Positions 1 to 40,534 of a DNA stretch of 40,534 nucleotides are shown in pieces. This DNA comes from a virus: positions 1 through 40,534 of IMG/VR virus record IMGVR_UViG_3300009610_000377. The stretch is one strand, 5' to 3'. The notes under the pieces are model-generated. The model was not told where the DNA came from and searched no databases. It was given only the letters and a program-made list of their open reading frames with translations. Numbering within the stretch: the stretch's first letter is position 1; every line of letters starts with the position of its first letter. The translations under genes were made by a program, and so were the position numbers.

Positions 1-1
1 A

Positions 2-130
2 ACTAAGGTCCAGACAGAAGATGGTGTTGTATATGACCTTGGATTATTCCAGCACCCACCAAAGCATGAACATAAGTTTGGTTGCCCGTCGTGTCTAGTT
101 AAAAATGCTTGGACTGAGGAGGATAGATAA
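2..130 (+). CDS. 3' end of a small zinc-ribbon-like hypothetical protein (5' truncated)
   Basis: The frame is open from the window edge to TAA at 128-130, giving 42 residues with the start outside the window. It carries a GCPSC knuckle near the C-terminus, a Cys pair typical of zinc-ribbon fragments. The partner Cys pair, if any, would lie upstream. A strong Shine-Dalgarno-like GAGGAGG at its end probably serves the 18-codon ORF that follows. The protein is not recognised, and the metal-binding role is inferred from one motif. Confidence 0.5.
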   Translation, partial: TKVQTEDGVVYDLGLFQHPPKHEHKFGCPSCLVKNAWTEEDR

Positions 131-131
131 C

Positions 132-188
132 ATGTGGAATTTGATTCGTTGGATCTTCGGCCTTGGCGATCCTTGGACTGATCAGTGA
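132..188 (+). CDS. 18-residue Trp-rich peptide ORF (possible leader)
   Basis: An ATG lies 5-10 bases after GAGGAGG and opens an 18-residue frame with three Trp. The frame closes at TGA within GTGA, so the stop overlaps the GTG start of the next gene. This is the same coupling geometry used elsewhere in the left arm. It could be a genuine micro-protein or simply a device that delivers ribosomes to the downstream GTG. No function is recognised. Confidence 0.3.
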   Translation: MWNLIRWIFGLGDPWTDQ

Positions 189-379
189 TATTTTCATGGT
201 GGGACAGGCAGCCGTATCAGAAGCGTATGTGGATCATAAGATCTGCGTGGTTTATCAGCGGCATATGGCTGCTTATCCTGCTGTGGGAATGGATGGAAGG
301 GCATAGGCTACAAGCTGACCCCAATGCTGACGTCGTGGAAGAATATGAAAGGAAAAATAAGGGAGAAAAAAAGGAATGA
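185..379 (+). CDS. small single-TM membrane protein
   Basis: This 64-residue product starts with GTG, coupled to the preceding stop by a GTGA overlap. Residues about 16-36 form one hydrophobic, Trp-rich segment. It is preceded by basic residues (QKR) and followed by an acidic and basic soluble tail ending in a KNKGEKKE run, suggesting N-in/C-out or the reverse topology in the host inner membrane. The next gene overlaps by ATGA. I do not recognise the family. Confidence 0.55.
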   Translation: MIFSWWDRQPYQKRMWIIRSAWFISGIWLLILLWEWMEGHRLQADPNADVVEEYERKNKGEKKE

Positions 380-630
380 GCCTCTTAGCAATCGAAGCTG
401 AAATGCTCTGTACGTTGGCAGAAAAGGCTGCTGATATGTTAGATAATGAAGATAGATGCGAGCCTTCAGAAGGGTCAAAAGATATTACTGGAAGCATCAG
501 AAAGGTATCAGGCAGGATACGGGAAATCATCCATGAGCATCCTGAAGATCATGATAATGAAGAGCATACTGCACAATTTCATCGAGAAGTTGCGTCGAAG
601 GGCTGGGTAGGTAAGTCAGATGCCGATTGA
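376..630 (+). CDS. hypothetical acidic helical protein, 84 aa
   Basis: The ATG overlaps the preceding stop (ATGA), which supports the start. The product is acidic and predicted alpha-helical. Its C-terminal half holds a His/Asp/Glu-rich stretch around residues 53-68. No catalytic motif is visible and the family is not recognised. Confidence 0.6.
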   Translation: MSLLAIEAEMLCTLAEKAADMLDNEDRCEPSEGSKDITGSIRKVSGRIREIIHEHPEDHDNEEHTAQFHREVASKGWVGKSDAD

Positions 631-790
631 TATTGATCTTGATAGATTTTTTCTACAACTTACACCTGAAGAAGTCGCTGCTGTATTTGAGCAAGCGTAT
701 TCATACATGACAGATGATGCTAGATTATCATCTTTGGACGATATAATGACAGATTCTGAAAAGGATGAATGTATAGGCAGGTGGTCATAA
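620..790 (+). CDS. hypothetical acidic protein, 56 aa
   Basis: The ATG at 620 overlaps the end of the previous gene by 11 bases, and the TAA at 788-790 overlaps the next ATG (TAATG). The protein is strongly acidic and its segment LTPEEVAAVFEQAY is helix-forming. Placement in an overlapping chain is the main reason to believe it is translated. Function unknown. Confidence 0.5.
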   Translation: MPIDIDLDRFFLQLTPEEVAAVFEQAYSYMTDDARLSSLDDIMTDSEKDECIGRWS

Positions 791-999
791 TGCCATTTCG
801 AGCTAAAAATAGAAAGTGGAACGATGACGGTTTATGCTTAGAATGTGGCAAGCCGCCTGCTGAGTTGTATAATGCGAATGGTAGTTTTAGGGGCTTTGCT
901 GCTAGATGCAGACAGCATCTAAACCGAGCAGCAAAGAATCAAAGGGATTATAACAGAAAGAAGAAAAATGAGCAGCGAAATTCGGGACTCGTTGATTAG
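790..999 (+). CDS. small basic zinc-finger-like protein, 69 aa
   Basis: I start the gene at the ATG at 790, which overlaps the previous stop as TAATG. An upstream ATA/ATG extension is possible but would overlap the previous gene more. The N-terminal half has CLECGKPP and a later Cys-x-x-His (CRQH), a plausible C2-CH zinc site. The C-terminus is Lys/Arg/Asn rich, so nucleic acid binding is likely. Phages often carry such small C2CH proteins. The function is inferred only from the motif. Confidence 0.6.
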   Translation: MPFRAKNRKWNDDGLCLECGKPPAELYNANGSFRGFAARCRQHLNRAAKNQRDYNRKKKNEQRNSGLVD

Positions 1000-1519
1000 C
1001 CTGCGTAAGCGACGTATTGATATTATCCATGAGTTGAATCTGATCGAAAAGTCTGTTACTAGCTTGGAACAGATTTTAAAGCTAGAGCCTTCTATCAAGA
1101 AGAACAATCTGCTTATTAAGCCGAATGAAGATAGCAGAAGAATCCACATACACAGACCGGCTAATATAAAGATCGACGCATGCGTATTTACCCCTTGCTC
1201 TAGGCCTTTCATGGCACGGCGTAAGGATGCAAAATCCTGTTGCTTGGAGCATGATAAGTTCCAATATTACGAAAAGACGCCCCACAAGCGTCCGTCTGAT
1301 TGGAAAGGCGATAGCCCTTATGCGTGGAAGAACATGCTTGATAGCATGATCAAGTCAGGCATCGATGCTGATAAGGCTGATGCTTATATGAAAAAGCACG
1401 CAGGATTGGCGTCTAAAGCATTAGCTGATAGCGTTAAACATGAGGCTATTGTTAGGACTCATAGCAAGCATAAGGGTGCAATACTGATCCCCGGCGATGG
1501 GTTAAGTGCGAAGAAGTGA
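968..1519 (+). CDS. hypothetical protein with coiled coil and Cys/His cluster, 183 aa
   Basis: The start overlaps the 3' end of the previous gene by 32 bases in another frame. Residues about 5-45 are helical with heptad-like Ile/Leu spacing (EIRDSLISLRKRRIDIIHEL), suggesting a coiled coil. The middle (about 73-96) has Cys-x4-Cys, then a Cys-Cys and a following His, which could bind zinc. The C-terminal third is helical and basic. I do not recognise the family. Confidence 0.65.
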   Translation: MSSEIRDSLISLRKRRIDIIHELNLIEKSVTSLEQILKLEPSIKKNNLLIKPNEDSRRIHIHRPANIKIDACVFTPCSRPFMARRKDAKSCCLEHDKFQYYEKTPHKRPSDWKGDSPYAWKNMLDSMIKSGIDADKADAYMKKHAGLASKALADSVKHEAIVRTHSKHKGAILIPGDGLSAKK

Positions 1520-1680
1520 TGTCTTACTTTTCATTAGCCTTACTATGGCTCGGCGGATTCTGCATTGGTCTTTGGTTAGGCATTAAGATAGGCATTAAAA
1601 TAGCTATAATAGCTATAAAGATAGAAGGAGAAAGTGAAAAAGATAATCGTTATCATCACTCCACGCCTTCGCCCGACTAA
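1519..1680 (+). CDS. small membrane protein, 53 aa
   Basis: The ATG overlaps the previous stop (TGATG). Residues 4-24 are strongly hydrophobic with a GxxxG-like pattern (LGGFCIGLWLG), followed by an Ile/Ala/Lys segment rich in ATA codons. The tail overlaps the next gene by 47 bases in a different frame. Single-pass topology is likely. No homologue recognised. Confidence 0.5.
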   Translation: MSYFSLALLWLGGFCIGLWLGIKIGIKIAIIAIKIEGESEKDNRYHHSTPSPD

Positions 1681-2134
1681 ATTTATAGTCGAGGCTCATG
1701 ATGAATCTGATGCGTATAATCATGTCAGATTGCTGACTGATGAGTTTAGAAAGATCAATTTCAAGCGACGGGAATCTATGACGTTTGATTATATTTATTT
1801 CAACGAGCCAGCAGCGAATAAGGTCCGACGGACCTTGGATAAGAAGTATGAGAAGAAGTGCGAATATAGGTTATCTAATAACCCTGTAGAATTTTGCGGC
1901 TTGGATTTTAAAGCAGTCACAAAGAGAGCTAAGTATTGTGAAGTCCATCGCAGCGAACCTATTTTCCCGAAGAAACTGGCGTGCATCTGTACCGGCTGTC
2001 CTAAGCAGGTTCCGGAATGGTGGGCGAGCGGTATGTGCTACGGCTGCGTCAACGAGGATTGCGAGCATCCCATTCCGGGGGAAGCCCCCGGACGAGAAGG
2101 TTCAGAGAATCGCATTGCTGGAAAGGTTGACTAA
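1634..2134 (+). CDS. hypothetical protein with C-terminal zinc ribbon, 166 aa
   Basis: The GTG start has a good upstream GAAGGAG. The N-terminal 50 residues look like a small beta-alpha fold beginning KKIIVIITPRL. Around residues 75-105 there is a Cys/His group. The C-terminal part has CICTGCP followed by GMCYGCVNEDC, a clear multi-Cys zinc-ribbon region. Base composition rises in GC over the last 150 bases. Nucleic-acid or protein binding through zinc is the reasonable inference. Confidence 0.65.
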   Translation: MKKIIVIITPRLRPTKFIVEAHDESDAYNHVRLLTDEFRKINFKRRESMTFDYIYFNEPAANKVRRTLDKKYEKKCEYRLSNNPVEFCGLDFKAVTKRAKYCEVHRSEPIFPKKLACICTGCPKQVPEWWASGMCYGCVNEDCEHPIPGEAPGREGSENRIAGKVD

Positions 2135-2140
2135 AAAGCC

Positions 2141-2353
2141 ATGAGAGATCTGATTAGATTGATCAAAGAAGCATTGGAAGCATATATCTGCAGAGCTAAG
2201 GCTGATACTGAATATTCTATCTTTATCAACGCCCGCAATGAAGAAATGCTAAAAAAGATTGAATCTTCAGCAGTAGGCTCTATGGAAGAGGCTATGCAAC
2301 AAAAGATTATTTCTATGCCTATCCTTGGCAAGGGGAATAAGAGGGAGCATTGA
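2141..2353 (+). CDS. hypothetical helical protein, 70 aa
   Basis: The ATG lies 6 bases after the preceding stop. The product is predicted all-helical, starting MRDLIRLIKEALEAYICR. No motif is recognised. Its stop overlaps a TTG start of a small membrane ORF. Confidence 0.6.
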   Translation: MRDLIRLIKEALEAYICRAKADTEYSIFINARNEEMLKKIESSAVGSMEEAMQQKIISMPILGKGNKREH

Positions 2354-2478
2354 TAGGGTCAGTAATTGGTTTTATCATCGGTTGGCTTATAGCCCAAATC
2401 ATGCTCTATTTCTGGCATGATGAGATATGTACTTTTTTTGATAAATACCTTGGTTGGATAGTTGATAAATGGCTTTAG
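2350..2478 (+). CDS. small membrane protein, TTG start, 42 aa
   Basis: The frame starts with TTG overlapping the previous stop (TTGA), with GAGGGAG directly upstream though close to the start. Residues 2-22 are hydrophobic (GSVIGFIIGWLIAQIMLYF), followed by a short amphipathic tail. It ends just before the tRNA. The start codon and short spacing make this a moderate call. Confidence 0.4.
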   Translation: MIGSVIGFIIGWLIAQIMLYFWHDEICTFFDKYLGWIVDKWL

Positions 2479-2485
2479 TAACATC

Positions 2486-2562
2486 GGACCCATAGATCAA
2501 TTGGTCAGATCAATCGGCTCATAACCGATCAGTTCTAGGTTCGAGTCCTAGTGGGTCCACCA
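2486..2562 (+). tRNA. tRNA with CAU anticodon, probably tRNA-Ile2 (AUA-reading)
   Basis: The full cloverleaf is visible. The acceptor stem is GGACCCA/TGGGTCC. The D stem is GATC/GATC with GG in the loop. The anticodon stem is ATCGG/CCGAT around loop CTCATAA, with anticodon CAT at 2520-2522. The variable loop has five bases. The T stem is CTAGG/CCTAG with loop TTCGAGT. CCA is encoded at 2560-2562. It is not an initiator: position 1 is paired, and the three G-C pairs of initiators are absent from the anticodon stem. C4-G69 and C5-G68 match known TilS determinants of tRNA-Ile2, so lysidine-modified Ile is favoured over elongator Met. AUA codons look common here, which fits. Confidence 0.95.
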
Positions 2563-2567
2563 TATAT

Positions 2568-2804
2568 ATGACACATATAACCTTATTTGTAAGATATAAC
2601 AAACGATACAAGCTATGGGAGTTTCCATACGTAAGCCCTTATTTTGGCATAGATTATAAAGAACCATCCAGGACTAGGACAAAAGTAATAGCTTTGATCT
2701 ATGCTAATCAAAGAGCTGAGATTCTTAGGAAGGCATATAAGATTCCTGTATGGATAGAAGTATATAAGAGAGACGGGCTCAAACAAATGAGAATTGTGAA
2801 ATAA
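2568..2804 (+). CDS. hypothetical basic protein, 78 aa
   Basis: It begins only six bases after the tRNA CCA end, so tRNA maturation and mRNA translation share this junction. The protein is small, basic and rich in aromatic residues, with beta-strand character at the N-terminus (HITLFVRYNKRYKLWEF). No family is recognised and no clear Shine-Dalgarno is present. Confidence 0.55.
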   Translation: MTHITLFVRYNKRYKLWEFPYVSPYFGIDYKEPSRTRTKVIALIYANQRAEILRKAYKIPVWIEVYKRDGLKQMRIVK

Positions 2805-2808
2805 AATA

Positions 2809-2973
2809 ATGAACGAAGATACAATCAAACGTGCTATTGGAGATTTGTATAATGCCATCGAGGCGTGCAATAATTCAATCGCTATCGTTAGCGATCGCAG
2901 GTATTATCTCACCCAAGCTTTTATCAGCATCAACGCTGCATCAACGCAGCTTCAAGGGATCAATGACGAATAA
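2809..2973 (+). CDS. hypothetical helical protein, 54 aa
   Basis: The ATG lies five bases after the previous stop, and the frame runs 54 codons to TAA. The sequence is helical and neutral. The next gene's ATG at 2963 overlaps its end. Supported by chain organisation only. Confidence 0.5.
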   Translation: MNEDTIKRAIGDLYNAIEACNNSIAIVSDRRYYLTQAFISINAASTQLQGINDE

Positions 2974-3151
2974 TGTTATCAAGTTGATCGATTTGAACTT
3001 GGAAAATGATCTGGCTATCACTTTCAACGTAGCAGCATTCATATCTATGCAATCTACCACAACTCAGGGTGTGAATCTAGTCAACTTTGCTGGTGAGGAG
3101 TATAGAGTGACCAATTCCTTGCAAGATATCAGGAACGGACTTACCAGATAA
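2963..3151 (+). CDS. hypothetical protein, 62 aa
   Basis: I place the start at the ATG at 2963, preceded by AAGGGA. The same frame is open further upstream, but that part overlaps the 54-residue gene. The protein has beta-strand patterns (AITFNVAAFISM, GVNLVNFAGEEYRV). The stop overlaps the nuclease start (TAATG), so it is probably co-translated with the nuclease. No function recognised. Confidence 0.5.
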   Translation: MTNNVIKLIDLNLENDLAITFNVAAFISMQSTTTQGVNLVNFAGEEYRVTNSLQDIRNGLTR

Positions 3152-4056
3152 TGCTACCAGAAGGCCCTATAAGCCCCGATGCTCAAGATCTAGTTGATTA
3201 TAACAAAGAGGGCCAAGTTATAATAGTAGTACATGCGAATTCTAGAAATGATTTCTCATGTATGAAAAAGGGTGAATTATCAAGGGTTCGTAATCTGAAT
3301 CCAAGAACAGGCAAGCCGCGTAGATTAGAGGGCGGCTCGCTGATGCATAGATTGCTAGAGGTATATTACCAGCTATCCATGTGGACAGATTATGCTTTCG
3401 ATTTCAAAATCGATGAAGCTGTAAGATACGGTAGATATTGTATCGTCGCCGAGCAGATGAATAACTTAGATCAATCAGAAGCCGAGTTTATCATCCAACG
3501 GTTTAAAGAATACTGTGAGTTCTATATCAACGATACATGGCGGCCGTATATGATCGAGCAGCCGTTTGCAAAGACTATGTATGAAGATAAAGATTACCAC
3601 ATTATCGGCGAAAGCCAACTCGATTATGCTGGAATTGATACTGCTCCCAACGGGGGGATACCTGGGATATTCGTTGCTGACCACAAGACAGAAGAAAAGG
3701 CGACGAACCCTGATATCTTACAAGACCAGGGCTATATGTACGCATGGTGGTCTGAGCAACCCTACGTGGTATCAAATAGAATTGGTCTTCAAGAGAAAAA
3801 GAAAGACCCTTTCCATAGGGAAATCCTTCCTTATACTAAAGAGAAGGTACAGGATTGGTTGGAAGAGATCGTGTCGTGGGCTATCAATACAGACTCACAG
3901 ATTAAAGCTGGGTATTTTCCGCGCAATTTTAGCATGTGCCATGTGTATGGCCTGTGCATATTTGCCAATATTTGTATGGCTCAACCCGGAGATAGGGACA
4001 GGATCATCAATCGCGATTTTGTTAGTGGTTTGGATAGGACTCACTTTGGCGGTTGA
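3151..4056 (+). CDS. PD-(D/E)XK nuclease, RecB/Cas4-like, with candidate Fe-S cysteines
   Basis: This is a 301-residue recombination or DNA-processing exonuclease candidate. The PD-(D/E)XK signs are visible in order: GGSLMHRLLE with His66, GESQLDYAG with Asp158, VADHKT with Asp177 and Lys179, and the QxxxY motif at Gln193/Tyr197. Cys37 lies before the nuclease core, and Cys263, Cys269 and Cys275 after it. One N-terminal plus three C-terminal Cys is the arrangement that holds a 4Fe-4S cluster in AddB and Cas4-type enzymes. The C-x5-C-x5-C spacing here differs from the usual C-x2-C. The gene lies upstream of the Sak4-like ATPase, as in phage recombination modules. Confidence 0.8.
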   Translation: MLPEGPISPDAQDLVDYNKEGQVIIVVHANSRNDFSCMKKGELSRVRNLNPRTGKPRRLEGGSLMHRLLEVYYQLSMWTDYAFDFKIDEAVRYGRYCIVAEQMNNLDQSEAEFIIQRFKEYCEFYINDTWRPYMIEQPFAKTMYEDKDYHIIGESQLDYAGIDTAPNGGIPGIFVADHKTEEKATNPDILQDQGYMYAWWSEQPYVVSNRIGLQEKKKDPFHREILPYTKEKVQDWLEEIVSWAINTDSQIKAGYFPRNFSMCHVYGLCIFANICMAQPGDRDRIINRDFVSGLDRTHFGG

Positions 4057-4081
4057 AGTAATGCGTATGGATGACATATGA
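3947..4081 (+). CDS. possible overlapping small membrane ORF, 44 aa
   Basis: The ATG at 3947 lies inside the nuclease gene in another frame. The frame runs past the nuclease stop to TGA at 4079-4081, which overlaps the next ATG (ATGA). The product has two hydrophobic stretches (ACAYLPIFVWL and IAILLVVWIGLTLAVEV). The ATGA junction and TM character argue for it. The lack of a visible ribosome site and the 110-base overlap argue against it. Confidence 0.3.
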   Translation: MACAYLPIFVWLNPEIGTGSSIAILLVVWIGLTLAVEVMRMDDI

Positions 4082-4284
4082 GCAGCGCATATATCTATAG
4101 CTGGAAATATCTCAAGCCAGAATATAAGCTGTATTGGGTATCGACTAGGACAGCATGTGGGGGAGTGTTTGTAAATACTCTTGGTCATATCATATACGGC
4201 GCGCCTATCTTCCAAAGATGGTTGGGTAAGAAATTGACAGATATCAAATATGAGATTATTAGCATGAAAGAATTGCCTCGATGA
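4078..4284 (+). CDS. hypothetical protein, 68 aa
   Basis: The ATG sits in ATGA with the stop of the overlapping TM ORF, 22 bases after the nuclease. The product is Tyr/Trp-rich and basic with a GGVFVNTLGHIIYGAP centre. Its stop overlaps the next start (TGATG arrangement). No family recognised. Confidence 0.55.
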   Translation: MSSAYIYSWKYLKPEYKLYWVSTRTACGGVFVNTLGHIIYGAPIFQRWLGKKLTDIKYEIISMKELPR

Positions 4285-4544
4285 TCATATTATTTATATC
4301 GGAGAATCATGATGCATGGCGGGATCAGTGGATTAAAAATAATCCATCCTACTCATTTTATAACTATACCAAATGTATCTCTTGCTGTGGCGAACTAGGA
4401 GAGGTATTATCGGATCTTTATGATATCTCCAAAGTTATTGATCCTCAGCGAAAGGATCATCTTCAATCTTTTTACCGTGCTGCTAAAGAGATATTTATGA
4501 GGCCATATTTTAAATCGATTCGGTGCGGAACCTTTAAGCCATGA
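4281..4544 (+). CDS. hypothetical protein with CxxC, 87 aa
   Basis: The start overlaps the previous stop. Residues about 32-36 read CISCC and a further Cys lies near the C-terminus. The rest is helical with aromatic residues. It overlaps the next ATG by four bases. I see no catalytic motif. Confidence 0.55.
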   Translation: MIILFISENHDAWRDQWIKNNPSYSFYNYTKCISCCGELGEVLSDLYDISKVIDPQRKDHLQSFYRAAKEIFMRPYFKSIRCGTFKP

Positions 4545-4837
4545 AGACATCTCATCCATTGCCACACAAATACGAGAAGAGAGATCTAGGGTCGCTAAAA
4601 CCCTATTACGTACAAGCATGCTCGCTTAAGAACTGTACTCATTATCTATCATTCAATGCGGTTATTGGTATGGAAAGCATATGCTGGCGGTGCGGTACTA
4701 CATTTATAATGACTAAAAAATCTTCTGCATTGAAATACCCAAGATGCTTAACTTGCAAGCCGTCGAGACGTAAAGACGTCGCGCCTGTGGATAAAGATGC
4801 AATCGCGGCTGCGTTGGGAAGGATTGGGATAAAGTGA
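4541..4837 (+). CDS. zinc-ribbon protein, 98 aa
   Basis: Two Cys pairs are plain: CWRCG around residue 48 and CLTC around residue 75, with additional Cys at about 27 and 32. This is the size and spacing of a small zinc ribbon. The C-terminus is a short helix (DAIAAALGRIG). It is coupled by GTGA to the Sak4-like gene, suggesting a partner or adaptor role in recombination. The partner role is inferred from position only. Confidence 0.6.
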   Translation: MKTSHPLPHKYEKRDLGSLKPYYVQACSLKNCTHYLSFNAVIGMESICWRCGTTFIMTKKSSALKYPRCLTCKPSRRKDVAPVDKDAIAAALGRIGIK

Positions 4838-5607
4838 AGTTATCTGAACTCAGATTTGGCGATTATATCAAAGCCATGTTCGTTGGTAGGACTGGCTCAT
4901 GGAAGACCGGAGCTATAGGATCATTTCCAGAGCCTATCAAGATCCTCAACTTCGATGGCATGGATCGTATACAGACTATCAAGGCTTTATATCCATCGAA
5001 AGATATAGATTTTGATAATCTATCGAATAGAAACGTCCCTGAAATAGAAGACAAGCTGGAGCAGATCATAAAAAACCCGAAGAAGTTCGCAACATATGGA
5101 TTTGATAGCTATAGCTTTTTCATGCAGCATGCTATCAAATATGGCATGAAGAATTCGACCACAGAAATGATCGGCCAGATGAAAGTTGCAGGATTGAAAC
5201 AGTTCAATGTCGAAGCTGCGGCTGCTAACAATCTGTATGATATCATCCAACAGATTACAGATTGCCATTTTCTCATGACGGCGCATATTATAGAAACATC
5301 TGTAAAGAAGCCAGATGGTTCTGATGCTGTTACGAAAAAACTAGCCACTGCTGGCAAAGCTCCGTCGGTCCTTATGCCTGGGGTTTTTTCAGAAGTCTGG
5401 TCGTTTCATCTTGAGCCCGGCCAGCCGATAGGAAAGCCTCCGACGGCTTATATTATCACGCAATCGGGCGCTGAAGAGGGTATATCTACGCTGGAGAAAT
5501 CGGCATTGGGAGCCGCAGGCGCTCTGCCTAGAAGGTTAGATTATGGTACTGATCTATATGCTGCTATCAAGAAGCAATTGGCAGCGAAAGGATATAGTTT
5601 AAAATAA
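4834..5607 (+). CDS. Sak4-like RecA-fold ATPase (single-strand annealing / recombination)
   Basis: The 257-residue protein starts with GTG within GTGA. Walker A is GRTGSWKT at residues 18-25, followed by FPEPIKILNFDG, the usual strand after the P-loop in phage AAA_24/Sak4 ATPases. The stretch YGFDSYSFF is the Walker B-like position, and CHFLMTAHI is a later core strand. Sak4 proteins are compact RecA-core proteins that promote strand annealing with the phage SSB. The PD-(D/E)XK nuclease upstream and DUF669-like gene downstream form the matching module. Confidence 0.75.
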   Translation: MKLSELRFGDYIKAMFVGRTGSWKTGAIGSFPEPIKILNFDGMDRIQTIKALYPSKDIDFDNLSNRNVPEIEDKLEQIIKNPKKFATYGFDSYSFFMQHAIKYGMKNSTTEMIGQMKVAGLKQFNVEAAAANNLYDIIQQITDCHFLMTAHIIETSVKKPDGSDAVTKKLATAGKAPSVLMPGVFSEVWSFHLEPGQPIGKPPTAYIITQSGAEEGISTLEKSALGAAGALPRRLDYGTDLYAAIKKQLAAKGYSLK

Positions 5608-5690
5608 TGGCTTGCTGCGAAAGAAACAGTGCTAGATTGCCTTGTTTTTGTCATAAAGGAAAAGCGAGTTTAATGCCAGAGCCCATTTAA
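5607..5690 (+). CDS. 27-residue Cys-rich miniprotein
   Basis: The ATG overlaps the Sak4-like stop (TAATG). The peptide has CC near the start and CFCH in the middle, four Cys in 27 residues, which could bind one metal. It resembles in style the N-terminus of the following gene (CSC, CGCPCH). Size makes the call tentative. Confidence 0.35.
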   Translation: MACCERNSARLPCFCHKGKASLMPEPI

Positions 5691-5738
5691 GGGAGATAGA
5701 TCTGATCGTATCAAAAAGTTATAAGATTACTAACCAAC

Positions 5739-6062
5739 ATGCCTTATATGGATAATAAATATTTGCCCTGCTCTTGCTACGGCGCGCAATCTAAAGTCTG
5801 TACCGTTGGCTGTGGATGCCCATGTCACTCTACGCCCGAGTTCTCTGACAAGCTAAGGATGATAAAAGAAGAATATGATAACCTTCTATCCAAAGCCAAC
5901 GGTTCATCTGGTCTGACAGGCGATGAGGTTGATGCGTTTAGGGCGATAATCCCAATCTTATCTGATATATCAGAAATGGCTACGTTGATAAAGAGTATAT
6001 CAGAACTATGGCATGAAATGACAGAAGTGATAGAATGGTATAAAAGGATAAAAAATGTCTAA
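5739..6062 (+). CDS. hypothetical protein with Cys-rich N-terminus and helical C-terminus, 107 aa
   Basis: Residues 11-30 hold CSC, a Cys, then CGCPCH, seven Cys plus one His in about 20 residues, likely a metal-binding head. The rest is helical with coiled-coil-like spacing. An ATG at 5748 is an alternative start. No clear Shine-Dalgarno is seen. The end overlaps the next ATG by eight bases. Confidence 0.55.
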   Translation: MPYMDNKYLPCSCYGAQSKVCTVGCGCPCHSTPEFSDKLRMIKEEYDNLLSKANGSSGLTGDEVDAFRAIIPILSDISEMATLIKSISELWHEMTEVIEWYKRIKNV

Positions 6063-6315
6063 AAGATATGTATCAATCAGAACTGAGATCGATGCTGTGC
6101 AATGGACGGGGATCAATGAGGAAGAGGTAAAAGAGTTTGTAGGGGGTGATAAGATTAGTTCCATCTGTGGCAATCTACAGGTCTTTGATGAATTGCAGAA
6201 CTGCACCATCAATGCTAATGTAAACGATTATATCATCAAAGGCACTGAAGGCGAGTTCTATCCCTGCGCTGAAAAGGTATTTCTGCGTAAGTATGAAGAG
6301 TGTAATGCTGTCTGA
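6055..6315 (+). CDS. conserved phage protein with the EAVQWTG / DYIIKGxxGEFYPC pattern, 86 aa
   Basis: The sequence has the signature of a widespread small phage protein of unknown function: an N-terminal EIDAVQWTG, a middle Gly-rich turn, then NDYIIKGTEGEFYPC and a C-terminal FLRKYE. Family members are about this length. The start is an ATG with AAAAGGATAAAA upstream. It sits among replication genes, but no activity is established. Confidence 0.65.
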   Translation: MSKRYVSIRTEIDAVQWTGINEEEVKEFVGGDKISSICGNLQVFDELQNCTINANVNDYIIKGTEGEFYPCAEKVFLRKYEECNAV

Positions 6316-6496
6316 GGCTGAAGCGATTACTATAATTGGGGCGTTGCAATATCTTTTGATGAAGGATGGCAAACCGATAGCTATCATGCAGAGAAAACGA
6401 CTTGAGCATTTGAAAAAGCAATTGGATGGTCGAATCGTACGTGACATGTCGGATGAACAGTTGGTAGATGAAGTGGCAAAAGACGTAAAACAATAA
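6305..6496 (+). CDS. hypothetical helical protein, 63 aa
   Basis: I favour the ATG at 6305, which follows GAAGAG with short spacing. An in-frame ATG at 6293 would add four residues. The protein is helical and charged (MQRKRLEHLKKQLDGRI). It overlaps the previous gene slightly. Not recognised. Confidence 0.5.
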   Translation: MLSEAEAITIIGALQYLLMKDGKPIAIMQRKRLEHLKKQLDGRIVRDMSDEQLVDEVAKDVKQ

Positions 6497-6517
6497 ACTA
6501 GATAGAAAAGAGAAAAT

Positions 6518-6895
6518 ATGAGCATTTTTGAAACGACAGACAAGCAACTCAACCGCGATAAGCTGCTCGAACCCGATTGGTATGATTGGGAAATAACTGA
6601 TGTCGAAGACAAGCCTTCCAAGACCGACGGTTCGAATAACTGTTGGGTTTCTTGTGAAGGTATCGGTGAAAGCAATCGATACGTTCAGGTTTCCATTTGC
6701 TTCAATGAGAAATGGTCTCCCGTATTGATCCCTTTCATCAAAGGTGCTATGGGTGCCGAGCCCAATCCTGGCGATCAGTTCGAATTCACCAAGGATAAGC
6801 TGAAGGGAAAGCAGTTTTCGGGTTTCAATCAGCCCAAGTTGTTTGAGGGTAAGATGAGAAATAATCTTACCGATTTCAAGCCCTTGGCTGCTTGA
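6518..6895 (+). CDS. DUF669-like protein, candidate single-stranded-DNA-binding protein
   Basis: The 125-residue product has the DUF669-like layout: a tyrosine/tryptophan-rich N-terminus (WYDWEITDVED), beta strands (NNCWVSCEG, RYVQVSICF), then GDQFEFTKDKLKGKQF and a C-terminal NNLTDF. DUF669 proteins are commonly encoded beside phage recombinases and are thought to bind ssDNA. The start follows AAGAGAAAAT. Codon choice is more GC-rich and regular than in neighbours, which suggests high expression. The C-terminus lacks the acidic SSB tail. Confidence 0.55.
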   Translation: MSIFETTDKQLNRDKLLEPDWYDWEITDVEDKPSKTDGSNNCWVSCEGIGESNRYVQVSICFNEKWSPVLIPFIKGAMGAEPNPGDQFEFTKDKLKGKQFSGFNQPKLFEGKMRNNLTDFKPLAA

Positions 6896-6963
6896 TAGCT
6901 GATTGATATTTACCGGATGCTATCGAATATTGGGGGAATAAGGTAGGGTGTTATGGGTATGCC

Positions 6964-7257
6964 ATGACATTTGCGAGCATCCGGCCCTTTTATATGAAGA
7001 TAAAAGTTCCTAACATAGACGATTTACTTTTACTGACACTAATTTTTGGAGAACATGTGACCCACTTTTTTGACGGTTCTGATATTCATGTGACCCACTT
7101 TTTTGACGGTTCTGATATTGAAGATGATGTTCTAGACAACGAGGAGCCAGATGAATTCTTCGAAGAAGACGAAGACGAAGACGAAGACGAAGAAGACGAA
7201 TATCTCGCGCCTGCTGAAGAAGACGAAGACGAAGAAGACGAAGATTGCGACGATTGA
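6964..7257 (+). CDS. acidic low-complexity protein with tandem 11-residue duplication
   Basis: The 97-residue frame has a hydrophobic patch (DDLLLLTLIFGE), two identical copies of HVTHFFDGSDI, then a Glu/Asp tail of nearly 50 residues. Such tails mimic nucleic acid or bind basic proteins. The start is uncertain: the ATG at 6964 or that at 6994. Neither has a convincing ribosome site. Function unknown. Confidence 0.45.
   Translation: MTFASIRPFYMKIKVPNIDDLLLLTLIFGEHVTHFFDGSDIHVTHFFDGSDIEDDVLDNEEPDEFFEEDEDEDEDEEDEYLAPAEEDEDEEDEDCDD
7054..7119 (+). repeat. perfect 33-bp tandem duplication
   Basis: Positions 7054-7086 and 7087-7119 are identical, each starting CATGTGACCCAC and ending TCTGATATT. 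The unit is 33 bases, so it keeps frame and duplicates 11 residues. Identity at all bases suggests a recent slippage or recombination event. A GAAGAC-type repeat tract follows at about 7157-7245. Confidence 0.95.
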
Positions 7258-7396
7258 TAAGATATATTCTCTTCTATGGATTCTAATAACAGAGCATGAG
7301 GGTAGTCCATACCATGATGGGTGGTTCTTTTGTCCATATCTCAAGGCTAGGGGTATAAGAGCTATTGATTTAGGGATCAGTTTATGTAGGAGTTGA
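7253..7396 (+). CDS. possible 47-residue ORF with a non-canonical start
   Basis: The frame between the acidic gene and the next Cys gene is open and reads like protein (YSLLWILITEHEGSPY, WFFCPYLKARG), but it has no ATG, GTG or TTG. An ATT at 7253 is the best candidate. It is in the +1 frame relative to the acidic gene, so a frameshift in the GAA/GAC repeat tract is an alternative route of expression. Confidence 0.22.
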   Translation: MDKIYSLLWILITEHEGSPYHDGWFFCPYLKARGIRAIDLGISLCRS

Positions 7397-7401
7397 TATT
7401 A

Positions 7402-7560
7402 ATGAAATGCTATAACAGAACCTGCGGCGAAGAGATCGAATTGGGCCAGGCGTTTGAGACAGAAGATAATAATGTCTTTTGCGACGATGTTTGTGCGGCG
7501 TTTGAAAGGGCTTATAAGTTGGAAGACGAGAAGCGAGCTAAAGATGCCTCGATCGAATAG
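7402..7560 (+). CDS. small Cys4 protein, 52 aa
   Basis: The start follows TAGGAG at about 7387-7392. Cys3 and Cys8 (MKCYNRTCGEE) and Cys27 and Cys31 (FCDDVCAAF) form a likely zinc site, a pattern seen in small phage zinc-finger proteins. A charged helix follows. The end overlaps the next gene start. Role in DNA binding is inferred. Confidence 0.5.
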   Translation: MKCYNRTCGEEIELGQAFETEDNNVFCDDVCAAFERAYKLEDEKRAKDASIE

Positions 7561-7798
7561 AGATAAACGTTTCAGAGAAGGCTTTGCTATGGGCCTCAGA
7601 GTTGCATGGTTGCATGTGGTTAGAAATAGAAATAGAAAAGAATCCTTAGCAGACATAGAAGCCCATCATGATGAACTATTAGAAGATAAATCTAACGAAA
7701 TACCAAGAATTAGAGATTTTCCTGGCCTAAAAGATGAATGGATCAAACTCAATGTCCCTGAACAAGCTCAAAAAGATCGCCCGAAGAAGCGATCATAG
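7544..7798 (+). CDS. hypothetical basic protein, 84 aa
   Basis: The ATG lies in the tail of the preceding gene, giving a 17-base overlap. The N-terminus is strongly basic (RSNRDKRFREGFAMGLRVAW) and the middle acidic. The stretch REGFAMGLRVAWLHVV could be an amphipathic helix. The C-terminus overlaps the deaminase start. Not recognised. Confidence 0.5.
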   Translation: MPRSNRDKRFREGFAMGLRVAWLHVVRNRNRKESLADIEAHHDELLEDKSNEIPRIRDFPGLKDEWIKLNVPEQAQKDRPKKRS

Positions 7799-8069
7799 GA
7801 ATTATAAGCATGGCGCCATCGTCATTCGAGGAGGAGCGATTATATCGTCGGGATATAATCATGGCCTTAAGCATGCGGAGGTACATGCAGTTGAAAAGCT
7901 TTGGCCTGGTTTCGCTACGAGAAGCACAGTCATCACAATACGTCTTACAAGAACGGGATTTGGAATCTCTCGCCCTTGTGACCAATGCTATCGATACATG
8001 CGGGGTAATGGGGTTAGGAAAGTGATATATATGGATAGAGAAGGATCATGGGTAAGAGAGAAGTTGTAG
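7752..8069 (+). CDS. cytidine / deoxycytidylate deaminase-like protein
   Basis: The zinc-dependent deaminase signature is complete: HAE at residues 41-43 (HAEVHAVEKL) and PCDQC at 75-79, with a GAIVIRGGAIISSGYN strand pair in front. At 105 residues it is a minimal-length member. The natural reaction would be dCMP to dUMP, feeding thymidylate synthesis, but the substrate cannot be read from the motif and no thymidylate synthase gene is visible here. An ATG at 7734 is an alternative start. The gene lies about 500 bases before the UDG-polymerase fusion. Confidence 0.75.
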   Translation: MSLNKLKKIARRSDHRNYKHGAIVIRGGAIISSGYNHGLKHAEVHAVEKLWPGFATRSTVITIRLTRTGFGISRPCDQCYRYMRGNGVRKVIYMDREGSWVREKL

Positions 8070-8554
8070 AAGATGAATGGAATAGGGCCGAATGGCAAAG
8101 ATTCCTTGAGCGGGTTGGAAATACAGAAGTTACAGAATCTATTGAAGAACCTGCTCCCAAGAAGCCAAAGAAAAAGCAAAAAGTAATAGCTGGCGTTATG
8201 CCAAAGATATCAATCAGGGATTTCGCCAAAGCTAGAGGCGAAGCTATCCATATTGCCATAAATAAAGAACTTGATAAACTATTCAAGCACGCGCCCTGTA
8301 CTAGCACACAGATATCATATCACTATGATGGTAATACAGAATTCAAGGGCTTTCATTTTGCTATCAAACAAAAGCATTCAGGCCATGGATTTGGTAGCTA
8401 TGGGATACCATTGATGGCAGATATTGCTGAGGAAGTTGCTAGTTTAGTAAGGTATCTAATCACAAAAGAAAGCGGCTTATTGATGCAATGCCAGCTATGC
8501 AAAGATGATGTTATGGGCGATGCTGATACTGATATGATCGGTGATGGTACATAA
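8048..8554 (+). CDS. hypothetical protein, 168 aa
   Basis: The start follows AGAAGGA. A Lys/Pro-rich linker around residues 36-46 (PAPKKPKKKQK) separates an acidic N-terminus from a mixed alpha/beta body. The last 25 residues contain CQLCKDD, another single Cys pair. It overlaps the deaminase end and precedes the polymerase by three bases. Not recognised. Confidence 0.55.
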   Translation: MGKREVVEDEWNRAEWQRFLERVGNTEVTESIEEPAPKKPKKKQKVIAGVMPKISIRDFAKARGEAIHIAINKELDKLFKHAPCTSTQISYHYDGNTEFKGFHFAIKQKHSGHGFGSYGIPLMADIAEEVASLVRYLITKESGLLMQCQLCKDDVMGDADTDMIGDGT

Positions 8555-8557
8555 CCC

Positions 8558-10984
8558 ATGAAGATCGTCCAAGGCGCCGGCAATGGCAATGCAAAATTGA
8601 TGATTGTTGGCGAAGCTCCCGGCGCTGATGAGGAAACTCAGGGAGAGCCCTTCGTCGGACCCGTTGGTAGATTTACCAGAGAGATGTTAGAACAGGCCGG
8701 TATGACATGGGGTGAGACTTTCAGATCGAATATAGAACGTGTCAGACCGCCCAATAATAACCTAAAGCTCATGCAGCCGCTGTTAGGCAAGAAACCTTTT
8801 GATGATCTGCCGTTATTATGGGAAGAGATAAGAGTAGTCAAACCAAATGCTATACTCGCATTAGGTGGTCATGCATTAGAAGGATTGACAGGTAAGCATG
8901 GTATTACGCATTATAGAGGTAGTATTCTACCCTCCCTTAATGGCTTCCCTAAGATCATCCCCTCAATTCACCCTTCTAACCTGTTACAGCAACGTGGGGA
9001 GGGTGCTGTCAAGTACAATGCGAGATATTATGTACAGCTCGATTTTAAACGGGCTGTCGAACAATCTCAATTTAAAGATTTCAAATTACCAATGCGAAGG
9101 TTGGAGATTATTCGTACAGTATCAGCCTTACAGTCCTTCTTAGATCAATATCGGCATAAAAAGAGAGCAAGTATCGATATAGAAGTCTGTAAAGCTATTC
9201 CAGTTTGTATAGGACTGGCATTTAATAAATATCATGCAGTATCCATACCATTGCTCAATGTCCCTGGATGGAGGGGCGAAAAGTTAATAGACGCAGAGAA
9301 AGCCGCTATATGGAAGTTATTAGATCAATTTTTATCCGATCCATCTTTGCAGATCATTGGACAGAATTTTAAGTTCGACCATCAGAAATTACTAGCCCCA
9401 TGCAATTTTGGCGTCCTAGATTGCTGGTTCGATACTCGGGCTGCAATGCATTGCTGCTTTCAAGAATTTCCGGGCAGTTTGGAATTTATGACCTCGGTTC
9501 TGACAGAAGAACCTTATTACAAGTCAGAGTTGAAAGAATTTGATCCGAGATATAAGAATCCCAATGATCTTTTATATTATAATGCAAGAGACGCAGCAGT
9601 TACATATGAAGTATTTGAAAAACTGTATGAACTGCTGTCTGAATTGGGACTTCTTGAATACTTCTTCACACATAAACAGCCTTTGCACAAACTGTATATG
9701 GATATTGAGGGAGTCGGGTTCGCCGTTGATGATGTCGAGCAACAGGTTATCATTACCAAATACAATGGACTCATTACAGCAGCAGAATCCAGGTTTCAGT
9801 TCATTACTGGAATCAATCCGTATCAAAACCGGGGTAAGAAAACAATATCAATATTCAATTCGCCAAAAGAAATAGCTAAGTTATTTGTAGCTTTTGGGTT
9901 TCCTCATAGAGAATCATATGGTGAAGAAGTCATCACAGCATTGATGGCAAATCATGCCAAAAGACCAGAGCAGATAGAAGTCTGTCAACTGACATTAGAT
10001 ATCAGACGTTACAAGAAAGTCATCAGTACATATGCCACCGCAGATGCAGATTATGATGGTCGGATGCGGACTTCCATTAATTATTGCGCCGCTGTCACTG
10101 GAAGGTCTGGTAACGGAGTTCTCAAACCGCCTGTTAGACCAAAGCAAATGGGCGTTGGATTTTCAGTGCTCAGTAAGCACGGAGATATTGGTCCTGAAGT
10201 GCGGGGGATGTTGGTTGCCGATAAGGGTGAGGTAATAATCAACTGCGATTTATCACAAGCAGAGCCTCGAATAGTCAGCAATCTAGCAGAAGATTGGCAG
10301 ACGTTATCAGAATTTGGAGTTATAGATGTTCACAGAAAAGCCGCGGTCATCTGTGGCCTTGCGAAACAAATGTCTGATATGGTATCAAAAGATGATCCCA
10401 GACGCTTCATCGGAAAAACCATCAGGAATGCTGCGGCTTATGATGTACAGAAGCATACAGCTATGGTCTCTATTAACACAGACGCCAAAAAACTTGGCAT
10501 ACCTCTACAGATATCAGAGGCGCAAGCCGGGGTCGCGCTTAAGAAATTTCATCAAGGTTATCCGTCTATTAAAGAGACTTTCCATAAAGGAATCAAGTCC
10601 TGCTTGGAAAAGGATAGGATTCTCATCAATCCTTTTGGTCGCAAGCGTAAGTTTTATGGTGAATGGAATCATAATCTTCTTAAAGAAGCATATTCGGACA
10701 TTCCACAATCTACTGTCATTGATCAATTACGGATGGCAATGTTACGTGTGCGGCAGCAGATACCGGGAATTCGGATTGTTTTGGAAGCACACGATGCTTT
10801 TGCGTTCTTCGCACCCGATAATCCTGCAATTTATATGGAATGGTGCGCGATTGTTAAGGCAGAAATGGAACGAGCTATTGATTTTTCTCAATGTTCCCTA
10901 CCGCGCCCGCCATTGGTCATTCCGGCAGAATTTGAGATTGGGATCAACTATAAGGATCTTACCGGATTCAAAGTGGTTACGTGA
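8558..10984 (+). CDS. uracil-DNA glycosylase-like domain fused to family A DNA polymerase with 3'-5' exonuclease
   Basis: The 808-residue protein is the phage replicative polymerase candidate. Residues about 10-165 are a family-4-like UDG domain: GEAPGADEETQGEPFVG (18-34) and IHPS (137-140), but no Cys, so the Fe-S cluster of classical family 4 enzymes is absent. Residues about 180-365 are a proofreading exonuclease with Asp207/Glu209, Asn270/Asp274 and Tyr341/Asp345. The polymerase core has motif A CDLSQAEPR (Asp564), motif B Arg616-x3-Lys620 with Tyr628, and motif C HDA (His745, Asp746). Both metal-binding Asp are present. The E. coli Phe762 position reads as Asn624, and the Glu of HDE is Ala. 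SPO1-type phage polymerases share the UDG-like N-terminus. Confidence 0.92.
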   Translation: MKIVQGAGNGNAKLMIVGEAPGADEETQGEPFVGPVGRFTREMLEQAGMTWGETFRSNIERVRPPNNNLKLMQPLLGKKPFDDLPLLWEEIRVVKPNAILALGGHALEGLTGKHGITHYRGSILPSLNGFPKIIPSIHPSNLLQQRGEGAVKYNARYYVQLDFKRAVEQSQFKDFKLPMRRLEIIRTVSALQSFLDQYRHKKRASIDIEVCKAIPVCIGLAFNKYHAVSIPLLNVPGWRGEKLIDAEKAAIWKLLDQFLSDPSLQIIGQNFKFDHQKLLAPCNFGVLDCWFDTRAAMHCCFQEFPGSLEFMTSVLTEEPYYKSELKEFDPRYKNPNDLLYYNARDAAVTYEVFEKLYELLSELGLLEYFFTHKQPLHKLYMDIEGVGFAVDDVEQQVIITKYNGLITAAESRFQFITGINPYQNRGKKTISIFNSPKEIAKLFVAFGFPHRESYGEEVITALMANHAKRPEQIEVCQLTLDIRRYKKVISTYATADADYDGRMRTSINYCAAVTGRSGNGVLKPPVRPKQMGVGFSVLSKHGDIGPEVRGMLVADKGEVIINCDLSQAEPRIVSNLAEDWQTLSEFGVIDVHRKAAVICGLAKQMSDMVSKDDPRRFIGKTIRNAAAYDVQKHTAMVSINTDAKKLGIPLQISEAQAGVALKKFHQGYPSIKETFHKGIKSCLEKDRILINPFGRKRKFYGEWNHNLLKEAYSDIPQSTVIDQLRMAMLRVRQQIPGIRIVLEAHDAFAFFAPDNPAIYMEWCAIVKAEMERAIDFSQCSLPRPPLVIPAEFEIGINYKDLTGFKVVT

Positions 10985-11000
10985 GGAGGTATGGAGGAGT

Positions 11001-11243
11001 ATAGGGACTGAATATTACTTCAATACCTGTAAAACTTTTCATACCATATGTCCATTATGCTCTCACACGTATACTGATATAAACGGAACATTTTGGCCCG
11101 TATTAGCACAATCACATTGCATGTATACTTTTTGGACCGCCGGTTTCGGGATTAAGCGAAGATTAGCTCGTGAGAAGTCACTGATAAAAGCAGAAGAGCA
11201 AGCGATCATAGATAAAGAATTGCATATACAGATCTATGGATGA
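11001..11243 (+). CDS. small zinc-ribbon-like protein with unclear start, about 80 aa
   Basis: A frame open from inside the polymerase gene ends at TGA overlapping the next ATG. Its part beyond the polymerase has a Cys, then CPLC, and a later Cys, followed by a basic helix. A strong GAGGAGGTATGGAGGAG lies at 10983-10999, but no ATG, GTG or TTG in this frame follows. ATA at 11001 is the closest codon. The ATG at 10991 gives only six codons in another frame. Translation is likely, but the start is unresolved. Confidence 0.4.
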   Translation: MGTEYYFNTCKTFHTICPLCSHTYTDINGTFWPVLAQSHCMYTFWTAGFGIKRRLAREKSLIKAEEQAIIDKELHIQIYG

Positions 11244-11767
11244 TAATTATGGGTAAGTATGATTGGGCTCCGTATGATATTACGAAAAGATTTGCTATAA
11301 ATCCACCCAATGACCCTAAACTAAGCCTTGATAGCAGGGTCTTATCCACAGCCTGCAGGATCGTAGAACATATTCTTGATAGCAAGAATGCTGATGTTTA
11401 TATTCTAGCCAAAAAATACGTCGCGCCGTATCTGACAACAGGCGATGATTTGGATTATCAACAAGAGATCGAAAACCTAAAAAATGATAAGGAGGATCTT
11501 TGTGATCAAATAAATAATCTTGAAGCAGCAAATATAGAGAATGGCAAGCAGCTTTTGGTAGAAGTTAATAAGATAGAAATTCAAGTTGAAGACCTGCAAA
11601 GAATCATTGAGATGAAGGATAAGTTGATATCTGGTATTCAGAAAATGTTTGATAGCGTGATGGAAGAGAGGATAATATATAGAGATAGAATTAAAGCCCT
11701 TATTATGCGGTATGATCTTAGCCCCAGCTTGATTTTAACTTTATTGCATGGTATAGATAACCTATGA
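11240..11767 (+). CDS. coiled-coil hypothetical protein, 175 aa
   Basis: The start overlaps the previous stop; an in-frame ATG at 11249 is an alternative. The N-terminal 70 residues are mixed. Residues about 75-135 form a long heptad-rich coiled coil (EIENLKNDKEDLCDQINNLE), and the C-terminus is helical. Dimerisation is likely. No function recognised. Confidence 0.6.
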   Translation: MIIMGKYDWAPYDITKRFAINPPNDPKLSLDSRVLSTACRIVEHILDSKNADVYILAKKYVAPYLTTGDDLDYQQEIENLKNDKEDLCDQINNLEAANIENGKQLLVEVNKIEIQVEDLQRIIEMKDKLISGIQKMFDSVMEERIIYRDRIKALIMRYDLSPSLILTLLHGIDNL

Positions 11768-11937
11768 GCGATATAGATACCTTACGCATTGAAGCCTCAA
11801 AAACATTATCAGAATCCAATATACCCTTCAATACAGAACTGGCATGGGCGCTAATGCTCATCGCCATCAATATACTAAAATCGAAAGGTACTTCCGATGC
11901 CACCATAGTTGTTGTTGTAAAAAACATGCTTAACTAG
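11764..11937 (+). CDS. hypothetical protein, 57 aa
   Basis: The start is coupled by ATGA to the previous gene. The middle (ELAWALMLIAINILKS) is hydrophobic enough for a helix packed in a core or one weak TM segment. The stop TAG lies in CTAGAGG, whose AGAGG is the ribosome site of the following TTG-start gene. Confidence 0.5.
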   Translation: MSDIDTLRIEASKTLSESNIPFNTELAWALMLIAINILKSKGTSDATIVVVVKNMLN

Positions 11938-11949
11938 AGGTCGCAGACC

Positions 11950-13152
11950 TTGGTTTATGATTTGATCGGACAGGTGATAGATGAGACTGAAGAGATCGAA
12001 TCTCCTAAATCGTATTTCTATTGGAGTACATTAGCCGCTATATCAGCAGTATTGAAAAAATCAGTCTGGTTTGATTTCCATGCACACAAAATATACCCAA
12101 ATCTATATGTCTTACTTATTGGAAAGTCAGGGCTTAGGAAGGGAGCCCCAATTGCGTTTGCTAAGAGGCTTATACATTCTGTTGCTAATACACGATTGGT
12201 CACGGGAAGGAATACTATCGAAGCCATTACGAAAGAACTATCAATGGCTTATCGTGGCGGAACAAATGGCAGCGGACCCCAATATAGCGACGGGGCGGCT
12301 TTTATTGCATCACCAGAAATCGCGACTCTATTATATGAAAACCCTGCTGCTCATCAAATCATAACCGATTGGTATGATACAGATGCCCATGAGCCTCATG
12401 GATGGCCGAATACTCTGAAATCAAATAAGGAGCATATCAAGGATATCTGTATCACATTTATCGGCGCTAGCAATCTTACCAATCTGCATGATTCTTTGCC
12501 TGCATCTGTATATGCTGGTGGGTTGATAGGCAGGTTTTGTGTGGTATATGAGGAAAAGAGAAGGGTTAAAAACTCTCTCATCCATGCGCCGAAAAAGTTG
12601 ATTAATCTCTCAGCCCATTCTGCATATCTCAGACAGGTTGCAACCTTAAAAGGCTCTTTCGGATGGGATGGTGGGGAATATGGTCCGGTTGCTAATAAGT
12701 TTAATGATTGGTATAATAAATTAGAACCTGAAAAATCGTCTGATAAAACGGGCTCGGCTGAGAGGCTGCATATCAAAGTCATCAAGACTGCTATGTGTAT
12801 AGCAATTGCTCATGATATGCGGATGGTGATCACAGACGCAGATTTAGAAGAGGCTATAACTGCATGCGTACATACATCTCCTAATATTCTACAGCCTCAA
12901 GGCAAATCTGAAGATGGCGCAGCGATTCAGTTATTAATGGGAGAGTTGGTAGCGACGCCTGGAAACAGAATAACAGATACTCAGTTTCTCAACAGGCATA
13001 ATGGCGATGTATCTTCTATCGATCTGGATAGAATCTGCCAGACGTTAGTACGGGCAAATGCGATAAAAATGTATGAACAAAATAAACAGATCTATATCGA
13101 GGCTACTAGTGACTTCATCGCTCAATACCAAGCACAGCAACAGACCCCGTAA
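11950..13152 (+). CDS. DUF3987-like P-loop ATPase, candidate replicative helicase
   Basis: The 400-residue product uses TTG, supported by AGAGG nine bases upstream. The core YFYWSTLAAISAVLKKSVWF, then YPNLYVLLIGKSGLRKG, is the DUF3987/YfjI pattern, in which a hydrophobic strand leads into Walker A. Here Walker A (58-65) ends in Lys-Gly instead of Lys-Ser/Thr. FIASPEIATLL is the Walker B-like segment and FIGASNLTNL a later sensor-like strand. The C-terminal 90 residues resemble a winged-helix tail. It follows the polymerase as expected for a replisome ATPase. The helicase role is inferred. Confidence 0.6.
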   Translation: MVYDLIGQVIDETEEIESPKSYFYWSTLAAISAVLKKSVWFDFHAHKIYPNLYVLLIGKSGLRKGAPIAFAKRLIHSVANTRLVTGRNTIEAITKELSMAYRGGTNGSGPQYSDGAAFIASPEIATLLYENPAAHQIITDWYDTDAHEPHGWPNTLKSNKEHIKDICITFIGASNLTNLHDSLPASVYAGGLIGRFCVVYEEKRRVKNSLIHAPKKLINLSAHSAYLRQVATLKGSFGWDGGEYGPVANKFNDWYNKLEPEKSSDKTGSAERLHIKVIKTAMCIAIAHDMRMVITDADLEEAITACVHTSPNILQPQGKSEDGAAIQLLMGELVATPGNRITDTQFLNRHNGDVSSIDLDRICQTLVRANAIKMYEQNKQIYIEATSDFIAQYQAQQQTP

Positions 13153-13166
13153 AGGTTGTAGATATC

Positions 13167-13442
13167 TTGAGCAAGATTATCAGATGGGAAGATCTGCCAG
13201 AAAAAAGCTGTCGCAGAAAACCTCGTGAGACAAAGCACGAGGTTTATGCAATATGTGAGGAAGTTATACAGCAGCAGATGTTATATAAGAACAAATGGGC
13301 TGTGATAAAGATTTGCGAATCAGCTAAGGAAGCAAATAGTTTTGCATGGCTATTAAATAACGATAGAATCAAAATACCAGACGGGGACTTTCAATTCGCA
13401 TCCAGGGATATAGCAGTATATGCCAAATATGTGAAGAGATGA
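13167..13442 (+). CDS. hypothetical protein, 91 aa
   Basis: This product starts with TTG about 11 bases after AAAGG. It is basic at the N-terminus (CRRKPRETKHE) and otherwise mixed alpha/beta (WAVIKICESAKEANSFAWLL). The stop overlaps the next ATG. Not recognised. Confidence 0.5.
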   Translation: MSKIIRWEDLPEKSCRRKPRETKHEVYAICEEVIQQQMLYKNKWAVIKICESAKEANSFAWLLNNDRIKIPDGDFQFASRDIAVYAKYVKR

Positions 13443-13603
13443 GATTTGATATAGATTTTCATTGTGTTATAGATATGGGTCTTAAAGGCTGCAATATGTT
13501 AAAAACTGAAGATCCATCATGGACTCTAGGTGTAATGCATTGCTCATATTGCCCAATTATTAAGGCGTATCTTAAGGCGTATCTTTATGATAATAATAGT
13601 TAA
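13439..13603 (+). CDS. hypothetical Cys-containing protein, 54 aa
   Basis: The ATG overlaps the previous stop (ATGA). It has HC at 8-9, Cys18 and HCSYC at 34-38, giving a possible zinc site. Near the C-terminus a 12-base direct repeat (AAGGCGTATCTT twice) duplicates the residues KAYL. The last 17 bases overlap the next gene. Confidence 0.45.
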   Translation: MRFDIDFHCVIDMGLKGCNMLKTEDPSWTLGVMHCSYCPIIKAYLKAYLYDNNS

Positions 13604-13790
13604 CAACTGCCCCGCTAGAGAAGATAAAGATTGCAAGTGGCTTAATGGAGATCCCAACTGGTTCCACTGCTGTCTCGATATGTGCAGCGCATGGTCAGGG
13701 CAGAAGTTTACGATATATAATGGATTAGTTTATAGAGTTAAGATAGAAATGGAGAGAAAGATCCTTCATTTCTATATCCAATTAATATAG
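13587..13790 (+). CDS. Cys-rich hypothetical protein, 67 aa
   Basis: Six Cys lie in the first 34 residues (NCPAREDKDC, then FHCCLDMC), followed by beta-like sequence. It is the last plus-strand gene of the left arm. Its stop at 13788-13790 is two bases from the stop of the opposing virion gene. Function unknown. Confidence 0.5.
   Translation: MIIIVNNCPAREDKDCKWLNGDPNWFHCCLDMCSAWSGQKFTIYNGLVYRVKIEMERKILHFYIQLI
13743..13775. terminator. hairpin at the convergent junction, possible bidirectional terminator
   Basis: ATAGAAATG at 13743-13751 pairs with CATTTCTAT at 13767-13775, extended inward by G-U, A-T and G-C to 12 pairs around a nine-base loop. It lies inside the end of the last plus-strand gene, 17 bases before the opposing stop. 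No U-tract follows on either strand, so intrinsic termination is doubtful. It may instead protect the mRNA 3' ends. Confidence 0.35.
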
Positions 13791-13792
13791 AA

Positions 13793-16738
13793 CTAATAAA
13801 CCCTTCGAGGCCGTGATGCTTTTTTCTGTTTCTTTTTGCCCGAAATTTTATGGTTACTGTTTTCAGGGGACGTCTGGCTCGGAGCTATATTCTTGCTGCC
13901 AACATCTTCGCCAAATGTACTCTGACCCGCACCTAGAAACCCGAGGGCTGCTAGAGGGGCTTCTCCTGCACCTAGATCTTCAAACCCCTTATAAATATCT
14001 TGTGGATACATTGGAGAAATCTGACCCAGACCATATGGAACATAAGGTATGTCTTTTAATGGTCCAGAATCGAATGAGTCTGAAATATCCCTGCCAACAA
14101 CATCCTTATAAACATCCTGACCCCGAGTGCGAGTCTTGCCGGCCGTTAAATCCCCAAGAACTGAGGGTACTCCTGGTGCTAGACCAGTCCTAGCATATCT
14201 ACCAACGTTACCAGCAGCATTGCCAAATGCATTGGCTAGATACTCGCCTGGATTATCGGGATCATTAGCTTGACCAGTCTCATCAGTACGAGCAGATTTG
14301 TATGTATCAAGACCGGGCACAAAACCAGCAGCGGATCTAGCAGCCATATTGGCTATAGGTCTCATACCGCCAGTCAGATCTAATCTAGTATTTCCAAATT
14401 GAGCTTGTAAGAAATCAGATGATCGTGGATCTATCTCTACATCTGCGCCGGCTAGAACTCCTGCTCCCAACGCACTGGTCAGAGCTGCACCGTATTTACT
14501 GGCGTCACGTCGCGCTTCTTGAAGAGGGATATTGGAAGGAGATGCATATTTACCGGCTTGAGTATAATTCTTTGGATTCATCAGAGAAAACCTAGAAGCC
14601 CTAAATTTAGGGCTATAGAATCCTAAATTCATAGCCTTACCCAAATTCCCTTCCGTCAACGCCCCCATCGATCCCCTACCAGTCGCATCTGATACATATT
14701 TAGCTATAGCTTCATATTCTGCTGGATCTATAGGCCCCTGATTTCCATCTTTCCAAAAATCCCCTTCTACCTTATTCGCAATATCATCAAATCGGCTGGA
14801 TCGTAGAGTATCCATCCCAGCAGTATACATCTGCTCAGACTGTCTTACTCCTGGTATCTTTTCAGCCCAATTGGATGGAAATTGCTGAGATACATCAGGA
14901 TCGAGCACACCCAGGTCTTTCATCTGCTGGAATCTAGGATGCATCTCAAGCTCTGTCATGATTCTGTTATATTGTGGCTCAGAAAAAGCTTTTAGGCTGT
15001 TCTTTAACGCTTTTCCAGTCTGGATCGGGTGCGACGCGGCTTGAGTTACAGTCTGTCTCAAAAAAGGCAGATCGATGACAGATTTTAGAGACTTAGGGAC
15101 TCCAAATATATTCTCCCATGTCGTCGCATCTCTGTTACCAGGAAATCTAGAATGCAATCCAGGCCCTTGCATTGGCCCATTTGCAGGCGCTGGTATGGAA
15201 TTTCCTGGCATATTTGGGGGCCCTGGTGGGCCACCGCCGCTGTTACCTCGCGCGCCTACGTAAGCTCTACCAGGGGCATTGCTTGGAGGCCCTGGCGGGC
15301 TCACAGGCGACAAAGGCGCGCCGGATGGGCTTTGGAGCGGAGACCCTTGAGATTGTGCAGCTTGAGGCAATCTGGAGGCTTTGACCGCAGCCCTAGCCTT
15401 CCTAACCTGTTGCTGTTTGAAATTCTGTTGTAATACTACTCTTACAGCATCTTCATCTAGTTTATTAGCCTTAGCAAATTCAGTAATCAATTCTTGCGGG
15501 ACGTTCTCTGGCAGATCGTTAAGATCAATACTCTTGCCAGCACCATATGCAAACAGGTTAGCTTTTGGGTCTTCTGATACTACTCTAGCAGTATAAGCCT
15601 TCGTACCCTTGCCAGCCTCAGTCTTGCCAAAAGTTGCTAGAGCCTCAGCATCATTCCATCCCGATGATTGAGATACAGAAGGCTTGCCATTTTCTATACG
15701 AATTATCGCCTCGCCATTCCTCAGACCTTTAGTAGGATCTGGCTGTGAGCCATAATATGTTATCTGACCCGATTTTGTAACCTTATAATACTTCTCACCA
15801 CGCGCGGCTCTTGATAGTTCCTCAGCAGAAAGAGCGCTTGATCCGCCACCTTCTACAGTACGATCTATATTCTCAGGATATTTGATATTCCCACCAGTAA
15901 CATCCTTGAACTCTTCCTGCAAAGCTTCTTGCCTAGGAGAAGTACCAATAGCTCTAGGATTAGTAGCCATAGGATCAGGATTTCTAGGATTCATTTTCAA
16001 ATCCCTAGCTGACAACCCAACTTCTCGTGGCTTGATACCGACTCTTCCCAAAAGATCTTGAACTTTCTGAGGAGATACTTCATTATCGACTAAAAATCTT
16101 TTTAGATCATCAATACCAATCTTCTTATCTGCAAATTTGGTTATAGCTTCTTCTATTTCTCCGGATTTGAGCAAAGAAGACCCTTTTGCCCCGCCCAACC
16201 CGCCAGCCATAGAAGTCCCTGCTTTTGCACCAGGACCGATACCAGATGCTAGAAGCGCAATATCAGCCACAGATGATGGCAGAACATCTTTAAACGTCTC
16301 ACCAATTCCAGGGCCAGATCCTCTGCCGATACCAATTTTCTCACCAAAATCTCTAGTAACTTTATCAAAAGCATCCCAATCTATAATCTTCCTACCATAG
16401 TTGAACATATCATCAACGCCATCTACCTTCAAGGCGCGACGTAGTTCTTCTTTTTTCCCAGGCCCCTGAGATATCTCGCCTTGGTATTTTCTAGTATTCT
16501 TAAGCTCCGACGGATCTTGATAAGGCTGATATAGTTCTACATTATTCATCCCCAAGGGATCAGCCATCATGGATTCTTCCTTCATACTCCGGAAGATTTC
16601 TGCTGGCTTATTCTTACCAACATTCCCAGGCCGATTAAGATCCTCTGCGATCTTATCTATATCAGCATCTGTGGGCGGTCTGATACCTTTCCAATCGATA
16701 TCATAAACCTTGCCGGTCTTGGAATGCTTGACCTTCAT
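13793..16738 (-). CDS. large virion / ejection-type protein with Pro-Gly-rich region, 981 aa
   Basis: This is the last gene of the virion operon and the largest protein in the window. The N-terminus (KTGKVYDIDWKG followed by PPTDADIDKIAEDL) is the short WDG/PTDxDI motif that often opens phage internal virion proteins. Residues about 460-535 are a Pro/Gly-rich linker with PPGP repeats. The rest is helical. The C-terminus is basic (KISGKKKQKKASRPRR). It probably belongs to the DNA-ejection machinery, the usual content of this position in podoviruses. No lytic transglycosylase motif was seen. Confidence 0.6.
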   Translation of the reverse strand: MKVKHSKTGKVYDIDWKGIRPPTDADIDKIAEDLNRPGNVGKNKPAEIFRSMKEESMMADPLGMNNVELYQPYQDPSELKNTRKYQGEISQGPGKKEELRRALKVDGVDDMFNYGRKIIDWDAFDKVTRDFGEKIGIGRGSGPGIGETFKDVLPSSVADIALLASGIGPGAKAGTSMAGGLGGAKGSSLLKSGEIEEAITKFADKKIGIDDLKRFLVDNEVSPQKVQDLLGRVGIKPREVGLSARDLKMNPRNPDPMATNPRAIGTSPRQEALQEEFKDVTGGNIKYPENIDRTVEGGGSSALSAEELSRAARGEKYYKVTKSGQITYYGSQPDPTKGLRNGEAIIRIENGKPSVSQSSGWNDAEALATFGKTEAGKGTKAYTARVVSEDPKANLFAYGAGKSIDLNDLPENVPQELITEFAKANKLDEDAVRVVLQQNFKQQQVRKARAAVKASRLPQAAQSQGSPLQSPSGAPLSPVSPPGPPSNAPGRAYVGARGNSGGGPPGPPNMPGNSIPAPANGPMQGPGLHSRFPGNRDATTWENIFGVPKSLKSVIDLPFLRQTVTQAASHPIQTGKALKNSLKAFSEPQYNRIMTELEMHPRFQQMKDLGVLDPDVSQQFPSNWAEKIPGVRQSEQMYTAGMDTLRSSRFDDIANKVEGDFWKDGNQGPIDPAEYEAIAKYVSDATGRGSMGALTEGNLGKAMNLGFYSPKFRASRFSLMNPKNYTQAGKYASPSNIPLQEARRDASKYGAALTSALGAGVLAGADVEIDPRSSDFLQAQFGNTRLDLTGGMRPIANMAARSAAGFVPGLDTYKSARTDETGQANDPDNPGEYLANAFGNAAGNVGRYARTGLAPGVPSVLGDLTAGKTRTRGQDVYKDVVGRDISDSFDSGPLKDIPYVPYGLGQISPMYPQDIYKGFEDLGAGEAPLAALGFLGAGQSTFGEDVGSKNIAPSQTSPENSNHKISGKKKQKKASRPRRVY

Positions 16739-17718
16739 TAAAACTTATTCCTTAAACTCATCATGAAATTGAGCCAATCAAGCTTCTTATTCACTTCATC
16801 GTCATCAAAATCAACGCCTTCGATTTCTTCTTCTTCTGGATCTTCACCGGCCATATCATCTTCATCAGGCCCTTCGATTTCTGGGACATTGTAGCTAGAC
16901 CTTCTACGTGTTGCTATTTCATTCTTCAGTTGCAGATGTCGTTTTTCTATAACAGAAGCTGTAGCATCATCAATATCTGGTTTAAGAGTTCTAGAAGTCT
17001 TGCCAGTTCTTTTATCAACGACTACATTAAACTTATCAGCAAATTCAGCAGCTATAGCTTTAGACGCCAACTCATCCAACTGTTTTTGCTGCTCAGGCGA
17101 CATTGAAGGATCATTCATTCGATCTTGCGATCTCTTAAATCTCGATTCAATCGCTGCCTGTCCACGCTGAAATCTGGATTCTGCACCAGCTTGAGAATCT
17201 TTCGACCTTTGTGCAGCCGCTGCTTGGTCTTGATCTTTTTCAGCCACCCGCCAATTGAAAGTATTATCTGCCCTGGCGCCCTGAGCAGTAGCAACATTAG
17301 ACCTACGTATGCCTTCTCGAAGTTCGTTCTTAGACCTATCACGCCTACGATTTTCGAGCGATGCATAATTGGCCGATTGCCTTTGATTATCGGACTCTTT
17401 TTCTTCAAAATCAGCAGCAGATTTTAACCTGTTGCCTTTTTCCATATAATCCCTGCGGGATCTTTCATAAGGCTCTCTGATCATTTGCTGAGTCACGCGA
17501 GCGTCTTTAGCACCAATCCCAGCCATAGCAGCGGCGATTCTTTGCCACGTTGATGGGCCTTGAAGATCAGGCTCTTGGCCTATATAATCCATATAAGATT
17601 GAGCCGCAGGCCCACGTTTGTAACTAAAATCCTGCTCTGGCTGTTCTTGCTGATCATACAAGCCAGCAATGTCATCCAATCCGGACCTTCGAAACATTTT
17701 AGCGAATTGATCAAACAT
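16738..17718 (-). CDS. helical virion protein with acidic C-terminus, 326 aa
   Basis: The protein is nearly all helical and Gln/Arg/Ala rich from about residue 85 to 225, consistent with a long coiled coil. It ends with a strongly acidic segment (about 280-310) and a hydrophobic tail. It sits between two other low-complexity virion genes, with the next start overlapping its stop, so an internal or ejection protein role is inferred. Confidence 0.5.
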   Translation of the reverse strand: MFDQFAKMFRRSGLDDIAGLYDQQEQPEQDFSYKRGPAAQSYMDYIGQEPDLQGPSTWQRIAAAMAGIGAKDARVTQQMIREPYERSRRDYMEKGNRLKSAADFEEKESDNQRQSANYASLENRRRDRSKNELREGIRRSNVATAQGARADNTFNWRVAEKDQDQAAAAQRSKDSQAGAESRFQRGQAAIESRFKRSQDRMNDPSMSPEQQKQLDELASKAIAAEFADKFNVVVDKRTGKTSRTLKPDIDDATASVIEKRHLQLKNEIATRRRSSYNVPEIEGPDEDDMAGEDPEEEEIEGVDFDDDEVNKKLDWLNFMMSLRNKF

Positions 17719-17720
17719 GA

Positions 17721-18887
17721 TTAATATCGCCTAAAAGGATTCTGCTGTTGTGGGTTAGTACCAAATCCCCTCTGATACTGTTGGAAAGGATTTTGTACCT
17801 GTTGTCCTTGTTGGAACCTGCTGAAATTCTGTCTACCATATCCGCTCGCATTAGCGTCAGGAGAGAAATCTCTAAAAGGATCTTGCGTCGGCCCACCAGG
17901 CTGACCCCTACTCCCACCCCTATTATTACCAAACCCACCACCAAACGCAGAGAATATAGGAGCTACAGCACCAAGACCCTGCCCTACCTGATCCATGAAA
18001 GATCGATTGGGATTGTATTGCATCCTCCTATCCAAATTTGCCCCTTGCTGTCCACCCCTGATCTGTCGGCCATTGTTGATCTGGTCCATATACATGTTCT
18101 CTTCGCCAGGCACAGCGCCATACATATCTTGCAATCCACCAAGCGCGCCGAATGTCCATCTATAATCATCGTCTCTTTGTGCCTGTGCATCCCTAAAATC
18201 CATATCGCCACGCGCTTGTGCCAATCCAGCAGCGGACCCCATAGATTGCAGCTTGTTCCTAGTTAACATATCTTGCAATCCAGTCTCAGATGCTGTCATG
18301 CCCTCAGTACCCCATCGGGTATTTGCGTCTTTGATATTTTTCAGATCAACGTTAGCGTTTAAGATAGCATCTTGACCAGCTTGAGTTTTCTCACGAGCTA
18401 TCTTAGCAGACTGCGCATCAAATCCAGGCGAATAGCCACCCTGTACACCTTTCATCCTATCCATATCATTCTGGATAGCTTCATAGAACTTAGGCACTGC
18501 ACCAGTAGCTCGGTTTATAAAATCTGTCTCTTGAGCTGGATTGAATCCGCCTGTCCTGGAATATTCATCATATTTTCCTCCGCCACGGATCCTATTCTGC
18601 GCAGTCTCATCAATCCCGCCGCCAAAGTTCTTGAAATAATCTTCATACCCACGAAGATTACCTCCACCACCCATCCCTGCGCCACGTTCTACAGATCTAC
18701 CAGCATATTTATTATCAAGAATCTCGTCATAAACGCCATACTGGCGATCTGCAATCTTTCGACCCTTATCTCTCGCTTGCGGCAGGCCACCCCAGGCATA
18801 ATCATCAAATCTATCGCCTTCACGATTGATTCTTCTGCCTTCATCCTCAGCGTCCTGATTGATCTTCTTAGCGTTCTTATTACCCAT
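17721..18887 (-). CDS. Gly/Gln/Asn-rich virion protein, 388 aa
   Basis: The N-terminal half is charged and helical. The C-terminal third is Gly-, Phe-, Gln- and Asn-rich low complexity (QQYQRGFGTNPQQQNPF). It starts one base after the GNAT-like gene's stop. Composition and position match podoviral internal virion proteins, but I cannot assign a family. Confidence 0.5.
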   Translation of the reverse strand: MGNKNAKKINQDAEDEGRRINREGDRFDDYAWGGLPQARDKGRKIADRQYGVYDEILDNKYAGRSVERGAGMGGGGNLRGYEDYFKNFGGGIDETAQNRIRGGGKYDEYSRTGGFNPAQETDFINRATGAVPKFYEAIQNDMDRMKGVQGGYSPGFDAQSAKIAREKTQAGQDAILNANVDLKNIKDANTRWGTEGMTASETGLQDMLTRNKLQSMGSAAGLAQARGDMDFRDAQAQRDDDYRWTFGALGGLQDMYGAVPGEENMYMDQINNGRQIRGGQQGANLDRRMQYNPNRSFMDQVGQGLGAVAPIFSAFGGGFGNNRGGSRGQPGGPTQDPFRDFSPDANASGYGRQNFSRFQQGQQVQNPFQQYQRGFGTNPQQQNPFRRY

Positions 18888-18888
18888 C

Positions 18889-19290
18889 TTATATATCCAA
18901 TAGCGAGAGGTCGCCTTTTGCTGGTTTAAAGCCCAGCTTTCTGACTATTTTGGTAAATGGCTCGTCGGTAAAGATATAAAGCTCAGAGACTTGGTTGTTT
19001 TTAGCTACTCTTTTAGCCTGTCTTATTAACTGTTTGATAGCTATGACACGATCTTTGGGACTTTTATCTCTATTAACAACCAAACTAACTTCGAACAATC
19101 TATGCATCATGCCATATGCTATAGCATCATAGATGCGAGTAGAATGTTTAACCATTGGATTATCATCAAGATCTTCAACTATTGATGCTGATACTACATT
19201 ATCCAACCTTGGTAGATTGTATGATCCATCATGATTCAATATCATACCATCAATATCGCGATCATTCATCGGTCTGATCACATGTGCCAT
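18889..19290 (-). CDS. GNAT acetyltransferase-like protein, 133 aa
   Basis: The start IRPMNDRDIDGMI and end FTKIVRKLGFKPAKGDLSLLDI match the beginning and end of GNAT-fold proteins. The segment SPKDRVIAIKQLIRQAKRVA lies where the acetyl-CoA-binding helix would be, but the usual R/Q-x-x-G-x-G/A loop is absent. Similar GNAT-like proteins sit next to internal virion genes in T7-like phages. It may be a structural or assembly protein rather than an active enzyme. Confidence 0.5.
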   Translation of the reverse strand: MAHVIRPMNDRDIDGMILNHDGSYNLPRLDNVVSASIVEDLDDNPMVKHSTRIYDAIAYGMMHRLFEVSLVVNRDKSPKDRVIAIKQLIRQAKRVAKNNQVSELYIFTDEPFTKIVRKLGFKPAKGDLSLLDI

Positions 19291-20072
19291 TGCTGATACC
19301 CACCTGTCTGACTAAATGGCTGAGCTTTTCCACCGCCGGACCTTTGTCTCATAAAGGGATTTCCAGGAGTAGCAAGATTTCTATTCTGCTGCATAGGCTT
19401 TTGAGCCATCGGCTTGGCCCCAATACCACCACCGCCACCAACCCCACTCACTCCCCAAGCTCCATGCGTTGGAGCAAAACCTTGCGCCTGTATTGGTTGA
19501 GCCACATTATCAGCCACGGGGCTTCCAACACCTTTTTTATAAGCATCATCATTAGGATCGATCCCAGGAGCGTTTTTAGCATTCTTTTGGTGCTGAGACT
19601 CAGCGTCAAGATATTTGCGAACATTTCCGCCAAATCCTTCATTGACAGCGTTATAATCTATCTCTGGCATATCCTGCAAGCCCTGAGGAGATCCTACTTG
19701 ATCGCCGAAATCATTGAACCATTTCCGGCTAGAAGCATCATTAGCAGGATCATTAAAATATATACCAGAGCCAGGAGGCCACTCTGTATAATCTCCCCTT
19801 GCTGCTTGCTGACGGAACATGCCAATGTTAGACATTTCCTCGCCCCATTCAGCAGGTTTGTTAAAACCACCACCCCAATCGTTCCATTCTTTCCAGTCAT
19901 GAGATGTATTGCCGAAATCGTCATATCTATCAACTAACTGGTCAAGAGGCACACCGCGAGCATGATTTTTAGCAACCCATTTATGCAGCTCTTTTACAGC
20001 ATCAGTATACGCATCTGTGCCTCTAGGCGCTACGTGATCAGGGTCCGGCGGTCTTTCACCAGTTATAGGCAT
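19278..20072 (-). CDS. virion-region hypothetical protein, 264 aa
   Basis: The protein is Asp/Asn/Trp/Gly-rich in its first half (DWKEWNDWGGGFNKPAEW) and Gln/Pro/Gly-rich at the end. It overlaps the GNAT-like gene by 13 bases and shares one base with the C1q-like gene upstream. No domain recognised. A virion role is inferred from the operon. Confidence 0.45.
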   Translation of the reverse strand: MPITGERPPDPDHVAPRGTDAYTDAVKELHKWVAKNHARGVPLDQLVDRYDDFGNTSHDWKEWNDWGGGFNKPAEWGEEMSNIGMFRQQAARGDYTEWPPGSGIYFNDPANDASSRKWFNDFGDQVGSPQGLQDMPEIDYNAVNEGFGGNVRKYLDAESQHQKNAKNAPGIDPNDDAYKKGVGSPVADNVAQPIQAQGFAPTHGAWGVSGVGGGGGIGAKPMAQKPMQQNRNLATPGNPFMRQRSGGGKAQPFSQTGGYQQWHM

Positions 20073-20701
20073 TACAAATCACCAGCTACAAAGTTCTCAG
20101 TATCAATCCCAACGTTTCTAGCCCGTTCCAGTAATACTGCCCATAGGACAGCAGACGGATCTAATGCATCCAAACCGGCGCCGCTAGTCTGAGCAGCTAC
20201 GAGTTCTATATAATCAGTCTTTACAAACTGATAATATGTCGCGACTTCAACGAATGAATTTGCTGGCTCAGCAGCAGGAATAGAAAACTTCTGTCTAACA
20301 ACTCCAGTCCCACCATTAGCACGAATCTGTAGCGATCTAGTACCACCACCAATATCCCAAAAAACAGCCCCGCCGACTAGATATTTACCAGGAGTATTTA
20401 TAGTCAATCTTGTCGGATTCGTAGCAAGATCAAACATAGCATCGTTATCAAAAACTACTGTATCAAAAGTTATAACAGTACCTGCTGCTCCAGTAGCTAT
20501 ATTCTGATCCGTGCTTCTAAATATCCTGGCACCTTTAGGCACATGCGAATGCCCATAGCCAAAATCAGGGAGTTTGAGAGAATTCAGAAGAGTATCTAGG
20601 CTATTTCTAGAATCATCTGTTCTATCAATAATACTGATCAGAAACTCATATAACAGAGGATCTGTTTGCTTTAAATGATCAATCTGGTTCTTAAGATCCA
20701 T
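20072..20701 (-). CDS. C1q/TNF-like jelly-roll virion protein, 209 aa
   Basis: Residues about 55-205 show the phage C1q-like pattern: GARIFRSTDQ, then FDTVVFDNDAMFD, LTINTPGKYLVGGAVFWD and a final hydrophobic strand (DPSAVLWAVLLER). The first 50 residues are helical and could attach the trimer to the virion. Such domains act in phage tail fibres or receptor-contacting appendages. It shares one base with the nozzle-like gene upstream. Confidence 0.6.
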   Translation of the reverse strand: MDLKNQIDHLKQTDPLLYEFLISIIDRTDDSRNSLDTLLNSLKLPDFGYGHSHVPKGARIFRSTDQNIATGAAGTVITFDTVVFDNDAMFDLATNPTRLTINTPGKYLVGGAVFWDIGGGTRSLQIRANGGTGVVRQKFSIPAAEPANSFVEVATYYQFVKTDYIELVAAQTSGAGLDALDPSAVLWAVLLERARNVGIDTENFVAGDL

Positions 20702-22587
20702 TAGTAAGGATACTCCTCTTCAGATGGCTGTATGTAAAATATGGCCTTTTCAAGCCTTAATCTACAACTTTCAAGGAATTCAAATTTTATTTTAATCACG
20801 GGGCCAATGGCATTTATCTCATGTCTGGAGACCCTGCCAGTGCTTGATCCGATTTGAAAACTTAACGTAAAAGGTATCATTGTATTGAAAGCTGGGTTTA
20901 CTTCCTGAGCTGGTACATTATTAGCATCTCCAAAAAGCTTCATTACACCAAGATGAAAATTTCTATATTCTGGATCTGCTAAAACAAATTCCAGTTTAGC
21001 ATAAGCCCCAGCTTCAAGATCACTAAAAGCATTAGTGCTTAAATCCACTTTTTGAAGATTAGCCGCCGTGTCTTTTTGAAAAAGCAACTGAGGCTTGCCA
21101 TCAGAACCACCAATGATCAAATGTATACAATCAACATCACCCGTACCTAGGAACCATCTTGAATATCTAGGCATTTGAGTACCTAGCTCTAGATCACAAA
21201 GATATATCAATTCAGTCACATTGATATAAGCGCACTGATTGAAAGAATCAAAAACAGTCGCTAAATTATTCAGATTACTCAGAATAACATTCGATGACCA
21301 ATCTGCATCTATATTCCTAGCAAGGTTATCAGAATACACCCCACCGCTAAGATAGAAAAAACCTGTATAATTGGATACAAAAACTCCTCCTCTATATCCA
21401 TTATCAACACTTTCCCAAACCTCAGCGACTGAAAAAACTTCTGCTCCCAATCCCGCATCTATCTGATCAACCGACCAAGAAGATGGCGTTTTTCCATTAT
21501 CTCTAGTGCTAAAAGTGCTATATCTCTTGAACATATATAGCACGCCATGAGTTGCTTTTACAGATCTCACCGGACCCGCACTCATACCTTTATAACACTT
21601 TACAAACCCATCGATTGAGCTAAATACTTCCGGCTCGCCTGATTTACTGACACGTACCAATGTACTATCAGCATTCTCTCCACACATTATCATCCTGCCA
21701 TCAAATGTGCAAAGCTGCAAGCCTGCTGGGATTTCTTCCATGTTATCTTTAAGATAATCAGCAGAGCTAATCAATTGGGTATCATAAAGATTTACAGCAT
21801 TGACTAATGCGACTGTGACATTATCATTAATCTTTATAGCAAAGAATAGATTATATCCCTCAGGATTTCCATCGTAATTCTTTACCACCTTGCTCATAAC
21901 TATATGTCGAGCAATTGTTCCTGCTGGACCTATTGGGATTGATGTTAAAGATATAGATGTACGAACAGCGGCTGCTGTAATAGTCTGATACAAAGCTGGC
22001 CGGGTTATGAAACCAGTATTGGTTTCATAAGCAACCCCCAATATATGAAATCCTGGCTCTGTATTACCAGCCGCGCCAGCCGCTAAAGCAAATGCTCCAT
22101 CTGGAGGATTAGTCGGTCTTCTACCAGCAGCTTTTCTAGCCGTGGCGGATAACACAGGATCATAGACATAGAGAAACTGAGCAACCATACCAATTTCTCT
22201 ATCATGGGGAAAGAAATAAAATCTATCATTTACAGTAATCGCAGAGAAATCAGTCGCGCCTGCAATGGTCAGAATGATATTCCCTGGCCCCGCAACACTA
22301 TCTCTGAAATTACCAGCTGCGTCTAGATAGATAAAACGTCCGCCGGTAGATTTTGGGTAGAAGAAAAATCTTTGCGATGGAACAGCAACAGGCCAGGCTA
22401 ATACAGCACTTGTGGGGTTTCTGGTGGATATTTTTCCACCGCCGAGCCCTCTAATACTCCAATTGTTTCTAAATCTAAATTCATCAAATGAATTTAAATA
22501 TCCTAGAGGTATAGCATCGCCCGTGCCTCTAGAATAGAGGCCGTAAAACTCATCATATACTATCGGTTCGTGATCCCGATTGGGCAT
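20701..22587 (-). CDS. tail nozzle-like beta-propeller protein, 628 aa
   Basis: The N-terminus (EPIVYDEFYGLYSRG) and following segments about a Gly-rich strand (RNNWSIRGLGGGKIS) match the large beta-rich podoviral nozzle proteins. Repeated beta units with GVLYMFKRYSTFSTRDNG and GGVFVSNYTGFFYLSGG suggest propeller blades. Size and position after the adaptor fit a tail tube or nozzle component. The assignment is from pattern and context only. Confidence 0.55.
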   Translation of the reverse strand: MPNRDHEPIVYDEFYGLYSRGTGDAIPLGYLNSFDEFRFRNNWSIRGLGGGKISTRNPTSAVLAWPVAVPSQRFFFYPKSTGGRFIYLDAAGNFRDSVAGPGNIILTIAGATDFSAITVNDRFYFFPHDREIGMVAQFLYVYDPVLSATARKAAGRRPTNPPDGAFALAAGAAGNTEPGFHILGVAYETNTGFITRPALYQTITAAAVRTSISLTSIPIGPAGTIARHIVMSKVVKNYDGNPEGYNLFFAIKINDNVTVALVNAVNLYDTQLISSADYLKDNMEEIPAGLQLCTFDGRMIMCGENADSTLVRVSKSGEPEVFSSIDGFVKCYKGMSAGPVRSVKATHGVLYMFKRYSTFSTRDNGKTPSSWSVDQIDAGLGAEVFSVAEVWESVDNGYRGGVFVSNYTGFFYLSGGVYSDNLARNIDADWSSNVILSNLNNLATVFDSFNQCAYINVTELIYLCDLELGTQMPRYSRWFLGTGDVDCIHLIIGGSDGKPQLLFQKDTAANLQKVDLSTNAFSDLEAGAYAKLEFVLADPEYRNFHLGVMKLFGDANNVPAQEVNPAFNTMIPFTLSFQIGSSTGRVSRHEINAIGPVIKIKFEFLESCRLRLEKAIFYIQPSEEEYPY

Positions 22588-22596
22588 TGGTATATA

Positions 22597-22929
22597 TTAG
22601 GGCAGCCATCTCACATATGCTGTGATGGTATCGCCAGAAACACCAGCAGCATAACCAGCCGCTGTATGCTCACCCAAAGGGGCATTTGCACCACCGGCTG
22701 TATTTGTATATACAAACATTTTCTTATTCACATAATCATATTGATATTCAAACCCTGCCTTGCCAACTATATCTACAAAATCTGGCTGGCGAGAAGTAAT
22801 ACCAATAAGCGGGGCAAAATCAGCAGCGTCTCCATTTGTAGGATAAGATCCTGATGCTACAATTCTAAAAATCCCCTCCTCCCCCCTACCTCCACCGGAC
22901 CTTTTTAAAACAGTAATCGCTAGCGCCAT
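22597..22929 (-). CDS. small conserved phage structural protein with GSYPTNGD motif, 110 aa
   Basis: This short beta-rich protein has the recurring phage pattern GSYPTNGDAADF followed by a central FEYQYDYVNKKMFVY and an Ala/Gly-rich end. Similar proteins occur among head and tail genes of many phages, with unknown exact role. It lies between the adaptor and the nozzle-like gene. Confidence 0.55.
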   Translation of the reverse strand: MALAITVLKRSGGGRGEEGIFRIVASGSYPTNGDAADFAPLIGITSRQPDFVDIVGKAGFEYQYDYVNKKMFVYTNTAGGANAPLGEHTAAGYAAGVSGDTITAYVRWLP

Positions 22930-22947
22930 TTCAAATATCTCCTATAT

Positions 22948-23610
22948 CTATCGTGGACGTCTAAACCCGCGTCTTCTAACTCTCAACCCTTGTTGTTTTT
23001 TGGTATGATAAGCCAAAAGCTCTTCCAGATCATTTTCTGCGCTGGTCTGTAATGCTTCTGCTCTAGAAGGATTCTGTGCTATAACAAACGCTGCTATCGC
23101 AGCCACAGTTGCTGCAAGATACTGTTCAGAAAATGCTATAGCTACAGTATTTCCAACCGCTGTAATGGCTGCTAAAGATTTATAATAAAAGATCCTTACT
23201 GATCTATTAACTGATGCGCCTCGCAGCTTTATCTCTTCCTCACGCCAATTCCATACATCTAACGTTACTCCCTTAAACGCATCAACTTCCCAAGAAAGCT
23301 CCTGCATATCTATCCATGTGCCTGTAAGATCAGCCGCTGGTGTTGCCTCTTGCATTCTATAAGGCAGCAATATATCCAACGGCATCTGCCCAGCCCCACC
23401 ACCAGGGGGTATGGTGGTTGAATTGGCTGTTACTAATATAGTAGCAGATATCTCTTTAGCTATAGGCACACCAGCTCTGATCAAGCGTCTTTGAAGTTCT
23501 AAATAAGCCTTCTTAAACACCGGCAGTAATATTGTATTGGTATATCTAGTCGCACCTATATCATTCAGCAACAGGCGAGATTCATCTAATACATCAGATA
23601 CTATAGACAT
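22948..23610 (-). CDS. head-to-tail adaptor-like protein, 220 aa
   Basis: An N-terminal helical segment (SDVLDESRLLLND, LPVFKKAYLELQRRL), a beta-rich centre and a helical C-terminus ending in a basic tail (RVRRRGFRRPR) match podoviral adaptor or gatekeeper proteins that bind under the portal. The position between capsid and nozzle genes supports it. It shares a base with the zinc-ribbon gene upstream. Confidence 0.5.
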   Translation of the reverse strand: MSIVSDVLDESRLLLNDIGATRYTNTILLPVFKKAYLELQRRLIRAGVPIAKEISATILVTANSTTIPPGGGAGQMPLDILLPYRMQEATPAADLTGTWIDMQELSWEVDAFKGVTLDVWNWREEEIKLRGASVNRSVRIFYYKSLAAITAVGNTVAIAFSEQYLAATVAAIAAFVIAQNPSRAEALQTSAENDLEELLAYHTKKQQGLRVRRRGFRRPR

Positions 23611-24263
23611 TAAGGCTTAGCAACGGGCGTTACAGTAGCAGCATTCTGAGCAGCTTGCAACGCATTCCATCCTGCTATGTTAACTATAGTCCCACAGAAA
23701 GAGCACTTCAAAGCCTTACCAGAAATATCCTTTGCACATCCTGGGCATTCTTGGGTAGCAACGGTTAGTGGCTTGATCAGCCATTCCCTTTGCAGACCTA
23801 AGGCTTTCCCAGCATATCTTTGTATATCAGTTATAAACTTATGCTGTCTGGTCTTAGACCAATCATCGTCTGCTAGCTGGACTAATCGACGAAACCATTC
23901 TGCCTGTTTCTGTATCGCATCCATAATCTGATCATGAAACTCTTCTTTAGCCTCTTCTTTAGTATATTCACCTGATACCCAGAAGATAGCCGGCCGAGCC
24001 AGATAATCAGCAGCTAGCACTGCATTGCAGAGATCTTCAACTACAGACATAGCTATAGTCTCAAGTTTCTCTTCAACCACAAATGAGCCACGATCATGAT
24101 CCATATATACAGGATACGATCCTGATTTTACAACTATCACTTCGATATCTTGCCGCTCTAGCTTAGCCGCAGGAATCTTAAACACCCCAGGCTGCAATCC
24201 AGGCTTTTTCTCATCGATTGGAAACGGGCATGCTGAAATTATAGTACACGCTGGTCCATTCAT
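23610..24263 (-). CDS. virion-region protein with C-terminal zinc ribbon, 217 aa
   Basis: The body is mixed alpha/beta and ends in a clear zinc ribbon, CPGCAKDI followed by CSFCGTIV, at about residues 173-191. A helical Ala-rich tail follows. Zinc ribbons are unusual in this operon position and recur in the portal. The function is unknown. Its start overlaps the stop of the gene upstream. Confidence 0.55.
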   Translation of the reverse strand: MNGPACTIISACPFPIDEKKPGLQPGVFKIPAAKLERQDIEVIVVKSGSYPVYMDHDRGSFVVEEKLETIAMSVVEDLCNAVLAADYLARPAIFWVSGEYTKEEAKEEFHDQIMDAIQKQAEWFRRLVQLADDDWSKTRQHKFITDIQRYAGKALGLQREWLIKPLTVATQECPGCAKDISGKALKCSFCGTIVNIAGWNALQAAQNAATVTPVAKP

Positions 24264-24799
24264 ATCAATATCTTTCCATAACCGATCTGTTCACCAGAGC
24301 CTGCTGTAGATGCGTCTTCAATCTCAGCTCTAAATCTATCATAACTAGCCTGATCTTCAGCCGCAGCCTCTGCTTCAAAATCGGATTTAGTATGTTTCAC
24401 GCCAAACAATATCGATCTGACTATCAACCTAGCAGCTTTGATGTTAGGCACGCCATCCCTACCCCAATCTGTCCATTTGGGTTCATAATGCCCCTGATCG
24501 CTATCAGGCAATTCTTCATTGAGGAGATATACCAACTGCTCTAGCACATAGCCATTAAAATACTTGTATTTGGGCACTTCAGCCGAGCCTAAATATTCTC
24601 TCAATATAATCGGCCCATGCATCTCAGCTTTAATACCCAACCGCTTCTCAACCGATAAGGCAGAATGCGATAGTCGGAATTTAGGTCTGCCTAATAGATC
24701 TTTGCCATAATCCTCAGCCAAGATCTTATTTATCGCCTGTATATGCGGCGGCAGATGATTATTCAACTGCCCCAAAGGCATCTTATCAGTTACGGGCAT
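24260..24799 (-). CDS. hypothetical protein, 179 aa
   Basis: The protein is mixed, with LPPHIQAINKILAEDYG near the start and an Ala/Glu-rich C-terminal helix. No motif recognised. Tight spacing places it in the virion operon between the lysis genes and the adaptor. Confidence 0.5.
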   Translation of the reverse strand: MPVTDKMPLGQLNNHLPPHIQAINKILAEDYGKDLLGRPKFRLSHSALSVEKRLGIKAEMHGPIILREYLGSAEVPKYKYFNGYVLEQLVYLLNEELPDSDQGHYEPKWTDWGRDGVPNIKAARLIVRSILFGVKHTKSDFEAEAAAEDQASYDRFRAEIEDASTAGSGEQIGYGKILI

Positions 24800-24804
24800 T
24801 GTAT

Positions 24805-25425
24805 TTAGTCAGAATACCAAGGTACAATATTGCTAAGAACTTCCACTCCGCCATTAAACTCAGCTTTTAGCCTATACTGAAACGTGCAAGGCCATCGACC
24901 AGGAGCAGGAGTCTCTAGTAGCAATACTGGTGTCATACCATAATCATCCCAAGAGCTTTCTAACGCAAACCGATCAGGCTCTTCAGCAGAATTGGTATTT
25001 ACCTTACCTGCATAAGTCCACTTGAAATCCATTTGCTTCTGGTTGTCTTTCTTCGTCCCAACATTACCAGGCAGCTTTTCAGCAGGAATTTCTTGATTAT
25101 TCTGATCAAACGCAGTACAATCAAAATGCATTCGCTCGCCAACCATCTGAGCATCTGCTGCATTTGGTGATAGCACCCGTTCAAAATGGCCCTTATCATA
25201 TATAGGCCCACCCGACCCACCTTGACGATCACCTTCTAGATAGAAACACTTGGCTACAAGTGTAAAAACCTTCTGATTCTGCGAAGGGACTAGCACAGGT
25301 GGCTGTTCAGGCGGTTTGGTCGGGCTCTGTTCTTTATCCACTGTTCTGATAACCGTAGGAATATCCTGCTTAGAAGCAAGATATAGTTGGATTATACGAA
25401 GGATATCTGCAAAATCAATCTTCAT
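24805..25425 (-). CDS. hypothetical protein with Pro-rich linker, 206 aa
   Basis: Residues 1-25 are helical, 33-48 Pro/Gln-rich (PTKPPEQPPVLVP), and the rest appears beta-rich with several Trp. The linker suggests two domains, perhaps an anchoring helix and a binding domain. It lies just after the M15 peptidase gene. Not recognised. Confidence 0.5.
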   Translation of the reverse strand: MKIDFADILRIIQLYLASKQDIPTVIRTVDKEQSPTKPPEQPPVLVPSQNQKVFTLVAKCFYLEGDRQGGSGGPIYDKGHFERVLSPNAADAQMVGERMHFDCTAFDQNNQEIPAEKLPGNVGTKKDNQKQMDFKWTYAGKVNTNSAEEPDRFALESSWDDYGMTPVLLLETPAPGRWPCTFQYRLKAEFNGGVEVLSNIVPWYSD

Positions 25426-25438
25426 ATCAATACCTTTC

Positions 25439-25804
25439 TTACCACTTAGTACCGGGGTCTAGGGAGAAGTGATTTGCATCATTTCCAGCCTGACCAGATT
25501 TGCAAAACTTGTGCAACGATTCCCAATAATTAACAAGCGGCGTCCATGCTGGATCTGAAGAAAATTTGATATACACACCGAATACAAACAGCGATATATC
25601 AGCCGCTCTGCCCTTTGGATGCAAGCCTTTTAGATTATGAACGTATTGGGCTTGGGTTAGGATTTGCTTTTGGCCCTTGTATAATCTTACAGGATTGATA
25701 TATACTTCCTCAATCTGCAACTCATAGCCCGGCAAGCTGCATCCAAAAGTTATCAACTTGCCCAAGCAGGAGGTAAAGAGGCGTCGTAATTGGCCTTCCG
25801 TCAT
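25439..25804 (-). CDS. M15 family peptidase, endolysin (L-Ala-D-Glu endopeptidase type)
   Basis: The 121-residue protein has the M15 zinc signature: LHPKGRAADISL, with ligands His62 and Asp69, and NHF with His112. A Glu in WESLHKF (about 95) is the likely catalytic base. These enzymes cut the peptide stem of peptidoglycan and serve as endolysins in many phages. No signal peptide is seen, so release through a holin is expected. Two membrane-protein genes lie directly upstream. Confidence 0.8.
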   Translation of the reverse strand: MTEGQLRRLFTSCLGKLITFGCSLPGYELQIEEVYINPVRLYKGQKQILTQAQYVHNLKGLHPKGRAADISLFVFGVYIKFSSDPAWTPLVNYWESLHKFCKSGQAGNDANHFSLDPGTKW

Positions 25805-25992
25805 ATTATACTAAAATAGCTTAATAGCCACAGACATACAGCTATGACTATAACTACGTTAATAATAACCCTAATTCTAGGATCGATTGGTATTGTACTA
25901 AGCAACCATAAAACAACACCTATGACAACTAGAACAATTACCAATCGGATCAGGGAAGCGGCCGGAAATGCAGCGGCTAGCAATATATCCAT
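25801..25992 (-). CDS. two-TM holin-like protein, 63 aa
   Basis: Two TM helices flank a short turn with IPIDPRIRVIINVV, the pattern of the Thivi_2564-type small phage membrane protein (hydrophobic helix, IPxDPxI, hydrophobic helix ending LWLL). The gene overlaps the endolysin start by four bases, the standard holin-endolysin layout. The holin role is inferred from this. Confidence 0.65.
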   Translation of the reverse strand: MDILLAAAFPAASLIRLVIVLVVIGVVLWLLSTIPIDPRIRVIINVVIVIAVCLWLLSYFSII

Positions 25993-26310
25993 TTACCCCT
26001 CTTCCACTATAAGCTCTGAGTTTTCCATACTCTTAGCATGGATATCAGATTCTGCTCTATCAGCAATAGCACGTTTCAGATCTTCAGGATCTCCTGAGCT
26101 TCTAGCCAAGCTTTCTGAAATACCAGCTATCTTTGCAAGCAAAGCCCCTTTAGTCCCATCGACTAGAACTTTGACTTGTTTTGTAACAACAGTATTTTCT
26201 TCTATCTTCTTCTGTAACGTGCTAATAGTCAGCCTACTAATTATCCAAGTTGTAAATGCTGGTATTAAAAGAAGCGCAGCACCTATCAAAGCAACTTTTA
26301 GTTCAGGCAT
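25993..26310 (-). CDS. membrane-anchored coiled-coil protein of the lysis cassette, 105 aa
   Basis: Residues about 5-26 form one TM segment (VALIGAALLLIPAFTTWII), followed by a charged helical domain with coiled-coil potential. It abuts the holin-like gene. It could be a second holin, an i-spanin or an antiholin. An outer spanin partner was not found, so I leave this open. Confidence 0.5.
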   Translation of the reverse strand: MPELKVALIGAALLLIPAFTTWIISRLTISTLQKKIEENTVVTKQVKVLVDGTKGALLAKIAGISESLARSSGDPEDLKRAIADRAESDIHAKSMENSELIVEEG

Positions 26311-26317
26311 TAAAATA

Positions 26318-26351
26318 TATAGGGGGAGAGAGCCTACCCCCTCCCCCTATA
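26318..26351 (-). terminator. GC-rich 11-bp hairpin between capsid and lysis genes
   Basis: TATAGGGGGAG at 26318-26328 pairs perfectly with CTCCCCCTATA at 26341-26351 around a 12-base loop. On the transcribed minus strand it is followed by TATTTTA, a partial U-tract, then the ATG of the lysis-cassette membrane gene. It would be a partial terminator or an mRNA-stabilising end for the very abundant capsid transcript. The U-tract on the plus strand (TTTTTA) is of similar strength. Confidence 0.6.
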
Positions 26352-26357
26352 CCCTTT

Positions 26358-26696
26358 TTAAGCTATATACGAAGGATACCACTTGTTAGTAGCAGGCACG
26401 TATGTAAACACAAGCGCCTTACCAACTACAGCAGTACCGGCCAATGCGATATTAGTCGCAGTGGTCCATGTAAACGCGCCAGTTGGTATCAGAATAATAT
26501 CACCAGAGAACCCAACAAAGGGAACAGTTATTCCGGTTATAGCTAGAGCACCTGTAACCCTATGAATCTTGTGAGTTATTTCTGAACCAACAACCGATCC
26601 CAGAACACCAGCCAGAGATGCTAGGTCTTTTCCAACCGTACCATGTAGCTGAGTACCAGGAGTTACGAAGTTTTGAATATCTACTTCCAGAGCCAT
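26358..26696 (-). CDS. small capsid-associated protein, 112 aa
   Basis: The start lies 10 bases after the capsid gene with GGAGATATC upstream. The sequence is Gly/Ala/Thr/Val-rich beta (GALAITGITVPFVGFSGDIILIP), typical of small decoration or head proteins located after the major capsid gene. No specific family recognised. Confidence 0.5.
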   Translation of the reverse strand: MALEVDIQNFVTPGTQLHGTVGKDLASLAGVLGSVVGSEITHKIHRVTGALAITGITVPFVGFSGDIILIPTGAFTWTTATNIALAGTAVVGKALVFTYVPATNKWYPSYIA

Positions 26697-26705
26697 GATA
26701 TCTCC

Positions 26706-27965
26706 TTAGTATCCAGATGGTACCGTTAAGTTGTCTATGTATGAGCACTTAGCCGGGTTATCTACAAAGAGATTAAACCCACATACCAAGTACATGAGCA
26801 TAGAAGTAACAACGCCACCAGAAGTACCACGAACCTCAAAGATCTTTTTTCCATCAACCTCATGGAAATCAACATCCTTGATCTGTGCTCGACCCCAAAC
26901 ATCAGTTATGAAATCGATCCGCTTCTTATCCCATGCAAAAGACTTCTTTACAGGAGCCCCAGCCATCTGCATTGATTCGCCGAAATACAGATCCAGACCT
27001 TCTTCTCGTGCCTGTTTCTGTATAACACTGACCATCTGACCAAGCTCCTCATACGCCTGAGCCTGGCAAGGATGCATCCATGCAGTCAGAGCCATCTTTT
27101 CATCAATACCTACACGATCACCTAGCTTATTGATAGCACGGCGGGGGAAAGGCAGGGCTAGAGTACCACCAGCATTGACCCTAGATGCTCTGATTTCTGG
27201 GGTTGTAGATCGTGTAAAACCAAGCCACGATCCTGTCGATGCATTATTGTGGTGATACGGAACGCCTAGCAAAGATACGGGCGGGGTTGCAGATACTCCA
27301 GATATGACGATCTTATCAGTCGCCACACCTGCTGCAACGGATGGGAATATATCGACTATCTTGTTTTCATAGTCGATAAAGTTAATAGTACGCTCAGCAC
27401 CGAGCGTCTTGTTAGTAGCTAATGTGATATCGTAGATATTTACAGGCTGGCCGAATCTAAGCAGCTTGGCTCCGAAACCATCAGAATCAAGTGTTAGTCT
27501 ATCGCCACCAGCAGTACCTGTACCTACAGAAAATGTCCCGACAGTAGCCAATACACCTGTACCATCGGTCATGCACAATGCATCAAGGAACCGGCGAAAC
27601 TCATTCATATGTTTCGCCATTAGATCTTTGAAGTTATTTAGAACAGCCTTTCTGGAATCATCAGTTGCCCACTGAGATTTCAGCGTCCATTCCATCGCGT
27701 GCTTGAGATATACTGCGCCGATAACCGCCTTATCATAGCGGCTCGCATCGCCACGTCCCAGATCCCCACCTTCTGGATCAAAATGCCCAGACTTGCCACC
27801 CGGACGGATCTCTAGCGGAATACGCATATCTCTCGCCGAGATAACTTCAACAGGCTTTTTACTTATAAAGCCATAAAACTTATCATCCCTATCAAACAAC
27901 GTCGGAACTCTAGGCCGAACTTTCTCGATCTCTAGAGCCAATACATCAGCTTCCACCTGTGCCAT
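26706..27965 (-). CDS. major capsid protein, 419 aa
   Basis: Length, an operon place directly after an acidic scaffold-like gene, and elements such as KPVEVISARDMRIPLEIRPG and GGDLGRG near the N-terminus fit an HK97-fold major capsid protein. The start has an AGAGAGG ribosome site, part of which lies in a 12-bp hairpin. Codons look regular, as expected for the most abundant virion protein. The fold itself is not proven by sequence. Confidence 0.75.
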   Translation of the reverse strand: MAQVEADVLALEIEKVRPRVPTLFDRDDKFYGFISKKPVEVISARDMRIPLEIRPGGKSGHFDPEGGDLGRGDASRYDKAVIGAVYLKHAMEWTLKSQWATDDSRKAVLNNFKDLMAKHMNEFRRFLDALCMTDGTGVLATVGTFSVGTGTAGGDRLTLDSDGFGAKLLRFGQPVNIYDITLATNKTLGAERTINFIDYENKIVDIFPSVAAGVATDKIVISGVSATPPVSLLGVPYHHNNASTGSWLGFTRSTTPEIRASRVNAGGTLALPFPRRAINKLGDRVGIDEKMALTAWMHPCQAQAYEELGQMVSVIQKQAREEGLDLYFGESMQMAGAPVKKSFAWDKKRIDFITDVWGRAQIKDVDFHEVDGKKIFEVRGTSGGVVTSMLMYLVCGFNLFVDNPAKCSYIDNLTVPSGY

Positions 27966-27971
27966 ATGGCC

Positions 27972-28059
27972 TCTCTAAAAAGTAAATTTACTGGTATGAA
28001 GACTTCTCAAACTTTTTAGAGATTTTTCTTACGCGGCCTAGAGCGCGTTACGACTAGGC
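27972..28059 (-). promoter_or_regulatory. two-hairpin leader of the major capsid gene
   Basis: The 111-base gap upstream of the capsid gene holds two inverted repeats. TCTCTAAAAAGT at 27972-27983 and ACTTTTTAGAGA at 28011-28022 give a perfect 12-bp stem. Its capsid-proximal arm overlaps the beginning of the Shine-Dalgarno (GAGAGG). GCCTAG at 28036-28041 and CTAGGC at 28054-28059 form a second 6-bp stem. The placement suggests translational control or RNase processing between scaffold and capsid mRNAs. Confidence 0.5.
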
Positions 28060-28076
28060 TATCTCCTATAGATATA

Positions 28077-29273
28077 TTACTGCTTTACAGCCACCTTTTC
28101 TCCGAAGAGAAAATCTTTATCGTTTTTATACTTATCCCACGCAACATCCTTACTATCCACTCGGCCTTCTGCAAACCTACCAGCTCTATCTCGATCACGT
28201 TCTATAGCAGGTCTTGCAGCAGGAGCTTTGCCTTGCTTCGCAGCAATATTAGCCCTTACTCCCTGCACAATCCCAGGAATCACAGCTCTAGCCGATGACA
28301 TATAAGCTGCTATCATAGTCTGCTTATAATTATCAGAATACCCACTATTAGCAGCACGTTGTCTTATCATCATCAAGCGAGCTATATGATTCTTATCCGA
28401 TCCCAATTTCTCTTTAACATCATCCATAGCCTGCTTGATAACCATCTTCCTCAAGCCCAGCGGGATGGCATTTTTGGGATCTAACCTCTGTCCAATCTCT
28501 GCTTCTAATGTCTTATCAGTAACTGCTCTAATTCCACTTACAAAGTTCTTAGACAGAACATCATTCAGCTCTTTATTCTCAGCCGCTAGCTTCTCTTTCT
28601 CAGGATCTGGCTGGTTAACTCTCTGCCTGCCATTATCAAACTTAGGCGGCTCTTGGGTGCCGAATATAAATTGAGAAGCGTTTTGAGCTGATAGATATAG
28701 AGCTTTATTCTGATTCTGATGAGCATTGGCTAGCATGGAGTTTAACATGCTAGCAAAGATTGGAGCTACTGCTGATTTGAATAGCTCTGGAGACTTTTCG
28801 TAGACGGTTGGGAGAAAGTTGTCTACAAATACTTTTACAGAAGAAGGCTCAGCTTCATGGATCTTGTCTAAAAAGCTACCCACGTTGCCTTGCAACGTCT
28901 GCTCGACAACATGATCCATCTGTTCCAGACGTTTGTAAGCATTTCTAGCTTCTTCTGGAGTATTAAATACCTCTAAAACCTGAGGCCCAGCAAATAAAGC
29001 CTTGCGCAATCCAGGTATCTGTTTAAAGATATCAGGATGTAGAGCTTTTAGCTGCTTTGCAATTTCAGTCGCAGGCGCGTCGTCTGCATCAGTAGCAACA
29101 TCTGCAACCTTCGTCGGATCTTCTTCAATGACTTCTTCGCCGAGATCTATATCTTGAAAATCAGACGCTCTTATCTCAGGTATATCAGCAGGCGGATCTT
29201 GAGTCTCTGCTATTGGATCGTCTTCTGACAGATCCTCCGCTGTGATCCCGCCGGTATCTTCGCCTTCAGCCAT
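28077..29273 (-). CDS. scaffolding-like protein, 398 aa
   Basis: The N-terminal 70 residues are strongly acidic (EDTGGITAEDLSEDDP), the body is helical, and the C-terminus is basic (AIERDRDRAGRF). An acidic, helical, Asp/Glu-rich protein encoded directly before the major capsid gene is the usual scaffold arrangement. No protease motif is visible. Confidence 0.65.
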   Translation of the reverse strand: MAEGEDTGGITAEDLSEDDPIAETQDPPADIPEIRASDFQDIDLGEEVIEEDPTKVADVATDADDAPATEIAKQLKALHPDIFKQIPGLRKALFAGPQVLEVFNTPEEARNAYKRLEQMDHVVEQTLQGNVGSFLDKIHEAEPSSVKVFVDNFLPTVYEKSPELFKSAVAPIFASMLNSMLANAHQNQNKALYLSAQNASQFIFGTQEPPKFDNGRQRVNQPDPEKEKLAAENKELNDVLSKNFVSGIRAVTDKTLEAEIGQRLDPKNAIPLGLRKMVIKQAMDDVKEKLGSDKNHIARLMMIRQRAANSGYSDNYKQTMIAAYMSSARAVIPGIVQGVRANIAAKQGKAPAARPAIERDRDRAGRFAEGRVDSKDVAWDKYKNDKDFLFGEKVAVKQ

Positions 29274-29331
29274 ACTATCTCACTTTCTTAGACGGATATA
29301 TGAATCGCAGGGTTCAGGTTTTATCTTAGAT

Positions 29332-30858
29332 CTATGGAGCTATGAATCCAGTTATAGTGCATCCAAATGCTGTGGCCGCTGATGGTCTGCAACAAATAGC
29401 ATTGGCAGCAGTAGGTACTAAAGGTGTTTCCGTACCAAAATACATTTCTATATCCATTTGGTTTGTAGTAGTAGCAAGAGTACCCAATTGCCACTTATGC
29501 GTCAAAGCAGTAATACCAGTAACACATGCAGCTCCAGTCCCAAATACTACATCTACAGTCTGAGCAGACGCTGCACCGTTAGATATTGAAACTGAAGTTA
29601 CATATGCACGCAATCCAGCAGCGGGAGCAGCTTGACATTGCGTGGTCACTGTAGCTGTTAACGGAACAAAACATGAAAATCTTCCCGGATGTACCGCTGA
29701 TGGTGTAGCGCCAACATAATCTACTGCTATTGGAGAATATTCAGTCGCTGCTGTAGTATATGCTGTAGTAGTTGGATCTGTTCTTACGCCCCACGCTGCT
29801 ACACCAGTATCACCAGATGTATGCGCAACATCTTCTGCTTTTCCCAGACTAGTCGCGCCGGTTCCTGGTATGACAGCGTTTACAGATGATACCGCTGTTA
29901 CTGTAGATACAGTGGTAACAGTTGTAACCGCTGTCAATGTATCGGCTGGTTTTAACCGCGTTGATAATGCTACGTCGAGATTTGTATTAGTAACTGGAAT
30001 AGCAGCTTGATCCGATGCTAAAACAGTCGGGACTGAATTAGCCATCGTTTTCTGACCAACTGTAGGAGCAGTAGATCCTAACCATGCACCAATGTTACTA
30101 TCTAATCTGCCCCCAACCAACGCTGCTGGTAATTGGGTAGAAGAAACTGGCTGAGTCGCTTGGAAAAACGTTCCTGTTACAGCTATAGGCGTTGTAAAAG
30201 ATACTGGTACAGGGCTGGCTCTCAATTCTGCATCTGTCAATCCACCCCCAGGCCCACCACCACAGCCTAATATACAATTGACTCTTAGTGCATTATTAAC
30301 AGAATCACCAGCATTAACCACGACGCTTCCAGACCAGAAGCGTACTATTGGAAAATTAGTAACTTGATATAGAGTCGGATTAACACTATACAAATCCACC
30401 ATATCAGATGGCGAAGCAGACGCTGCGTATCCAAATATAGCCGCTAGCGTAGCAGTGACAACTAACATACCAGTAATGGTTTTAGTAGCCCTCTTTTTAG
30501 ATTTCTCCTTGGGTATCACTACCCCAAGTTCGATCCTTAAACCATCATATATACCAGCCTCTATCTGTTCTTGATGGATCGGTGCGAAGATTATTTTTAT
30601 CGATCTGTCCGATCTAATTCCGCCGGCTCTTTTGAGCAATATCTGTTCAATCCCGTGCTGCTCTAACTTGTTGACGATATTAGCTTCCAAAGTGCTATCG
30701 ATACCATCAACTGTGGTATAGGCCAGACCAGCAACTTCTTCCAGATAGACCCGATAATCATATCGACTGTTTTCTTCAACTATAACAAAACCAGATTTTC
30801 GCAGCTTGCCCCTAAGAACAGCAGCAGATTCAGAGGTACCGATAATGCTTATTCTCAT
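29332..30858 (-). CDS. fibre-like virion protein with soluble N-terminal domain and internal TM segment, 508 aa
   Basis: Residues 1-120 look like a small alpha/beta domain (ISIIGTSESAAVLRGKLRKSG, Rossmann-like start). A basic stretch (KEKSKKRATK) and one TM or signal-like segment (about 129-147, ending ASA) follow. The remainder is Ser/Thr/Ala/Val-rich with LTDAELRASPVPVSFTTP and VGQKTMANSVPTVLASDQ, motifs recurring in phage appendage proteins. Met131 could be an internal start. The function of the N-terminal part is unknown. Confidence 0.55.
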   Translation of the reverse strand: MRISIIGTSESAAVLRGKLRKSGFVIVEENSRYDYRVYLEEVAGLAYTTVDGIDSTLEANIVNKLEQHGIEQILLKRAGGIRSDRSIKIIFAPIHQEQIEAGIYDGLRIELGVVIPKEKSKKRATKTITGMLVVTATLAAIFGYAASASPSDMVDLYSVNPTLYQVTNFPIVRFWSGSVVVNAGDSVNNALRVNCILGCGGGPGGGLTDAELRASPVPVSFTTPIAVTGTFFQATQPVSSTQLPAALVGGRLDSNIGAWLGSTAPTVGQKTMANSVPTVLASDQAAIPVTNTNLDVALSTRLKPADTLTAVTTVTTVSTVTAVSSVNAVIPGTGATSLGKAEDVAHTSGDTGVAAWGVRTDPTTTAYTTAATEYSPIAVDYVGATPSAVHPGRFSCFVPLTATVTTQCQAAPAAGLRAYVTSVSISNGAASAQTVDVVFGTGAACVTGITALTHKWQLGTLATTTNQMDIEMYFGTETPLVPTAANAICCRPSAATAFGCTITGFIAP

Positions 30859-31139
30859 TCTTTAGATATCCGCTTTATATCCCCAGCGCCAGCAGACAAC
30901 TTGCCCCATGCTAATACAGCATTCATCTGGACTCTGGTATTCTTATCGTCAGCTTCTGCGAATATATAATCCTGCATAGGCTGTATCAATACCTCTGTCG
31001 CAGGATCAGCAGCATCGGTCCTGATGGCTAATACTACATCAGTAGTATTATTAACCTTAAACCCATAACAATCGAACTCTGACTTGATCACTCGCCAATC
31101 AACATCATTCAGAGCTATATTGCTATGCAGAACTTTCAT
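30855..31139 (-). CDS. small virion-operon protein, 94 aa
   Basis: This small beta-rich protein (FKVNNTTDVVLAIRTDA) is coupled by ATGA to the fibre-like gene after it. It has the look of minor head proteins in this location. No family recognised. Confidence 0.5.
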   Translation of the reverse strand: MKVLHSNIALNDVDWRVIKSEFDCYGFKVNNTTDVVLAIRTDAADPATEVLIQPMQDYIFAEADDKNTRVQMNAVLAWGKLSAGAGDIKRISKE

Positions 31140-31140
31140 A

Positions 31141-31584
31141 TTAACTTCTCAGCTTCTCTACAAAGATATTAGTCCTAAATGTATTATCAGCCGCATATGT
31201 ACCCACAATCACATATTTGATCCGCCACGTTTGACCAAAGAATCCATCATAGACTGTATCTAGAGCCAATGTCCCATCAACCGCAGCCAATCTGGCTGGA
31301 GCGGATTGTGCTATGTATTTGCGTATAGACGCAGCTTTCTCAACAGTCGCAGCTAGCACGCCTAGATGGATAACATCCCACCACGATTGTCCATTATCTA
31401 AGCTAGTCTGAAGATAAACATCTATAGTCGTCCCGCCGGCACCTGCAAAGGTCAGAAAGACTTGTAGAGTTATATAACTCGCCTCCTCTTGCCCCATAGC
31501 CTCTATGATCTTTGTAAGAGTACCAGCACCCGGTATCAACCCATCTGGCTGGCCTGGACCGTAATCAAGCAATTCAATCATCAT
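31141..31584 (-). CDS. beta-sandwich virion protein, 147 aa
   Basis: The stretch TLQVFLTFAGAGGTTIDVYL followed by QTSLDNGQSWWDVI is the motif of small phage proteins with a beta-sandwich fold, seen among head and tail accessory proteins. The start overlaps the portal stop. It may decorate the head or attach fibres. This is inference from pattern and place. Confidence 0.5.
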   Translation of the reverse strand: MMIELLDYGPGQPDGLIPGAGTLTKIIEAMGQEEASYITLQVFLTFAGAGGTTIDVYLQTSLDNGQSWWDVIHLGVLAATVEKAASIRKYIAQSAPARLAAVDGTLALDTVYDGFFGQTWRIKYVIVGTYAADNTFRTNIFVEKLRS

Positions 31585-33974
31585 TGTGCTTCATTCTCCG
31601 GCGGAGCTTCTTCCCCACCCTCTTCACCTTCTGGATTTTCTGACATAGGCTGAGGCATCATCATCATATGCTGTCTCAGATGTAGGATAACATTAGCATA
31701 GCCTTTGGGATTATTAATCTTAGCCTCCATGCCAATCTCAGACACGGCCCAGGCTTTGATCGATTCTATATGAACCTCATGATTATCAACATCCATATCC
31801 GGCATGACCGTCGGCATCAAGCCCATCGGATCAGGCTCGGCTTTAAGCAACATTGATATCTCACGCAATTGCTTGCTACGATCTGCCTGGCCGGGGATAT
31901 GAAGATTCGACAGGCCCAAGATTTCAGAGACCTGAGAAGTATTCTCAGGATGAAACATTGTTGCTAGTATAGGTTCTAGCGGATTCTCTTTGATAAACTC
32001 CAAAAACATTGCATGTCTCTGCGACCATGTTACAGGGAACTGCTCAGATATATCAGGCTCGACTTCTCCAATCTGTCCTTGCATTTCAGCGGATCTGATC
32101 CATACATTCTCATAACTATCGCCATTGCTTTTTACATAATAATCATCAGACATGGCATGTTTGAGATAGCTATTCACAGACTTCGACATCACAGATGCCC
32201 ACCATAGAGACAGCATTTTCCATGGCGTGCTTAAACGTTGAAGCGCTCTGGACTGCGACTCCACATACTCACCGAGAGTCCTTGAACCTCCTTGTTGCTG
32301 ACCACCATATACAGATGGAAAATCTCCAAGTACAAACTGAGCATCTTGATCCAACTGTAACCAAAATTCTTTAACCTCTTGAGACAACGTTGCAGATTTA
32401 ACTGAAACGAATGCGTCCCCGAGAGCTTCGCCTCTGCGTGGCTTAGCAGGGAATACAGATCCGGGCTGATTCTTATATTTTTGATATTGGTCGAAGTCCA
32501 ATACGTCAGGATTGGCAAATGTGTCTCCAACTCCATGCTTCACCGTATCCAATGTCATATATACTAGATCATTACGCATATCCTGTAATGGAATACATGG
32601 ATCGCCTAATGACGGAGTATGAATATATCTGCTCAATGGTGATTGAGTTACAGTCCATTCATCATCAACATTGCATGGCTCGACGGCCAGAATCATCATA
32701 TTCAGATAGCAGACCTTGACGCCATCTGGAAAATTCTGTTTCAGATAATCAAGCGTTCCAACATCATCCTTGATATATAAATTATACGCCCATGGCCGGA
32801 TATACGCCTCAGCAAATGAACAATAACCATTAGTATCGGGCTGATATGAAGTCCGATGGATTGCCTCTGGAGATGTATATTGATCTATCTGATCAGCCAT
32901 ATCTGGATACAAACCACGGAGATATGTATGATGTACTTCTCTTTCAAATATCAGATATGGCGATTCTGTGAAATTCCTAGCTATATGCGATACTTTGACA
33001 TTCAAAGCGCCAAAGACTTCTACGCATTCTCTGGCTTTTGGAACTTCATTATAACCTTGGATAGAAGGTACATCTTCTTGATAATATTCAACCGAAACTG
33101 CCGTCGGACCACACGTTGGACACATGGGCTGCTGTGGAGCCATAGATGTCATCATGGGACCAGATGGTGGCTGTGAAATATCCGGCGGTATTGGTACTTG
33201 AGTCTCAGGATCTAACTGCTCTGGTAATGGATATGGAACATCTCCACCTTCCATAGCAGGATCTATAGCTTGGGGAGGAGCATTGGGATCATTTGGAAAC
33301 GGTTGCTCTGACATATTCGGCTGGCCGATAGGATTGCCACATTGCTGGCATATCTGTTCTTCAAAATTCATCGGCTGGCTGCCGTATATCGGCTGCTTAT
33401 CCATCCCATATTGAGCACTTTCATGACGATATGTATGAGCAGCGACGAAAGGCGAGGTATAGAGCAGATAAAGAGCATGTAAGAACAACCACTGACCCTT
33501 ATTCTGCTTCTGGATCATTTCTGATATCTTGCTAGCTGTCTTGGAAGTCGATACATCATCTGGATCGTCAGCGTTTTTTGGAAAGAATCTTACAAACGGC
33601 AGACCTGTTGACAAAGCTGCAATAAGGCTTTCACCATGAGCCCTGTAGATATTTACTGTAGAATCGTATTCATTTATATCATCATCATCATTCGACCAAA
33701 AGCCTGGATACGCAACGCCCCCAGACGCTGCTGATATATACCGATTCACCATCGAGCTATAAAAACCGTCCTGAATACCTACCCAATAATCTTCATTCCT
33801 GCGCCATTTTATAATCTCACGCAGCCTGATATCTTTATCATCAAGCTCCAACTTCTGTGCCAAGTTCCATATGCTCTTCTGGATATCTTCAGGCACATCT
33901 TTAGCATTATACGATGGCTTGATATCTGGCTCGGCTGGTCCAGCAGCCAAATCATCTGTGGTGATTTCGGCCAT
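31581..33974 (-). CDS. portal protein, podovirus type, with inserted Cys-pair / Pro-rich segment, 797 aa
   Basis: Position after the terminase, length near 800 and the N-terminal segment WRRNEDYWVGIQDGFY match podoviral portals. DDEWTVTQSPLSRYIH and GGQQQGGSRTLGEYVE fit the middle and the region near the clip. An unusual insert spans residues about 205-290: CQQC at 209-212, a Pro/Met/Gln-rich stretch, then CPTC at 285-288, so a split zinc ribbon is likely. The C-terminus is acidic (ENPEGEEGGEEAPPE). Confidence 0.8.
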   Translation of the reverse strand: MAEITTDDLAAGPAEPDIKPSYNAKDVPEDIQKSIWNLAQKLELDDKDIRLREIIKWRRNEDYWVGIQDGFYSSMVNRYISAASGGVAYPGFWSNDDDDINEYDSTVNIYRAHGESLIAALSTGLPFVRFFPKNADDPDDVSTSKTASKISEMIQKQNKGQWLFLHALYLLYTSPFVAAHTYRHESAQYGMDKQPIYGSQPMNFEEQICQQCGNPIGQPNMSEQPFPNDPNAPPQAIDPAMEGGDVPYPLPEQLDPETQVPIPPDISQPPSGPMMTSMAPQQPMCPTCGPTAVSVEYYQEDVPSIQGYNEVPKARECVEVFGALNVKVSHIARNFTESPYLIFEREVHHTYLRGLYPDMADQIDQYTSPEAIHRTSYQPDTNGYCSFAEAYIRPWAYNLYIKDDVGTLDYLKQNFPDGVKVCYLNMMILAVEPCNVDDEWTVTQSPLSRYIHTPSLGDPCIPLQDMRNDLVYMTLDTVKHGVGDTFANPDVLDFDQYQKYKNQPGSVFPAKPRRGEALGDAFVSVKSATLSQEVKEFWLQLDQDAQFVLGDFPSVYGGQQQGGSRTLGEYVESQSRALQRLSTPWKMLSLWWASVMSKSVNSYLKHAMSDDYYVKSNGDSYENVWIRSAEMQGQIGEVEPDISEQFPVTWSQRHAMFLEFIKENPLEPILATMFHPENTSQVSEILGLSNLHIPGQADRSKQLREISMLLKAEPDPMGLMPTVMPDMDVDNHEVHIESIKAWAVSEIGMEAKINNPKGYANVILHLRQHMMMMPQPMSENPEGEEGGEEAPPENEAQ

Positions 33975-33984
33975 CTATATATCC

Positions 33985-34371
33985 TTAAACCTCAGAGCCC
34001 TGCGTGGATCGTATGCTAGCTTCTTGAGCTGCTTTATATAGCTTTCTATCCAGCAAGATCATCTTTTTTCTTCTCTCAGAAGGGGTCATACTGCCTGGTA
34101 TGGCAGATGAGGGTCTGCTAGCAACTTGCGCCGGACCCGATGTTATATTATACATCTGTTCAAGATTGTATTTATTCTGAGCAATTAGATCTAGAACTTG
34201 CTTCTTGGATTCTTCTAGCTCTTTTTCCAAGAAAGCTATATACCTATCAACTATCTCATGCTCTCGATCCACGACTGTTTCTGAGCCTATATCCCCGATG
34301 AATAGGAACCGTAGACCGTTTCTCAAAACGATCCATACGTTGATAAAAGGCTGTAGGATCTTTTTCAGCAT
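33985..34371 (-). CDS. hypothetical helical protein between terminase and portal, 128 aa
   Basis: The first 30 residues are hydrophobic and basic (LKKILQPFINVWIVLRNG), possibly membrane-associated. A coiled coil follows (YIAFLEKELEESKKQVLDLI), then a Ser/Pro linker and a basic helix. Its first 116 bases overlap the end of the large terminase gene in another frame. Not recognised. Confidence 0.55.
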   Translation of the reverse strand: MLKKILQPFINVWIVLRNGLRFLFIGDIGSETVVDREHEIVDRYIAFLEKELEESKKQVLDLIAQNKYNLEQMYNITSGPAQVASRPSSAIPGSMTPSERRKKMILLDRKLYKAAQEASIRSTQGSEV

Positions 34372-35917
34372 CTTTCAATATCCCTTCCAACTCCTCACGC
34401 CTCTTTGATTCTTTGATACTATTAGCTAAGTATGCATCGATAGCTTTTAAATTATATCGCAAGCTGTCATAAGCATCATCACCAGACATCTTTTTAACAT
34501 CCTCAGATCTGATAAGATTCTTACCCTGACCATCGTCGTAGACTAGCAAGGGTAAAGTTGTTATCAGATCAGTACAATGACTAAATATTTGCAACTTAGG
34601 CAGGTTGGTCTCGGGCTTTTCTTTCTCGAAAGATCTCATATATGCCCAAAACGCATCGGTCCCGAAATTTCTCAGAACTTGCTGGGCATATTCTGAATTA
34701 AAGTTATAATTCACAGCATCTGATCGCAATGGTCTAGCAGTCCATCGCAGATACTCATGGATCAGATGTTTCCCACCCAATCGATCATTATCAGCACGGC
34801 CAAAATCCATCCCTGTCACTTGCATCAATTGGTCAGCGATGGTATATGGCAATCCACGATCCTGCCATGCAGAAGGATCTAATACCATCTCAACGATGTT
34901 CTTATCATATTTGGATAGACGTGCAATCTCAGTTCCCCAATCTGCGATTTTTCTCTTAGCCTCTGCAAACTCCCTATATATAAAAACCCTGCCGTCGGGT
35001 GCGATTGCTGACCAAAGCGCGACGGTTTTATGCTCATGCCCCCAATCCACGGATAGCACTTTGGGCCACCATTCGGGTATTCCGTACGTTGGAAAAGCTC
35101 CCATAGCAGGAACCACATGGATTGCATTAGCTGGTTCCGATGCCAGCTTACTATAACGGAATTCAGTAAATACCTGTCCAGAGAATGCATCCCAATCGCC
35201 TTCCAGCTTAGCTTTACGCTCAGCTTCTGGGAGAAGTTTTAATCTATCTATATATGTCGGATCGTTCTGGATCAGGGTTGGGTTGTCATGGAGGTATGCG
35301 GGTATATATATACGCTCACTCCCTGTCTTAATATCCTTGATCCGAACGTGTCCTTGACGCTTAGGGAGAATGAATCTTGACCTAACCCATGCATGTCCGA
35401 CGTTTCCGGGATTGCTTGCGGATCGTACGATTGCAGGTAATCCAGCAACTGATGTACGTACTCTATGGGTAAGATACAGGTATTGAAATTCTGTAAAGTG
35501 CGTAAGTTCGTCGATTCCAAGATAGTTGTATTCGGCAGTATCATGTTGTCTAACATCATTTTCGGAATCAGAATAGCCGAATCTGATAGTCGCTCCTGAA
35601 GGAAAACTCCATACATGCTTACTAGCATTATATTTGCCTTGGAAATAAGGATACCATTCATGGGATCTGGGGATTAATGATTCTTCCAACTCAGGAAAGG
35701 TCCGGCGAAATATAATACCCTTGAATCTAGGATGATCAATAAACCTCCTAGCTATCGGATACATCAATATAACTTCAGACTTTCCTGGTCCTGCTGATCC
35801 ACCAAAGAAGCCTTCAAAGATACTATCTGGTAATTCTAAGAACTTAACCTGCTTAGGATGCGGCTTCCAGGTTTTTTGGGAATTTACAACTGTATATGGG
35901 GTCTGAGTAGTAGACAT
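34256..35917 (-). CDS. terL: terminase large subunit, 553 aa
   Basis: This is the DNA-packaging motor. Walker A is GGSAGPGKS (39-47), Walker B YLGIDE (132-137), and the ATPase coupling segment SASNPGN is at 167-172. The nuclease half has Asp291 (SVDWGHEHKT), Asp347 (MVLDPSAW) and the closing Asp cluster GDDAYDSLRYNL (479-490), so both activities look intact. I start at the ATG at 35917, one base after the small ORF upstream. A TTG at 35929 would add four residues. The C-terminal 38 residues overlap the next gene. Confidence 0.92.
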   Translation of the reverse strand: MSTTQTPYTVVNSQKTWKPHPKQVKFLELPDSIFEGFFGGSAGPGKSEVILMYPIARRFIDHPRFKGIIFRRTFPELEESLIPRSHEWYPYFQGKYNASKHVWSFPSGATIRFGYSDSENDVRQHDTAEYNYLGIDELTHFTEFQYLYLTHRVRTSVAGLPAIVRSASNPGNVGHAWVRSRFILPKRQGHVRIKDIKTGSERIYIPAYLHDNPTLIQNDPTYIDRLKLLPEAERKAKLEGDWDAFSGQVFTEFRYSKLASEPANAIHVVPAMGAFPTYGIPEWWPKVLSVDWGHEHKTVALWSAIAPDGRVFIYREFAEAKRKIADWGTEIARLSKYDKNIVEMVLDPSAWQDRGLPYTIADQLMQVTGMDFGRADNDRLGGKHLIHEYLRWTARPLRSDAVNYNFNSEYAQQVLRNFGTDAFWAYMRSFEKEKPETNLPKLQIFSHCTDLITTLPLLVYDDGQGKNLIRSEDVKKMSGDDAYDSLRYNLKAIDAYLANSIKESKRREELEGILKDAEKDPTAFYQRMDRFEKRSTVPIHRGYRLRNSRGSRA

Positions 35918-35918
35918 G

Positions 35919-36044
35919 TCAGATATCAAATGCCCGATGGATCTGAGGATTCATGGCACATTTGCCAATGTATATTCCGGGCGTATTACACACGATCCAT
36001 ACCTTAACAGCAAACCAGCACACAAGCAACAAAACTCGTATCAT
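35919..36044 (-). CDS. 41-residue membrane or secreted peptide between the terminase genes
   Basis: The ATG-started frame opens with a signal-like or TM segment (IRVLLLVCWFAVKVWIV) and ends one base before the terL ATG. No Shine-Dalgarno is seen. It fills much of the 214-base gap between the terminase genes, and its tight junction with terL hints at translational coupling. Confidence 0.35.
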   Translation of the reverse strand: MIRVLLLVCWFAVKVWIVCNTPGIYIGKCAMNPQIHRAFDI

Positions 36045-36131
36045 CGCCGATAATATAAATTTATTTATCTATCGACTCAAATACGACGCGCCTTATACAG
36101 ACCCCGTAAAGATACAGGTATAAGGCCAATA

Positions 36132-36683
36132 TCATACTTCCAACATCTCATATTTTTCGGGATCTTTAGGCGATGGTGCGATGATTACAACTTTCGCAAC
36201 GTTATCCTTCGGCGCATCAGATGCATCTGTCATATTCTTATATATCACAGATGTATCTTTGGCTATGGCTATGATCTGATGAGATTTTAAATTCTCTTTC
36301 TCTACTCTAGATATATCCACCAACCCCATCAACGCCAACGTCCTTTGCAACGCAGTCTGAGCAGCTTCCTGTCGGATTTCAGATATTTGCTTTTTCAGCT
36401 CATGATCTGTCACCCCATGGCAAGATCGAGCATTCTTTAACTCATAGACACGCTGTCTGGTTATATCAAACTGGCGCGCCGTATTATTAACACCTTCAGA
36501 CCATGCTAGAGCCCCGACGACGGGCTTCATAATGGGCAGGATTTTATCTATCCTATGCTCAGCTTTCTTTCTGCCACCGTTAAAATATGGCTTATGTTGG
36601 ACTTCGACTATTCGGGGATCATTAGAAGCATTCTGCTCTGATGACATCCGTTTAGCCAATTCTTTTTGATCTATATAATTCAT
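36132..36683 (-). CDS. terS: terminase small subunit-like protein, 183 aa
   Basis: A helix-turn-helix is visible at about residues 57-86 (LAWSEGVNNTARQFDITRQR), within a helical, basic protein of the right size. It lies immediately upstream of terL and is the first gene of the leftward virion operon. Small terminases recognise the packaging site through such a domain. The family is inferred from HTH plus position. Confidence 0.65.
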   Translation of the reverse strand: MNYIDQKELAKRMSSEQNASNDPRIVEVQHKPYFNGGRKKAEHRIDKILPIMKPVVGALAWSEGVNNTARQFDITRQRVYELKNARSCHGVTDHELKKQISEIRQEAAQTALQRTLALMGLVDISRVEKENLKSHQIIAIAKDTSVIYKNMTDASDAPKDNVAKVVIIAPSPKDPEKYEMLEV

Positions 36684-36712
36684 ATCACCACGACCTGGAT
36701 TTATCTCCTACC

Positions 36713-36718
36713 ATTATA
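36713..36718 (-). promoter_or_regulatory. candidate -10 box of the virion operon promoter
   Basis: A perfect TATAAT lies on the minus strand 30 bases before the terS ATG, preceded by ACTGCG. No good -35 lies at 17 bases; a TTGACG sits 33 bases upstream, too far for a standard sigma-70 promoter. An activator or phage factor could compensate. The call rests on the -10 alone. Confidence 0.35.
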
Positions 36719-36897
36719 CGCAGTATATGTTTGATCTATCTCTTAGATCTACGTCAAGCGCTAGCAGGCTCTGAGACGAGCGATCGATCATAGCAACCTA
36801 TCATGCCGCCGGACCTTGGCTTATAGCCCGTCCTGGCCCATCGAGCGCGTCGTGGCAGTCCTTATATATGACCCCTCACCCCATCTCCCTGCCCACT

Positions 36898-36969
36898 ATC
36901 ATAGATCTATGATCATATCTATAGCTTTTTTGCTATAAATCCATGATGGATAAAAAGTATATATACTTT
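36898..36969. repeat. cluster of perfect palindromes
   Basis: Five palindromic elements lie in 72 bases: ATCATAGATCTATGAT (36898-36913, perfect), TATGATCATA (36908-36917), TATAGC/GCTATA around a T6 loop (36920-36937), ATCCAT-G-ATGGAT (36939-36951), and AAAGTATATATACTTT (36954-36969, perfect). They can be protein-binding operators or the AT-rich core of an origin. No coding frame explains them. Confidence 0.75.
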
Positions 36970-37308
36970 CTTAGAATACTTAACAGACAAATATATATGG
37001 GCTCCCCCCAAACCCCCCACGGCCCGACGAGGCTCATTGATACATACATAAACTATCCATATATGTATGGTCTATGCCTGGATAATACAGCTATGATTTC
37101 ATGGAACAAAAAGAATATGTAGATACATGGAACATCGGCGCGCCGTAGTCGTCTAACGCTGTGAGAAACGAGAGAGGTACAAGAGAGAAAGTACAAGAGG
37201 TAAGACGGGACGGAAAGCGAAAGACGCGAATAAACAACAGGAAACAAGGAACACTACAGCTAGAAATTTTTCAGCGGGACATAAAAGCAGAGTCCAGACA
37301 ATGGATAC

Positions 37309-37373
37309 TGCTAGAGAATCGTGCTACTTTCGGAATGGTCCTAATACAAGGCCCTTCCCATCATTCTCTAGCA
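37309..37373 (+). repeat. 11-bp inverted repeat with 43-base loop
   Basis: TGCTAGAGAAT at 37309-37319 and ATTCTCTAGCA at 37363-37373 are perfect complements. The left arm begins CTGCTAG, as in the right-arm modules downstream, but the loop is far longer and no Shine-Dalgarno follows. It may be a relative of those modules or part of a non-coding RNA. Confidence 0.55.
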
Positions 37374-37758
37374 TTGGACTCGAATAGATACGCCAGCGGC
37401 AGGCTAGTAACATCGGCAAGCTACGCTAGCACAGGCTAAAGTCATGCGAAAGCATTAGGATAAGCCAAAGGGCTAGAGCGCGGCCAATCCCGAAAAACAC
37501 TGCGACAACATATTTACTCTCTGGACTGGCGTACGGAAACATGCTCTCTATGGACAGGAGCATCCAAGCCAATCTCCGACATTGCGAATAGGCGAACGCG
37601 CGACGGGAAATGACATTGAAGCTAGCAATGTGGCTGCTCGCATATTAGTGGACCTGTCTGGGGTACAGCATGGGATGTTAGCATAGAGCCTAGCAAGCTT
37701 TGTGCTAGCATTATAGGGTATGGGGAATGATTGACAGCATAAACACTGTGAGGTTTTT

Positions 37759-37902
37759 ATGAAAAAGCGAATCATTCTTGCAATTCTCATAGTGCTTGGT
37801 CTAGCGTCTGACATGGGCCGGGTATATCAGGATTGCCCAGGAGAACCTACAGACGGTGAGCTTGAATACTGCGTCTCAGGCTGGATTAGCTGGATAGACT
37901 GA
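37759..37902 (+). CDS. small exported or membrane peptide, 47 aa
   Basis: The ATG follows GTGAGG by five bases. The N-terminus KKRIILAILIVLGLAS is a classic signal sequence. The mature part has two Cys (DCPGEP, YCVSG) that could form a disulfide in the periplasm, and Trp near the end. It is the first gene of the right arm. A TTGACA at 37731-37736 upstream may be a promoter -35, but no good -10 was seen. Confidence 0.55.
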   Translation: MKKRIILAILIVLGLASDMGRVYQDCPGEPTDGELEYCVSGWISWID

Positions 37903-37926
37903 ATAGGATAGCCTCATACCCTACAA

Positions 37927-37950
37927 TGCTAGCATAATGGCATGCTAGCA
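37927..37950 (+). promoter_or_regulatory. CTAG hairpin upstream of a right-arm gene
   Basis: TGCTAGCAT (37927-37935) pairs with ATGCTAGCA (37942-37950), a nine-bp stem with a six-base loop, followed by TGTGGAGA and ATG at 37971. It resembles the modules downstream but lacks the CCTGCTAG and CAATGGAGG flanks. Confidence 0.5.
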
Positions 37951-37970
37951 GGATGATTGTGGAGAATACA

Positions 37971-38321
37971 ATGACCGACCGTGAAAAGGAAAACGCGGAA
38001 GTGGCGGAGAAGGTCGTCGAAGATGCCAAAGAACTGGCAATCGCGCCGGTCGAGACCGTTTCGCTTTCCGGCAAGAAGCGGAAGAAGCGGAATCTGAACC
38101 TCTCCAAGGATCAGAAGCGGCAGATCAAGTATCTGCGATTTGCAGATCGTGTTGGAATCGTGTTTGGCGATACGAATATCAAGGTTTCGCGGCAGGATTC
38201 CATCCGCTTGGTCGAGCGGAAGAAGGCCAAGGTGACTTTCGTCACCGATGGGGGAGGAGATTACTCCTCTTGCACCGTTTGGCCGATTGATTACGTGGCA
38301 AAGCCGAAGGGAATCGAATAG
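37971..38321 (+). CDS. hypothetical basic/acidic protein, 116 aa
   Basis: The ATG at 37971 follows GGAGA; an in-frame ATG at 37953 lacks a ribosome site. The first 30 residues are an acidic helix, then a KKRKKR stretch, then a beta-like C-terminal half (RVGIVFGDTNIKVS, KKAKVTFVTDGGG). Codons are clearly more GC-rich and uniform than in its neighbours, suggesting high expression or separate origin. It may bind nucleic acid, but the family is unknown. Confidence 0.6.
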   Translation: MTDREKENAEVAEKVVEDAKELAIAPVETVSLSGKKRKKRNLNLSKDQKRQIKYLRFADRVGIVFGDTNIKVSRQDSIRLVERKKAKVTFVTDGGGDYSSCTVWPIDYVAKPKGIE

Positions 38322-38324
38322 CAT

Positions 38325-38372
38325 CCTGCTAGAATGCTGGAGTGGATAGAAAATTCCAGCATTCAATGGAGG
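38325..38372 (+). promoter_or_regulatory. intergenic hairpin-RBS module 1
   Basis: Three bases after the TAG stop, CCTGCTAG leads into GAATGCTGGA (38332-38341), pairing with TCCAGCATTC (38355-38364). Ten perfect pairs extend to 12 with one G-U. CAATGGAGG follows directly, then ATG at 38378. The same layout recurs at 38558, 38919, 39204 and 40204 with unrelated stem sequences. Confidence 0.8.
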
Positions 38373-38377
38373 ATACT

Positions 38378-38554
38378 ATGACTGAAAATGGAAAGATCGC
38401 TGTGCAAAACCTGACCCGCGAAATCATGCGCGAGATTCAGAGTAACATCAAAAGCCCAGCGTATGTGACCACAGTGAATATCGCTGTGAATCAACAACGC
38501 AAAGCCCGCGTGACTGCTACGCTGAAGTATTACGAGACGGTGGATCTGGGGTAG
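38378..38554 (+). CDS. hypothetical protein, 58 aa
   Basis: I take the ATG at 38378, five bases after GGAGG. The frame upstream runs through the hairpin and is unlikely to be coding. The protein is basic with an N-terminal helix (KIAVQNLTREIMREIQ) and beta-like second half. The stop is a double TAG TAG. Not recognised. Confidence 0.55.
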   Translation: MTENGKIAVQNLTREIMREIQSNIKSPAYVTTVNIAVNQQRKARVTATLKYYETVDLG

Positions 38555-38557
38555 TAG

Positions 38558-38606
38558 CCTGCTAGTGATATCAATCTTGAAATATAGATTGATATCACAA
38601 TGGAGG
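38558..38606 (+). promoter_or_regulatory. intergenic hairpin-RBS module 2
   Basis: After TAGTAG, CCTGCTAG enters the stem GTGATATCAATCT (38565-38577), which pairs perfectly over 13 bp with AGATTGATATCAC (38586-38598) around an eight-base loop. CAATGGAGG follows, then ATG at 38616. The stem shares no sequence with module 1. Confidence 0.82.
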
Positions 38607-38615
38607 TTGCTGTAT

Positions 38616-38915
38616 ATGCTCTGTGAAGTGAAGCATAAGGAAGAGCTAAAGGGTAGGAAATATGTTCAATTCCTACTTTCTCCTGAGAATTATACAATCA
38701 TCATGGGCACTCAAGGCCATGAGCAGCTATTGTATGATTTCAATCTCTCACGGCGGGATTACTGCTATGGGGGATATATCAGAACAGAGAGCAGGGATAT
38801 CGTGCCTATCACTGGTACGGTTGAGAATATTCCAAAGAATCTGTGGGAAGTTGTTGTTGCAGATCTTTCGGAATTCTTCGGATTCGATATTCGTATGGAT
38901 CCGTATTATACCTAG
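38616..38915 (+). CDS. hypothetical protein, 99 aa
   Basis: The ATG at 38616 lies nine bases after GGAGG. The product is mixed alpha/beta (RKYVQFLLSPENYTIIMG, LWEVVVADLSEFFGFD). The codons look typical for the window. No family recognised. Confidence 0.6.
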   Translation: MLCEVKHKEELKGRKYVQFLLSPENYTIIMGTQGHEQLLYDFNLSRRDYCYGGYIRTESRDIVPITGTVENIPKNLWEVVVADLSEFFGFDIRMDPYYT

Positions 38916-38918
38916 TCG

Positions 38919-38968
38919 CCTGCTAGATGCTGATGTATGGATATGGACATACATAGCATCAATGGAGG
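38919..38968 (+). promoter_or_regulatory. intergenic hairpin-RBS module 3
   Basis: Three bases after TAG, CCTGCTAG leads to GATGCT, a bulged G, then ATGTATG. These pair with CATACAT and AGCATC (arms 38926-38939 and 38948-38960; 13 pairs, one bulge; loop GATATGGA). CAATGGAGG and ATG at 38974 follow. Confidence 0.8.
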
Positions 38969-38973
38969 TTGCT

Positions 38974-39192
38974 ATGAAAGATGTACTAAATCAGAAATGG
39001 AATGATCCTGATTTTGTATATCTCAAGGGCTTCGAGGCTGCGGCAAATGTGATAGCAGAAGGATATCTGACGATAGATATGATTCCGCTATTCGTCCGAC
39101 GTAAGTTAAAGCAAGCCTGTGAGAGTACAGATATCTTCAATCATTTCCATTGGGGAATGGCTGATGGTTATCTATCAGCGTTAGGAGTTTGA
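38974..39192 (+). CDS. hypothetical protein, 72 aa
   Basis: The start is five bases after GGAGG. The protein is helical (LKGFEAAANVIAEGY, IPLFVRRKLKQACES) with an aromatic/His segment (FNHFHWGMADGY). Small, soluble and unassigned. Confidence 0.58.
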   Translation: MKDVLNQKWNDPDFVYLKGFEAAANVIAEGYLTIDMIPLFVRRKLKQACESTDIFNHFHWGMADGYLSALGV

Positions 39193-39203
39193 TGCTTCTA
39201 TAA

Positions 39204-39241
39204 CCTGCTAGAATGCTAGATATACTAGCATTCAATGGAGG
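39204..39241 (+). promoter_or_regulatory. intergenic hairpin-RBS module 4
   Basis: CCTGCTAG enters GAATGCTAG (39211-39219), pairing over nine bp with CTAGCATTC (39225-39233) around ATATA, then CAATGGAGG. This is the shortest stem of the five. The first seven pairs equal those of module 1, while the rest differ. Confidence 0.78.
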
Positions 39242-39248
39242 CTGTAGA

Positions 39249-39326
39249 TTGCTAAGCATGAATGGTAAGCGGGATGATTACTTCCTGCGAGGCCATTATG
39301 TCGAGATTGTGGATACTACAGGATAG
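39249..39326 (+). CDS. 25-residue peptide ORF behind module 4, TAG-interrupted frame
   Basis: A TTG at 39249 is seven bases after GGAGG, in frame with an ATG at 39258 that is farther away. The peptide (NGKRDDYFLRGHYVEIVD in its middle) ends at TAG 39324-39326. The same frame stays open after this TAG for another 38 codons to 39443, so a nonsense mutation or readthrough is possible. Confidence 0.38.
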   Translation: MLSMNGKRDDYFLRGHYVEIVDTTG

Positions 39327-39438
39327 AGTGCATTCGCCAGAGACATACAGATGGATTTGCTCTGGAGCACGTTTACTAAGACTGCAAGTCTGCAATTAAA
39401 TCCCTATGGTAAGTGTCGGGATACCAATGCTGTAATGC

Positions 39439-39460
39439 GCTAGAGATTATAACCTCTAGC
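39439..39460 (+). promoter_or_regulatory. CTAG hairpin
   Basis: GCTAGAG (39439-39445) pairs with CTCTAGC (39454-39460) around ATTATAAC, in the gap before the 35-residue ORF. It is not followed by CAATGGAGG; the next ribosome site (TTGGAGA) is 45 bases away. It may be a degenerate module. Confidence 0.45.
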
Positions 39461-39515
39461 ATCCTGTGGGTGGAATCATAGCCTCCGCTATAAATTTAAT
39501 GATTTGGAGAATCAT

Positions 39516-39623
39516 ATGCACCATAAGATAAGAATAACCTATGGTCTTACAAGCCTAAGCGATACAGGATCCCGCTGGTTATCGCTAAGTGGCGCACAGT
39601 GGATTGCGCATATCACACCTTAA
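39516..39623 (+). CDS. 35-residue peptide ORF
   Basis: The ATG follows TTGGAGA by five bases and the frame runs 35 codons to TAA. The peptide is Ser/Thr/Trp-rich with no known motif. The ribosome site is the chief support. Confidence 0.32.
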   Translation: MHHKIRITYGLTSLSDTGSRWLSLSGAQWIAHITP

Positions 39624-39644
39624 TTGAGTTATTAGCCTACAGTA

Positions 39645-39803
39645 TGCCATCATGTTGAGGTAAAGAGGCTGATTGCATAGATAGGGCATGAGTCGTTAAT
39701 CTTTAGCTAGAAATTCTTGGAAGAGTGCGCGCTTATTTCTAAGCTAGCGAGAGTTCATGCATATCATAGCACAGCACACTAAAACTACCAATTCATGATG
39801 GCA
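39645..39803 (+). other. structured intergenic segment with nested long-range inverted repeats
   Basis: Nested complementary segments are visible: TGCCATCATG (39645-39654) with CATGATGGCA (39794-39803), GATA with TATC (39680/39762) plus GCATGA with TCATGC (39686/39755), and GCTAGAAAT with ATTTCTAAGC (39706/39735, one bulged A). Together they form a long imperfect hairpin just before the next start. The last arm also takes part in a short CATGAT/ATCATG hairpin touching TGGAGG. Confidence 0.5.
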
Positions 39804-39818
39804 TCATGGAGGTTGATA

Positions 39819-39965
39819 ATGCATATGTACAATTGGAGCCTTCGACGTCGCACCTTTTACTCTCCAACCGCATGCGCTCAATTTGTCAGGAATTATCCTG
39901 GCAAGATTGCTAGCATGGGATTCGAGGGCCGGCTCATGGTGCTGCACTTTCGTCTGCCGTTTTAA
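39819..39965 (+). CDS. small basic protein, 48 aa
   Basis: The ATG is six bases after TGGAGG (39807-39812). The protein is basic and aromatic (NWSLRRRTFYSP, GRLMVLHFRLPF). A six-bp hairpin with a three-base loop (39794-39808) abuts the ribosome site. Not recognised. Confidence 0.48.
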   Translation: MHMYNWSLRRRTFYSPTACAQFVRNYPGKIASMGFEGRLMVLHFRLPF

Positions 39966-40015
39966 CATCATGTTCAAGATCATATTTCTAATCTGGATGT
40001 TGATGGATTGTGTCC

Positions 40016-40201
40016 ATGTTTCAAACTAGATCAGAAGAAACTGGTTTGAATGAGCACAAGACGTTAGCAGATGCGTTAGAAGCTGCTAGCAAAGACCAAT
40101 CAATTTGGAAAATCTCTTTTACAATCAGGGATACCAATGAGAGGGTCAGGCTTGTAAGAAAATACGAACAGTATTGGGTTTACGAGCCAATAAAGTTCTG
40201 A
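40016..40201 (+). CDS. hypothetical protein, 61 aa
   Basis: The frame opens at GTG 40010 or ATG 40016; ATGGA upstream is a weak ribosome site. The product is soluble (KTLADALEAASKDQSIWKIS) with a possible beta hairpin at its end. Its TGA stop is two bases before module 5. Confidence 0.5.
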   Translation: MFQTRSEETGLNEHKTLADALEAASKDQSIWKISFTIRDTNERVRLVRKYEQYWVYEPIKF

Positions 40202-40203
40202 TA

Positions 40204-40248
40204 TTTGCTAGATATGATAGTTATCATCAACTATCATATCAATGGAGG
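40204..40248 (+). promoter_or_regulatory. intergenic hairpin-RBS module 5
   Basis: TTTGCTAG enters GATATGATAGTT (40211-40222), pairing over 12 perfect bp with AACTATCATATC (40229-40240) around ATCATC. CAATGGAGG follows, then ATG at 40256. The CC-to-TT change in the left flank would keep pairing with the Shine-Dalgarno through G-U. Confidence 0.82.
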
Positions 40249-40255
40249 TATCAGT

Positions 40256-40420
40256 ATGTGTAAAAAGTACCCCTTTTATATGACTCATGATGAGGCTCTT
40301 ACTCTCATACGATTCATCATTGATCATATGGGGGTGGAAGAAGTTGAAGATAAGACGATACGTCAAATCGCGTCTTATATGTCCAATTGCATCGTTCAGG
40401 AGATGCTTTCAAATGCATAG
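40256..40420 (+). CDS. hypothetical helical protein, 54 aa
   Basis: The ATG is seven bases after GGAGG; upstream in-frame codons lie in the hairpin. The protein is helical (HDEALTLIRFIIDHMG, TIRQIASYMSNCIVQEM). Not recognised. Confidence 0.58.
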   Translation: MCKKYPFYMTHDEALTLIRFIIDHMGVEEVEDKTIRQIASYMSNCIVQEMLSNA

Positions 40421-40529
40421 CAATCCACGAAGAATCAAGCATCGTCATGAGACATGCAATTGCAATTCATGCATGCCTCGGGCGCGTCGTGGTAGGAGAA
40501 AGATCACGTTACGAGATCATCGTAGGTAA
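40413..40529 (+). CDS. small Arg-rich Cys protein, 38 aa
   Basis: The ATG overlaps the previous gene by eight bases and has AGGAG nine bases upstream. The peptide contains CNCNSC and many Arg/His (RRIKHRHE, RARRGRRK), suggesting a metal-assisted nucleic-acid-binding miniprotein. It ends five bases before the window edge. Confidence 0.45.
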   Translation: MHSNPRRIKHRHETCNCNSCMPRARRGRRKITLRDHRR

Positions 40530-40534
40530 TCATA

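Follow-up and report, generated by a model that had tools for sequence, protein, structure and literature searches.

A structured RNA element spans the gaps between neighbouring small genes in the right arm of a 40,534-base virus contig, classed as linear (hereafter the window, i.e. the whole stretch of DNA analysed), and it belongs to a real, recurring RNA family: 21 distinct copies are found in eight groups, namely the window and seven further phage or plasmid groups. As modelled, the element consists of an outer stem P1 of ~9 bp, a 4/5-nt internal loop GCUA/[A/U]AUGG and an inner stem P2 of 7–13 bp. P1 holds the upstream stop codon in its 5′ strand and, in its 3′ strand, the Shine–Dalgarno (SD) AGG together with the bases that lead to the start codon. 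With copies in unrelated phages, strong covariation and no Rfam match, the original prediction of an undescribed cis RNA element has held up, and the family is very likely new, on a partial coverage of the literature under which an earlier description is possible. We favour, at a probability of about one half, the reading that it is a cis-acting phage mRNA element bridging a stop codon and the next start, in which a terminating ribosome would relieve the masking of the SD sequence.

The window encodes a large terminase subunit, a DNA polymerase and a primase, and its right arm (from ~37.7 kb, + strand) carries small ORFan genes. The five elements and the genes next to them are as follows.

37953..38321, + strand: small gene preceding element 1 (122 aa counted from its first ATG), no Pfam match
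38316..38383, + strand: element 1 (covariance model R1, 59.8 bits; fold; ORFs)
38378..38554, + strand: small 58-aa gene between elements 1 and 2, without a Pfam match
38549..38617, + strand: element 2 (R1, 57.5 bits; fold; ORFs)
38616..38915, + strand: small 99-aa gene between elements 2 and 3, without a relative in the phage collection
38910..38979, + strand: element 3 (R1, 50.0 bits; fold; ORFs)
38974..39192, + strand: small 72-aa gene between elements 3 and 4, without a Pfam match
39195..39252, + strand: element 4 (R1, 57.8 bits; fold; ORFs)
40010..40201, + strand: small 63-aa gene upstream of element 5, without a Pfam match
40195..40259, + strand: element 5 (R1, 55.2 bits; fold; ORFs)
40256..40420, + strand: small 54-aa gene downstream of element 5, without a Pfam match

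All five modules of the original prediction lie where it had placed them, on the + strand, and each shows the layout of YYTGCTAG, hairpin and invariant flank. The sequence CAATGGAGG occurs exactly five times in the window, always on the + strand (38364, 38598, 38960, 39233 and 40240), and is preceded each time by YYTGCTAG and a hairpin. From element 1 to element 5, P2 measures 12, 13, 12 (with one bulge), 9 and 12 bp, as expected from the 9 to 13 bp given for the stems. While hairpin and ribosome-binding site (RBS) are thus both present, the description as a hairpin-RBS module missed the outer stem P1 that masks the SD sequence, and the element is larger than that description allowed. RNAfold predicts P1 in all five modules: the YYT/stop region pairs with AGG and the bases up to the start, so that the whole stop-to-start gap becomes a single hairpin (P1, GCUA/AAUGG, P2).

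In element 1, the TAG stop codon of ORF 37953-38321 lies within P1 (TAGcATCCT/AGGATaCTA), the loop reads GCTA/AATGG and an ATG start stands 5 nt past GGAGG. Elements 2 and 3 also contain a TAG stop; their outer stems are TAGTAGCCT/AGGTTGCTG and TAGTcGCCT/AGGTtGCTA, and their ATG starts follow GGAGG by 9 and 5 nt, respectively. Element 5, with a TGA stop and an ATG 7 nt past GGAGG, has all 9/9 positions of P1 (CTGATATTT/AGGTATCAG) paired; its YYT is TTT, not CCT, pairing being kept through U-G. Element 4 (P1 CTATAaCCT/AGGcTGTAG) has its TGA stop 8 nt farther upstream than usual, and its TTG start, 7 nt past GGAGG, opens a 25-aa ORF only, a doubtful gene.

Against shuffled controls, the window modules fold better (z −3.1 to −5.6), and the right arm contains five perfect stems of ≥9 bp, compared with 0.39 expected from dinucleotide shuffles (maximum 2). 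Scanning the window with R1 returned exactly these five elements and no other credible match, in agreement with the claim that the left arm has none. The right arm (36600-40534) is strongly enriched in TGCTAG, also outside the five elements, and YTGCTAG occurs 34 times in the window vs 12.7 in shuffles. Two other readings of the conserved letters were discarded: as a sigma-70 promoter, TGCTAGAAT has a good −10-like hexamer in only 2/5 modules and no conserved −35, and ATGGAG as a real start codon soon runs into stops in modules 2, 4 and 5.

Several other features of the window stand apart from the elements. The left arm carries a tRNA with a CAT anticodon (2486-2562), and ~0.8 kb at 36700-37500, probably an early control region, is mostly non-coding and divergent, contains numerous hairpins and includes a G-rich stretch (minus strand gtggggggtttggggggagccc). 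A 26-nt inverted repeat (88% complementary; 37700-37725 / 37912-37937) flanks a 47-aa ORF at 37759-37902, and a 9-bp hairpin, TGCTAGCATaatggcATGCTAGCA, which is not a copy of the element, lies ahead of the next gene at 37927-37950. Another 26-nt inverted repeat (81% complementary; 39629-39654 / 39794-39819) looks like a degenerate relative of the modules; its arm at 39794-39819 overlaps the RBS-like CATCATGGAGGTTGATAATG near a 56-aa ORF (39795-39965).

The phage collection yielded no close relative of the window phage by megablast, one relative only (28%) in a terminase search, and no close relative with the DNA polymerase or with the small-gene and 398-aa proteins. Since close relatives were not found, copies were sought by pattern: 2.9 million viral contigs were searched for the flank patterns and the matches then tested for both stems. 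Together with a covariance model, as the original prediction had proposed, these scans gave copies in the seven further groups. Over whole records, R1 scored 23 to 60 bits on five copies in the window, nine in G001 and a single one in every other record. The source records are as follows.

Locus L153: record G001, a 62-kb phage
Loci L181/L187: records G002/G003
Locus L216: record G004
Loci L143/L149/L163: records G005-G007
Locus L158: record G008
Locus L282: record G009, identical over 801 compared bases to Paenibacillus larvae plasmid pPLP3 (NZ_CP020558.1)
Loci L279/L319: records G010/G011
Locus L398, 6616-6676 (NZ_CP020558.1): the counterpart of the G009 copy in P. larvae pPLP3, directly after the ArdA stop codon, with no start after GGAGG

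Over the loci compared, blastn shows no DNA similarity among the eight groups, nor is the terminase of the window related to that of G001. G001 holds a tenth, weak copy (16.2 bits) in which stop, stems and start are kept; its copies span 27.7-42.3 kb of the record and include forms outside every search pattern, i.e. TATGGAGG, AGTGGAGG and, in three copies, an inner loop extended by a 3-nt insertion (GC-NNN-UAG). An RNA ligase is also encoded by the G001 phage. The element was absent from three other ArdA-bearing phage loci, and strict filters, run without a positive control, found no prophage copies in 299 genomes from the phylum of Acidovorax or in 396 genomes from that of Proteiniphilum. First scans with short flank patterns gave mostly chance matches, ten bacterial-genome matches were rejected for missing the paired stems, and weak R1 matches below 26 bits outside G001 were set aside as chance pattern matches.

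Covariation is strong in both stems and supports the claim that pairing was kept while sequence drifted. In alignment A1, made from sequence only, 95.7% of cells are paired (64.3% when shuffled), with 77 double changes vs 25.4 in shuffles and a covariation score of 0.917 vs 0.260; shifting the partner by one to three columns lowers the score to 0.10-0.20. An alignment of 20 copies, which was fitted to the model, gives 95.8% paired cells and a score of 0.904 (0.248 shuffled). RNAalifold recovers both stems unprompted and finds double changes in 17/22 pairs. That the stems differ almost wholly in sequence was somewhat overstated: they do covary, but GAATGCT is common to modules 1 and 4, and GATGCT is found in module 3.

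Pairing and flank letters played a part in how copies outside the window were selected, and the weight of the argument therefore rests on the five window copies, the copies that the model found in G001 and the swap test. Among the window's five alone, 27/30 positions of outer P1 are paired, vs 18 when halves are swapped between modules. P1 halves pair with their own partners at 76/89 positions vs 47 after swapping, and 0/10,000 swaps did as well. Both stems occur in 11/282 distinct flank-pattern matches from viral contigs—a count that includes L157, which passes the two-stem filter and was rejected as a chance match in coding sequence—compared with 0.17 when halves are swapped (maximum 1). Scrambled inner loops gave 0-1 matches vs 13 for the true loop; the swap test is the fairer of the two because the loci had been picked by their flank letters.

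The pairing also points to the strand that folds. Within the outer part of P1, G-U pairs outnumber A-C by 18 to 7; in the SD-facing part, the AGG of the 3′ strand is fixed, whereas the facing 5′ bases are C or U (at one pair, C-G in 10 copies and U-G in 10). A fixed AGG opposite varying C/U, together with the excess of G-U, indicates folding of the sense strand, as the other strand would give A-C mismatches. By the same token, GGAGG is conserved in its own right, and the bases that face it are kept for pairing only. All copies are co-oriented with their genes.

The element is tied to the upstream stop codon as much as to the downstream gene. In 15/21 copies, the first base of the ORF-derived stop codon, within P1, lies 12-13 nt before the first base of P2, the 3-nt insertion being subtracted for three G001 copies. 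The same distance is found in 13/19 when two copies retrieved with a TAA-containing pattern are left out (P ~1e-9 under a crude null, uniform over a 21-nt range). Element 4 and five other copies depart from it, their stop being 10 to 21 nt away from P2. If the stop codon occupies the A site (+4 to +6), a spacing of 12-13 nt puts the start of P2 at +16/+17, approximately the leading edge of the ribosome as defined by toeprinting.

Downstream, an ATG or TTG stands 4-9 nt past GGAGG in 17/21 copies. The remaining four (G001 28106, G002/G003, the P. larvae plasmid and G010/G011) keep UGGAGG and have no start codon after GGAGG, so the claim that the element is fitted to each gene is too narrow. GGAGG is ~80% paired in the free fold and mostly paired in all predicted folds. 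When the first 16 nt are masked, the predicted mean unpaired fraction of the SD rises from 0.19 to 0.38, strongly in some copies; for G002, G004 and G005, masking of the 5′ strand leaves the SD closed in the predictions.

These features suggest how the element may work. On free mRNA, P1 would mask the SD sequence and the next gene would be silent by itself. A ribosome that terminates on the upstream gene would occupy P1's 5′ strand as far as the base of P2 and thereby melt P1, while P2 would stay folded and hold SD and start codon near the ribosome; the same or a new 30S subunit could then start the next gene. Runs of small genes would as a result be expressed in order and in stoichiometric amounts. 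As for the invariant inner loop, it would probably serve the geometry of the junction, or the binding of the ribosome or a protein. The start-less copies and the inner loop, whose invariance goes beyond what masking needs, are left unexplained by SD masking alone. Passages of a 2025 review report that, in one library screen, coupling tended to be weaker where structure immediately followed the stop (PMC12548453). A bolder version, which we consider improbable, is a widespread phage device for ribosome hand-off: the base of P2 would meet the leading edge of the terminating ribosome, and the inner loop would dock the post-termination ribosome and pass it over the folded gap to the next start, the start-less copies being the same device put to another post-termination step.

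Among the rival explanations, a processing signal of the RNase III type, as in the T7 early region, is the least unlikely, although we still regard it as unlikely. A single cut in the asymmetric internal loop would leave the upstream mRNA trimmed back to a stable hairpin at its 3′ end and release the downstream mRNA with a GGAGG 5′ end, which would account for the copies without a start codon. The likeness is considerable: T7 R1.1 forms a hairpin of 60 nt between early genes, and its asymmetric internal loop measures 4 nt/5 nt (PMC6121014), as in the present element, and T7 sites likewise sit between small early genes, with UAUG on the 3′ side of the loop. However, R1 scores ≤7.1 bits on the T7 early region, i.e. 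it neither matches the T7 sites nor points to homology with them; and the upper stems in T7 share sequence and the SD lies outside the hairpin. Moreover, P2 has only 7-8 bp in several phages, below the T7 upper stems, and cleavage would need neither an invariant loop sequence nor a fixed stop distance nor an SD inside P1. An inner loop whose letters are invariant between two freely varying stems, in several copies per genome (window, G001) and with the SD in P1, could alternatively be read as a translational operator or riboswitch-like site, where a phage or host protein or a ligand would time SD exposure across a whole gene set. This is quite improbable: no candidate binding protein was found, and a tight distance to the upstream stop is unexpected for a simple operator.

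Integron attC sites follow a stop codon and combine low sequence conservation with a conserved fold; they have R/L core boxes, and it is their bottom strand that folds. A gene-cassette site of similar layout, folded from single-stranded DNA, would fit a position right after the stops of arrayed small ORFan genes, the start-less copies and a structure kept while sequence varies. We nevertheless consider it very improbable, as the excess of G-U over A-C marks RNA-type pairing of the sense strand, one side of P1 is an SD followed at normal spacing by a start in 17/21 copies, the attC core letters are absent and no tyrosine recombinase was seen among the window proteins tested, which cover part of the ORFs. 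Ordinary intrinsic terminators, DNA operators or chance palindromes, suggested by hairpins between genes, have a negligible probability: the five sites have no T-tract, as the original prediction had argued, and no terminator call; they are not operators of one protein because their stems differ in sequence; chance is excluded by the shuffles, swaps and scrambles; and the copies across genomes already refute this whole group of readings.

Little is known about how phages control the order and ratio of expression where tiny genes are densely packed, and for the route of a terminated ribosome to the next start in coupled genes, passages of the coupling review describe two competing models (PMC12548453). 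A compact element of fixed geometry, recurring in unrelated phages and a P. larvae plasmid, makes the mechanism testable with short reporters. As an RNA family, very likely new, it also signals where genes meet in phage genomes, and it could supply a coupling part for synthetic operons.

Comparison with Rfam 15 gave a single match at gathering threshold in the window, the tRNA at 2486, and no credible match at E≤1 for six element-bearing loci. Repeated elements near small phage genes have been described before. In cluster K mycobacteriophages, the extended SAS (ESAS) combines 17-bp inverted repeats of a consensus with the SAS GGGATAGGAGCCC (PMC3203893). Like the present element, SAS/ESAS place a repeated element, with an inverted repeat, just upstream of many small phage gene starts; unlike it, departures of the ESAS repeats from the consensus do not support RNA pairing (PMC3203893), whereas here the stems have no consensus and covary, and the conserved letters are others. 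The PeSLs of T4-like phages are cassettes of an early promoter and a stem-loop (PMC4503421), repeated between small hyperplastic genes in a comparable way; they pair a promoter with a terminator-like stem-loop, in contrast to an element that has no promoter or T-tract and carries the SD inside its stem.

The closest counterparts are translational-coupling hairpins, for which the RNA unfolding model holds that the downstream RBS is hidden until upstream translation opens the structure; passages of the coupling review name single masking structures in phages f1 (genes VII/IX) and MS2 (coat-lysis) and in E. coli rpmI-rplT, and these passages mention no standard recurring element (PMC12548453). 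As in such coupling structures, the SD sequence is predicted to be paired in free RNA and the stop codon lies within or next to the masking stem. While the f1, MS2 and rpmI-rplT hairpins are single, case-by-case solutions in the passages that describe them, the present element is standardized, with an invariant loop and a fixed stop distance, and recurs in unrelated phages with up to about ten copies per genome.
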